This document shows, one piece after another, positions 1 through 43,671 of a stretch of DNA of 43,671 bases. A program made the translations under genes and the position numbers. The notes below the pieces were generated by a model, which was not told where the DNA came from, did no database searches, and was given only the letters and a program-made list of their open reading frames with translations. The DNA comes from Acidobacteriota bacterium (GTDB lineage Bacteria > Acidobacteriota > Aminicenantia > Aminicenantales > Aminicenantaceae): NCBI GenBank assembly GCA_030669585.1, contig DAOVDI010000009.1:1-43671 (forward strand), written 5' to 3'. The first letter of the stretch is position 1, and each line of letters starts with the position of its first letter.

Positions 1-15
1 TTTCCGGCTTGGCCG

Positions 16-48
16 TCATCCCGGACTCCGATCCGGGACGGAATGACG
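16..48. repeat. Palindromic intergenic repeat unit
   Basis: An inverted repeat is visible directly: outer arms GTCAT (16-20) and ATGAC (44-48) enclose CCCGGA (21-26) and TCCGGG (33-38). A related hairpin, TTCCGGC-TTCC-GCCGGAA, lies at 178-195, and a larger relative is at 15864-15944. The pattern resembles the abundant 'GTCATTCC...GGAATCCAG' intergenic repeats of many bacterial genomes. No function is assigned. Confidence 0.7.
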
Positions 49-80
49 ATTAGCTCTTATAGCCCTGCCTTTTCTGTCTT

Positions 81-179
81 TCCTGGTTTTATTTACCATT
101 TACCATTTACTATTTACTGCCTTTTTCCTGGTTTTATTTACCATTTACCATTTACTATTTACTGCCTTTTTCCTGGTTT
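81..179. repeat. 45-bp tandem repeat, two full copies plus a partial third
   Basis: The unit starting TCCTGGTTTTATTT begins at 81 and again at 126, giving a period of 45 bp. A third partial copy, TCCTGGTTT, begins at 171. Each unit contains the internal short repeats TTTACCA and TTTACTA. The stop codon of the fucosidase gene (155-157) lies inside the second copy, so the end of that gene is repeat-derived. Both full copies look identical, which suggests recent slippage or duplication. Confidence 0.9.
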
Positions 180-1639
180 CCGGCTTCCGCCGGAATGACG
201 AGCAGCCCTGGTTCTCCTGCCTTTATCTTAAAGACCCAGGCATATTGGCAGGGATTTGTGGCTGGGTCAAGAGGCGGAGGTTCGATCAAGATTCCATCCT
301 TTAGAGGCTTCCATTTGACCTCTCCCGTATAGCCAAGAAGAGATACGCTGGTCACTTTCTCTGCTTTTATCCCTGCAATCTTAAAAGCTGCCTGCGGCCA
401 GGTTGTATTTAGAACATAAAGGTTATTTTTTTTACGGGTGAAAAATAGCGACTTATCCCGGCCTAGGTTTTTAGCGGTTCCTGCCCAGGGCCTACTCCCG
501 TATATTGCCTCGCCATTGACTTTGAGCCAATCCCCGATATCCACCAGGCGCTGCTGCATGATAACCGGAATACAGCCGTCAGCTGAAGGCCCTACATTGA
601 GCAGGAGGTTGCCGCCGCGGCTGACAATATCGATCAATTCATGCACAAGCTGTTCCGAGGTGTTGTAATCATCGATATTCTCATCCCGGTTAAAACCATA
701 GGACCCCCCTACTCCCCGGCTCTCCTCCCAAGGATGAAAAGTACCTACTACACCTTCGGCATCCTTATATTCGCTGGAAAAATAATCTCCGTGTTTCCCA
801 GGCATGTCAGTGCCGAAACGGTCGTTTACCACAACTTCGTCCGTGTTCGGGGCTCTGTTATACAGCCAGGCTAAAAAGTCCAAAGCCTTCCATTCTGCGG
901 CAGTTTTATCCCATTCCCCGGCATCTGTAAAAATAACCGCAGGCTGGTAATTCATCACCAGTTCTTTTAGCTGCGGCAGCATGTGTTCGCTTATGTATTT
1001 ATCTTTTGGAATGCCGTATTTGTCAACCAGACGCTTCGGAATAAAGTATCCTGTATCTGTTCTGTGGGTCCAGTTTGTCTCCCATTCGATAATAGAATAG
1101 TAAAGCCCCATTCGCAGGCCTTTAGCCTTTACAGCTCTTGTAAGGTCTCCCACCAGATCCCGTTTCGGACCGGTATCTAAGCTGTTGTATCCATTTTTAT
1201 AAGGGCTTTTAGTAGGCCACAGACAAAAACCGTCATGATGCTTGCTCGTCAGGATCACATACTTTGCTCCTGAACGGGTAAATAGCTCAGCCCAGTAATC
1301 TGGTTCGAACAGCTCCGCTTTAAACAGAGGGGCAAAGTCCCGGTATTCGAAATTCTTGCCATAGTTTTTTTTGTGAAATTCTTCTCCTCCGTTTTCCTTA
1401 TCAAACATCACACGGGCATAGTACCATTCAGCATATGAGGCATACCGCTTTGTGGTCACTTTTCTCCAGGCGGGCACAGAATAAACACCCCAGTGAATGA
1501 ATATCCCAAATTTTGCATTGAGAAACCACTCCGGCGCCGGCCTTTTATCCAGGGATTTCCAGTCCGGCTGATATTCCTGAGCGGAAAGAATTATGACTGT
1601 GAAAATAAGTATCAGAAAGGTAATAATTCTCGTTTTCAT
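155..1639 (-). CDS. Secreted alpha-L-fucosidase (GH29)
   Basis: This is a GH29 family alpha-L-fucosidase of 494 aa that would release L-fucose from glycans by a retaining mechanism. A signal peptide (residues 1-20, ending LILSA-like) indicates export. Visible GH29 features are KFGIFIHWGVYSVPAW (about 43-58), the TSKHHDGFCLWPTKS block (131-145), GLRMGLYYS, and the likely nucleophile Asp239 in VIFTDAGEWD. The catalytic barrel is complete. The last 15 or so residues (PAEAGNQEKGSK and before) are encoded by the intergenic repeat at 155-200 and are probably a non-native tail. The ompA-like gene ends 30 bp upstream on the same strand, so co-transcription is plausible. Family assignment is firm; the exact fucosyl linkage cannot be read from sequence. 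Confidence 0.93.
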   Translation of the reverse strand: MKTRIITFLILIFTVIILSAQEYQPDWKSLDKRPAPEWFLNAKFGIFIHWGVYSVPAWRKVTTKRYASYAEWYYARVMFDKENGGEEFHKKNYGKNFEYRDFAPLFKAELFEPDYWAELFTRSGAKYVILTSKHHDGFCLWPTKSPYKNGYNSLDTGPKRDLVGDLTRAVKAKGLRMGLYYSIIEWETNWTHRTDTGYFIPKRLVDKYGIPKDKYISEHMLPQLKELVMNYQPAVIFTDAGEWDKTAAEWKALDFLAWLYNRAPNTDEVVVNDRFGTDMPGKHGDYFSSEYKDAEGVVGTFHPWEESRGVGGSYGFNRDENIDDYNTSEQLVHELIDIVSRGGNLLLNVGPSADGCIPVIMQQRLVDIGDWLKVNGEAIYGSRPWAGTAKNLGRDKSLFFTRKKNNLYVLNTTWPQAAFKIAGIKAEKVTSVSLLGYTGEVKWKPLKDGILIEPPPLDPATNPCQYAWVFKIKAGEPGLLVIPAEAGNQEKGSK

Positions 1640-1669
1640 CTTGCCATTTTCTGCTTTCTAGATATAAGC

Positions 1670-2350
1670 TTATTTCTTTTTAACTACTATTTCTACTCTT
1701 CTATTTTTATGCCGTCCTTCCGGATTGTCAGAACCGTCAGGGTTTGTATTTGGTTCTACAGGTTTGGATTCACCATAACCTGAAGTCTCAATTATTTTCG
1801 GATCTACTTCTGTATTCTCTATCAGCCAATTTTTTACAGATTCCGCCCTTTTTTCAGACAACTGCTGGTTATAATCATCTGCTCCTTTAGAGTCGGTGTG
1901 ACCTGAGATCTTTACTTTAGGGCTTTCACTGGCATTGATAATCTCAGCGACTTTTTTTAGGGATTCTTCTGCTTCAGGGCGCATATCCCATTTATCAAAA
2001 TCAAAAAGGACATCTCCAGAAAGCTCGATCTGAAATTCGGTTTCAGTTTCTTTTGCGCTCAGATCTTTTAAAGCAGATTCGATCTTTTCACTTTTTGCTT
2101 CTATTCCACGAATGACCCCTAAAATTTCATTCATGCGAGAGTCGATCTTAACCATGTGAAAGTTGATTTTCTTCGCGCCTCTTTTAGGCCCAAGCTGCTT
2201 AAGCGCTGCAATGGCCTTTTCATGAGCATCTGCAGGGATTATTATTTCATCCACTTTTGTCTTGAGAGGGGTAGTTTTTGATATACATAAAGACGGGAAA
2301 ACAAAGCTAATCAAAAATGAGAGCAAGAAAATTAATTTTAAATTCTTCAT
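1670..2350 (-). CDS. OmpA-family peptidoglycan-binding outer-membrane protein
   Basis: A 226-aa exported protein with an N-terminal signal peptide (about residues 1-24) and a helical middle segment (about 35-100). It ends in a C-terminal OmpA domain: a VLFDFDKWDMRPEAEESL start, then KISGHTDSKGADDYN and LSEKRAESVKNWL, with a GYGESKPVEPN and NRRVEIVV close. The OmpA domain binds the diaminopimelate of peptidoglycan and anchors the outer membrane or lipoproteins to the wall. There is no N-terminal beta-barrel, so it resembles Pal or the periplasmic half of OmpA rather than a porin. It is followed 30 bp later by the fucosidase gene and preceded by a small secreted protein gene 16 bp upstream, which suggests a three-gene transcription unit. 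Confidence 0.9.
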   Translation of the reverse strand: MKNLKLIFLLSFLISFVFPSLCISKTTPLKTKVDEIIIPADAHEKAIAALKQLGPKRGAKKINFHMVKIDSRMNEILGVIRGIEAKSEKIESALKDLSAKETETEFQIELSGDVLFDFDKWDMRPEAEESLKKVAEIINASESPKVKISGHTDSKGADDYNQQLSEKRAESVKNWLIENTEVDPKIIETSGYGESKPVEPNTNPDGSDNPEGRHKNRRVEIVVKKK

Positions 2351-2366
2351 ATGGAATACTCTATTT

Positions 2367-2828
2367 TTACAGATCTACCTCTTCAAAAGGGAATACACCT
2401 GGTATAGACAAGGAAATTGTCTCCGGGCTGTTTTCCGGAGCAGGGAACTTCATCCAAACACCTTTGCTCTTAGAGGGCTCTATCGTAAATTCAAAATATC
2501 CTCCCTTATGACCGCCCTCTTTTGGGCCTGCGATATACTGTCCGTCAGAATCCTTAAGTACAAAGTATTTCTTCTGATTGGTCTCATCCATAATATAACA
2601 GCTTTCAAAGTAAGCACTTACTTTCTGCCTCTCTTCCCCTTCATTTCTAAATTTAATTTTTACTGTTATGATATTGTTTTTTACTTTAACGCTTAATAAA
2701 TCAACCTCGACTCCGTCCCAGAGGCTGCTTTCCTGGGTCTGAATGACTTCACCAGCAAAAATAAGACCTGCAGCAAAGATAACAACAAGCACTGAAAAAA
2801 AACACGCTTTTTTAAATGGATTAAACAT
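2367..2828 (-). CDS. Small secreted protein of unknown function
   Basis: A 153-aa protein with a signal peptide (MFNPFKKACFFSVLVVIFAA, cleavage near residue 25). The remainder is predicted beta-rich with alternating hydrophobic strands (VEVDLLSVKVKNNIITVKIK, GGYFEFTIEP). The pattern resembles immunoglobulin-like extracellular domains such as DUF4352, but I cannot make a firm family match. A good ribosome binding site (AGGAGGC read on the minus strand) precedes the ATG. It lies 16 bp upstream of the OmpA-type gene and is probably co-transcribed with it, so an envelope role is a reasonable inference. Confidence 0.75.
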   Translation of the reverse strand: MFNPFKKACFFSVLVVIFAAGLIFAGEVIQTQESSLWDGVEVDLLSVKVKNNIITVKIKFRNEGEERQKVSAYFESCYIMDETNQKKYFVLKDSDGQYIAGPKEGGHKGGYFEFTIEPSKSKGVWMKFPAPENSPETISLSIPGVFPFEEVDL

Positions 2829-2948
2829 AAAAGCCTCCTATAATCATACTTTTCGCTTACTTTTTTTCACTACCTTATTAAATTCATATCATATAGAATT
2901 TTTGCAGTCAATCTGAACGAGTACAGCCCGAAGATGAAGCTGTCGCGT

Positions 2949-3968
2949 TCATAGTAAACTATCAGAATTAATTTCTAATGGCTCCATGTGTATAGTAGCT
3001 TCAATATTCAATTTATCTCGTATTGACTTCTCTATTTTAGATGCAATTATATGTGCCTCTTCCAAGGAAATATCTTTCGCTAAAGAAATGTGAAAAGTAA
3101 GTTCTGCATGGTCTCCATATTCATGAATATGAAAATGATGCGCCTCTATTTGAGTAGCATTAATTGCCTGACATATTTTATTTACTTCTTTTAACAGGCT
3201 CTCATCAGGTATTTTTCCAAGTATGGGATTAATTGAATACCGAAAAATTTCAAAAGTAGCATAGAAAATAAATAGTGCAACAATAATTCCTAAAACAGCA
3301 TCAATCCACCAGAAATATTTTCCAAGAAATATTCCCACTAAAATAATTACAGAAGAAATTGCATCGCTTCTATGATGCCAGGCATCTGCTTTTAAAACAC
3401 TGGAACCAGTTTTTTTCCACGACCAAATAGCATATTGAGCAAGCGCTTCCTTCAGGACAATTGAAATAATCATAACTACAACTGCAAGTGTTCCAAATAC
3501 TACCGATTCTCGATTGTTAAGTTTATTTATTGATTTTTCAATAAAAGAAAAAGCAATAACAGCCAGCAAGACGCCAATTATTAGAGAAGCAATTAATTCC
3601 GCGCGCCCATGCCCAAATGGATGTTTTTTGTCTGCTGGTTTGGAAGATATTTTAACTCCAATTAATACTATTATGGAAGAAATGGAGTCTGTTAATGTAT
3701 GCCAGGCATCAGCTATAATAGCAATTGAGCCAGTAGCAATCCCTGCCCAATATTTTAATCCAAATAATAAAATATTTACTATTATTGAGAGCCAGCCTTC
3801 CCAATATGATAAATAGGTATAATTTTTTTTCATAAGATGATTATTATCAATTGAATTAAAATGATGTCGAACTCTTAATTGTTTCAAGCCCAATTTTTTG
3901 AGATATTGTTCGGCCTCTTCTACAACTATAAATTTTTTTCTATCTTTTTCCAAAAGGCGACATTTCAC
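2949..3968 (-). CDS. CDF family divalent cation efflux transporter with a LarE-derived N-terminal extension
   Basis: The body is a cation diffusion facilitator that would export Zn2+, Fe2+, Mn2+ or similar ions using proton antiport. It has about six membrane segments. Metal-site motifs are IADAWHTLTDSI (TM2) and LKADAWHHRSDAISS (TM5), with HPFGHGRAEL between TM2 and TM3. The C-terminal cytoplasmic ferredoxin-like domain contains HHFHIHEYGDHAELTFHI. The ORF begins at GTG 3968, overlapping the end of the cysteine desulfurase gene by 29 bp. Its first 45 residues (including VVEEAEQYLKKLGLKQLRVR) are not CDF sequence. They match my recollection of the C-terminal region of LarE sulfur transferases. 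The ancestral CDF start is probably ATG at 3833, but that codon has no visible ribosome binding site. The gene is clearly more AT-rich than its neighbours, consistent with acquisition. Confidence 0.9.
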   Translation of the reverse strand: MKCRLLEKDRKKFIVVEEAEQYLKKLGLKQLRVRHHFNSIDNNHLMKKNYTYLSYWEGWLSIIVNILLFGLKYWAGIATGSIAIIADAWHTLTDSISSIIVLIGVKISSKPADKKHPFGHGRAELIASLIIGVLLAVIAFSFIEKSINKLNNRESVVFGTLAVVVMIISIVLKEALAQYAIWSWKKTGSSVLKADAWHHRSDAISSVIILVGIFLGKYFWWIDAVLGIIVALFIFYATFEIFRYSINPILGKIPDESLLKEVNKICQAINATQIEAHHFHIHEYGDHAELTFHISLAKDISLEEAHIIASKIEKSIRDKLNIEATIHMEPLEINSDSLL

Positions 3969-5103
3969 GCAGCTTCTCTACAATCGGAGGCAGGACTTTA
4001 ATTACTTTATCTATGTCCTTTTCAGTATTATCTCTCCCCAAGCTGAAACGGAGTGAACCGTGGGCTGTTTCATGTGAAAGCCCTATCGCAGTAAGGACAT
4101 GAGATACTTTGAGTGAAGCTGATGTGCAGGCTGAACCACTGGATGCGGCTATTCCATGATGATTCAGATGAAGTAACATCCCTTCACCTTCGATGTGCTT
4201 TATGCAAATGTTAAGCGTGCCGGGCAATCTTTTTTCCTGGTGGCCATTTATTATCATGTTTTCTATATTTTCTATTAATCCATTTTCTAATCTATCCCTT
4301 AACTTTTTAACTTTTATTTCCTCCTCTCCAAATTCTTCTGCGGCGATCTCTGCAGCCTTGCCAAGGCCTACGATCCCCGGGACATTCTCAGTCCCTGCTC
4401 GTCTGTTCCTTTCATGCTGCCCTCCGTGGAGAAGAGAATCGATCTTTGTCCCTTTTCGAATATAAAGAGCGCCGACACCTTTGGGCCCATAGAATTTATG
4501 CCCAGACAGAGAGAGGAGATCAACTGAAAGGTCATTAACATCTATAGGAAGTTTGCCAACCGTCTGGATGGCATCGGTATGAAATAAAAGTCCATTCTGC
4601 CTGGATATTTCTGCGATTTCCTTTACCGGCTCTATAGTACCCACCTCATTATTAGCATGCATAATAGATATTAGAATTGTCTTATCTGTTATTGCATCAC
4701 GCAGCTCATCTAAATTAACAACACCATATTTATCCACACCAAGGTAGGTAACTTTAACCCCCCGTTTCTCAAGCCATTTACAGGAATTTAATACGGCATG
4801 GTGTTCTATGGAAGAGGTTATTATGTGGTTGCCCTTTTTCCGGTTGGCAAAAGCAGCTCCTTTTACAGCATAATTATCCGACTCTGTTCCGCATCCAGTA
4901 AAAACGATTTCATTGGAACTGGCATTCAATAGCTTTGCAACTTTTTCTCTTGCCTCTTCCTTCGCATTATCTGATTCATTTGCCAGTTTGTATATACTGG
5001 AAGGATTGCCATATTTCTTTCTGAAATATGGAAACATTTCTTCAACAACTCTCTCATCAGTTGGAGTGGTTGCATTATGATCAAGATAAATTAAGTTATC
5101 TAT
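3940..5103 (-). CDS. NifS/IscS-type cysteine desulfurase, apparent ATA start
   Basis: A PLP-dependent class I cysteine desulfurase that takes sulfur from L-cysteine for Fe-S clusters or thio-modification. Visible features are the PLP lysine in SLSGHKFYGPKGVGALYI, the aspartate/histidine cofactor region HTDAIQTVGKLP, and the loop cysteine in SSGSACTSASLK. The first ATG in frame (5037) would remove the conserved N-terminus. Reading further upstream gives DNLIYLDHNATTPTDERVV, as expected for the family. There is no ATG, GTG or TTG before the in-frame TGA at 5137-5139. A strong AGGAGG (5109-5114) sits 5 nt before ATA at 5101-5103, so I place the start there, giving 387 codons. The 3' end overlaps the CDF gene. 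A larE gene probably once followed it. Confidence 0.88.
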   Translation of the reverse strand: MDNLIYLDHNATTPTDERVVEEMFPYFRKKYGNPSSIYKLANESDNAKEEAREKVAKLLNASSNEIVFTGCGTESDNYAVKGAAFANRKKGNHIITSSIEHHAVLNSCKWLEKRGVKVTYLGVDKYGVVNLDELRDAITDKTILISIMHANNEVGTIEPVKEIAEISRQNGLLFHTDAIQTVGKLPIDVNDLSVDLLSLSGHKFYGPKGVGALYIRKGTKIDSLLHGGQHERNRRAGTENVPGIVGLGKAAEIAAEEFGEEEIKVKKLRDRLENGLIENIENMIINGHQEKRLPGTLNICIKHIEGEGMLLHLNHHGIAASSGSACTSASLKVSHVLTAIGLSHETAHGSLRFSLGRDNTEKDIDKVIKVLPPIVEKLREMSPFGKR

Positions 5104-5114
5104 TTCTACCTCCT
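5101..5114 (-). promoter_or_regulatory. Ribosome binding site with ATA initiation codon
   Basis: On the minus strand AGGAGG (5114-5109) is followed by a 5-nt spacer (TAGAA) and ATA (5103-5101). This is ideal Shine-Dalgarno spacing, and it is the only site consistent with the conserved cysteine desulfurase N-terminus. Whether AUA really initiates or a sequenced G-to-A change broke the start cannot be decided here. Confidence 0.7.
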
Positions 5115-5554
5115 GGTCCCAAGTTTTTATAAGCCTTCATTGATCTTCTCTATTTAAAATATTTTATACAAGCTTTCTTCTACTGTCTTTTATGTTTTAT
5201 AAACAATACAATTTCTATAGGAAATATAAATTATGCTTTTTAACTATTTATGTCAACTGCAATAACAAAATCTTCCATTTTAGATCTGATCTTATGGCAC
5301 ACATTGCATGGTCTTATTGCTTTTGCTTCATAAACAGTTGATTAACCAAGATTTCTTGATCAGCAATCCAGGCTAATTGATTTTTTCCGTTACATGCGAG
5401 GACTGAAGTTCTTCCCCTCTTTCACTTATTCGAAGTTTTATTTTTTATTGAATAACAACCTGCTTTCGCAATCCTTTTAGAGCTTTTCCCAACATGGTTG
5501 ATGTTTAAAGGAATTCCTTACGAGTTAATAATTTGTCTTCATTTTTTATCACAA
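5104..5554. other. 451-bp AT-rich intergenic region, no gene supported
   Basis: Apart from the desulfurase ribosome binding site at one end, I find no coding sequence with a convincing start, length and family match. Short minus-strand open stretches occur around 5300-5500 in different frames. They could be the remains of a decayed gene, but none is recognisable. No tRNA-like or clear terminator structure was seen. Confidence 0.5.
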
Positions 5555-6043
5555 TTAAAAACAGATACCGGCCCTTATCTCGATACCTTTAACCCATCGA
5601 TTGGCGCTCGAATTTTTCCAGTGCCATTCATATCCGCCAAATCCGACCAGGCTTGCGGTTAGTGGTTTCAGGTTTAACTGTATCCCGATTTCACCCAATG
5701 GAGTAACGGTATTGTCCTGAGGGCGGTTGTCAAATCCCACTCCCAGGAAAAGCAGATGCGGAGCATTCTCAAGAGCAAACCACCTGTATCTGCTTCCAAT
5801 CTCCCAATGATGGATATTGTTGGCGTAGATATTGTTTGAATCTTCCAATGTACGGTAATACCCAACCCGCATGGTGAAGGAGGTATTAGACCCCAGTACA
5901 TATTCGAATTGCAGCTGGTAGTCCTCGTCCAAGATCTCCAGGATATCCGTTGTAAACAGACATTTGACCGTACTGAAAGAAAAAGCCGATACAGGCGCCA
6001 AACACAGGATCAAGACCAACATCATGGGAATAATTTTTTTCAT
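5555..6043 (-). CDS. Small outer-membrane beta-barrel-like protein
   Basis: A 162-aa protein with a clear signal peptide (MKKIIPMMLVLILCLAPVSA). The mature part alternates hydrophobic and polar residues in strand-like segments (YQLQFEYVLGSNTSFTMRVG, WEIGSRYRWFAL, HLLFLGVGFD, GEIGIQLNLKPLTASLVGFG) and ends in Phe after a strand (GIEIRAGICF). A terminal aromatic residue is typical of proteins assembled by the BAM complex. The size fits an 8-strand barrel. No specific family is recognised. It is divergent from the muramidase gene, separated by about 160 bp, and monocistronic as far as can be seen. Confidence 0.75.
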   Translation of the reverse strand: MKKIIPMMLVLILCLAPVSAFSFSTVKCLFTTDILEILDEDYQLQFEYVLGSNTSFTMRVGYYRTLEDSNNIYANNIHHWEIGSRYRWFALENAPHLLFLGVGFDNRPQDNTVTPLGEIGIQLNLKPLTASLVGFGGYEWHWKNSSANRWVKGIEIRAGICF

Positions 6044-6202
6044 TTTTGCTTCCTTTTCAAATGAAATAAATTGCTTAAAGCAACATTATTAGAAAACAAA
6101 ATCAGGCTAAAAGTCAATAGGTTCTTCAATAGATGCTTCAATAACTTGCTCTTCTACCTGAAGTTTCATTAAAATTATACATTATGAAATATGAGGTCAA
6201 AA

Positions 6203-7549
6203 ATGAAATTTAATAATAAAAAAAAGTTTCAACGGTTAATTCCTATTGTATTTCCGGTTTTGGTTATCGTTCTGGTGGTTATATCCACATGCCGGAGAAT
6301 AGAGCTCGTATCTTCAACAAAAGATATTATAGCAGTGGAAACCGGATTGGATGTATTTTTAAAAAACCATCTTACGCTTGTAAAGGGAAAACGAGTGGGT
6401 TTAATAACCAATCCGACCGGGGCAAACCGGGAACTTCAAAATATCGTGGATCTTTTCTTGTCACATCCAGACATTAATCTTGTTGCCATTTACGGCCCGG
6501 AACACGGGGTCAGGGGCAATGCTCAGGCTGGACAGTATGTGCCGTTCTATATGGATGATATTTATAAGATTCCGGTGTTCAGTCTTTACGGCCAGTCCCT
6601 AAAGCCGGATCCGGGGATGTTGAAAAACATGGATGAATACATGAGGACATTCGACATAACGGATACCGGAAAATTTCCGGACAGTACCATGAAGGAAAGC
6701 CTGGACTTAATGATTTTTGATATCCAGGACATCGGCACACGTATCTATACTTATATCGCGACAATGGCGTACAGCATGCAGGCTTGTGCAGAAGCAAATA
6801 TTCCTTTTATTGTGTTGGACCGGCCCAACCCCATTAACGGGTTGGTAATGGAAGGTCCTATCCTGGAGTTTCCTGAATTCAGTTCTTTTGTCGGTGTTTA
6901 CCCAATACCTGTACGTCATGGGATGACATCAGGCGAGCTTGCCCTGATGTTTAACGACCAGTTTTTCGAAACAAAAGTCGATCTGACAGTCATTCCCCTT
7001 GCTGGATGGAAAAGAAACATGTGGTTTGATGAGACCGGTCTTTCCTGGGTAATCCCATCACCAAATATGCCTGCCCTGGAAACAGCGACTGTTTATCCGG
7101 GACAGGTATTCCTTGAAGGAACAAACATCTCTGAAGGCCGTGGAACAACCAAACCCTTTGAATTTTTCGGCGCACCCTGGATCGATGGGCATAAACTTTC
7201 TCAAAAACTAAATGCTCTTGAGATTCCCGGAGTTACTTTCCGCGAGGCCTGGTTTAGTCCGACTTTTTCAAAATATCAGGGAAAATTGTGCGGCGGATGC
7301 CAGATCCATGTTATTAGCAGATCAATATTCCGGTCTTTTTCGGTGACCCTTTTTATTATCCAGACTATCCGGGAACTTTATCCCGAACAATTGATCTTCC
7401 ATGAAAAATATTTTGACAGGATCATGGGAACATCAAGTGTGAGAGAAGCTCTGGAAGCGGGGAAGCCTGTACCGGAAATAATATCAGATTATTCCGGGGA
7501 TCTGATAAATTTTAGAGAGCTGCGAAAACCTTATCTGCTCTATGATTAA
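6203..7549 (+). CDS. namZ: NamZ-type exo-beta-N-acetylmuramidase (GH171, formerly DUF1343)
   Basis: The protein matches the DUF1343/NamZ family, exo-acting muramidases that remove terminal MurNAc from peptidoglycan fragments during wall recycling. Family hallmarks are GKRVGLITNPTGANREL, VAIYGPEHGVRGNAQAGQ, DIQDIGTRIYTYIATM, FIVLDRPNPINGLVMEGP, PVRHGMTSGELALMFN and EGTNISEGRGTTKPFEFFGA. The N-terminus has one membrane segment (about 10-28) ending ISTCRR. This may be a degenerate lipobox or an uncleaved anchor. I chose ATG 6203 over the in-frame ATG at 6191 because GAGG (6193-6196) lies 6 nt before 6203. It converges on the metallo-hydrolase gene, 30 bp away. The family is certain; substrate preference is inferred from characterised relatives. 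Confidence 0.9.
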   Translation: MKFNNKKKFQRLIPIVFPVLVIVLVVISTCRRIELVSSTKDIIAVETGLDVFLKNHLTLVKGKRVGLITNPTGANRELQNIVDLFLSHPDINLVAIYGPEHGVRGNAQAGQYVPFYMDDIYKIPVFSLYGQSLKPDPGMLKNMDEYMRTFDITDTGKFPDSTMKESLDLMIFDIQDIGTRIYTYIATMAYSMQACAEANIPFIVLDRPNPINGLVMEGPILEFPEFSSFVGVYPIPVRHGMTSGELALMFNDQFFETKVDLTVIPLAGWKRNMWFDETGLSWVIPSPNMPALETATVYPGQVFLEGTNISEGRGTTKPFEFFGAPWIDGHKLSQKLNALEIPGVTFREAWFSPTFSKYQGKLCGGCQIHVISRSIFRSFSVTLFIIQTIRELYPEQLIFHEKYFDRIMGTSSVREALEAGKPVPEIISDYSGDLINFRELRKPYLLYD

Positions 7550-7579
7550 TACCCGTAAATCCTGGGATTATAAATGGAT

Positions 7580-8326
7580 CTATCTCATTTTTCTGATACG
7601 AACTTCAATATCTTCCTCGGTTTTTAGCAGGTCTACCAGTTTGCCGGGATCCGTGCTTCCGTAGTGGTAGGGATATAATATTTTGGGTTTAAACGACCTG
7701 GCCGCATCAGCAACCATCTCTGGAGTCATGGTGTAGGGGAGATTCATTGGGAGAAATGCAATGTCGATATTCTTTAAGGCTTTCATCTCCGGAATGTTTT
7801 CCGTATCCCCGGCAACATAAATGCGCTTTCCGGCCATAGTCAAGATATAGCCGTTTCCGTTTCCCTTGGGATGGAATGGATTTCCAGGACTGCGCATGTG
7901 TTTGATGTTATAGGCCGGTACGGCTTCGATTTTGATCCCCTGTACGGTTTGCACATCTCCGTTCTTCATGATCTTATAAATATATCCATCCAGCTTTGAT
8001 GTGCACTTTTCTGTTACGATCATATCGGTTTTTTTTGTGATAATATAATCCAGTGCTTTTGTATCCAGGTGGTCTCCATGCTCGTGTGTAAGAAGAACCA
8101 TATCAGCCTTGGGCATCAGGTAATAATCCGCATACCGTGTAACAGGGTCGATATGAATGACCTTGTTGTTAAATGTAAAATACAGGGTTCCATGTCCCAC
8201 AAATGTGATCGTTAATTCTCCCATTGATGTGGCGAATACGTCCTTTTCAAAGGATTGTTGATCTGCTTTTGCCAAAAGGAAGAAAACGCATATTATGGTT
8301 GTAAAAATTATTAACCTTTTAATCAT
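7580..8326 (-). CDS. Exported metallo-beta-lactamase-fold hydrolase (UPF0173-like)
   Basis: A 248-aa protein with a signal peptide (about residues 1-22) followed by a compact metallo-beta-lactamase fold. The metal-binding motif is LLTHEHGDHLD. Other fold markers are TFVGHGTLYFTFNN near the start, a GKRIYVAGDTENIPEM block and a late histidine in ILYPYHYGSTDPG. The arrangement matches the UPF0173/YtkL-type metal-dependent hydrolases, whose physiological substrates are mostly unknown. It lacks the lactamase-specific loops, so antibiotic hydrolysis is not supported. The next gene upstream on the same strand, the aldo/keto reductase, ends about 50 bp away. Confidence 0.87.
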   Translation of the reverse strand: MIKRLIIFTTIICVFFLLAKADQQSFEKDVFATSMGELTITFVGHGTLYFTFNNKVIHIDPVTRYADYYLMPKADMVLLTHEHGDHLDTKALDYIITKKTDMIVTEKCTSKLDGYIYKIMKNGDVQTVQGIKIEAVPAYNIKHMRSPGNPFHPKGNGNGYILTMAGKRIYVAGDTENIPEMKALKNIDIAFLPMNLPYTMTPEMVADAARSFKPKILYPYHYGSTDPGKLVDLLKTEEDIEVRIRKMR

Positions 8327-8378
8327 TTATACCTCCATTATAAAAGTATAATATTTGGAACTTTTGATAATCATTGTA

Positions 8379-9557
8379 TCAGGCGCTCAAGATCTCATTT
8401 GCATGAATAAGATTCTCTCTGACCTTCAAGCCATATGGACAGGCGTCAGAACAGATTCCATCACAGCTTACACACAAGTAGGGCTTTATTTGATCATCAA
8501 TTTCTGCATAATACCGAATTGCCTCTTTTTCCATTTTATAATCTTCAAAATACATGGAATAACGAAGTACATCATTGATGGGGACATTGTTCGGGCAGGC
8601 GTTCAGGCATTCTTCGCATCCAACTCTACAGTACTGGTCATCAACAAGATGCCGGTACTTGGCTAAAACATTCAGGTCAGCCCGGTCGAAAGAAAGCCCT
8701 GATGCAGCAACATATTCCTCGACATGGGAGTAACTGCTCATAGTTGTTATACAGGTATCGATATTTGAATTACTTAAAACCCATCGGATGGCCGCCTGGG
8801 GATAGCTGGTTTCTCTCCCGATAAATGATTTCAGATTTCCGTGTTTTCCGCCCGCAAAAATCTTCATGGCGATAACACCTATGCCCTTTTTCTTTACCTG
8901 TTCCAGCAGAGGTTCAATCTCATTCTGCATATGGCTGTAGATCACTAGGACAACCTGAGTGAAATCCGAGTCCAGAGCCTGTTTTAAAGTAACAGGCGCG
9001 TTATGTGTTGAAAATCCGGTGAATCGTATCTTTCCATCCTTTTTCAACTTAGAATAGGCTGAAACAAGTTCTTCATTATGCAGCAATTTAAGGTCATTAA
9101 TGCCATGGACCAGGGCGATATCCACATAATCTGTTTTCATTCGTTTTAAGCTGTTTTCCATTCGATTAATAATGTTTTGTCTTGTGATCTTGGTTCTGGA
9201 AGAATATCCATGCTTGGTAGTGATTATTACTTTATCCCGTATTCCGCTCAGGGCCTGACCGATATATCTTTCGCTGTTTGTGTTCATATAGCCTTCAGCA
9301 GTATCAAAATAGTTAATTCCAAGATCAAAAGCATAACGCATTACATTGGGCTCAAAAAAAGAGATCGCCCCGCAGCTTACATCCGAAACCTTGAGTCCGG
9401 TTTTCCCTAGGATATTGTATTTTTTTATCTTGATATCTTTAGTTTCCACACGGTTGTTCAATTTTATTGAGTCTGCCCTCATAGTTTTGGTCAAGCCCAT
9501 TCCAAAAAGTCCTGAAGTGAAAGCTGTTATAAAATTACGTCTGCTCCATTTTGCCAT
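8379..9557 (-). CDS. Tat-exported aldo/keto reductase with C-terminal 4Fe-4S ferredoxin domain
   Basis: The start is placed at ATG 9557, the second in frame, because GGAG lies 6 nt upstream. This gives MAKWSRRNFITAF, whose SRRNFI is a good twin-arginine signal, so the folded protein is probably exported. Residues about 50-310 form an aldo/keto reductase barrel: YNILGKTGLKVSDVSCG, GINYFDTAEGYMN, DKVIITTKHG, DYVDIALVHG and GKIRFTGFSTHN. The C-terminal about 75 residues carry two cysteine sets, CRVGCEECLNACP and CVSCDGICSDACP, typical of bacterial ferredoxin-type 4Fe-4S binding. Such fusions are redox enzymes of largely unknown substrate, some acting on sugars. It lies directly downstream of a LolA-like gene (15 bp from the chosen start). 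Confidence 0.9.
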   Translation of the reverse strand: MAKWSRRNFITAFTSGLFGMGLTKTMRADSIKLNNRVETKDIKIKKYNILGKTGLKVSDVSCGAISFFEPNVMRYAFDLGINYFDTAEGYMNTNSERYIGQALSGIRDKVIITTKHGYSSRTKITRQNIINRMENSLKRMKTDYVDIALVHGINDLKLLHNEELVSAYSKLKKDGKIRFTGFSTHNAPVTLKQALDSDFTQVVLVIYSHMQNEIEPLLEQVKKKGIGVIAMKIFAGGKHGNLKSFIGRETSYPQAAIRWVLSNSNIDTCITTMSSYSHVEEYVAASGLSFDRADLNVLAKYRHLVDDQYCRVGCEECLNACPNNVPINDVLRYSMYFEDYKMEKEAIRYYAEIDDQIKPYLCVSCDGICSDACPYGLKVRENLIHANEILSA

Positions 9558-9572
9558 AATTATCTCCATAAA

Positions 9573-10625
9573 TTATTTTTGCTTTAATTTAATTGGCTGA
9601 AAAAGCTCCAATTTTTCCGCTAGATCTTTAAACTCAGTAGAATACATGCTGATAATATAGTTTTCATCCCTGCGATTTGGCATTAATATAACTGCCCCCT
9701 GCTTGATGGAACTTCTTGGAGGAGAGCTGTCATAAAATGTTATATCGTACTCCCTGTCTTTAATGCTTATTCTCAGTGAGTCATTGTTCATGAAACCAGC
9801 GCTCTGAATATTTGCCAATGTCCAGTTGGTTTCCAGGATCAACGTATTACGACGCAAAGAATGATCAATAATGTTTCCGCCCAATATCCCGGTACTGATC
9901 TCCACCTCTCCCATATTCAGATCCAGGTTGGCAAAAAAGTCTTCATTCAAAGGAAGATTGAATTTAACCTCTTGTATCTCATACATAACACCGCGTGTTC
10001 CCACTTGAGATGTAAACCAGGATGAAAGCAGTCTTACTCCGTTGACTTCATGATAAGGCCCAAAATCGTGATTGATCTCATATGTGCCCTGGCCAGGGTC
10101 ATATCCTTTAAAAACCATCCTTTTTATTAGGAATTCGTCTGGGTCTAGATAAAACTCTACTATTAATTTTCCCTGTTCAGTCGTCAGAACATGGTGACTT
10201 TTTATACCAAAACGCTTCAATCCGGCATACTCGAGATTATCCTCAAAATTTATAAGCGTGAAGAGCCCGCTGCGCAGTAATGCCTGTGCCTGATAAGTCG
10301 AAGTCACCAGGGGTTTCAATTCTGTGATGTTGTTGAAGCTGTTTTTCCTGGCTCCATTTTTATCAATGATAATACTTTTTGTAATGACAGGAGCTGTGCC
10401 TGAAGTGATCTTCATCCGGCCGTCCTTGGCCAGGTAATAGGTGCGCTGTCCTGTAGAAAAAGAAAAATTTTCAAATGATTTAAGTTTTTCCAAATCACCG
10501 GCAGCTTGAATATTTTTGGCAACAATCTCTTTGACCGTCAACTCCTTTTTTGCGTATGAAACGTCATAAAAAAAACCCATCATCAGGATCAAAACTAGAC
10601 TGAAAATACAATTACGAGGCTTCAT
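9573..10625 (-). CDS. Exported LolA/LppX-like fold protein of unknown function
   Basis: About 350 aa with a signal peptide (cleavage near ...DVSYA). It begins with KELTVKEIVAKNIQAAGDLEKLKSF, a segment typical of outer-membrane lipoprotein-sorting-like proteins. It continues with beta-rich repeats (GKLIVEFYLDPDEFLIKRMV, YEINHDFGPYHEVNGVRLLS) expected of the half-barrel LolA-like fold. It is longer than LolA (about 200 aa), with an extra C-terminal domain of about 120 residues. ATG 10625 is preferred over 10637 because GGAGG precedes it. It sits immediately upstream of the Fe-S aldo/keto reductase gene and is probably co-transcribed, so a shared periplasmic role is likely but undefined. Confidence 0.75.
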   Translation of the reverse strand: MKPRNCIFSLVLILMMGFFYDVSYAKKELTVKEIVAKNIQAAGDLEKLKSFENFSFSTGQRTYYLAKDGRMKITSGTAPVITKSIIIDKNGARKNSFNNITELKPLVTSTYQAQALLRSGLFTLINFEDNLEYAGLKRFGIKSHHVLTTEQGKLIVEFYLDPDEFLIKRMVFKGYDPGQGTYEINHDFGPYHEVNGVRLLSSWFTSQVGTRGVMYEIQEVKFNLPLNEDFFANLDLNMGEVEISTGILGGNIIDHSLRRNTLILETNWTLANIQSAGFMNNDSLRISIKDREYDITFYDSSPPRSSIKQGAVILMPNRRDENYIISMYSTEFKDLAEKLELFQPIKLKQK

Positions 10626-10734
10626 TTCTCCCTCCATAGCATAAGACTATTCTAAAGAAATAAACTACCATGTGCAAGGAGTGAATGCTGTTTAAAGTGC
10701 TTGTTCTTACAGGGGCTGTTGCTTCCGGTTTATT

Positions 10735-13098
10735 TCAATTTATAATCTCATCCAGAACTCTATCCCAGGTATAAATTTTCAGCACATTTTCACGAGCAAG
10801 TTTTTTCATCTGATTGTATCTGACGAGACAGAAATCCTTCATGTCTTTGATAAACATGATCTTTCTAATCCAATCTGAAAGATTACCTGCCTCGGCAATA
10901 ATGCCAGTTTTATGGTTGATAATGATTTCTTGTGGTCCGCCTCGATCCGAAACGATTGCTGGTAATCCGCAGGATTGTGCTTCAAGTATCACCATGCCAA
11001 AAGTATCTGCAACACTTGGGAAGACAAACAGATCAGCAGCAGAATAGATTTTATGAAGAAACTTGTGATCCACAACCCCGGTGAAAAATATATTTTCCAT
11101 TTCTTTGGTTTTTATTCTGAGATCATTGAAATAAGGTCCGCTGCCCGTAATAATCAGATTTATATCCTTTGTTTTTTTTGAAAGATGACTGAAAACCTCG
11201 ATCAGAAAATCTAGTTCCTTGTCTTTAGAAATTCTTCCAGAATAAAGAAGATTGAACCCATTTTTGAATCCTAATTTATACTTTTCTTCTGCTTCTGTCT
11301 TATTCGGTGAAAACAAGTCAGTGTCAATACCTCTGGGAAAGATTTTCATTTTAGATGATTTAATACCTCGGTTTTCAAGGATTCGGATGTACTCCTTGGA
11401 AGAAACCAGGATTTCATCCTGCAGAGAATAAAACGATTTGACATAACTCCCTAAAAAATTTGCCATCGATTTATCTTTAGTAATTTTAAGTCCGTGGAGC
11501 TTAAAATCAGTGTGATAAATTCCAACACTTTTAATATTCAAAAGTTTTGCTGCCATTAGCCCCACTAATCCTATTGGTCCTGGAGTGGAAATTATTATCT
11601 CGTCAGGCTTATAATCATATATGGATTCAAGGGATTTAAGCACAGAAGGAATTTTTAAGGTGTACTGTTCATAACCCGGCAGTTGAAAAGAAAATATAAT
11701 GGGAAGATCTAAGGTGTTTTGAGGGTATTCTTTCAAATCCCTTTGAGAATCAAATGAACCAGCAACAACCAGATCCGATTTTTTCTGAGCAGCCAATTGT
11801 CTGATCTTTCTGAGTGTAATGGACACTCCATTCAAATCATTCAGAGTATCAGAAAACCAAAGGATTCTTTTATTATTGTTTTCGGTCTCAGGTAAATATT
11901 TTTCTTTTAATTCCGATAAAAGTTTTCGGCTGTCGGACATGATTTTGATAGTGGAAAAAAATGGAATTGAGAGAAAGATTCCAGGGATGGATGCGGAAAG
12001 ATTTGTAATTATTTTTATAAAATTTCCTTTTTGGATATCCTTTTCTATCGATTGGAGAAGTATTTTAAAAAATTCATCCGCAATTTCAGCAATTTTCTGA
12101 TATGCCAAATTAAGTTTATTTTCTAAAGGAGCGGTTTTTAATCGTTCCATATCATGAATAATACCATGAAGTAGCATATATATCTTATTTCCGTTCTTTT
12201 GGCCGGCAGCCTTGAGTTTCTTCAATGCTATCTTGTTTTTAAGGTCGAGGTTTTTCTCGCCAAAAAAGTAATCCATTAATGTATCCAAAAAGGAAGTGGA
12301 TATCGATTCCTGTTTATTCTTTGAGAAGTCATAGGCGATCTTGTAAAACATAAAGGCTAAAGATTGATAATCATTATGCCGACCGGAAGGATAAGATTCC
12401 TTTGCTCTTATTTTTGCCAGAAAACTGTCAATACTATCCGCTTCGGTTTCAGTGAAAGTTCGTCCGATAAACATCCCGGCATGGTCATCCGATCCACCTG
12501 TAAATCCTTTTTTCCAAGATTCATGGCTGAATGGTTCTATCCGGTATTTGGAGTAGAGATCTTCAATATGGACCGGTGTAAGATTAGAAAGGATTTTCAT
12601 CCAGATCAGGTTGTTGATCTCATTTCTTCCCCCATTGATTCCTTCAAACACATCAAAAAGAAGAATCAATTTCTCAAGATGTTCAAAAGACAGTTTGCCA
12701 TTAACAGAAAAAGTAGCATGGGCAACAGAATGGGTCAATTTTTCTCTGCGCAGATAATGCCGAAGATCATATATATCTTTTCTAATGGATTGGATCTCAT
12801 CAAATTGTTTTTCATTCAATCCATACACCAGCACATGAATTTTGCATTGGTTTTCAGGAAAGTAAGTTGTCACCTCAACTCCAGTGAATGCCCGCTCTGG
12901 ATAGAGTTCTTTGAGACTTAAAGAAGCATCGATCTTGTTGTGATCTGTTACAGTGACAAAAGTCATTCCCTTCTCTATGGATGTTTTATAAATGTATTCC
13001 GGTTCCGTGTAGGATTCACTTGCGCCCAGTCGTTGTAAAAACCATTCAGAAGGATGATTTGAATATTTAGAATGCAGATGAAGATCTGCTTTTGCCAT
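10735..13098 (-). CDS. PHP-domain / GT4 glycosyltransferase fusion protein
   Basis: A 787-aa two-enzyme fusion. Residues 1 to about 230 form a PHP metallo-phosphoesterase domain: ADLHLHSKYS, TVTDHNKID, FTGVEVTTYF, CKIHVLVYGL and TGGSDDHAGM supply the metal ligands. About 270-400 is helical and unassigned. About 400-787 is a GT-B glycosyltransferase of family GT4: an acceptor half with GVSITLRKIRQLA, then LLYSGRISKDKELDFLIEVF. The sugar-nucleotide half has FVFPSVADTFGMVILEAQS and GLPAIVSDRGGPQEI. No membrane segment is evident. The gene is divergent from phoB-phoR, and phased Pho-box-like repeats lie between them. A TATTAT -10 candidate (13124-13119) is 17 nt beyond the last repeat on this strand. 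A role in phosphate-limited glycolipid synthesis is my inference. Confidence 0.88.
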   Translation of the reverse strand: MAKADLHLHSKYSNHPSEWFLQRLGASESYTEPEYIYKTSIEKGMTFVTVTDHNKIDASLSLKELYPERAFTGVEVTTYFPENQCKIHVLVYGLNEKQFDEIQSIRKDIYDLRHYLRREKLTHSVAHATFSVNGKLSFEHLEKLILLFDVFEGINGGRNEINNLIWMKILSNLTPVHIEDLYSKYRIEPFSHESWKKGFTGGSDDHAGMFIGRTFTETEADSIDSFLAKIRAKESYPSGRHNDYQSLAFMFYKIAYDFSKNKQESISTSFLDTLMDYFFGEKNLDLKNKIALKKLKAAGQKNGNKIYMLLHGIIHDMERLKTAPLENKLNLAYQKIAEIADEFFKILLQSIEKDIQKGNFIKIITNLSASIPGIFLSIPFFSTIKIMSDSRKLLSELKEKYLPETENNNKRILWFSDTLNDLNGVSITLRKIRQLAAQKKSDLVVAGSFDSQRDLKEYPQNTLDLPIIFSFQLPGYEQYTLKIPSVLKSLESIYDYKPDEIIISTPGPIGLVGLMAAKLLNIKSVGIYHTDFKLHGLKITKDKSMANFLGSYVKSFYSLQDEILVSSKEYIRILENRGIKSSKMKIFPRGIDTDLFSPNKTEAEEKYKLGFKNGFNLLYSGRISKDKELDFLIEVFSHLSKKTKDINLIITGSGPYFNDLRIKTKEMENIFFTGVVDHKFLHKIYSAADLFVFPSVADTFGMVILEAQSCGLPAIVSDRGGPQEIIINHKTGIIAEAGNLSDWIRKIMFIKDMKDFCLVRYNQMKKLARENVLKIYTWDRVLDEIIN

Positions 13099-13118
13099 AA
13101 TATTTCTCCTTTATCTTG

Positions 13119-13124
13119 ATAATA
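13119..13124 (-). promoter_or_regulatory. Candidate -10 element for the PHP-glycosyltransferase gene
   Basis: On the minus strand TATTAT lies 17 nt downstream of the terminal TTAAC of the phased repeat block, as expected when an activator box replaces a -35 element. AAGGAGAA and the ATG at 13098 follow. Identified by position and match only. Confidence 0.4.
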
Positions 13125-13141
13125 AAAATAAATGACTTTTG

Positions 13142-13181
13142 TTAAGTTTGAATTAAGAAAATCTTAATTTTTAATTAATTT
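13142..13181. promoter_or_regulatory. Four 11-bp-phased TTAAN repeats (tandem Pho-box-like site)
   Basis: TTAAG, TTAAG, TTAAT and TTAAT begin at 13142, 13153, 13164 and 13175, exactly 11 bp apart. PhoB/PhoP family regulators bind direct repeats of this period (for example TTAACA units in Bacillus). The block lies between phoB and the PHP-glycosyltransferase gene. Because TTAA is its own complement, the phasing reads equally on both strands. A similar block precedes the pst operon porin. Confidence 0.65.
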
Positions 13182-13202
13182 TATGGGATGAAATCCCCAG
13201 TG

Positions 13203-13231
13203 TTGTTTCTTCTATTTTTTAGCGGTATAAT
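13203..13231 (+). promoter_or_regulatory. Sigma70-type promoter of phoBR
   Basis: TTGTTT (13203-13208) and TATAAT (13226-13231) are separated by 17 bp, which would start transcription near 13238, about 28 nt before the GTG of phoB. The phased repeats lie about 22 bp upstream of this -35. Confidence 0.6.
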
Positions 13232-13265
13232 CAACAAACGAATTTTCAATCGATAAAGAAACACT

Positions 13266-13946
13266 GTGAACAAACTTATCTATGTTGTTGATGATGAACC
13301 AGATATTCTGGAACTTCTATCTCTACATTTGAAAAAAGCCGGGTTTAAGGTTCAGTGTTTTGAGAACGCCGTTCGTTTTATGGCCCAACTCAAGATCCAG
13401 AAGCCCGATCTTATTATCCTTGATCTGATGCTTCCGGATGAAGATGGTCTGGACGTATGCAAAAAGCTTAAAAGAGATGAGTTTTATCTATCCATCCCTA
13501 TCATCATGTTGACAGCCAAAGGGGAGGAAATCGACAAGATCCTTGGGCTGGAGTTGGGAGCCGATGATTACATCACCAAACCTTTCTCTGTGAAGGAACT
13601 TGTTGCCCGGGTTAAAGCGGTGATGAGAAGGCCAAAAGCAATATCCTCCCGGGAAAAAATAGAGATCCGCAATTTAGTGATCATAGATCCGGAAAAACAT
13701 GAGGTCATCGTGGAAGGCAAAAAAATTGATTTGACTTCCACTGAATTCCGGATACTCAAGCTGCTCGCGTCAAAAAAAGGATGGGTGTTTTCAAGAGAGC
13801 ATATCCTGGATCAGCTCTGGGGACAGGAAAAATATGTCGTGGACCGGACAGTGGATGTGCACATCAAACATTTGAGAGAAAAGTTGGGCCGGGCGGCCAT
13901 TCTCATAAAAAATATCAGAGGAGTGGGATATAAACTGGAAGAATGA
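13266..13946 (+). CDS. phoB: PhoB-like response regulator (OmpR family)
   Basis: A 226-aa two-domain regulator that would activate phosphate-starvation genes when phosphorylated by the downstream PhoR. The receiver domain (1-120) has the acidic pair VVDDEP, phospho-acceptor Asp53 in LIILDLMLPDEDG, Thr83 in MLTAKGEE, and Lys105 in GADDYITKPF. The C-terminal winged helix (about 130-226) has LTSTEFRILKLLA, SREHILDQLWG, VDRTVDVHIKHLREKLG and [13 protein letters not shown]. The start is GTG; the ribosome binding site is weak. It overlaps phoR by 4 bp (ATGA). Assignment to PhoB rather than another OmpR-type regulator rests on the adjacent PhoR-type kinase and the pst-phoU operon just downstream. 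Confidence 0.92.
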   Translation: MNKLIYVVDDEPDILELLSLHLKKAGFKVQCFENAVRFMAQLKIQKPDLIILDLMLPDEDGLDVCKKLKRDEFYLSIPIIMLTAKGEEIDKILGLELGADDYITKPFSVKELVARVKAVMRRPKAISSREKIEIRNLVIIDPEKHEVIVEGKKIDLTSTEFRILKLLASKKGWVFSREHILDQLWGQEKYVVDRTVDVHIKHLREKLGRAAILIKNIRGVGYKLEE

Positions 13947-15679
13947 GAAAATCTATTTTTGTTAAAGTCTTCGGAGGGCATTTTCTTGTAATCATTTTAC
14001 TGGTTATGCTCATACTTCTATTTTCTTTTCATGAAATAAAACGGTTTTATATTGCCAACTTGGAAAAAGAACTGTCTCATACCGGAGAAGCTCTGAAATA
14101 CCAAGTCCTCTTCTATCTTGAAGAAAATAGAATAGAAGAACTGCAGGATTTTATGGAAAAATTCGGGAAAAAGATAGAAACGCGGTTAACATTGATAAAC
14201 AGAGAGGGAAGAGTTCTGGCTGATTCTGAAAAGAACCCGGAAATGATGGAGAATCACAAAGACAGGCCCGAGATCTTCAGGGCATACTCCGGTCAGATAG
14301 GACGGTCGCTTCGATTCAGCCGCACCCTTAAAACGGATATGCTTTATATAGGGCTGCCCATTATAAAGGACGGCCGGGTTTCTCATGTTATTCGCCTCAG
14401 TCTCTATCTTCACGACATCAAACATTTAATAGCTATCTTGAGAGGGAAGATCACACAGATTGCCCTGGCCATTCTGCTGTGTGTTTTTCTTTTTTCTTTT
14501 TTTCTATCACGCTCTTTTTCAAAGCCTGTCAAAGAACTTCGAGAAGCCTCTCAAAAAATTGCGGCAGGGGATTTTAAAGTGAGAGTTTTCACCAGAAAAA
14601 AGGGAGAGTTTTCCGATCTGGCGGAAAGCTTCAATATCATGACGGAGAAGATCCAATCCCTATTTCTGGAAACCAGTCGTAAAAAGGAAGAACTTGAAGG
14701 AATTCTTAGTTCTATTGAAGAAGGGCTTTTTGCTCTGGATGAGAATAACCGGATTCTTTTTGCCAATGACAGCTTCAAGAAAATTTCAGGACAAGATGAT
14801 ATCAATGGAAAATTCTATTGGGAGATTCTGCGTGAAGCAAATTTTCGAGAAATGGTCGAGTCTTTCCGTAAAGAAGGGAAAAACATTTCAGAGGAGCTGG
14901 ACTTGAATGAAAGAGTTTTCCTATGTAATCTGGCTTCTTTACACAGAGGAAAAGAAATCGTTGTTACACTGCATGATATATCAGAATTCAAAACGCTTGA
15001 AAAGATCAAACGGGATTTAATTATCAATGCCTCACACGAATTAAGGACGCCTCTGACTGCCATTAAAGGATTCATCGAGACTTTGGAAGAAGAGATCGAT
15101 GAAAAAAACGAACATTATTTAAACATAATCAAGCGGAATACGGACAGGCTCATCAATATTGTTAAAGATCTGATGCAGCTGTCAGAACTGGAAGAAAAGG
15201 GGACTGATCTCGAGATCGAAACTGTGGATCTGGAAAAACTCCTAGAAAACATAATGAAGATCTTTGAAGAAAGGATCAAAGCGAAAAGTCTGGAATTTGA
15301 GATCATAGCCGAAAAGGATTTTTCTCCTGTCCAAGCTGATCTTTTCAAGATTGAACAGATGTTTATCAACATTGTGGACAATGCCGTTAAATATTCAGAA
15401 GACGGAAAAATTATCATAACTTTGAAGCAGGAAAACGACCAGGCTGTTGTTCAGGTCTCAGATACAGGCATTGGTATAGCAGAAGAACACCAACCGCGTA
15501 TATTCGAGCGGTTTTATATGACGGATAAATCCCGCTCAAGAAAGCTGGGCGGCACTGGACTTGGACTTTCCATCGTGAAACATATCGTCAAACTCCACAA
15601 AGGGGATATCTCCGTAGAAAGCCGGCTGGGGCAGGGGACCACATTTACCATTAAGCTTCCTTTCCAACAAAAACTGTAA
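13943..15679 (+). CDS. phoR: PhoR-like membrane sensor histidine kinase
   Basis: A 578-aa sensor kinase. TM1 (about 13-30) and TM2 (about 168-190) enclose a periplasmic domain of about 135 residues. HAMP follows at about 190-245, then a PAS domain at about 248-345 ([18 protein letters not shown]). The HisKA domain has His365 in [16 protein letters not shown]. The ATPase domain has the N box [16 protein letters not shown]1 [20 protein letters not shown] and G2 [12 protein letters not shown]. The sizeable periplasmic region differs from enteric PhoR, which has almost none, but is common in other phyla. Phosphate status would be relayed through the Pst transporter and PhoU encoded downstream. 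A short hairpin follows the stop. Confidence 0.92.
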
Positions 15680-15698
15680 TTTCTTCAACGGAAGAAAT
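15679..15698 (+). terminator. Hairpin directly after phoR
   Basis: ATTTCTTC (15679-15686) and GAAGAAAT (15691-15698) form an 8-bp stem with the loop AACG immediately after the phoR stop. No T-run follows, so it may be an mRNA-stabilising hairpin rather than an intrinsic terminator. Confidence 0.4.
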
Positions 15699-15863
15699 GT
15701 GCTTCCATTTCAAATCAACCAAATTTTTCTACTTACTTATCCTGGGTTATTCACAGGCCGATATGTGAGGCGCGGCCAAAGGCAAAAAAGTCTATAGAAA
15801 TCCATAGAAGTCATCGAAGCCGAAGAAAGCCCAAAGCAGCTTAGCCCAAAGTCATTTAATTTA

Positions 15864-15944
15864 CGTCATTCCCGTTCCCCGATCGGAGTCGGGGACAGGG
15901 TTCACGGGAATCCAGACGCCGTTCCCGCGAAAACGGGAATCCAG
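15864..15944. repeat. Palindromic repeat cluster with GGAATCCAG units
   Basis: Two GGGAATCCAG motifs end at about 15915 and 15944. Each closes a hairpin: ATTCCCG...CGGGAAT enclosing TTCCCCGA...TCGGGGA-like arms, and TTCCCGCGAAAACGGGAA. The pattern is like the dRS3-type 'ATTCCC-N8-GGGAAT' dispersed repeats described in Neisseria and similar repeats elsewhere. Related arms occur at 16-48 and 178-195. Confidence 0.75.
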
Positions 15945-15959
15945 ATAGATGAGACAACC

Positions 15960-16006
15960 TCGAACCCTTTTTTTTAACGTGTCGTCGAATTTCATGAATC
16001 ATCCAG
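15960..16006. repeat. Copy of dispersed module TCGAACCC...TTTCATGAAT
   Basis: The stretch begins TCGAACCCTTTTTTTTAACG and ends ATTTCATGAATCATCCAG. It aligns in the same orientation with 43603-43658 and, as a reverse complement, with 42827-42880. It directly abuts the phased Pho-box-like repeats. Confidence 0.7.
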
Positions 16007-16010
16007 AAAT

Positions 16011-16050
16011 TTAACCAAAAATTAACACTGTATTTATTTGCATTTAACAT
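16011..16050 (+). promoter_or_regulatory. 11-bp-phased TTAAC repeats (Pho-box-like) upstream of the porin-pst operon
   Basis: TTAAC occurs at 16011, 16022 and 16044, with a degenerate TTATT at 16033, so four positions 11 bp apart of which three match. This equals the phasing upstream of phoB and fits a pair of PhoB/PhoP-type boxes. The -10 element is not obvious; TAACAT (16045-16050) is one candidate. Confidence 0.7.
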
Positions 16051-16116
16051 TCTTAGGCGAAAATTTCGGCGATCAGCGCAGATCAAATTTTAAAAGAGTT
16101 AAAAAAGGAGTAAAAA

Positions 16117-17130
16117 ATGAAAAAACTGACAATCGTTTTGACTGCAGCCGTTCTTTTGTTCGGTCTTTCAATCCTGACCCATGCTCAGGGATCGTTCAAA
16201 GGCTATATGTTCGCTGATTATTACACAGTTCTGGATCACCACGATTCAGACGTCAAGGGTCAGCATGGTTTCTGGATGCGAAGAGTTTATTTGACCTTCA
16301 ACAGCAAGTTGACTGAAAAGATCAAGATGAGACTACGTCTGGAAATGGCAAACAGCAGTTTTTCTAAGGACAAACTGACAGCCATCGTTAAAGATGCCTA
16401 TCTGAGCACAAAACTGGGCGGGCATGAATTAAAAGCAGGAATAATGTCTCCTCCGACATTCAGCAACAATGTTGAGCCTATCTGGGGATATCGTGCTCTG
16501 GAAAAAACACCTCTGGATCTTTTCAAATTCGCCTCCTCCAGAGATTTTGGAATCGGTTTAAAAGGAACTCTGGACAGTGCTAAAAAAGTCACCTACAGCG
16601 TGATGTACGGCAATGGTTCTTCCAACAAGGGAGAGACAAATGCCGGCAAAAGAGTCTATGGAGCCTTAGCGATCAAGCCAGCCAAAGGTTTGACTTTTGA
16701 GGTATATGCGGATTACGAGCACAGGTCGGAAACAGACCAGCGGTATGTCTACCAGGGATTTGCGGCCTACGAAGGAAACTGGGGCCGTATCGGAGTGCTT
16801 TATGCCAACCAGGCTTTCCAGAACGGAACAACCTATAACCTCGGGCTCTTTTCCGCTTTTGCCGTGATCAATGCCTCCAGCAAAGTGGACATCATTGGGC
16901 GTGTGGATACAGCTGTTTCAGATGATTGGGAATCAAAATTCAAGGGATCAGGGATTTCTTATATCCCCTTTGCCAACTATGTCAAACCCACTCTGGTCAT
17001 TCTTGGTGTCAGCTTTGAAGCGGCCAAGAACATCTGGCTTATCCCTAATATCAAATATACGACTTATTCAGGGAGTGATGCAAAAAATGATATTTATGCC
17101 AACATCACTCTCTGGTTTAAATTCAAGTAA
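16117..17130 (+). CDS. Outer-membrane porin, phosphate-selective (OprO/OprP-like)
   Basis: A 337-aa beta-barrel protein with a signal peptide (MKKLTIVLTAAVLLFGLSIL, cleavage after THAQ). Strand motifs include FKGYMFADYYTVLDHH, FWMRRVYLTFNSKLTEKIKM, AYLSTKLGGHELKAGI and FEVYADYEHRSETDQ. The chain ends on an aromatic strand (ANITLWFKFK). The RRVYL/ELKAGI pattern and SRDFGIGLKG resemble porin O/P family proteins. Gene context supports a phosphate-uptake role: it is the first gene of the pst operon and is preceded by phased Pho-box-like repeats. AGGAG lies 6 nt before the ATG. The pstS start is 11 bp after its stop. Selectivity for phosphate is inferred from context, not read from residues. Confidence 0.85.
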   Translation: MKKLTIVLTAAVLLFGLSILTHAQGSFKGYMFADYYTVLDHHDSDVKGQHGFWMRRVYLTFNSKLTEKIKMRLRLEMANSSFSKDKLTAIVKDAYLSTKLGGHELKAGIMSPPTFSNNVEPIWGYRALEKTPLDLFKFASSRDFGIGLKGTLDSAKKVTYSVMYGNGSSNKGETNAGKRVYGALAIKPAKGLTFEVYADYEHRSETDQRYVYQGFAAYEGNWGRIGVLYANQAFQNGTTYNLGLFSAFAVINASSKVDIIGRVDTAVSDDWESKFKGSGISYIPFANYVKPTLVILGVSFEAAKNIWLIPNIKYTTYSGSDAKNDIYANITLWFKFK

Positions 17131-17141
17131 GGAGATTTATA

Positions 17142-18047
17142 ATGAAAGGAAAAAAATTATTTTTGATCGGAACACTCTTGTTAGGTTTTATCTTCGCGAG
17201 TGGAACAGTATATTCCGCCAAAAGAATGATCCAGATCAAAGGTTCTGACACCATTGTCAATCTGGTTCAGATCCTGTCGGAAGAGTTCATGGCCATAAAT
17301 CCTGGAAAAGCCATTGCAGTTATGGGCGGCGGATCAGGAACAGGAATTGCAGCGCTGATCAACGGCACCTGCGATATTGCCAATCATTCCCGGCCCATGA
17401 AAAGCAAAGAAAAAAAACTTTGTGAGGAAAAGAGAGTGGTTCCCCGGACCTTTATCATCGCTATTGATGGATTAAGCGTGATCGTCCACAAGGACAACCC
17501 TCTCAAAGAAATGATCATGGAAAAGATCGGGGCTATCTACAGAGGTGATATCACAAATTGGAAGGAAGTGGGCGGACCGGATATGCCCATATCACTCTAT
17601 GGACGTCAATCTAACTCCGGCACCTTTGTATTCTTTCAGGAACATGTACTTGGCAAACAGGATTACTCTCCTCAAATGAAAAGAATGAATGGAAATGCCC
17701 AGATCGTGGAAGGCGTGATCCAAGATAAAGCCGGTATCGGATATGTGGGAGTGGGTTACGTCATAGACATAAAAACCAGGAAGGTCAGAAACGACCTGAC
17801 GGTTCTCAATGTGGCAAAGAACGCCGAGTCCAAAGCCTATTCTCCAATGGATAAAGCAGCCGTTGATTCCGGCGACTATCCGGTTGCCCGTCCTCTTTTT
17901 CAGTCCACCAATGGAAAGCCCAAAGGTAACGTAGCTTTGTTCATCAAGTTCATCAACAGCCCTGAAGGCCAGAAAATTGTTGAAAGAGAAGGTTTTTTCC
18001 CAATCGGAAAAGATATTATTGCTGACAATTTCAAGAATATGAAATGA
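17142..18047 (+). CDS. pstS: Phosphate ABC transporter substrate-binding protein PstS
   Basis: A 301-aa periplasmic phosphate-binding protein with a signal peptide (about 1-25, ending VYSA). The phosphate-binding loops are typical: IKGSDTIVNLVQILSEEF, AVMGGGSGTGIAALINGTCD, IANHSRPMKSKEKK and LYGRQSNSGTFVFFQEH. The closing DKAGIGYVGVGYV and SPEGQKIVEREGFFPIGKD blocks follow. It delivers phosphate to PstCA. AGGAG precedes the ATG. A strong hairpin with a T-run lies between its stop and pstC, which would let pstS be made in excess over the membrane components, as in many pst operons. Confidence 0.96.
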   Translation: MKGKKLFLIGTLLLGFIFASGTVYSAKRMIQIKGSDTIVNLVQILSEEFMAINPGKAIAVMGGGSGTGIAALINGTCDIANHSRPMKSKEKKLCEEKRVVPRTFIIAIDGLSVIVHKDNPLKEMIMEKIGAIYRGDITNWKEVGGPDMPISLYGRQSNSGTFVFFQEHVLGKQDYSPQMKRMNGNAQIVEGVIQDKAGIGYVGVGYVIDIKTRKVRNDLTVLNVAKNAESKAYSPMDKAAVDSGDYPVARPLFQSTNGKPKGNVALFIKFINSPEGQKIVEREGFFPIGKDIIADNFKNMK

Positions 18048-18063
18048 ATTCCTTCTAAAAAAC

Positions 18064-18099
18064 GGCAGGATCCTAAAAAGATCCTGCCATGTTTTTTTT
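18064..18099 (+). terminator. Intrinsic terminator or attenuator between pstS and pstC
   Basis: GGCAGGATC (18064-18072) pairs perfectly with GATCCTGCC (18080-18088) across the loop CTAAAAA. An 8-nt T-run follows (18092-18099). It lies 16 bp after the pstS stop and 41 bp before pstC, so partial termination would raise PstS relative to PstCAB. Confidence 0.85.
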
Positions 18100-18139
18100 A
18101 TGGAAAATATCATATCCCGTACTAGATAATAGATTAGAC

Positions 18140-19033
18140 ATGAAAAAGAAAAAATTTTCAGATCTCAAAGAATCCGTCATTAAAGCTTTTTTTTTTACCA
18201 ATGGGATCCTGACTGTAATGATCCTGGCCAGCATATTCGCACTGCTTCTGTTCACATCCATTCCTGCATTCCGGGAGATAGATCTGAAAGAATTTTTCAC
18301 AAGCCACCAGTGGAATCCCACATCTCCGGTCAAGGAGCATTATGGGATCCTGTCCATGGTGGCCAGCACATTTATGGTTAGCTTGGGAGCCATGATCATT
18401 GCCATCCCCATCGGGATCGGAACTGCGTCCTATCTGTCCGATGTGGCACACTGGAAAGTCAGAGAAATTGTAAAACCTATTGTTGAGATCCTGGCAGGGA
18501 TTCCTTCTGTTGTTATCGGATTTCTGGGAATTATATTGTTCGGGCCCATTCTAGCCAAGATCTTTGGCACAAGCAATGGCCTGAATGCAATCAATGGTTC
18601 GCTGCTACTTGCAATAATGGCGCTTCCCACTATCGTCAGTATTTCGGAGGACTCTTTAAGTGCAGTGCCCAAAACTTATTCAGACGCCTCACTGGCCCTG
18701 GGAGCGAACAGGTGGCAAACTCTTGTGCGTGTCAAACTCCCTGCTTCTTTATCCGGTATTATCGCCGCAGTAATGCTGGGCATGGGAAGGGCCATCGGTG
18801 AGACCATGACCGTGCTCATGGCCACAGGAAATGCACCTGCATTCCCTAGAGGTTTTCTCAGCTCCATTCGCACGATGACTGCTACCATTGCTATTGAACT
18901 GGGTGAAGTTCCTTATTATTCGACCCATTATTACGCTCTTTTTGCCGTAGGATTTGTCCTTTTTCTGATTACATTTATAGTTAATCTGCTGTCTGATGTA
19001 ATTTTGAACAAGTATCAGGAAAGAGAACAGTGA
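18140..19033 (+). CDS. pstC: Phosphate ABC transporter permease PstC
   Basis: The inner-membrane permease subunit, 297 aa from ATG 18140. This start is preferred because the upstream in-frame ATG at 18089 lies inside the terminator hairpin and T-run. Six transmembrane segments are apparent. Family signatures are AIPIGIGTASYLSDVAHWKVR, IVEILAGIPSVVIGFLGI and the ABC-interacting EAA-like loop ASLALGANRWQTLVRVKLPA, followed by LGMGRAIGETMTVLMATGN. It pairs with PstA to form the phosphate channel. Its end overlaps the pstA start (GTGA), indicating translational coupling. Confidence 0.95.
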   Translation: MKKKKFSDLKESVIKAFFFTNGILTVMILASIFALLLFTSIPAFREIDLKEFFTSHQWNPTSPVKEHYGILSMVASTFMVSLGAMIIAIPIGIGTASYLSDVAHWKVREIVKPIVEILAGIPSVVIGFLGIILFGPILAKIFGTSNGLNAINGSLLLAIMALPTIVSISEDSLSAVPKTYSDASLALGANRWQTLVRVKLPASLSGIIAAVMLGMGRAIGETMTVLMATGNAPAFPRGFLSSIRTMTATIAIELGEVPYYSTHYYALFAVGFVLFLITFIVNLLSDVILNKYQEREQ

Positions 19034-19881
19034 GAAAAAAAATAATTGAATTTATTGGTTTTTTTTCGTTGAGAGTGTGTCTGTATATTGTTTTAGCTTT
19101 CCTTTTTATCTTCCTTTATGACATCGGAAGCAAAGGAGGCGGGGTGATCAGTTGGGAATTTGTCAGCCAGGCACCAAGGCGAGGAATGACAGAAGGAGGA
19201 ATCTTTCCGGCTATCATGGGAACGTTTTTTGTCACCATGGTAACCGCATTATTGGCTGTGCCCATGGGAATGTTTTCCGCCATCTATTTAAATGAATATG
19301 CCAATCAGACGCGGATAACCCGGATCATACGTTTGTCCATACGCAATCTTTCCGGTGTTCCGTCCATTGTATATGGGTTGTTTGGTGTAATTCTGTTTGT
19401 AAATGTTCTCAAATTTGGCACATCCATTCTTTCTGCTGGTCTGACTTTGGGTCTTTTGACTCTCCCATGGACCACAACAGCCAGCGAAGAAGCCCTGAAA
19501 ACTGTCCCGAATTCTTACAGGGAAGGAGCACTGGCTTTAGGGGCAACCAAATGGCAGTCCATTCAGACCAATGTGCTCCCCAATGCCCTCCCGGGAATGC
19601 TGACCGGAACTGTGCTGGGGCTGGCCCGTGCTGCCGGAGAAACAGCTCCCATCATGTTTACCGGGGCTGCTTTTTTTCTTCCTTTCCTTCCCAGATCATT
19701 AAGCGACCAATTTATGGCCTTGCCGTATCACCTGTATGTTATGGCCACACAACATCACGCCATCTCACAGGTTAGGCCTTTGGCTTATGGAACGGCCCTT
19801 ATCTTGATTTTGCTTGTTCTGGGAATGAATATGTCGGTTGTTATCCTCCGCTACAGATTGAGAAAAAAAAGGAGAGCCTAG
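19030..19881 (+). CDS. pstA: Phosphate ABC transporter permease PstA
   Basis: The second inner-membrane permease subunit, 283 aa, starting at GTG 19030, which overlaps the pstC stop. Six membrane segments are visible. Signatures are [38 protein letters not shown], the EAA-like coupling loop [20 protein letters not shown], and [20 protein letters not shown]. Overlap with pstC and a 1-nt gap to pstB show a tightly coupled set. Length and motif order are normal for PstA. Confidence 0.95.
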
Positions 19882-19882
19882 T

Positions 19883-20644
19883 ATGAAGAACCAGCCAAAA
19901 ATCGAAGCACGAAATGTTAATTTTTATTACGGTTCCCAAATTGCATTGAAGAACATCAATATAGCCTGCGAAGAGAATAAGGTGACAGCATTGATAGGCC
20001 CGTCCGGCTGTGGAAAGTCAACATTCATCCGTACACTTAACCGGATGAACGATGTGATTCCCGGGATAAAAATAGAAGGTGATATCCTGTTGGAAGGCGA
20101 AAACATCTACCATCCCAAGGTCGATGTAGCAGTTTTAAGAAAAAGAGTCGGAATGGTGTTTCAGAAACCCAATCCTTTTCCAAAATCCATATTTAACAAT
20201 ATTGCTTACGGCCTCAGGATTAACGGGATGAGGGATAAAAAAAAGATCGAAATGATCGTGGAAAAAAGTTTGAAAGAAGCAGCGCTTTGGGACGAAATAA
20301 AAGACCGGATGGACGAGAATGCTTTTTCCCTCTCAGGAGGACAGCAGCAGAGGCTCTGTATTGCCAGAGCCCTTGCTATTAAACCCGAAGTTATTCTTTT
20401 TGACGAGCCTTGCTCAGCTATCGATCCTGTGGCTACAGCCAAGATTGAGGAACTGATCCACCAACTGAAGGAACATTACACTGTTGTTATCGTCACCCAC
20501 AACATGCAGCAGGCTGCGCGCGTATCTGATTTTACGGCTTTTATGATGCTGGGTGAGATAGTGGAATATAATAAAACAGATAAAATATTTACAAATCCAT
20601 CCAATAAATTAACGGAAGATTATATCACCGGTCGATTTGGCTAA
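19883..20644 (+). CDS. pstB: Phosphate ABC transporter ATPase PstB
   Basis: The ATP-hydrolysing subunit of the phosphate importer, 253 aa. Walker A is [19 protein letters not shown], which is characteristic of PstB. The Q-loop is in [20 protein letters not shown]. The ABC signature is [16 protein letters not shown], Walker B is [13 protein letters not shown], and the switch histidine is in [19 protein letters not shown]. It acts on the cytoplasmic face of PstCA and also takes part in signalling to PhoR. phoU follows 28 bp later. Confidence 0.97.
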
Positions 20645-20672
20645 ATACAAAGTATTTTTATAGGAGGCAAAA

Positions 20673-21332
20673 ATGGAAAGGCATCTTGACGAAGAATTAC
20701 AGGAGTTGAAAGAAAAACTTTTAATGATGGCCTCTATGGCGGAGAAAAACATTTCCCTATCAATCCAATGTCTCAAGGAGCGCAAAGAGGAGATTGCGCA
20801 GGACGTTTATAAAAATGAAGAAACCATCAACTTTCTGGATATAGAAATAGATCAGATCTGTATGAAGCTTCTGGCCCTGCACCAGCCCATGGCTGTGGAC
20901 CTCAGATATATCACTTCCGCTCTGAAGATTTCCAGTGAACTGGAACGGATTGCGGATCAAGCGGTAAACATAACCGATAGGTCCTTAGTCCTGATCAATT
21001 CACTCCCCTTTAAACCTTTGATCGATATCCCGCGCATGGCGTCCATGGCACAGAGCATGCTCAAGGATTCCATTGAAAGTTTTATAAAAAAAGATGCTGA
21101 CCTGGCCCGGAATGTTTGCTGGAGAGACGATGATATGGACGAAATGAATGATCAGATCTTCAGGGTATTGTTGACCTATATGATGCAAGAACCGGCTTCC
21201 ATCAAAAGAGCTGTAGGTCTCATGCTAATCGGACGTCATCTGGAAAGGATCGCGGACCATTCAACCAATATCAGTGAAGAAGTGATCTATTATGTCAAAG
21301 GAAAATCCATCAAGCATCATTATACAGATTAG
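20673..21332 (+). CDS. phoU: Phosphate signalling protein PhoU
   Basis: A 219-aa all-helical protein of two PhoU repeats. The metal-binding-type signatures are in repeat 1 (PMAVDLRYITSALKISSELERI-like, followed by ADQAVNITDR) and repeat 2 (RAVGLMLIGRHLERIADHST, then NISEEVIYYVKG). It links Pst transport to inhibition of PhoR-PhoB signalling when phosphate is ample. A strong AGGAGG precedes the ATG. Its stop overlaps the stop of the convergent dsrC by 4 bp, and no terminator is seen between them. Confidence 0.96.
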   Translation: MERHLDEELQELKEKLLMMASMAEKNISLSIQCLKERKEEIAQDVYKNEETINFLDIEIDQICMKLLALHQPMAVDLRYITSALKISSELERIADQAVNITDRSLVLINSLPFKPLIDIPRMASMAQSMLKDSIESFIKKDADLARNVCWRDDDMDEMNDQIFRVLLTYMMQEPASIKRAVGLMLIGRHLERIADHSTNISEEVIYYVKGKSIKHHYTD

Positions 21333-21649
21333 ACGCAGCCGTCAGGCTTAGGTAATCCGGCCAGTTTGCAGGCCCCTTTTGCAGGGCCAGAGGGAAAAAG
21401 TTCAAATATATATTTTAACTTGAATTCTGTATTCTTGCAGATCTTTCGAACCATAGGAGCTAGATTTTTTTCTAAATAATAATCACGGATATAGTTTATG
21501 ATAGTCCAGTGGTCATCCGTCAATTCTTCTATCCCTTCTTCAACCCTGGCCAATGTCTTGGCAACTTTTAGATTCCATTCTTAAGGATGGAGTAAAAAAC
21601 CTTCCTCATTAAGTTCATATATTTTTCCGTTAACATCGATTTCAGGCAT
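21329..21649 (-). pseudogene. dsrC: dsrC/tusE-family sulfur relay gene interrupted by one in-frame TAA
   Basis: From ATG 21649 (AGGAG 6 nt upstream) the frame reads MPEIDVNGKIYELNEEGFLL then HP. It then hits TAA at 21581-21583 and resumes in the same frame with EWNLKVAKTLARVEEG to a normal end. Family members have a sense codon here (HP-x-WN). The C-terminus keeps both DsrC cysteines, the penultimate Cys and the one 11 residues earlier, in GACKLAGLPKPDGCV. These carry the trisulfide in sulfite reduction and sulfur relay. Everything except one codon looks functional, so the mutation is very recent, the base is a sequence error, or a shorter product is made from TTG 21553 (74 aa). The start overlaps the end of the upstream desulfurase-like gene by 8 bp. 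Confidence 0.85.
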
Positions 21650-22826
21650 ATTTAACTCCTTTTCTTTCTCTTTGCATTTCAGCTATTTCAGTCACACCTT
21701 CAATGGCAGCCTTGATATGTTCTTCAGTATTGAATGGCCCGATACCAAATCTGACCCCACCATGGATCTCAGCGGTACCAATTTGTTCATGCACTCTAGG
21801 GGCGCAATGAAGCCCTGTTCTGCATGCAATATCATGATCAACATCAAGCAGTGTGCCTGTGTTTAAAGCCTCCATACCATCGACATTGAACAATAAAATA
21901 CTGATATGATCGGTCAGATCGTCCTGGTAATACATGGTTACTCCACCTATTTTTTGGAGACCGTTTCTAAGTTGTTCAGTCAGCTTTTTTTCATGCTGAA
22001 ACAGATTGGTCATTCCCTTTTCCATGATCCATTTGACTCCTGCATTCAATCCTGAGATTCCAAGGACATTAGGTGTTCCATATTCCATCCTGTATGGATA
22101 TTCGTCCAGGTGAGCGCGTACAGCCGAACGAACACCGGTTCCTCCGGCGCGTGTATGTCTGGTGTTTATGCCTTCCCGAACACACAATCCTCCGATTCCA
22201 GTGGGCCCAAGCAGTGATTTATGTCCTGTAAAACAGACTACATCTATGTTCTGTTCTTCCATGTTGACCGGGATCTTTCCAGCGGATTGGGACACATCCG
22301 CCACAAAAGGAATACCGTGTTTTCTACAACGTTCGCCTATCTCCCTGATCGGTTGGATCGTTCCAATGACATTGGATGCATGATTAACCACTACCAGCTT
22401 AGTGTTCTTTTTAAATTTCCTGGCAATATCATCAGGATCTACAAATCCTTTTTTATCAAAAGGAATAAAATCGACTTCGACTCCGGAATATTTTTCCAGA
22501 TGATAAAGAGGCCTCAAGACTGAATTGTGTTCTATCGTCGTGGACACAGCGTGGTCTCCATGTTCCAACATCCCGTTTATTGCAAGATTCAAGGAATCGG
22601 TGGAATTATAGGAAAAACAAAGGCGGTTCGGGTCTGTCCCGTTAAAAAAATCCGTCAACATTTTCCTGGTTTCTTCGACCATTTCTCCTGTTTCTATGCA
22701 CAGGTCATAACCAGATCGCCCGGGATTCACACCAAAACGTTTAAAAAAATCAAACATGAATGTATGGACAATATCAGGTTTTGGAAATGATGTAGCTCCA
22801 TTGTCCAAATAGATTAAGTCAGTCAT
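21642..22826 (-). CDS. Class V aminotransferase, cysteine desulfurase-like
   Basis: A 394-aa PLP enzyme related to SufS/CsdA cysteine desulfurases. It opens with IYLDNGATSFPKP and has the substrate-region block STTIEHNSVLRPL and VADVSQSAGKIPVNM. The PLP lysine is in CFTGHKSLLGPTGIGG, and the sulfur-accepting cysteine is in CRTGLHCAPRVHEQIGT. The GTPNVLGISGLNAGV motif fits the same group. It overlaps dsrC by 8 bp, so the pair would pass cysteine sulfur to DsrC. This is a second desulfurase besides the NifS-type gene at 3940. A clear GGGAGG precedes the ATG. Confidence 0.9.
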   Translation of the reverse strand: MTDLIYLDNGATSFPKPDIVHTFMFDFFKRFGVNPGRSGYDLCIETGEMVEETRKMLTDFFNGTDPNRLCFSYNSTDSLNLAINGMLEHGDHAVSTTIEHNSVLRPLYHLEKYSGVEVDFIPFDKKGFVDPDDIARKFKKNTKLVVVNHASNVIGTIQPIREIGERCRKHGIPFVADVSQSAGKIPVNMEEQNIDVVCFTGHKSLLGPTGIGGLCVREGINTRHTRAGGTGVRSAVRAHLDEYPYRMEYGTPNVLGISGLNAGVKWIMEKGMTNLFQHEKKLTEQLRNGLQKIGGVTMYYQDDLTDHISILLFNVDGMEALNTGTLLDVDHDIACRTGLHCAPRVHEQIGTAEIHGGVRFGIGPFNTEEHIKAAIEGVTEIAEMQRERKGVKYA

Positions 22827-22945
22827 ACAAGCCTCCCATTCTTCATATTATAGTGTTTTAATAATCGAAACTTCAGGAAACATAAATATTTAAAAAAGCA
22901 TTATAGTAAATTGAAACTAAAAATAACACATTGAAAAACAATAAA

Positions 22946-22975
22946 TTGACAGAACTTTCCCAATTGGATTAAAAT
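22946..22975 (+). promoter_or_regulatory. Sigma70-type promoter upstream of the toroid-folK-TonB receptor genes
   Basis: TTGACA (22946-22951) and TAAAAT (22970-22975) are 18 bp apart, in a very AT-rich divergent region. The first gene starts at 23043. Confidence 0.6.
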
Positions 22976-23042
22976 CTAGTTTTCATAATTAAAGAAAGGA
23001 ATTCAGTTTATAGAGGATTATAAGGGATTCAGAAACTTTGAA

Positions 23043-24026
23043 ATGGAAATAAATACAAACAAGGCGATTGAGTTTCTTCTGGCGCGAGGCAATCTTCCTA
23101 TTCTTTATTGGTTGAAAAAAGACATTCTGGATGTTCCAGTAGACAGAGAACTTAAGAACCTGCAAAAATTTGCCGCTCGAATACGTATTATAGAAAGTCA
23201 GCACCCTAACGGAGGGTGGTGTAATAAAAGATTTGAAGGCCATCCAAAATGGGAAAAAAGTTATTATATCATTGATACACTGCGTAATATCTTTCAACTA
23301 TACAACTATGGATGTTCTCAGGAAGAAGAAGGTATCCGTAAAGCAGTTGATTTTTTATTTTCGACACAGACCAATGAAGGAGATTTCCGTGGGGCATATC
23401 TGAATGAGTATTCCCCGACATACCATGCACTGACTCTCGAAATCCTTTGTTTGCTTGGATACAACGATGACAAGCGTGTACAAAGTGGATTCCGGTGGTT
23501 GATGCGACATAAGCAGGAGGGAGGCGGTTGGGTTATTCCCTACAGAACGATAAGCAAAGAAGAACAAAAAAAAAGATACAATAACAAATCCCGGCTTGAA
23601 TTAAAGCCTATTATTTCTGATAAAACGCAGCCCTTTTCCCACCTTGTCACTGGTATGGTTTTGCGGGCACTGGCTGCTTCGCCGAATTGGAGAAAAAGAA
23701 AGGAAGCAATCAATGTAGGCGAACTTCTCCTGACACGATTTTTCAAAGCGGATAAGTATGAGGACAGGCATGGAGCCCATTTCTGGAAGGAATTGACTTC
23801 TCCGTTCTGGGCAACCGATATTCTCAGCTGCCTGGATTCTCTTGCTCAGATCGGTTTTAAAGCGGATCATAAAGGGATTAAGCCTGCTTTAAACTGGCTT
23901 CTAAAAAACCAAAACTCATACGGCTACTGGGAATTCAGATCTAAAAACTCCAGCATAGAAGATCATCTCTGGATAACTATTGCTATACTGAGGGTGATGA
24001 AAAAATTTAGTCTTTTTAATCCTTGA
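23043..24026 (+). CDS. Alpha/alpha-toroid (squalene cyclase/prenyltransferase-like) protein
   Basis: A 327-aa protein without a signal peptide. It is built from helical repeats that end in QW-like motifs: ESQHPNGGW, QTNEGDFRGAY, RHKQEGGGWVIPYR and KNQNSYGYWEFR. This is the repeat pattern of the alpha/alpha-toroid fold shared by squalene/hopene cyclases, prenyltransferase beta subunits and related proteins. The acidic DxDD motif needed for class II terpene cyclisation is not visible, so I do not call it a cyclase. It overlaps folK by 4 bp and heads a three-gene coupled unit with a TonB-dependent receptor. Function is unknown. Confidence 0.75.
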   Translation: MEINTNKAIEFLLARGNLPILYWLKKDILDVPVDRELKNLQKFAARIRIIESQHPNGGWCNKRFEGHPKWEKSYYIIDTLRNIFQLYNYGCSQEEEGIRKAVDFLFSTQTNEGDFRGAYLNEYSPTYHALTLEILCLLGYNDDKRVQSGFRWLMRHKQEGGGWVIPYRTISKEEQKKRYNNKSRLELKPIISDKTQPFSHLVTGMVLRALAASPNWRKRKEAINVGELLLTRFFKADKYEDRHGAHFWKELTSPFWATDILSCLDSLAQIGFKADHKGIKPALNWLLKNQNSYGYWEFRSKNSSIEDHLWITIAILRVMKKFSLFNP

Positions 24027-24544
24027 AAAAATTTAGTGGGCACATTCCTTTGATCTATCATTTATGCCTTGGAAGTAACCAGGCGGACAGAAAAAAAAAC
24101 ATCATCGCTGCATTGGACTCCATAGAAAAAGAAAATATCCGGATCAATAAAACCTCTTCTCTATATGAGACGGAACCTGTTGATATTCGAGAACAACCTA
24201 TTTTTTTTAATATGGTTATCGAAGTCGACTGCCCATTTGGTCCTCAAAAACTCTTGAGAATTCTGAAACACATTGAATGCCTTCTGGGACGCAAAAAAAC
24301 CTTTCCTAAAGGACCCAGAAAGATCGATATCGACATCCTTTTGGCGGAAGATTTTGTTATATCTTCTCCTAACTTAAAGATCCCTCACCAAAGGATGGAC
24401 AAAAGGAATTTTGTTCTTGTGCCATTAAACGAAATTAGTCCTGATGTCATTCACCCGGTATTAAAAAAATCGGTTAAAACCCTGGCTCAGGAAACTGACG
24501 ATCTATCTACGGTAATTCGGATCGAGGGAACATTATGGAAATAA
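24023..24544 (+). CDS. folK: FolK, 6-hydroxymethyl-7,8-dihydropterin pyrophosphokinase
   Basis: A 173-aa enzyme that transfers pyrophosphate from ATP to 6-hydroxymethyl-7,8-dihydropterin in folate synthesis. Motifs are YHLCLGSNQADRKKNI, SSLYETEPVDIREQPIFFNM, GRKKTFPKGPRKIDIDILL and PHQRMDKRNFVLVPLNEISP. The Lys in GPRKIDID replaces the more usual Thr. The start is TTG 24023, overlapping the toroid gene stop. The stop is one base before the ATG of the TonB-dependent receptor. No other folate gene is in the window. Length is normal. Confidence 0.93.
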   Translation: MKKFSGHIPLIYHLCLGSNQADRKKNIIAALDSIEKENIRINKTSSLYETEPVDIREQPIFFNMVIEVDCPFGPQKLLRILKHIECLLGRKKTFPKGPRKIDIDILLAEDFVISSPNLKIPHQRMDKRNFVLVPLNEISPDVIHPVLKKSVKTLAQETDDLSTVIRIEGTLWK

Positions 24545-24545
24545 C

Positions 24546-26762
24546 ATGTTATTAGATCGGAAAAAAACATCGATAAAAGTTTTGTTTATTTTGATCTTTT
24601 TCAGCGCTTTTTGCATAAATTGTTTGGCACGAGAAATAATGGGCCGGATCGTATCGCCGTCAGGAACTCCTGTATCTAATGCAGTTGTTCTCCACCGTTC
24701 CAGCGATCAAAAAACACTATCTGATGATAAGGGCATTTTTTCTTTGAACATACCGGATTCACATAAGATCATTTTTGAGATCATTCACCCCGACTACATG
24801 GTAAAGATCGTTTCTTTAACATTAGAAACTCTTAATAAATCTGTTCTGATACAATTGAACCCTTATTTTATCCAGAGAGAAGATGTAACAGTCACAGCCT
24901 TCCGGTATCCGGAAGCTTTCACAAGTTTCCCTGCCGCGGAAACCGTTCTGACCAGAGAGACAATAGAAACAAACATGCATGAAAATGTCTCTGAGGGATT
25001 GCTTGAACTGCCCGGTGTTTCGAATATCGGCGCTGGGGGCTTCTCTCTGGTTCCTAACATCCGTGGATTGGCAAGAAGGCGGATTCTCATCCTTCTGGAC
25101 AATGCCAGGATCACGAGCGAACGACGTACGGGTGCAAGCGCCTCTTTTGTAAATCCCCGTGATATCGACAGGATCGATGTTTTACGGAGCCCGTCTTCTG
25201 TGTTTTACGGCTCTGATGCAATTGGTGGAGTCATCCACATTTTGACCAGAAAGCCTTCTCTGAATAAACGTATTCAGGGAAGTATTCAGACAAGATACAG
25301 CACAGCCAATCATGGAAAAAGCATTGGATTCAATCTGGATGGAGGCACGGATCACACCGGTTTCTATCTGTCATTCCAGGGGGTCGATGCTGAAAATTAT
25401 TCATCACCCGAAGGAGAAGTTCTGCAATCCTTTTTTACACAGGGAAGTATGTTGGGAAAAATCTCCCATGAAACGGACAAGAGGGAAATCCACCTTAGTT
25501 TTTTGAGCGCCAGGGGCAAGAATATTGGAAAAGCCAATAAGGATAGTATATCTAAGCCGACCTGGTATCCAAAAGAAGGGCACAATTTTATCCAGTTTCA
25601 ATGGAAGGAAAAACACCTTGCAAGAGATGGAGAGATCGATTTTCAGGCTTTTTTAAATCCACAATATCTTGAAACGAAAAAAGAGAAAATAATTCCGTTC
25701 AAAAAAAGCGAATCCTTCAGCCGAACTCAAAGCATTGATTATGGACTATTTTTTTCATATCGAAGGGAGATTGGAAAAATCCGGATAACAAGCGGAGCTG
25801 ATGTTTTCGGCCGCACAGGTGTTCAGGCGAAAAGCATGACTACGACCTATAATGAATCCGGTGAAATTCTTTCCTCTTCTGAAGAATGGCCCTATAGAAA
25901 AGGAATGCGGTCAGATTTGGGGTTTTTTCTATCGTTGGACTATTTCGGTCTTAAGAACGTAGATCTTGTGGGCGGAGGACGTCTGGATATCGTCCGTTTG
26001 AAGGCATTGCCAGGAGGATCAGTTCAATTCGCACAAAGTGAACACAAAGCTGTTTCAGGTTTCATCGGAAGCTCGTTTAAGATCACACCCAATATTGTCC
26101 TGTTTGTCAATATAGCAAGAGCGTATAGGATCCCAAGCCTTAGCGAGTTGTTCTATTCGGGAATCACAGGAAGAGGGTCGATCATCGCCCAACCGGGATT
26201 AAAGTCGGAAACAAGCTTTAATCTGGACGGTGGGTTAAGGTTTTTTACTGAGGATTTTTACTTGGGAGTCTATATATTTGGCTATGAGATCGACCATCTG
26301 ATCGAAAGGTATATGCTTCAGCCAAAAGTTTATACTTATGGAAATATCAACAAAGGCCGGATCAGCGGATATGAACTGGAAATTGAGTACTTTCCACGAC
26401 CAGGGTGGAAAATATATGGGAATTATTTTGCGTTTTTTGGAAAAAGTCTTGATTCCACGGATGATCTGAATGACATTCCACCAGCAAGGTTATTTCTGGG
26501 ATCAGAGCTTTGGATCGGACGATTGTCGCTCGGTATCAATACAACCATTCAGCAAAAAAAGAACCATCCCGGTCCGGCAGAGATTCACATACCCGGATAT
26601 TTTGTTATCAATATCAAGGCAAACTACATGATAGGAACTTCTTTTCGAATATTTACTCTACTTTACAACTGTCTGCAGAGATCCTATATAGCAAGACCTG
26701 ATCCGGATGCTGTTTATGAGCCGGGAAGGAATTTGCAACTCGGGCTTAATTACCAGTTTTAA
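24546..26762 (+). CDS. TonB-dependent outer-membrane receptor
   Basis: A 738-aa receptor that would import a ligand using TonB energy. After a signal peptide (about 1-28) comes a carboxypeptidase-regulatory-like domain (about 29-105; MGRIVSPSGTPVSNAVV, LSDDKGIFSLNIP). The plug follows (about 110-230; PAAETVLTRETIETN, ISEGLLELPGVSNIGA-like, PSSVFYGSDAIGGVIHILTR). The barrel runs from about 235 to 738 with FVNIARAYRIPSLSELFYSG and GRGSIIAQPGLKSETS, closing in GRNLQLGLNYQF. It resembles iron-siderophore or cobalamin receptors, but the ligand cannot be assigned. It is coupled to folK with a 1-nt gap and converges with yraN. Confidence 0.93.
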   Translation: MLLDRKKTSIKVLFILIFFSAFCINCLAREIMGRIVSPSGTPVSNAVVLHRSSDQKTLSDDKGIFSLNIPDSHKIIFEIIHPDYMVKIVSLTLETLNKSVLIQLNPYFIQREDVTVTAFRYPEAFTSFPAAETVLTRETIETNMHENVSEGLLELPGVSNIGAGGFSLVPNIRGLARRRILILLDNARITSERRTGASASFVNPRDIDRIDVLRSPSSVFYGSDAIGGVIHILTRKPSLNKRIQGSIQTRYSTANHGKSIGFNLDGGTDHTGFYLSFQGVDAENYSSPEGEVLQSFFTQGSMLGKISHETDKREIHLSFLSARGKNIGKANKDSISKPTWYPKEGHNFIQFQWKEKHLARDGEIDFQAFLNPQYLETKKEKIIPFKKSESFSRTQSIDYGLFFSYRREIGKIRITSGADVFGRTGVQAKSMTTTYNESGEILSSSEEWPYRKGMRSDLGFFLSLDYFGLKNVDLVGGGRLDIVRLKALPGGSVQFAQSEHKAVSGFIGSSFKITPNIVLFVNIARAYRIPSLSELFYSGITGRGSIIAQPGLKSETSFNLDGGLRFFTEDFYLGVYIFGYEIDHLIERYMLQPKVYTYGNINKGRISGYELEIEYFPRPGWKIYGNYFAFFGKSLDSTDDLNDIPPARLFLGSELWIGRLSLGINTTIQQKKNHPGPAEIHIPGYFVINIKANYMIGTSFRIFTLLYNCLQRSYIARPDPDAVYEPGRNLQLGLNYQF

Positions 26763-26771
26763 TTACCTGGA

Positions 26772-27155
26772 TTAATCAAACGCATTTCTAAAATGCTGCA
26801 AAACAGTTTGGCCTTTGTCTTCTACTGTAATAGCGATCACATCAAACCGGCATTGTCTTTCTTCTGGTGGGTGGAGCATCAGGTATCCTTCTGCTACCCT
26901 TCGGATCTGTTTCTGTTTTGAGCGGGAAACAAATTCTTCGGGAAATCCAAAAGTATCTTTAGTCCGTGTTTTGACTTCAATAAAAACCAGGCATTCCTGA
27001 TCAAGAGCGATTATATCAATTTCTCCTTTTAGAAAACGAAAATTTCTTGCAATGATTTGAAAATTCTCTTTTTTTAGATACATTTCAGCCATTTTTTCCC
27101 CTGATCGGCCGAAAAGACAAGTAGACGGGTATTTTGCTGAGACAAATTCTTTCAT
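26772..27155 (-). CDS. YraN family protein (UPF0102)
   Basis: A 127-aa protein of the UPF0102/YraN group, which has a Holliday-junction-resolvase-like nuclease fold but no established role. Family motifs are GRSGEKMAEMYLKKENFQII, RNFRFLKGEIDIIALD, LVFIEVKTRTKD and VSRSKQKQIRRVAEGYL. Putative active-site residues are Glu near the start, Asp in GEIDII and the Glu/Lys pair in IEVKTR, all present. It converges with the TonB receptor gene (9 bp between stops). Confidence 0.92.
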   Translation of the reverse strand: MKEFVSAKYPSTCLFGRSGEKMAEMYLKKENFQIIARNFRFLKGEIDIIALDQECLVFIEVKTRTKDTFGFPEEFVSRSKQKQIRRVAEGYLMLHPPEERQCRFDVIAITVEDKGQTVLQHFRNAFD

Positions 27156-27243
27156 AGGGATTATGAACGCAGGTAAGGAGGAAAAAATCTCATAGTAAAA
27201 AAAGGATTCAAGGGTTGGAAAGCTTTTCTATAAATAATCCATG

Positions 27244-28635
27244 CTATTTATGTTTCCATCTTACACCGTTTACTGTGTCTTCGAGAATTATTCCTTCTCT
27301 CAGCAGGTCATCCCTTATCTGATCAGCAAGCTGGAAGTTTTTATCAGCGCGGGCTTTCTCTCTGAAACTGATTTTTTCCTTGATCTTATCAGACAGATCC
27401 GCCGTCTCCTTCAAAGGAAGAACACCAAGAACTTCATCCATGCGATTCAAGGCAGTAGCCAATCGCTCCGCATCTTTTTGATACAACTTATTTTTGATTA
27501 TCAAGATATTGGCTTTTTTAATCATATCGAATGTGGATGTCAATGCCACCGATATGTTGAGATCATCGCTCAAGCCAGATGTAAATCGTGATATTTCATC
27601 TTTGATCAAGCGGAGCACATCCTTGTTTTCTCCTTCGGGAAAATTATGATTGAGCAATTCATACTGGAAATCCCTGATCCTCTGCACGGAAGAGACCGCC
27701 TGTTCAAGGGCCTCGAGAGTAAAATTGAGTTGTTTTCTGTAATGTGTTGACAGAAGCAGAAACCTGATGGCAAGGGGATTGAATCCTTTGGCAAGAAGAT
27801 CCTTTATTGTATAATAGTTTCCCTTTGATTTGGACATCTTCTCTCCGTCAACAATAAGGTGATGGCAGTGAAGCCAGATATTTACAAATTTTTTCCCAGT
27901 ATAGGCTTCGGACTGAGCGATCTCATTTTCGTGGTGAGGAAATATGTTGTCCACACCTCCACAGTGAATGTCAAAGGTCTTTCCCAGATATTTGGAACTC
28001 ATGGCAGAACATTCAATGTGCCAACCCGGCCGGCCTGTCCCAACCTCAGTCTCCCAGTAAGGTTCTCCCTCCTTTTTTGCTTTCCAGAGAGTAAAATCGA
28101 CGGCATTGGCCTTTTCATATTCATCCGATTCAACCCTGCTGCCTTTCTTTAATTGGTTCAAATCGATTTTTGAGAGTTTTCCATACGCGGGAAATTTTGA
28201 GATATCAAAATAAATGGAACCGTCTTTTTCATATGCATATCCCTTTTCCAGAAGGCCCTTGATCATCAAAGACATTTCCTTAATATGTTCGGTCGCTCTT
28301 GGATAGTGGTTTGCTCTGATAATGTTTAATGTGTCAACATCCTGAAAAAAGGCATCAATATATTTAACTGTGTATTCCGATAGTGAGACTCCATATTTCT
28401 TGGCCCCTTTTATGGTCTTATCATCGATATCTGTGATATTCATTACATGAACGACCTGATATCCCAAAAAAAGAAGATATCTCTTGAGCAAGTCTTCAAA
28501 AATGTAAGATCTGAAATTTCCGATATGGGCATAGTCATAAACCGTAGGGCCGCACGTATAAAGCCCGACATGCCCCTCTCTGATAGGAGAAAAAAGCTCT
28601 ACCTTACCACTTAGCGTATTAAAGAATTTGATCAT
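27244..28635 (-). CDS. cysS: Cysteinyl-tRNA synthetase
   Basis: CysRS, 463 aa, attaches cysteine to tRNA-Cys. Zinc and cysteine ligands lie in [16 protein letters not shown] (which contains the HIGH-type HIGN), [14 protein letters not shown] and [20 protein letters not shown]. The KMSKS loop is [14 protein letters not shown]. The C-terminal helical domain ends [15 protein letters not shown], as in the family. Length matches the usual 460 or so. Immediately upstream, 28679-28763, lie dispersed repeats and the divergent gene at 28783. Confidence 0.97.
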
Positions 28636-28678
28636 TTTTTTTATACTATCAATTTATTGGGTAGCGCTCAACATCAAA

Positions 28679-28763
28679 CCTGAATTATTCATAAAAATTG
28701 TAGATAGCTCAACAAACTCTTCTTGACTTCGACGACTTCAATGGACTTCAATGGACTTCTATA
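28679..28763. repeat. Dispersed repeat modules: CCTGAATTATTCAT end plus three 10-bp units
   Basis: CCTGAATTATTCATAAAAAT (from 28679) matches the ends seen at 30094, 36562, 42827 and 43640-43671. From 28734 the 10-bp unit GACTTCAATG, GACTTCAATG, GACTTCTATA occurs three times in tandem and stops about 10 bp before the ribosome binding site of the next gene. The same 10-bp unit is found at 36792-36831 and, on the other strand, near 15790-15826. Confidence 0.75.
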
Positions 28764-28782
28764 GAACGATTGGAGATTTGAT

Positions 28783-30093
28783 ATGAAAGCACAAATCGGT
28801 ATTCGTAGAGAAGACCATAATAGATGGGAAAGAAGAGTTCCTTTAATCCCCTCCCATGTAAAAGAGCTTGTCCGTGATTGTTCTTTGGACATATCCATTC
28901 AACCTTCATCTTTACGGATCTTCTCTGAAGAAGAATACCGCTCTGCCGGGGCAAAAATCCATGAGGACCTGTCACTTTGCACAATAATCCTGGGAGTCAA
29001 GGAGATGCCCGTTGATAATCTTCTGAACAACAAGGTTTATGTATTTTTCTCTCACACCATCAAAGGACAGGCTGAAAACATGCCGCTGTTAAAACAAATG
29101 AAACAAAAAAAATGCACTCTTATCGACTATGAGCAGATCGTCAATAAAAAGGGGCAGCGCTTGGTCTTTTTTGGGACTCACGCTGGCAAGGCAGGGATGA
29201 TAGACATACTATGGGCATTCGGCCAGAGGATAGATCGAGAATACGGTATAAATGCTTTTTCCGGAATTCGACAGGCTTTTAAATATGCCAGTCTTGCTGA
29301 AGCCAGGAATGAGCTTGAAAAAACAGGATTGGAAATATCTCAGAAAGGACTGAACTATGACCTGTTTCCATTGGTCTGTGGTTTCTCCGGGTACGGACGT
29401 GTCTCTCAGGGGGCTCAAGAGATCTTTGACCTTCTTCCTGTTGAAACAATAGAACCGGATGAACTGTTGTATTTCTATGAAAAAGGCAATTATTATTCAA
29501 ATAAGGTCTATAAAGTCGTGTTTAAGGAAAAGGACATGGTAAAACCGGTAAACAGTGAAAAAACTTTTGACCTGCAGGATTATTATGAAAACCCGGAAAA
29601 TTACGCATCAAAATTCGATTCTTACCTGCCTTATATATCAATACTGGTCAATTGTATATATTGGGAACCTCGTTATCCCAGGTTTGTAACAAAAAAACCA
29701 CTGAAAAGCCTTTGGGAGGAAAACACCCAACCAAGATTGAAAGTTATTGGAGATATTAGCTGTGATATCCATGGAGCAGTTGAATGCACGGTCAAGGCGA
29801 CGTCCCCTGATCAACCGACCTATATTTATGACCCTGTTACAGAACAGACAACTGATGGCCTGGAGGGCAGGGGAGTGGCTATTATGGCGGTCGATAACCT
29901 GCCGGCTGAAATCCCCCTGGAATCCTCTCAATTTTTCAGTCAAAGTCTCAAACCCCTTATCCCTGAGATTGCTGGCGCTGACTTCAAGACGGATTTTGAG
30001 CACTTGAGTCTTCCACCTGAAATAAAAAAAGCCGTCATTCTCTACAGGGGAGAATTTACACCTGACTATACATATTTAGAAAAATTCCTATAA
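28783..30093 (+). CDS. Lysine-ketoglutarate reductase-like (saccharopine-forming) protein
   Basis: A 436-aa protein similar to the N-terminal, lysine-ketoglutarate reductase half of bifunctional LKR/SDH and to alanine dehydrogenase/PNT-fold enzymes. Motifs are IGIRREDHNRWERRVPLIPS at the N-terminus, GVKEMPVDNLLNN, VYVFFSHTIKGQ, LIDYEQIVNKKGQRLVFFG and GYGRVSQGAQEIFDLLP in the nucleotide-binding half. GDISCDIHGAVECT follows. No saccharopine dehydrogenase domain follows in this ORF or beside it. It could therefore reduce lysine plus 2-oxoglutarate, or act on another amino acid. TTGGAG precedes the ATG. Its stop is immediately followed by the structured repeat at 30094. Confidence 0.82.
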   Translation: MKAQIGIRREDHNRWERRVPLIPSHVKELVRDCSLDISIQPSSLRIFSEEEYRSAGAKIHEDLSLCTIILGVKEMPVDNLLNNKVYVFFSHTIKGQAENMPLLKQMKQKKCTLIDYEQIVNKKGQRLVFFGTHAGKAGMIDILWAFGQRIDREYGINAFSGIRQAFKYASLAEARNELEKTGLEISQKGLNYDLFPLVCGFSGYGRVSQGAQEIFDLLPVETIEPDELLYFYEKGNYYSNKVYKVVFKEKDMVKPVNSEKTFDLQDYYENPENYASKFDSYLPYISILVNCIYWEPRYPRFVTKKPLKSLWEENTQPRLKVIGDISCDIHGAVECTVKATSPDQPTYIYDPVTEQTTDGLEGRGVAIMAVDNLPAEIPLESSQFFSQSLKPLIPEIAGADFKTDFEHLSLPPEIKKAVILYRGEFTPDYTYLEKFL

Positions 30094-30275
30094 CTGCTTT
30101 ATTCATGAAAATTGTCGATACTTTTAAACATCAATATAATCATCAGAAGATTTATTTTTATGTATCGACACTTTTCACCCTACGGGCAAGCCGATCTGCT
30201 TTGTTGCGGCGCATCGCAGTATATGAATACGGCTTCATGCGCCACGCCGTGCATATCGGCCCGTGAATAAAGCAG
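30094..30275. repeat. Structured intergenic repeat, copy A (nested inverted repeats)
   Basis: The ends CTGCTTTATTCATG (30094-30107) and CCGTGAATAAAGCAG (30261-30275) are inverted copies. Inside are GAAAATTGTCGATAC/GTATCGACACTTTTC (30107-30121/30162-30176, one mismatch) and CCGAT/ATCGG (30191-30195/30255-30259). An inner perfect stem, GGCGCAT/ATGCGCC (30208-30214/30237-30243), encloses a 22-nt loop starting CGCAGTATAT and ending GCTTC. Copy B at 36562-36685 keeps the loop but has other stem sequences. Confidence 0.85.
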
Positions 30276-30314
30276 TCTCTCTGAATTATTCAATCTGTCC
30301 TAAGAGAATGATTA

Positions 30315-30343
30315 TTGACAAAGTGTTTTATAAAACATATCTT
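30315..30343 (+). promoter_or_regulatory. Promoter candidate for the Memo-family gene
   Basis: TTGACA (30315-30320) and TATCTT (30338-30343) are 17 bp apart and lie just upstream of ATG 30357. The -35 hexamer coincides with an upstream in-frame TTG, which argues against that TTG as the start. Confidence 0.45.
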
Positions 30344-30356
30344 TCTTTTAGAAGAA

Positions 30357-31166
30357 ATGACGACACGCAAACCTTCAGTTGCAGGCTTTTTTTATCCGGG
30401 AAACAGAAGGGACCTTACGAAACTAATCGACGGGATGATCGACCCGGACTGTCAGAAGAAAAAAGCCATCTGTGCTGTTTCTCCGCATGCAGGCCTGATC
30501 TATTCAGGACCTGTTGCCGGGGCTTTGTTTTCATCCATTTCCCTTCCTGAGAAATATGTGATCCTCGGTTTCAGCCATAGAAATTACCATGATGACTCTG
30601 CCCTGATGCGCGTGGGAACATGGGAAACTCCTATGGGAGAGGTTTCTATCGATTCAGACCTCGCCGACAGGATCCTGTCCAGATCTTCTCATATCAAAGA
30701 CAATCCTTCTTCCCACAGTCAGGAGCACTCTATTGAAGTCCAGCTGCCCTTTATCCAGTATTTTAAATCCGGTTTTTCCATAGTTCCCATATCTGTTTCC
30801 GGCGTTGCATCCTGGGAAGAACTGAAAGAACTCGGAAAGTCTATTGCGGACAGTATTAAAGAAGGCAATGAGGATGTGCTAATCATAGCCAGTACGGATA
30901 TGAGCCATTATGTCAGCCAGGAAGAAGCACGGAAAAAGGATCTTCTTGCTATAGAAAAAGTATTAGATCTTGATGCACGTGGGCTGATTGAAACCGTAAG
31001 GACTGAAAATATCTCCATGTGTGGTTACCAGCCGACTGCAGTCGCGATTTTAGCCGCTAATCGGCTTGGAGCACAAAAGGCGGAACTGATCAAGTACCAA
31101 ACTTCCGGGGATGTTTCTGGAAATTACTCCGAAGTCGTGGGATATGCCGGGATCCGTATCTGGTGA
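30357..31166 (+). CDS. Memo-family protein (AmmeMemoRadiSam protein B)
   Basis: About 269 aa of the Memo fold, related to extradiol dioxygenases. Motifs are PSVAGFFYPGNRRDLTKLI, AVSPHAGLIYSGPVAGALF, PEKYVILGFSHRNYHD, HSQEHSIEVQLPFIQYF, VLIIASTDMSHYVSQEEAR and SMCGYQPTAVAIL. The histidine metal-site positions are present (SPHAG, QEHS, DMSHY). In bacteria it commonly occurs with AMMECR1 and a radical SAM protein. Neither is in this window, so it is an orphan here. Start ATG 30357 is chosen because PSVAGFFYPG lies just after it and a promoter overlaps the upstream alternative. The biochemical function is not established. Confidence 0.9.
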   Translation: MTTRKPSVAGFFYPGNRRDLTKLIDGMIDPDCQKKKAICAVSPHAGLIYSGPVAGALFSSISLPEKYVILGFSHRNYHDDSALMRVGTWETPMGEVSIDSDLADRILSRSSHIKDNPSSHSQEHSIEVQLPFIQYFKSGFSIVPISVSGVASWEELKELGKSIADSIKEGNEDVLIIASTDMSHYVSQEEARKKDLLAIEKVLDLDARGLIETVRTENISMCGYQPTAVAILAANRLGAQKAELIKYQTSGDVSGNYSEVVGYAGIRIW

Positions 31167-31189
31167 TTTCCTTTCAAACTCTTTTTTCA

Positions 31190-31219
31190 TTGACAATTTT
31201 TTGGTAAAAATGCTATAAA
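31190..31219 (+). promoter_or_regulatory. Sigma70-type promoter of the hrcA operon
   Basis: TTGACA (31190-31195) and TATAAA (31214-31219) are 18 bp apart, ending about 18 bp before the TTG start of hrcA. I do not see the CIRCE inverted repeat (TTAGCACTC-N9-GAGTGCTAA) here, although the operon encodes its usual repressor. Confidence 0.65.
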
Positions 31220-31236
31220 ACCGTTGGAGTTTTTTA

Positions 31237-32277
31237 TTGAATTCATACATCTTAACAGAAAAAGACAGACAAATTCTTAGATTGTCGGTGGAGGTCTATT
31301 TGAAGATCGGGGCCCCTGTCAGTTCCGGTGCGATCGCCGATAAATATGAATTTTCAATCTCCTCTGCAACGGTACGAAACATTATGGCGAAACTGGAGAA
31401 CGAAGGATATCTTTTTCAACCCCACACCTCAGCAGGACGTATTCCGACGGATAAAGGCCTGAGGTTTTATGTCAACACACTTTTTGAGGAGTTTTATTTT
31501 CCTGAAAAGGAAGTCGATTTTCCCACAGCACAATTCGGTATCGAGAAAGGAGATCTCAATTCCATGCTGTTCCAGGTTTCTTCACTTCTTTCTGATTACT
31601 CGGATAACCTGGGTTTTGTCCTTTCTCCGCGCATATCACAACTAAATTTCAAGCATATCCGTTTCATCAAAATATCCGAAGAAAAGATCATGATCATTCA
31701 TATCACAACCTTTGATCTTGTTCTTACAGAAATTGCTGAAACTAAAAGTTATTTCACCCAGGTCGGACTTGACCGGGCATCTCGATATCTCAACGAAAAT
31801 TTTCGTGGCAAAAACCTGCTTTTTATACGCGATTTTCTAACAAAAGAACTTCCAAAATATCGATTACAGTATGAAAATTCTGTACGCAAATTGACATCAC
31901 TTCTGAAGGCTTACATTTTTCAGGAAGAGAACCGAAATAATTTATTTATTCAGGGAACCGCCAAACTTCTGGATAAACCGGAACTCCTTGAAATGGAAAA
32001 CTTGAAGGCTCTGTTTCAGAATTTTGAAGAGAAAGCAAAATTGAGCAAGCTTCTTTCTGATTTTATAAGTCTTGACAGAGTTAAAGTTATCATCGGTTCT
32101 GAAATGAATGTACCGGACATATCGGAATGTTCCTTGATTCTATCGCATTATGGTTATAACAGACAGATTCTCGGTTCTCTGGGTATAATCGGTCCAAAAA
32201 GGATCTCTTATAAACATATTATCCCGATTGTTGACAGCATAGCAAAAAAACTCAGTGAGACGATCAGCATTTCTTAA
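31237..32277 (+). CDS. hrcA: Heat-inducible transcription repressor HrcA
   Basis: A 346-aa repressor that normally binds CIRCE operators of chaperone operons. The N-terminal winged helix reads LTEKDRQILRLSVEVYLKIG, PVSSGAIADKYEFSISSATV and RNIMAKLENEGYLFQPHTSA, then GRIPTDKGLRFYV. The middle GAF-like and C-terminal dimerisation parts include SEMNVPDISECSLILSHYG and GSLGIIGPKRISYKHIIPIV. The start is TTG 31237; no ATG alternative precedes the conserved N-terminus. grpE follows 15 bp later. No CIRCE element was found anywhere in the window by eye, so its targets may lie elsewhere or the operator is divergent. Confidence 0.94.
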   Translation: MNSYILTEKDRQILRLSVEVYLKIGAPVSSGAIADKYEFSISSATVRNIMAKLENEGYLFQPHTSAGRIPTDKGLRFYVNTLFEEFYFPEKEVDFPTAQFGIEKGDLNSMLFQVSSLLSDYSDNLGFVLSPRISQLNFKHIRFIKISEEKIMIIHITTFDLVLTEIAETKSYFTQVGLDRASRYLNENFRGKNLLFIRDFLTKELPKYRLQYENSVRKLTSLLKAYIFQEENRNNLFIQGTAKLLDKPELLEMENLKALFQNFEEKAKLSKLLSDFISLDRVKVIIGSEMNVPDISECSLILSHYGYNRQILGSLGIIGPKRISYKHIIPIVDSIAKKLSETISIS

Positions 32278-32292
32278 CCACAAGGAAAATAG

Positions 32293-32886
32293 ATGGACAA
32301 CAATAAAGAAAAACATCCTAAGAGCAAAGAAATTGAAATAGAATTCCTGGATTCCAAAGGAAAAGTGTCAAAGGATGAGAAAAAAAAGACAAATCGATTA
32401 GAAAATAAAATAATAAAACAACATAAGGAAATCGAAGAACTCAAAAAAAAGGTTGAAAACTTTAAGGATGATTACCTTCGCCAGATAGCAGAAAAAGAAA
32501 ATTTAAGAAAAAGGCTGGAAAAAGAAAAAACCGATCATTACCATTTTGCACTCGAAGAAATTCTCAAGGAATTCCTGACTACAATGGATAATTTCGAAAG
32601 GGCTTTGAACAGCGGGGATAATGCTCAAGATGCTGCAGGTTTTCATAAAGGAATCGAGATGATTTATAAACAGTTAAGCGATATCATTTTTAAGCAGGGT
32701 GTTACGCCGATCGAAATAGAAAAAGGAAAATTCGATCCTCATCTGCATCAGGCATTATTGACAGAAGAAACGGATAAGGTTGATGAAATGCAGATTGTCG
32801 AAGAACTGCAAAAGGGATACAAACTTCATGACCGCCTCCTGCGCCCATCCCTGGTCAAAGTGGCTGTTCCAAGAAAAAAGAATTAA
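32293..32886 (+). CDS. grpE: Nucleotide exchange factor GrpE
   Basis: A 197-aa co-chaperone that releases ADP from DnaK. The N-terminal half is a charged coiled coil (KHPKSKEIEIEFLDSKGKVS, then long Lys/Glu-rich helices to about residue 85). FKDDYLRQIAEKENLRKRLE marks the family. The C-terminal beta-wing part contains TTMDNFERALNSG, FHKGIEMIYKQLSDI, FDPHLHQALLTEE and GYKLHDRLLRPSLVKVA. It is placed between hrcA and dnaK; dnaK starts 2 nt after its stop. Confidence 0.95.
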   Translation: MDNNKEKHPKSKEIEIEFLDSKGKVSKDEKKKTNRLENKIIKQHKEIEELKKKVENFKDDYLRQIAEKENLRKRLEKEKTDHYHFALEEILKEFLTTMDNFERALNSGDNAQDAAGFHKGIEMIYKQLSDIIFKQGVTPIEIEKGKFDPHLHQALLTEETDKVDEMQIVEELQKGYKLHDRLLRPSLVKVAVPRKKN

Positions 32887-32888
32887 AA

Positions 32889-34472
32889 ATGGCTGAAATT
32901 ATCGGGATCGATCTTGGCACAACAAATTCGTGTATAGCAGTGCTGGAAGGAAAGGAGCCACGCGTCATACCGAATCTGGAAGGTCAACTCACAACTCCTT
33001 CGGTGGTCAGTTTCACAGGAACAGGAGAACCTATTGTCGGCAATTCTGCTTTAAGACAGGCCATATCAAATCCTGAAAATACCATATCATCTGCAAAACG
33101 GTTGTTAGGCAAAAAACTGGATTCGGAAGATATGAATGATTTGATGAAAAAAATCACGTTTAGATTAACACGTTGTGACAACGGTGATGTTTTAATAGCC
33201 CTTGGGACAAAAAAAATCAGTCCTCAGGAAGTCTCTGGTATAATTTTGCGTTATCTTAAAGACAGCGCACAGTCATTCCTCTCTGAAGAAGTCCGGGAAG
33301 CTATCATCACTGTTCCTGCTCATTTTGATGACCATCAGCGCCAGGCGACTAAAGATGCAGCAAAGATCGCGGGCCTGGATGTCTTGAGAGTCATCAATGA
33401 ACCTACTTCAGCAAGTCTTGCTTACGGCCTGAAAAATACAAAGAATGCAAAGATCGCCATCTATGATATGGGTGGAGGAACTTTTGACCTGACAATTCTT
33501 GAGATCAACAATGGTGTATTTCATGTTCTGGCTACCAATGGAAACACCTATCTTGGAGGAGATGATTTTAATCATCGCATTGTCGAATGGATGATCGACG
33601 AATTCCGCCTTGAAAACAAAGTTGATCTAAAACGGGATATACTTGCGCTTCAGCGAATCAGGGAATCAGCAGAAAAAGCCAAAATGGACCTTTCTTTTCA
33701 ATTAGAAACAGAGATTAGCCTACCTTTTATTTATTCAGATACATCAGGTTCCAAACATCTAAAAAAAACAATAACCCGGGACACACTCGAGTATCTCACA
33801 AAAGACCTGGTTGAACGAAGTTTCCCCTACCTTGAACAGGCTTTGAAAGATTCAAAACTGGAGCCCGGTCAGATCGATGATGTCCTCCTCGTAGGCGGGC
33901 AGACCAGAATGCCTCTGATCAAACAAAAAATTGCCGCTTTTTTCGGACGATCGCCTAATGAAAATGTTAATCCGGACGAAGTTGTGGCCATGGGAGCGGC
34001 TATTCAATCAGGCATTTTAAGCAGCGCCACGTCAAACCTTCTGGTTCTCTTGGATGTGACACCCCTTTCTCTTGGGATAGAAACGGAAAACGATGGTTTT
34101 GAAACGATCATAGAGCGAAATACCACAATTCCTGTAAAAGAAACAAAATCCTTCACTACTGTAGAGCATGACCAGAGACGTGTTAAGATCCATGTTCTCC
34201 AGGGAGAAGAAAACAAAGCATCAAAAAACACTTCTCTGGCTGTTTTTAATCTAACAGGAATAAATCCTGCTCCGGCCGGTACCCCTCAAATAGATGTCAC
34301 CTTTGAGATTGATGCTGACGGTATCGTGACAGTATACGGAATGGATTTGGCTACGGGCAGGGAGCAATTTGTTGAGGTGTCTCCCTCATCAGGTTTGACT
34401 GAAGAAGAAATAGCGTCGATCATTCAAAACGCAAGCGATCAAAAAACTAAAAGCACCAATACTCATGATTAA
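32889..34472 (+). CDS. dnaK: Hsp70 chaperone DnaK, short form lacking the helical lid
   Basis: A 527-aa Hsp70. The ATPase domain (1 to about 383) is complete: IIGIDLGTTNSCIAVLEG, SAKRLLGKKLDSED, IITVPAHFDDHQRQATKDAA, NEPTSASLAYGL, YDMGGGTFDLTILE and VLLVGGQTRMPLIKQKI. The linker is LLVLLDVTPLSLGIET (about 384-399). The substrate-binding beta-sandwich runs to about 505, ending TGREQFVEVSPSSGLTEEEI. The chain then stops, where DnaK normally has about 100 more residues of helical lid and tail (usual length 605-640). dnaJ overlaps the end by 8 bp, so there is no room for a lid and no sign of a frameshifted remnant. It could be a specialised Hsp70 beside a housekeeping one elsewhere. Confidence 0.93.
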   Translation: MAEIIGIDLGTTNSCIAVLEGKEPRVIPNLEGQLTTPSVVSFTGTGEPIVGNSALRQAISNPENTISSAKRLLGKKLDSEDMNDLMKKITFRLTRCDNGDVLIALGTKKISPQEVSGIILRYLKDSAQSFLSEEVREAIITVPAHFDDHQRQATKDAAKIAGLDVLRVINEPTSASLAYGLKNTKNAKIAIYDMGGGTFDLTILEINNGVFHVLATNGNTYLGGDDFNHRIVEWMIDEFRLENKVDLKRDILALQRIRESAEKAKMDLSFQLETEISLPFIYSDTSGSKHLKKTITRDTLEYLTKDLVERSFPYLEQALKDSKLEPGQIDDVLLVGGQTRMPLIKQKIAAFFGRSPNENVNPDEVVAMGAAIQSGILSSATSNLLVLLDVTPLSLGIETENDGFETIIERNTTIPVKETKSFTTVEHDQRRVKIHVLQGEENKASKNTSLAVFNLTGINPAPAGTPQIDVTFEIDADGIVTVYGMDLATGREQFVEVSPSSGLTEEEIASIIQNASDQKTKSTNTHD

Positions 34473-35592
34473 ACAAGATTACTACGAAATACTGGAAATC
34501 TCCCGCACAGCCACTTCGGATGAAGTAAAAAAAGCTTACAGAAAGAAAGCGATGCAATTTCATCCGGATAAAAATCCTGGAAATAAAGAAGCTGAAGAAA
34601 AATTCAAAGAAGCAGCCGAAGCCTACAGCGTGCTCATCGATCCTGAAAAGAGGCCTTTATACGACCAGTACGGCCACGAGGGCATCGGACGAGCGGGATT
34701 CAACGGATTTTCTGGATTCAATTCTTCCATATTCAGTGATTTTGAAGATATCATAGGCAACTTTTTTGGATTCGGAGATATTTTTGGAGGGACACGCCAT
34801 CGATCCGCACACTATCCACAAAAGGGACAGGATCTTGTCCTTGAATTGGAGCTGGTTCTCGAGGAAGCGGCTTCTGGGACTGAAAAAGAAATCAAGCTTA
34901 ACCGGGCTGAAACATGTTCAGTATGCAAAGGAACAAAAATGAGCCCTGGAACACAAAAATCAGTTTGCCCCACTTGTCAGGGGCAAGGTCAACTCCGTTA
35001 TCAACAAGGATTTTTTTCTATAGCCAGAGAATGTTCCTACTGCCATGGAACAGGTGAGATCATCGATTCTCCATGCAAAGAATGCCGCGGGACTGGTAAA
35101 ATCAGGAAAAAAACAACTCTTAGCATTAAAGTGCCTGCCGGAGTTGATAATGGAAACCGGCTTCGTATCGAAAGAGAAGGCGAGGTCGGAGATCAGAGCA
35201 CATCCCGTGGAGATCTTTACGTTGTTATTCGAATTAAAGAACATGAATTTTTCAAGCGGAAAGAAAATAATCTCTACTGTGATATATCTATTTCCATTCC
35301 TCAGGCCTCGTTAGGAGTAAAAATGGAAATCCCGACCTTGGAAAAAAACGAAACAATGAAAATACCTGCAGGGACCCAGTCTGGAACTATTTTCCGGCTC
35401 AGGGGAAAGGGGATCAAGGATCTCCACAAATTCAGAAAAGGAGATTTATTTGTAAGGGTCAATGTTAAAACACCTGAACATCTTACAAAAGATCAAAAGG
35501 ATATCCTTAGGATGTTTGCCGAATCACGAGGAGACGAATTGGATAACATCGACAGGAGTGTTGTCGATCGATCCAAGGATTGGGCCAAATAA
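34465..35592 (+). CDS. dnaJ: Co-chaperone DnaJ
   Basis: A 375-aa Hsp40 of type I. The J domain (1 to about 70) has KQDYYEILEISRTATSDEVK and the HPD motif in MQFHPDKNPGNKEAEEK. A short Gly/Phe region follows (FNGFSGFNSS...FFGFGDIFGG). The zinc-binding region has four cysteine repeats: CSVCKGTK, CPTCQGQG, CSYCHGTG and CKECRGTG. The first ends in Lys rather than the usual Gly. The C-terminal substrate-binding domains include KVPAGVDNGNRLRIEREGEV and GTIFRLRGKGIKDL. It overlaps dnaK by 8 bp and is followed 30 bp later by the protein kinase gene. It stimulates ATP hydrolysis by DnaK. Confidence 0.95.
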   Translation: MIKQDYYEILEISRTATSDEVKKAYRKKAMQFHPDKNPGNKEAEEKFKEAAEAYSVLIDPEKRPLYDQYGHEGIGRAGFNGFSGFNSSIFSDFEDIIGNFFGFGDIFGGTRHRSAHYPQKGQDLVLELELVLEEAASGTEKEIKLNRAETCSVCKGTKMSPGTQKSVCPTCQGQGQLRYQQGFFSIARECSYCHGTGEIIDSPCKECRGTGKIRKKTTLSIKVPAGVDNGNRLRIEREGEVGDQSTSRGDLYVVIRIKEHEFFKRKENNLYCDISISIPQASLGVKMEIPTLEKNETMKIPAGTQSGTIFRLRGKGIKDLHKFRKGDLFVRVNVKTPEHLTKDQKDILRMFAESRGDELDNIDRSVVDRSKDWAK

Positions 35593-35622
35593 CAGTCATC
35601 TCTCTGATCTGGAATTAAGAGT

Positions 35623-36561
35623 ATGTTTCTTCAAGAACAAAAAGTCGGCAAATATCAAATCCTGCGTTCATTGGGCAGCGGCGGGTTTGGAACTGTCTAT
35701 CTTGCGAAGGACACGTGGCTTAATATCGAAGTTGCGCTAAAAGTGCCGCATAAGCAGTCGACCGAACTTTTTAAATTATTGAAAGAGCCACGCTTGCAGG
35801 CGGCATTGGATCACCCCAATATTGTGCGTATGATAGCCGCAGAAAAAGAAAAAAAGGTTTTTTTTATGGTGATGGAATATGTGGAAGGAAAAACGCTCGA
35901 AATAATATTGGAGGATAAAAAGGTCATTGATTTTGAAGTGGCCATAGATTATATAATTCAGATCGCTGATGGTGTCGGGCATGCTCATGCCAATAAAATC
36001 ATACATCGTGATCTCAGGCCTTCCAATATTATCATCTCTCGAAAAAATACTGTTAAAATTACGGATTTTGGAACATCCGCATGGTTGAATAATGTTCCCT
36101 ATGCATCAACACGGATCGGTTCTCCTCCTTACATGGCACCAGAACAGTTCCTTGGAAAAGCCAGTTACAGATCGGATATTTACTCTATAGGATGTATGTT
36201 CTATGAAATGCTCATCGGCAGACCACCTATCTATGACACGGACCCATTCAAGATCCTCGAAAAAGCCCAGATGGGAAAGATAACACCACCCCGAATTACT
36301 AACAACAAGATTCCCAAAGAAATTGATAAAATCATCATGAAATGCTTGGATTCGGATATGGATCATAGATTCCAGAGCGCATCTGAGATCATTCATAGCA
36401 TCTCCCTTTTCAGGGGGAAAAATCCAAAAACTACAGAGCTGGATGACATAAGAAGCCGGATAAAAGCCAGAGAAAAAAAGCAGAAACAAATATGTTGGAA
36501 CTGCCGTTGGCCGCTTCCTCCCAAGGCGAAGATATGTCCTAAATGCGGTGAAAAACTATGA
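35623..36561 (+). CDS. Ser/Thr protein kinase with C-terminal zinc ribbon
   Basis: A 312-aa Hanks-type kinase without a membrane segment. The Gly loop is LGSGGFGTVYLAKD, the ATP lysine is in VALKVPHK, and the catalytic loop is IIHRDLRPSNIII. Arg replaces the Lys usual in Ser/Thr kinases (HRDLKPxN). The metal motif is DFGTS, the APE-type motif MAPEQF, and the late signature YRSDIYSIGCMFYEMLIG. Residues after about 270 form a basic linker, then a zinc ribbon with two CxxC pairs (CWNCRWPLPPKAKICPKCGE). Catalytic residues are otherwise intact, so it is probably active. It sits 30 bp after dnaJ and may be part of the chaperone operon. The structured repeat follows directly. Confidence 0.9.
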   Translation: MFLQEQKVGKYQILRSLGSGGFGTVYLAKDTWLNIEVALKVPHKQSTELFKLLKEPRLQAALDHPNIVRMIAAEKEKKVFFMVMEYVEGKTLEIILEDKKVIDFEVAIDYIIQIADGVGHAHANKIIHRDLRPSNIIISRKNTVKITDFGTSAWLNNVPYASTRIGSPPYMAPEQFLGKASYRSDIYSIGCMFYEMLIGRPPIYDTDPFKILEKAQMGKITPPRITNNKIPKEIDKIIMKCLDSDMDHRFQSASEIIHSISLFRGKNPKTTELDDIRSRIKAREKKQKQICWNCRWPLPPKAKICPKCGEKL

Positions 36562-36685
36562 CCTGAATTATTTACAAGCCGATCTTATCCCATCTGCTGC
36601 GTTGCCGTTCGTTCGCAGTATATAAATACAGCTTCACGAACAGCCTCTTGCAGATGCATCAACCTCGACCCGTAAATAATCCAGG
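36562..36685. repeat. Structured intergenic repeat, copy B (nested inverted repeats)
   Basis: The ends CCTGAATTATTTAC (36562-36575) and GTAAATAATCCAGG (36672-36685) are inverted copies with one mismatch. Inside are CATCTGC/GCAGATG (36591-36597/36650-36656) and GTTCGT/ACGAAC (36607-36612/36636-36641). The loop begins TCGCAGTATAT and ends GCTTC, almost the same as in copy A at 30215-30236, while the stems differ. It begins immediately after the kinase stop codon. Confidence 0.85.
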
Positions 36686-36791
36686 CACTCAATTCAATGG
36701 GACATAACAAAAACACTATGACAATCCACTATCAAATTGTTAGAAAGAAAAACGCTCGAACCCCAGAATCCTCGAATCCTTGGCCCTCTTC

Positions 36792-36831
36792 GACTTCTAT
36801 GGACTTCTATAGACTTCTATGGACTTCTACA
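36792..36831. repeat. Four tandem 10-bp units GACTTCTATR
   Basis: The units are GACTTCTATG, GACTTCTATA, GACTTCTATG and GACTTCTACA, head to tail. Related tandem units occur at 28734-28763 and, inverted, near 15790-15826. There are no spacers, so this is a direct tandem repeat and not a CRISPR. Confidence 0.85.
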
Positions 36832-36947
36832 GAGTTTGACTATCATGAAAAAATGACTAAAATGATAAATTGATGTAGTTCGATCAATATTGATAATCAA
36901 AAGCAAGTGATGGATCGGCACAATCAGGGGTGATTTGGAGAAATAGA

Positions 36948-38108
36948 ATGAATATCAATCAACTCTTAAAACTAGCAATTGAAAACAATGCTTCTGATCT
37001 TCATCTGAAGGCAGGCAACTTTCCTATGCTCAGAGTTCATGGAATCCTCAAGCCGATAACGCAATTCAAGAAATTGACATCTTTTGATACGCGCGCCTAT
37101 GCTGAAGCCATAACAAACAATCATCAGAAACAGATGCTTAAAGACAACCTGGATGTGGATCTGGCCTATTCAGTCAGGGGACTCGGAAGATTTCGAGGCA
37201 GTATTTACTACCAAAGAGGAACTCTTGCAGTCGTCCTGCGTATTATTCCGCTGATATTACATAACATTCAGGACCTTCTTCTACCCAAAGTGCTGGAAAA
37301 AATTGCTCTGGAACCCCGAGGCTTGGTTCTCATCACAGGGACAACAGGCTCAGGAAAATCCACATCACTGGCTGCCATTATCGAGCATATCAATAAAAAT
37401 CGTTCTGTGAACATTATCACCATTGAGGATCCAATTGAGTTTCTTCACCAGGACAAAATGAGCACCATAAACCAGAGAGAGGTGGGCACTGACGTTCTCA
37501 GTTTCGCACGCGGCCTGCGGTCTTCGCTGAGGGAAGATCCAGACGTGATCCTGGTGGGAGAAATGAGGGATAGAGAAACCATTGAAACAGCCATTTTGGC
37601 GGCTGAAACCGGTCATCTGGTTTTGAGCACACTTCATACTCTTGACGCACCTGAAACAATAAACAGAATCATAACATCTTTCCCTCCTCATAATCAAAAT
37701 CAGGTCCGTATTCAACTATCCTTTATTCTTAAAGCTGTAATTTCCATGCGCCTCATCCAGAGAAAGGATAACAAGGGCCGGGTTCCTGCAGTCGAAGTCA
37801 TGCTAAATACACCATTTATATCGGAATGTATTCAAAACAAGGAAAAAACCGGAGAGATCATTAATGCCATTAGTTCCGGTGTATCCGAGTATGGAATGCA
37901 GACTTTTGATCAATCCCTGTATTATCTGTATTCGAAAGGATATATTACATTTGAACAGGGGATGCAATATTCCACAAGCCCGAACGACTTCAAACTTCGT
38001 GTTATAGGAATACGTTCCTCTGTCGATATTGCACGAGATGATATGGAAAAATCCATGGGAGAAACTGAACAAAAGCTCCCCTCTGATAAAGAGAACGACA
38101 AGGAATGA
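36948..38108 (+). CDS. pilU: Type IV pilus retraction ATPase, PilU-like
   Basis: A 386-aa secretion-type ATPase from ATG 36948, chosen because GGAG precedes it and the family N-terminus MNINQLLKLAIENNASDLHL starts there. Walker A is TGTTGSGKSTSLAAI, the Asp box ITIEDPIEFLHQDKM, Walker B DPDVILVGEMRD and the His box HLVLSTLHTLDAPE. The C-terminus (GMQTFDQSLYYLYSKGYITF, then SPNDFKLR) is the PilU form; the PilT AIRNLIRE motif is absent. It would drive pilus retraction with PilT. No other pilus gene is in the window. It overlaps alaS by 4 bp. Confidence 0.88.
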   Translation: MNINQLLKLAIENNASDLHLKAGNFPMLRVHGILKPITQFKKLTSFDTRAYAEAITNNHQKQMLKDNLDVDLAYSVRGLGRFRGSIYYQRGTLAVVLRIIPLILHNIQDLLLPKVLEKIALEPRGLVLITGTTGSGKSTSLAAIIEHINKNRSVNIITIEDPIEFLHQDKMSTINQREVGTDVLSFARGLRSSLREDPDVILVGEMRDRETIETAILAAETGHLVLSTLHTLDAPETINRIITSFPPHNQNQVRIQLSFILKAVISMRLIQRKDNKGRVPAVEVMLNTPFISECIQNKEKTGEIINAISSGVSEYGMQTFDQSLYYLYSKGYITFEQGMQYSTSPNDFKLRVIGIRSSVDIARDDMEKSMGETEQKLPSDKENDKE

Positions 38109-40750
38109 AATCACAGAAAATCAGAGAAATATTTCTCGACTACTTTAAACGAAAGAATCATAAAATCGTTAAAAGTTCTTCTTTGCTTCCGAAAGATGAT
38201 CCAACACTATTGTTCACCAATGCTGGCATGAATCAATTTAAAAATGTTTTTTTAGGCCTTGAAAAACTAAGCTATAAAAGCGCAGCCTCTGTTCAAAAAT
38301 GTATGCGTGTCAGCGGTAAACACAATGACCTGGAACAGGTTGGATTGACAAATAAACACCACACATTTTTTGAAATGCTGGGAAATTTTTCTTTCGGTGA
38401 TTATTTCAAGGAAGAAGCCATAATCTTTGGATGGGAATTTATCACAGAAACCATCGATTTGGACCAGAACAGACTGTATATTACGATATTTGAAAATGAT
38501 GACGAGGCATTCAAGATCTGGAATGAAAAGATCGGGATCCCTGCTTCCAGAATATTCCGCTGCGGAAAAAAAGATAATTTTTGGACTATGGGAGAGACAG
38601 GCCCTTGCGGACCATGTTCAGAGATCCATTATGACCTGGATCCTAAGATCAAAGAAGGAGAGCCCAGTGCTTTGATCGAGAGCGGAAGCGATCGATTCAT
38701 GGAACTGTGGAACCTTGTGTTCATGCAGTTCCTTCAGGATGAGGATGGCAAACAGACGCCGCTCCCATCGCCATCAATCGATACAGGAATGGGGCTTGAA
38801 AGACTGGCAGCTGTTCTTCAGAAAAAAAAGAGTAATTATGATACAGACCTGTTCATGCCTTTGATCGGAGCCGTTTGTGAACTGGCGAATAAGAATTATT
38901 GTACAGAACCAGGAATAGATACAGCTGTTCGCACCATTGCCGACCATATACGGGCTGTGACCTTTCTGATAGGAGACGGGATCATGCCCGCTAATGACGG
39001 CAGGGGATATGTATTACGTCGTCTGATCCGCCGCGCCTACAGGTTTGGAAATTCCCTTGAACTTGAAGAACCGTTCCTCTACAGACTGATCGGTGTTGTC
39101 TGCGACATCATGAAGGAAGCCTATCCTGAGCTTCTCTCTTCAGCAGAGTACATATCCAAGATCTGCTTGTCTGAGGAGCAGAGATTCTCATCCACTCTTT
39201 CCTCTGGCCTTAAAACATTCCATCAATACATCTCTGAGGCCAAAAAAAATAATCAGAATACTCTTTCCGGTTCCAGTGTTTTTAAGCTTTATGACACGTT
39301 CGGATTTCCTCTTGATCTCTCACGCGAGCTGGCCGAAGAAAGAAATATGAAAGTGGATGAACAAGGATTCCGGGAAGAATTGGAAAATCAAAGAAATAAA
39401 GCGCGAAAAGCATGGAAAGGAGACACCGGGCAAAGCCATAAAAAGATCTATGAAAAGATCAAGGACCTACCTGTTCAATTTGTCGGGTATGATAATGCCT
39501 CCGTTGCGGATGCGAAAGTAACTGCCCTTATATCAGCAAAAAAAACCATCACCAAACTCAAAGATGGAGAAACAGGAGAAGTGTTTCTTGACCGGACTCC
39601 GTTTTATGCTGAGGCCGGGGGCCAGGTTGGTGATACTGGAATCCTGAAAAACCCGCATTTTTCAGCTATAGTTGAATCCACATATTTTCCTATTCACGAT
39701 GTCATCGCTCACAGGGTAAAAATTCTGTCAGGAGAAATAAGCATTGGAGATCAAGTTGAAGCCGTGATAGACATGCCGCGCAGAACAGCAATATGTCGAA
39801 ACCATACGGCTACGCATCTTCTTCATGCCGCACTCAGACAGATACTTGGCGAACATGTAAAGCAAGCTGGATCCCTTGTGGCTCTGGACCGGATCCGGTT
39901 TGATTTTACTCATTTTGCCTCTCTGACAGATGCTGAGATCGAACAGATCGAATTCCTTGTTAATAAAAAAATCCGTGATAATATTCAAGTGGAAATCGAT
40001 GTTTTAAGCCTGGAAGAGGGGTTGAATCTAGGAGCCATGGCTATATTTGAAGAAAAATACGAAGAAACCGTGAGAATGGTGTCTATACCCGGGTTCAGCC
40101 GAGAATTATGCGGTGGAACTCACGTTCATTCTACGGGGAACATCGGCGTGTTCAAGATCATATCTGAATCAAGCATTGCAGCCGGTATGCGCAGGATAGA
40201 AGCGCTGACAGGCGAGAGCGCCATGTTGACCATACGAGATGATGAAAACCTTATCATTGAGATTCGGAATACTCTCAATTCTCCAAAAAACAAAGTGATC
40301 ACGCATATTGAGAAACTCAAAAAATCTCTGAAAAATCAAGAAAAGGAAAATAAGTCCCTCAGGCAAAAAATGGCAAACTACCGAGTTCAGGATCCAAATG
40401 CTCAAACAAAAAACATCCAGGGAATAAAAGTATTGATACAAAAAGTAGAAGGGTTAAATAATGATGAATTGCGTAATCTTTCCGACAATTTAAGACAGAA
40501 GATCGGATCCGGCATAGTGATCTTGGGAACAACACATAAAGACAAAGTTTTTTTAACAACCTCTGTGACCAACGATCTTCTGGACAGGATTGAAGCTGAT
40601 ACTTTGATCAAAAATATTGCACCTTTGATCAATGGAGGAGGCGGCGGGAGACCTGATTTTGCCCAGGCCGGCGGTTCTGCGCTCAATAACCTTGATCAGG
40701 CCCTGGAACAAAGTTTTTCCATCATCTCCGCCATATTAAAGGAGGCGTAA
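38105..40750 (+). CDS. alaS: Alanyl-tRNA synthetase
   Basis: AlaRS, 881 aa, full length. The catalytic domain has LPKDDPTLLFTNAGMNQFKN, HHTFFEMLGNFSFGDYFKEE, CGPCSEIHYD and DTGMGLERLAAVLQ. The editing domain has its zinc-site residues in NHTATHLLHAALRQ and in ELCGGTHVHSTGNIG. The C-terminal C-Ala part has a coiled coil (IEKLKKSLKNQEKENKSLRQ) and a GGGGGRPDFAQAGG motif. It starts inside the end of pilU (ATGA), so the two genes are translationally coupled. This is an unexpected pairing of a pilus motor and a tRNA synthetase. Confidence 0.97.
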   Translation: MKSQKIREIFLDYFKRKNHKIVKSSSLLPKDDPTLLFTNAGMNQFKNVFLGLEKLSYKSAASVQKCMRVSGKHNDLEQVGLTNKHHTFFEMLGNFSFGDYFKEEAIIFGWEFITETIDLDQNRLYITIFENDDEAFKIWNEKIGIPASRIFRCGKKDNFWTMGETGPCGPCSEIHYDLDPKIKEGEPSALIESGSDRFMELWNLVFMQFLQDEDGKQTPLPSPSIDTGMGLERLAAVLQKKKSNYDTDLFMPLIGAVCELANKNYCTEPGIDTAVRTIADHIRAVTFLIGDGIMPANDGRGYVLRRLIRRAYRFGNSLELEEPFLYRLIGVVCDIMKEAYPELLSSAEYISKICLSEEQRFSSTLSSGLKTFHQYISEAKKNNQNTLSGSSVFKLYDTFGFPLDLSRELAEERNMKVDEQGFREELENQRNKARKAWKGDTGQSHKKIYEKIKDLPVQFVGYDNASVADAKVTALISAKKTITKLKDGETGEVFLDRTPFYAEAGGQVGDTGILKNPHFSAIVESTYFPIHDVIAHRVKILSGEISIGDQVEAVIDMPRRTAICRNHTATHLLHAALRQILGEHVKQAGSLVALDRIRFDFTHFASLTDAEIEQIEFLVNKKIRDNIQVEIDVLSLEEGLNLGAMAIFEEKYEETVRMVSIPGFSRELCGGTHVHSTGNIGVFKIISESSIAAGMRRIEALTGESAMLTIRDDENLIIEIRNTLNSPKNKVITHIEKLKKSLKNQEKENKSLRQKMANYRVQDPNAQTKNIQGIKVLIQKVEGLNNDELRNLSDNLRQKIGSGIVILGTTHKDKVFLTTSVTNDLLDRIEADTLIKNIAPLINGGGGGRPDFAQAGGSALNNLDQALEQSFSIISAILKEA

Positions 40751-40805
40751 TTCACCCTAAAAGGGGATTGAAATTAGTTCAATATTTTGGCAGGATGTTT
40801 ATAAG

Positions 40806-41390
40806 ATGAGCAAGTTTTTTAAATGTCTAAGATGGGTGATTCCGATTATATGTATGCTTTTTGTCTCCCTTTCGGCTTTTTCCGGAAATCCAAAAGCAAG
40901 TCTTAGATATGATCTTCTTATCCGCTCTCTGGCCGTAAAGCATGGTATCTCACCTTCACTGATTCATGCTATGATCAAAAATGAGTCGAATTACAATCCC
41001 CATGCTGTCTCCTCCAAAGGTGCGAAGGGCTTGATGCAGCTGATGCCTGAGACTGCCAGTGACTACGGTGTAGATGATCCTTACGACCCGAGACAAAATA
41101 TTGAAGCCGGAATCAAACACATAAAGAATCTCTTATCAGTGTATGATGGAAAGTTAAACCTTGCGCTGGCTGCTTACAATGCAGGCCAGGAAGCTGTTAA
41201 AAAATACAAAGGAATACCACCTTTTCCGGAGACACAGAATTATATCAAAAAAATTAATTCAACATTTAAAAAAAGCCGTATTAATTCACAAAAATCAATA
41301 TACACATATTACAATGAATCCGGAAGACTGGTTATTACAAATATTCCCCATCTAAAAAAAACAGATCTGCGTAGTATTTTAAGAAAATAG
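40806..41390 (+). CDS. Lytic transglycosylase (Slt family)
   Basis: A 194-aa secreted murein hydrolase that cleaves the MurNAc-GlcNAc bond with 1,6-anhydro product. A signal peptide (about 1-26, ending FSG) precedes the goose-lysozyme-like SLT domain: HGISPSLIHAMIKNESNYNP with the catalytic Glu in KNES, SSKGAKGLMQLMPETASDYG, NIEAGIKHIKNLL and LALAAYNAGQEAVKKYKGIP, then PETQNYIKKI. The last about 45 residues (YTYYNESGRLVITNIPHL) look like the short DUF4124-type tail found on some of these enzymes. It converges on the lipid kinase gene with a 3-bp gap. Confidence 0.93.
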   Translation: MSKFFKCLRWVIPIICMLFVSLSAFSGNPKASLRYDLLIRSLAVKHGISPSLIHAMIKNESNYNPHAVSSKGAKGLMQLMPETASDYGVDDPYDPRQNIEAGIKHIKNLLSVYDGKLNLALAAYNAGQEAVKKYKGIPPFPETQNYIKKINSTFKKSRINSQKSIYTYYNESGRLVITNIPHLKKTDLRSILRK

Positions 41391-41393
41391 TTC

Positions 41394-42329
41394 TCAAAGA
41401 CTTGATTTAACCAGAAGGCTATGCGGGATGATATCAAACACTGCAGGTAGTTTTCCCAATTGTTCTCCGTCGACTTCGATCAAAACCTTTTGATCACCTA
41501 CAGATACAGCTTCTATTCGCTTTCCATGAAGCATCTCAACTTTCGGATGAGACATATGTGTCCCCATGTATAACTTGATAAAGTTTTTGAAAAATTCAAC
41601 CTTTGTCATTTTCTTTATGAGGATAAAATCAAAAAGGCCGTCGTTCAGCTCTGCTTCAGGAGCGATCTTCATCCCTTTTCCAAATATTTTGCCGTTGGCT
41701 ACAGCTCCGATCATGTAATCATCCACAGGAATGTCTTTACCGTCTATACGGATCAACAATCTTTTTGAAGAATATTTCATAAATGTTGTTATAACACTCT
41801 TGAAATAATGTGCTGCTTTATGCTTCATGCGGTTGATATTCATATGCTCGACCACTTCTCCGCCGATCCCGAAATCTGTTACATTCAAGAACAGTCGCTC
41901 ATTGTCCTTGTTTTCATGACTTTTAAAACGGATCCTGCCTATATCGATCTTAAGTGTTTTCGGCTGGGTGATGATCTCAAGAGCCCTTTTAAAACAAGAA
42001 GGAATATTCAAACTCCGGCTGAAATCACATCCGGTGCCAGAAGGCATAATACCGAGAACAGCCTCGGGATTGATAATATTCTGGTTTTCATAGAATCCAT
42101 TGGCGATCTCATTAATCGTGCCGTCTCCGCCGACACCGACTATCAGTTCTGTTCCTTCCTTGATTGCGACCCTGGATATTTCTATGGCCTGCTGGGGTTT
42201 TTCCGTAAATTCGTATTTGTATTCCTTAAGAAAAGTGCGAAGTGCTTCTTTGATCTGCGACCAACGTTTTTGCGTTTTTCCTTGATTGGATACAGGATTA
42301 ACGATTACTTGTGTCTTGAGGAGGTGCAA
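41394..42329 (-). CDS. Diacylglycerol kinase family lipid kinase
   Basis: A 311-aa lipid kinase of the DgkB/YegS/BmrU group. The nucleotide site is VGVGGDGTINEIANGF. Family markers are VIVNPVSNQGKTQKRW near the start, AVLGIMPSGTGCDFSRSLNI, FLNVTDFGIGGEVVEHMN and VANGKIFGKGMKIAPEAELN, followed by DGLFDFILI. It would phosphorylate diacylglycerol or a related lipid. The start is TTG 42329 with GGAG 6 nt upstream, inside the end of the 42298-42807 gene (32-bp overlap). This suggests co-expression with that membrane protein. Confidence 0.92.
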   Translation of the reverse strand: MHLLKTQVIVNPVSNQGKTQKRWSQIKEALRTFLKEYKYEFTEKPQQAIEISRVAIKEGTELIVGVGGDGTINEIANGFYENQNIINPEAVLGIMPSGTGCDFSRSLNIPSCFKRALEIITQPKTLKIDIGRIRFKSHENKDNERLFLNVTDFGIGGEVVEHMNINRMKHKAAHYFKSVITTFMKYSSKRLLIRIDGKDIPVDDYMIGAVANGKIFGKGMKIAPEAELNDGLFDFILIKKMTKVEFFKNFIKLYMGTHMSHPKVEMLHGKRIEAVSVGDQKVLIEVDGEQLGKLPAVFDIIPHSLLVKSSL

Positions 42330-42807
42330 TGTCTTCTCCGGGGACAGTTTTCTTTTTTCCGAACAGAGAGATACCGATGATCCCGCCTAGTACACCAAGA
42401 GAAACAAATATCACAGCAGTAATCAGGATTCCGACCAGGATCCAAGGACCGGATGATTCAGAACTTTTTTGCAGAAATTCTGCCCATCCTTCAGGTATTT
42501 CCTCTGCATAATCTGAAATTTTTTCTGAAAACCGAGCCAGAAACTCCTGGCTCATGGCATTAAATGGGATGCTGACAATAGCATCGGCAAATGTCGCAAA
42601 TAGACCTGAAAGAGCTCCAACAATGGCCCCGTCTCCTGCGGTTAATGTGACAGTGGAATCTTTGGTTAACAGATATGAAGCCAGCACTGCGCCTCCTATA
42701 ATCCAAAGACAGCAAAGGCAGTTTACTATGGGGATGGCGGAAAGAACTCCAGCTATTCCACCTCCGATCAAGGCAGGCATAAACATATTAGGTCTTTGTC
42801 CGTTCAT
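42298..42807 (-). CDS. Membrane protein of unknown function
   Basis: A 169-aa protein with about four hydrophobic segments: GGGIAGVLSAIPIVNCLCCL, WIIGGAVLASYLL, GAIVGALSGLFATFADAIVS and, after an amphipathic loop (about 85-115), ILVGILITAVIFVSLGVLGG. The short polar tail GKKKTVPGEDIAPPQDTSNR would be cytoplasmic. The Gly-rich helices resemble DUF5518/DUF4199-like small membrane proteins, but I do not recognise a specific family. A strong ribosome binding site (AGGAGGT) precedes the ATG. It overlaps the lipid kinase gene, so a membrane-lipid role is possible. Confidence 0.75.
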   Translation of the reverse strand: MNGQRPNMFMPALIGGGIAGVLSAIPIVNCLCCLWIIGGAVLASYLLTKDSTVTLTAGDGAIVGALSGLFATFADAIVSIPFNAMSQEFLARFSEKISDYAEEIPEGWAEFLQKSSESSGPWILVGILITAVIFVSLGVLGGIIGISLFGKKKTVPGEDIAPPQDTSNR

Positions 42808-42826
42808 CTTACCTCCTCCTGAGTAT

Positions 42827-42930
42827 CTGCTTTATTCATAAAAATTTGCGATACGTTGAAAAAAAGGGTTCGAGGATTCAAGGCCTGCCTGTGCGTGACT
42901 GCACGCAGACAGGGGTCAAGGATTCAAGTG
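42827..42930. repeat. Dispersed repeat module, inverted relative to 43594-43650
   Basis: Starting CTGCTTTATTCATAAAAATT, then TTGCGATACGTT and AGGGTTCGAGGATTCAAGG, it matches the reverse complement of 43594-43650 over about 55 bp with only a few differences. It continues with an inserted hairpin (CCTGCCTGTGCGTG against CTGCACGCAGACAGG, about 42884-42914) and ends GGGGTCAAGGATTCAAG. Confidence 0.8.
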
Positions 42931-43008
42931 CTTTTTTTTCTAACGATTTAATAAGTGTTTTAAAAATTATCTTCCAAACTTTCAATTCTTTATAATTTTT
43001 AATTAAGT

Positions 43009-43045
43009 CACTCGAACCCTAGAATCCTCGAATCCTTGAACCCTA
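43009..43045. repeat. TCGAACCC/TCGAATCC repeat module
   Basis: CACTCGAACCCTAGAATCCT and CGAATCCTTGAACCC follow one another just before the end of the DUF2085 gene. The same words occur at 36755-36783, 15960 and 43578-43612. They look superficially like tRNA T-arms (TTCGAATCC), but no tRNA fold surrounds them. Confidence 0.7.
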
Positions 43046-43060
43046 TTTTTATTATCGAAA

Positions 43061-43579
43061 CTATTTTATTTTTTTTGATTGTTCAAAGCAAGGGAAAGTT
43101 AAACTCCTTTTTTTCATGTTTTTCAGATGGATAAAGAGTTCAATAAGTCCTGTGATAAAATAATAGGGAAGAATTATTCCCCAGCTCAAGCCGAAAAAAA
43201 AACGAAACCACAGGGAGGTGCTCCATAGACCCCAAAAATTTCCGATGGTATCAAGAACAATAGGTGCGGAGAAAAATAAAAATGTTCTGGTATTTGGCAG
43301 CGCTGATTCAGAAACCCCCCTGATAATGGGATAGGCCAGTACTCCGGTAAAAAATCCGAAATATATCCCCAGACATCGGGAACATACAGCAAGAGGAAAC
43401 CCGAATAAATAAAAGCAGCGTGATGGAATCTGATGGCAGACAGGAGAGAAGGAGGCATAGATCAATCCGCTTAAAATGGGATAACGTACTTTTAAATAAG
43501 GCGCCAGCAAGATTAAGGCTATCCATATTACGCTCCCTGAGAGCGTGAACCAGAACACAATCAGACGTATTTTTTTCAC
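43061..43579 (-). CDS. DUF2085 family membrane protein
   Basis: A 172-aa membrane protein (from GTG 43579) with about four to five hydrophobic segments. The DUF2085 signature is FSPVCHQIPSRCFYLFGFPL followed by AVCSRCLGIYFGF, whose paired His/Cys residues are conserved. Function is unknown. The frame is open upstream to ATG 43639, but those 20 residues (KICDTFKKRVRGFKDSRGRV) are encoded by the dispersed repeat. GAGGGG lies just before GTG 43579, so I prefer the shorter start. The gene is bracketed by inverted copies of the repeat (42827-42880 and 43594-43650). Confidence 0.82.
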   Translation of the reverse strand: MKKIRLIVFWFTLSGSVIWIALILLAPYLKVRYPILSGLIYASFSPVCHQIPSRCFYLFGFPLAVCSRCLGIYFGFFTGVLAYPIIRGVSESALPNTRTFLFFSAPIVLDTIGNFWGLWSTSLWFRFFFGLSWGIILPYYFITGLIELFIHLKNMKKRSLTFPCFEQSKKIK

Positions 43580-43671
43580 TCGACCCCTCGAATCCTTGAA
43601 TCCTCGAACCCTTTTTTTAAACGTATCGCAAATTTTCATGAATAATCATATTGCCTGGATTATTCACGGGT
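43573..43671. repeat. Dispersed repeat modules at the window end
   Basis: The order is CACTCGACCCCTCG/AATCCTTGAATCC (43577-43602), TCGAACCCTTTTTTTAAACG (from 43603), ATCGCAAATTTTCATGAAT (43624-43643) and CCTGGATTATTCACGGGT (from 43654). The last is the end sequence of the structured repeat, so another copy probably continues beyond the window. The order matches 15960-16006. Confidence 0.75.

Follow-up and report, generated by a model that had tools for sequence, protein, structure and literature searches.

A PHP–GT4 fusion protein appears to be a widespread one-protein version of the two-enzyme pathway from phospholipids to sugar lipids

The PlcP–Agt pathway, in which phosphate-starved bacteria convert phospholipids to sugar lipids by two separate enzymes, is known in Agrobacterium, SAR11, Phaeobacter and Pseudomonas aeruginosa (PA3219-PA3218/PA0842). 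A comparable change of lipids is described for Desulfovibrio (Oleidesulfovibrio) alaskensis G20: according to the published report (PMC5193443), more than 90% of its phospholipids are replaced by MGDG, GADG and ornithine lipids under phosphate limitation, and a transposon mutant in Dde_3613, called an 'Agt homolog', is then without any glycolipid, both MGDG and GADG being lost. The locus described here, from an Acidobacteriota genome, encodes a PHP–GT4 fusion protein that resembles the PlcP–Agt pathway in joining a Pho-controlled metallo-phosphoesterase (the control being predicted here from a Pho box) to an Agt-like GT4 glycosyltransferase with its donor residues, and in having genes for phosphorus-free lipids as neighbours. 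It differs in being a single polypeptide, in having a PHP-type phosphoesterase with a fold unrelated to that of the calcineurin-like PlcP, and in its exclusion from PlcP-bearing genomes of the Desulfovibrionales. It represents a new, single-chain form of the known pathway, and appears to be a widespread one.

In the window (the whole 43,671-nucleotide stretch of DNA that was analysed) the fusion gene occupies positions 10735..13098 of the minus strand. It starts with ATG, has a ribosome-binding site, AAGGAG, recognised from the sequence at 13106..13111 (minus strand), and is an intact reading frame of 787 amino acids. Residues 1-240 (12379..13098, minus) are the PHP metallo-phosphoesterase domain, residues 241-405 (11884..12378, minus) a helical linker and residues 406-787 (10738..11883, minus) the GT4 glycosyltransferase domain. 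The predicted structure of the full protein has an overall pLDDT of 88.7. The fusion of a PHP domain to a GT4 domain had been proposed in the initial annotation, and the intact frame, the Pfam matches, the AF2 model and the conserved ligands all bear it out. The linker contains a conserved hydrophobic motif, SxPGIFLSxPFF, in helix 361-388, which is a possible membrane contact. On the 3' side of the gene lie 9573-10637 (minus), encoding an exported protein without a known family, and then 8379-9569 (minus), encoding a Tat-type aldo/keto reductase with a ferredoxin domain; the two may form one operon with the fusion gene.

The window protein on its own is too divergent to match PF02811, PHP_C being its sole PHP-type match in Pfam (1e-4); PF02811 was matched by 33 of 51 homologous N-terminal domains (best 1.3e-7). 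An AF2 model of residues 1-241 had a pLDDT of 95, and all 12 of its PDB matches at E<=0.001 were PHP structures, among them RNase AM, TM0559, BAD_1165, Cv1693 and PolC. The metal ligands of the superfamily (HxH, DH, E, H, H, DxH) are present as H7, H9, D52, H53, E75, H88, H127, D204 and H206; each is preserved in 57-60 of the 60 homologues, and this domain is better conserved across them than any other region of the fusion protein. Position 14 varies: about two thirds of the family have N or D there, and the window protein has N; aspartate is the usual residue in most PHP enzymes. Two family members carry E75Q. As the fold is that of PHP and not the calcineurin-like metallophosphatase fold (PF00149) of the PlcP family, the domain could act in the manner of PlcP, yet it is not a PlcP. 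The RNase AM/TrpH-type PHP phosphoesterases (7ug9, 9etk, 2yb1, 2anu, 3o0f) have the fold and metal ligands in common with it, but they show about 15% identity, have no GT domain and use nucleotides or RNA as substrates instead of lipids. A search of the open-access literature found no paper linking a PHP domain with glycolipids or phosphate starvation, which does not prove that there is none.

The C-terminal half matched Pfam Glycos_transf_1 (6e-35) and Glyco_transf_4 (3e-13), and its model matched BshA, MshA, PimB' and other GT4 structures with a TM of about 0.8 of the target; against viral structures only generic GT4 matches were obtained. It has the GT-B fold, the GPGxxG-type loop, the R/K donor pair and the (E/D)x7E motif expected of a GT4 enzyme. 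Its best match by E-value in a plasmid collection was a gene of P. aeruginosa that immediately follows cerN-plcH-plcR and that, from this position, we take to be PA0842 on the PAO1 map. PA0842 is Agt2, a glucuronosyl-diacylglycerol synthase (PMC8528852). When Agt2 was searched in 20 Desulfovibrionales genomes, PHP-GT4 was the top match in every genome (in one case in two pieces), making the fusion the closest to Agt among the GT4 proteins there. The window GT domain (3e-36) and Agt2 (2e-39) also have their nearest curated model, NF053787, in common. With the GlcN-PG synthase and MGlcDAG synthase GT4 models (NF053787, NF049988), however, the window domain scores far under the equivalog cut-offs (125 of 480 bits). 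As identity of the GT half is low, at about 26% to Agt2 and 25% to Agt1, and no PHP-GT4 fusion matched Agt1 at 1e-40, it is best described as a sister group and not as part of the Agt clade. The residues shown by mutation to be required in the SAR11 enzyme GTcp (PMC8231724) align by spacing with G424, G507, G510, R622, K627, T699, F700, G701 and E706, which are conserved in 56-60 of 60 PHP-GT4 homologues. By these comparisons the GT4 half, with its Agt-like donor pocket, is Agt-like, and it would use diacylglycerol as acceptor. Two related arrangements were seen elsewhere. A 742-residue glycosyltransferase encoded on a Roseobacter plasmid (L178:2951-5179) has a MGlcDAG-synthase-like domain (3e-49) with an unrelated N-terminal half, and lies after an LPG_synthase_TM gene; in Acinetobacter baumannii (L179:2818-4692) the gene of an Agt2-like glycosyltransferase (39% to Agt2) precedes one for a PAP2 phosphatase, perhaps a further pairing of a diacylglycerol supplier with a glycosyltransferase.

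The fusion gene is divergent from genes for a phoB-like response regulator (13266..13946, plus; TIGR02154, 6e-76) and a phoR/PnpS-like histidine kinase (13943..15679, plus). Past these come a phosphate-selective porin O/P-like gene (16117..17130, plus; 1.3e-5), pstS (17142..18047), pstC (18089..19033), pstA (19030..19881), pstB (19883..20644) and phoU (20673..21332), all on the plus strand. In the gap between phoR and the porin gene, 15860-15945 holds several copies of the inverted repeat ACGGGAATCCAGA / TCATTCCCGTT, like a dispersed palindromic element. The promoter region common to the fusion gene and phoB contains a Pho-box-like array of four TTAA units with an 11-bp period (13142..13178), and a second such array (16011..16047) lies upstream of the porin and pst genes. 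Compared with shuffles, the first reaches significance only with a period of 11 (p=0.003). The four-unit 11-bp pattern, with at most one mismatch, occurs at exactly these two places in the 2.48-Mb genome, and a matrix built from the pst array scored the PHP-GT4 promoter highest among all other sites of the window. Since the array is restricted to the PHP-GT4/phoB and pst promoters, it is the strongest regulatory evidence: the 11-bp direct-repeat Pho box typical of a Pho regulon promoter is present, and it would be bound by PhoB. The arrangement is as the initial annotation had given it, with divergence from phoBR, a nearby pst operon and Pho-box-like repeats between. Among homologues, the classical CTGTCAY-N4-CTGTCAY box (at least 12 of 14 positions) was found upstream of 8 of 96, against 0.45 in shuffles, and in several Desulfovibrionales (L187, L188, L189) such repeats lie in the promoter between divergent olsF and PHP-GT4 genes. 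General 11-bp periodicity was not distinctive, period 12 scoring like period 11 over the 96 upstream regions.

PHP-GT4 was found in one of 40 relatives of the window's own group (54% identical) and in three other genomes among 297 of the phylum. This rarity within the group suggests that the gene reached the window lineage by horizontal movement. Relatives occur on at least 169 GTDB contigs, of which the best 80 loci were analysed; these best 80 come from Spirochaetota, Desulfuromonadales, Omnitrophota, Zixibacteria and Verrucomicrobiota/Kiritimatiellota, and also from Planctomycetes, Gammaproteobacteria, Nitrospirota and others. In the Desulfovibrionales, 121 of 223 genomes carry the fusion. 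The two domains travel together among homologues; what looked like separate PHP and GT halves in some Desulfovibrionales (G344, G376-G380, G472) resembled frameshifts, insertions or contig breaks and were rejected.

Genes of pst, phoU, phoBR, phn or phosphorus-free-lipid type were present in the flanks of 26 of the 80 loci and of none of 40 controls (p=8e-6), the controls being 18-kb stretches from Desulfovibrionales only. Phosphorus-free-lipid genes were counted as OlsF or OlsB-type acyltransferases and BtaA-type DUF3419, with OlsF and BtaA assigned from NCBIfam NF052615 and Pfam PF11899 and from the btaA-btaB-like gene order seen with rhizobial homologues. The remaining 54 loci, many on short contigs, had no listed Pho or lipid neighbour. 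In a Firestonebacteria locus (L053) the order is phoR-phoB-PHP-GT4-pstSCAB-phoU without interruption, another (L014) reads pstA-pstB-phoU-PHP-GT4, and some loci adjoin btaA. The fusion is carried by 90 of the 105 Desulfovibrionales genomes with OlsF (odds ratio 17, kinship not corrected), and in six genomes of the order it is directly adjacent to olsF (<1 kb), where 0.1 would be expected. Polysaccharide-type neighbours occur in some loci, as nucleotide-sugar genes (Arenicella-like) or as a glycosyltransferase with LPG_synthase_TM (four loci); a polysaccharide cluster was rejected as the dominant context of the 80. The neighbourhoods of homologues, suggested as a check in the initial annotation, thus point to phosphate uptake and phosphorus-free lipids and not mainly to polysaccharide clusters.

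Three other kinds of neighbour recurred. A family of about 570-680 residues without a Pfam or NCBIfam match adjoins PHP-GT4 in 10 of the 80 loci (L036:53-1831 (-), L015, L017, L021, L058, L059, L062, L078, L080, L088); its GFNAxTxDDxAH motif allows the guess that it is a TIM-barrel sugar enzyme. A radical SAM enzyme, possibly for lipid or sugar modification, lies directly 3' of PHP-GT4 in 9 of the 80 loci (e.g. L072:10433-11746) and at L186:10229-11848. A protein combining a PhoU domain with an APH-type kinase domain is encoded near PHP-GT4 in several phyla (L012:903-2549 (-), L013, L071, L082, L089, L190, L192).

The distribution of PlcP was examined using P. aeruginosa PlcP, from the plcP-agt1 pair, as query. 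It was present in three of the 223 Desulfovibrionales genomes, which are related to one another and are all without PHP-GT4. In these three the gene order is olsF, plcP and a gene with an MGDG_synth domain (L255:6829-11073, L256:5003-9400, L257), the two complete copies of the latter also having a GT28 C-terminal domain. On the strength of these clusters, olsF adjoins either PHP-GT4 or PlcP with a separate glycosyltransferase. The pair appears to be the functional equivalent of PHP-GT4 in the same genomic place, but with two genes, GT28 and PlcP, instead of one combining GT4 and PHP. No PlcP match below 1e-20 was found in 39 diverse PHP-GT4 genomes, that of the window included; weak PlcP-like phosphoesterases (1e-11 to 1e-19) were seen in seven of the 39. 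A standalone Agt occurs in six of the 223 Desulfovibrionales genomes, all six with PHP-GT4 and none with PlcP. This pattern is what would be expected if the PHP domain does the job of PlcP, although it is not proof.

Dde_3613 is very probably a member of the PHP-GT4 family. This assignment is made from the gene content of its order, where the fusion (121 of 223 genomes) is far commoner than a standalone Agt (6 of 223) and was the best match of Agt2 in all 20 genomes tested. The best match to the solved CutC protein of D. alaskensis among the Desulfovibrionales genomes was at most 83% identical, which places that species outside the set searched, as it is outside the 80 loci. PHP-GT fusions had been thought uncharacterised when the locus was annotated. 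That is probably wrong in part, given the glycolipid-free Dde_3613 mutant. The accessible part of that report (PMC5193443) gives no domain make-up for Dde_3613 and mentions no PHP domain or function.

A lipid-remodelling role for PHP-GT4 is well supported, and the Pho-controlled glycolipid function first suggested for it gains strong support from the neighbourhoods, the Agt-like GT4 half and the absence of PlcP. The protein is probably a single-chain enzyme of the Pho regulon that replaces phospholipid by glycolipid, the PHP domain hydrolysing the lipid and the GT4 domain adding the sugar. Under phosphate starvation PhoB would bind the 11-bp array and switch on the gene. The PHP domain would then produce diacylglycerol, together with phosphate or a phospho-head group, from phosphatidic acid or, acting like a phospholipase C, from a phospholipid. 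The conserved hydrophobic helix of the linker may anchor the protein to the inner membrane face. The GT4 domain would glycosylate this diacylglycerol with glucose, galactose or glucuronic acid taken from a UDP-sugar, a step backed by its Agt2 homology and by the phenotype of the mutant in Dde_3613, a probable family member. With both reactions in one chain, PHP-GT4 would replace separate PlcP and Agt proteins. Of the earlier proposal that one polypeptide removes the head group and adds a sugar, the sugar and glycolipid part is strongly supported; the PHP step has indirect support from the exclusion of PlcP and from the place beside olsF.

It is this PHP step that the most serious rival disputes. 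The protein might be a Pho-controlled glycolipid synthase whose PHP domain hydrolyses the UDP/UMP by-product, or some other small phosphate, instead of lipid; it would thereby pull the GT4 reaction forward and salvage phosphate, with diacylglycerol coming from ordinary phosphatidate phosphatases. The GT4 half and the Pho control fit this equally well, and the most similar PHP structures belong to phosphoesterases that act on nucleotides or RNA (RNase AM; Cv1693 with AMP). UDP, however, is a pyrophosphate, unlike the monoesters and diesters that PHP enzymes usually hydrolyse. The exclusion of PlcP and the common place beside olsF favour a diacylglycerol supplier, as does adjacency to btaA, BtaA being another consumer of diacylglycerol. 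We consider hydrolysis of a by-product unlikely, and supply of diacylglycerol the best inference for the PHP domain.

Two further readings carry much less weight. It is improbable that the fusion decorates an envelope glycan (a lipid-linked polysaccharide or the LPS core), with Pho control incidental to one lineage: the GT4 family is large, its acceptors are many, and some loci do have polysaccharide-type neighbours, but Pho and phosphorus-free-lipid neighbours recur over many phyla, Agt2 has the fusion as its best match, and the Dde_3613 phenotype, if that protein is a member, is one of glycolipid loss. It is hardly credible that the PHP domain lacks catalytic activity and serves as a structural or regulatory module, leaving GT4 alone active. 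The N14 found in many members in place of the usual aspartate, and E75Q in two, could be read in this way; the other metal ligands each occur in 57-60 of the 60 homologues, and no part of the protein is better conserved than this domain.

The chances seem about even that the PHP domain represents a class of lipid phosphohydrolase or phospholipase C that had gone unrecognised and is unrelated to PlcP, fused to a diacylglycerol glycosyltransferase so that phospholipid is channelled to glycolipid by one protein in many bacterial phyla without PlcP. To our knowledge, PHP-GT4 would then be the first member of the PHP superfamily with a lipid substrate. The source of diacylglycerol would be explained for many anaerobes that exchange phospholipids for glycolipids without PlcP, and the gene would be a marker of phosphate-stress lipid remodelling in sulfate reducers, spirochaetes, Desulfuromonadales, Verrucomicrobiota, Planctomycetes and others, organisms that metagenome surveys based on PlcP would have overlooked.
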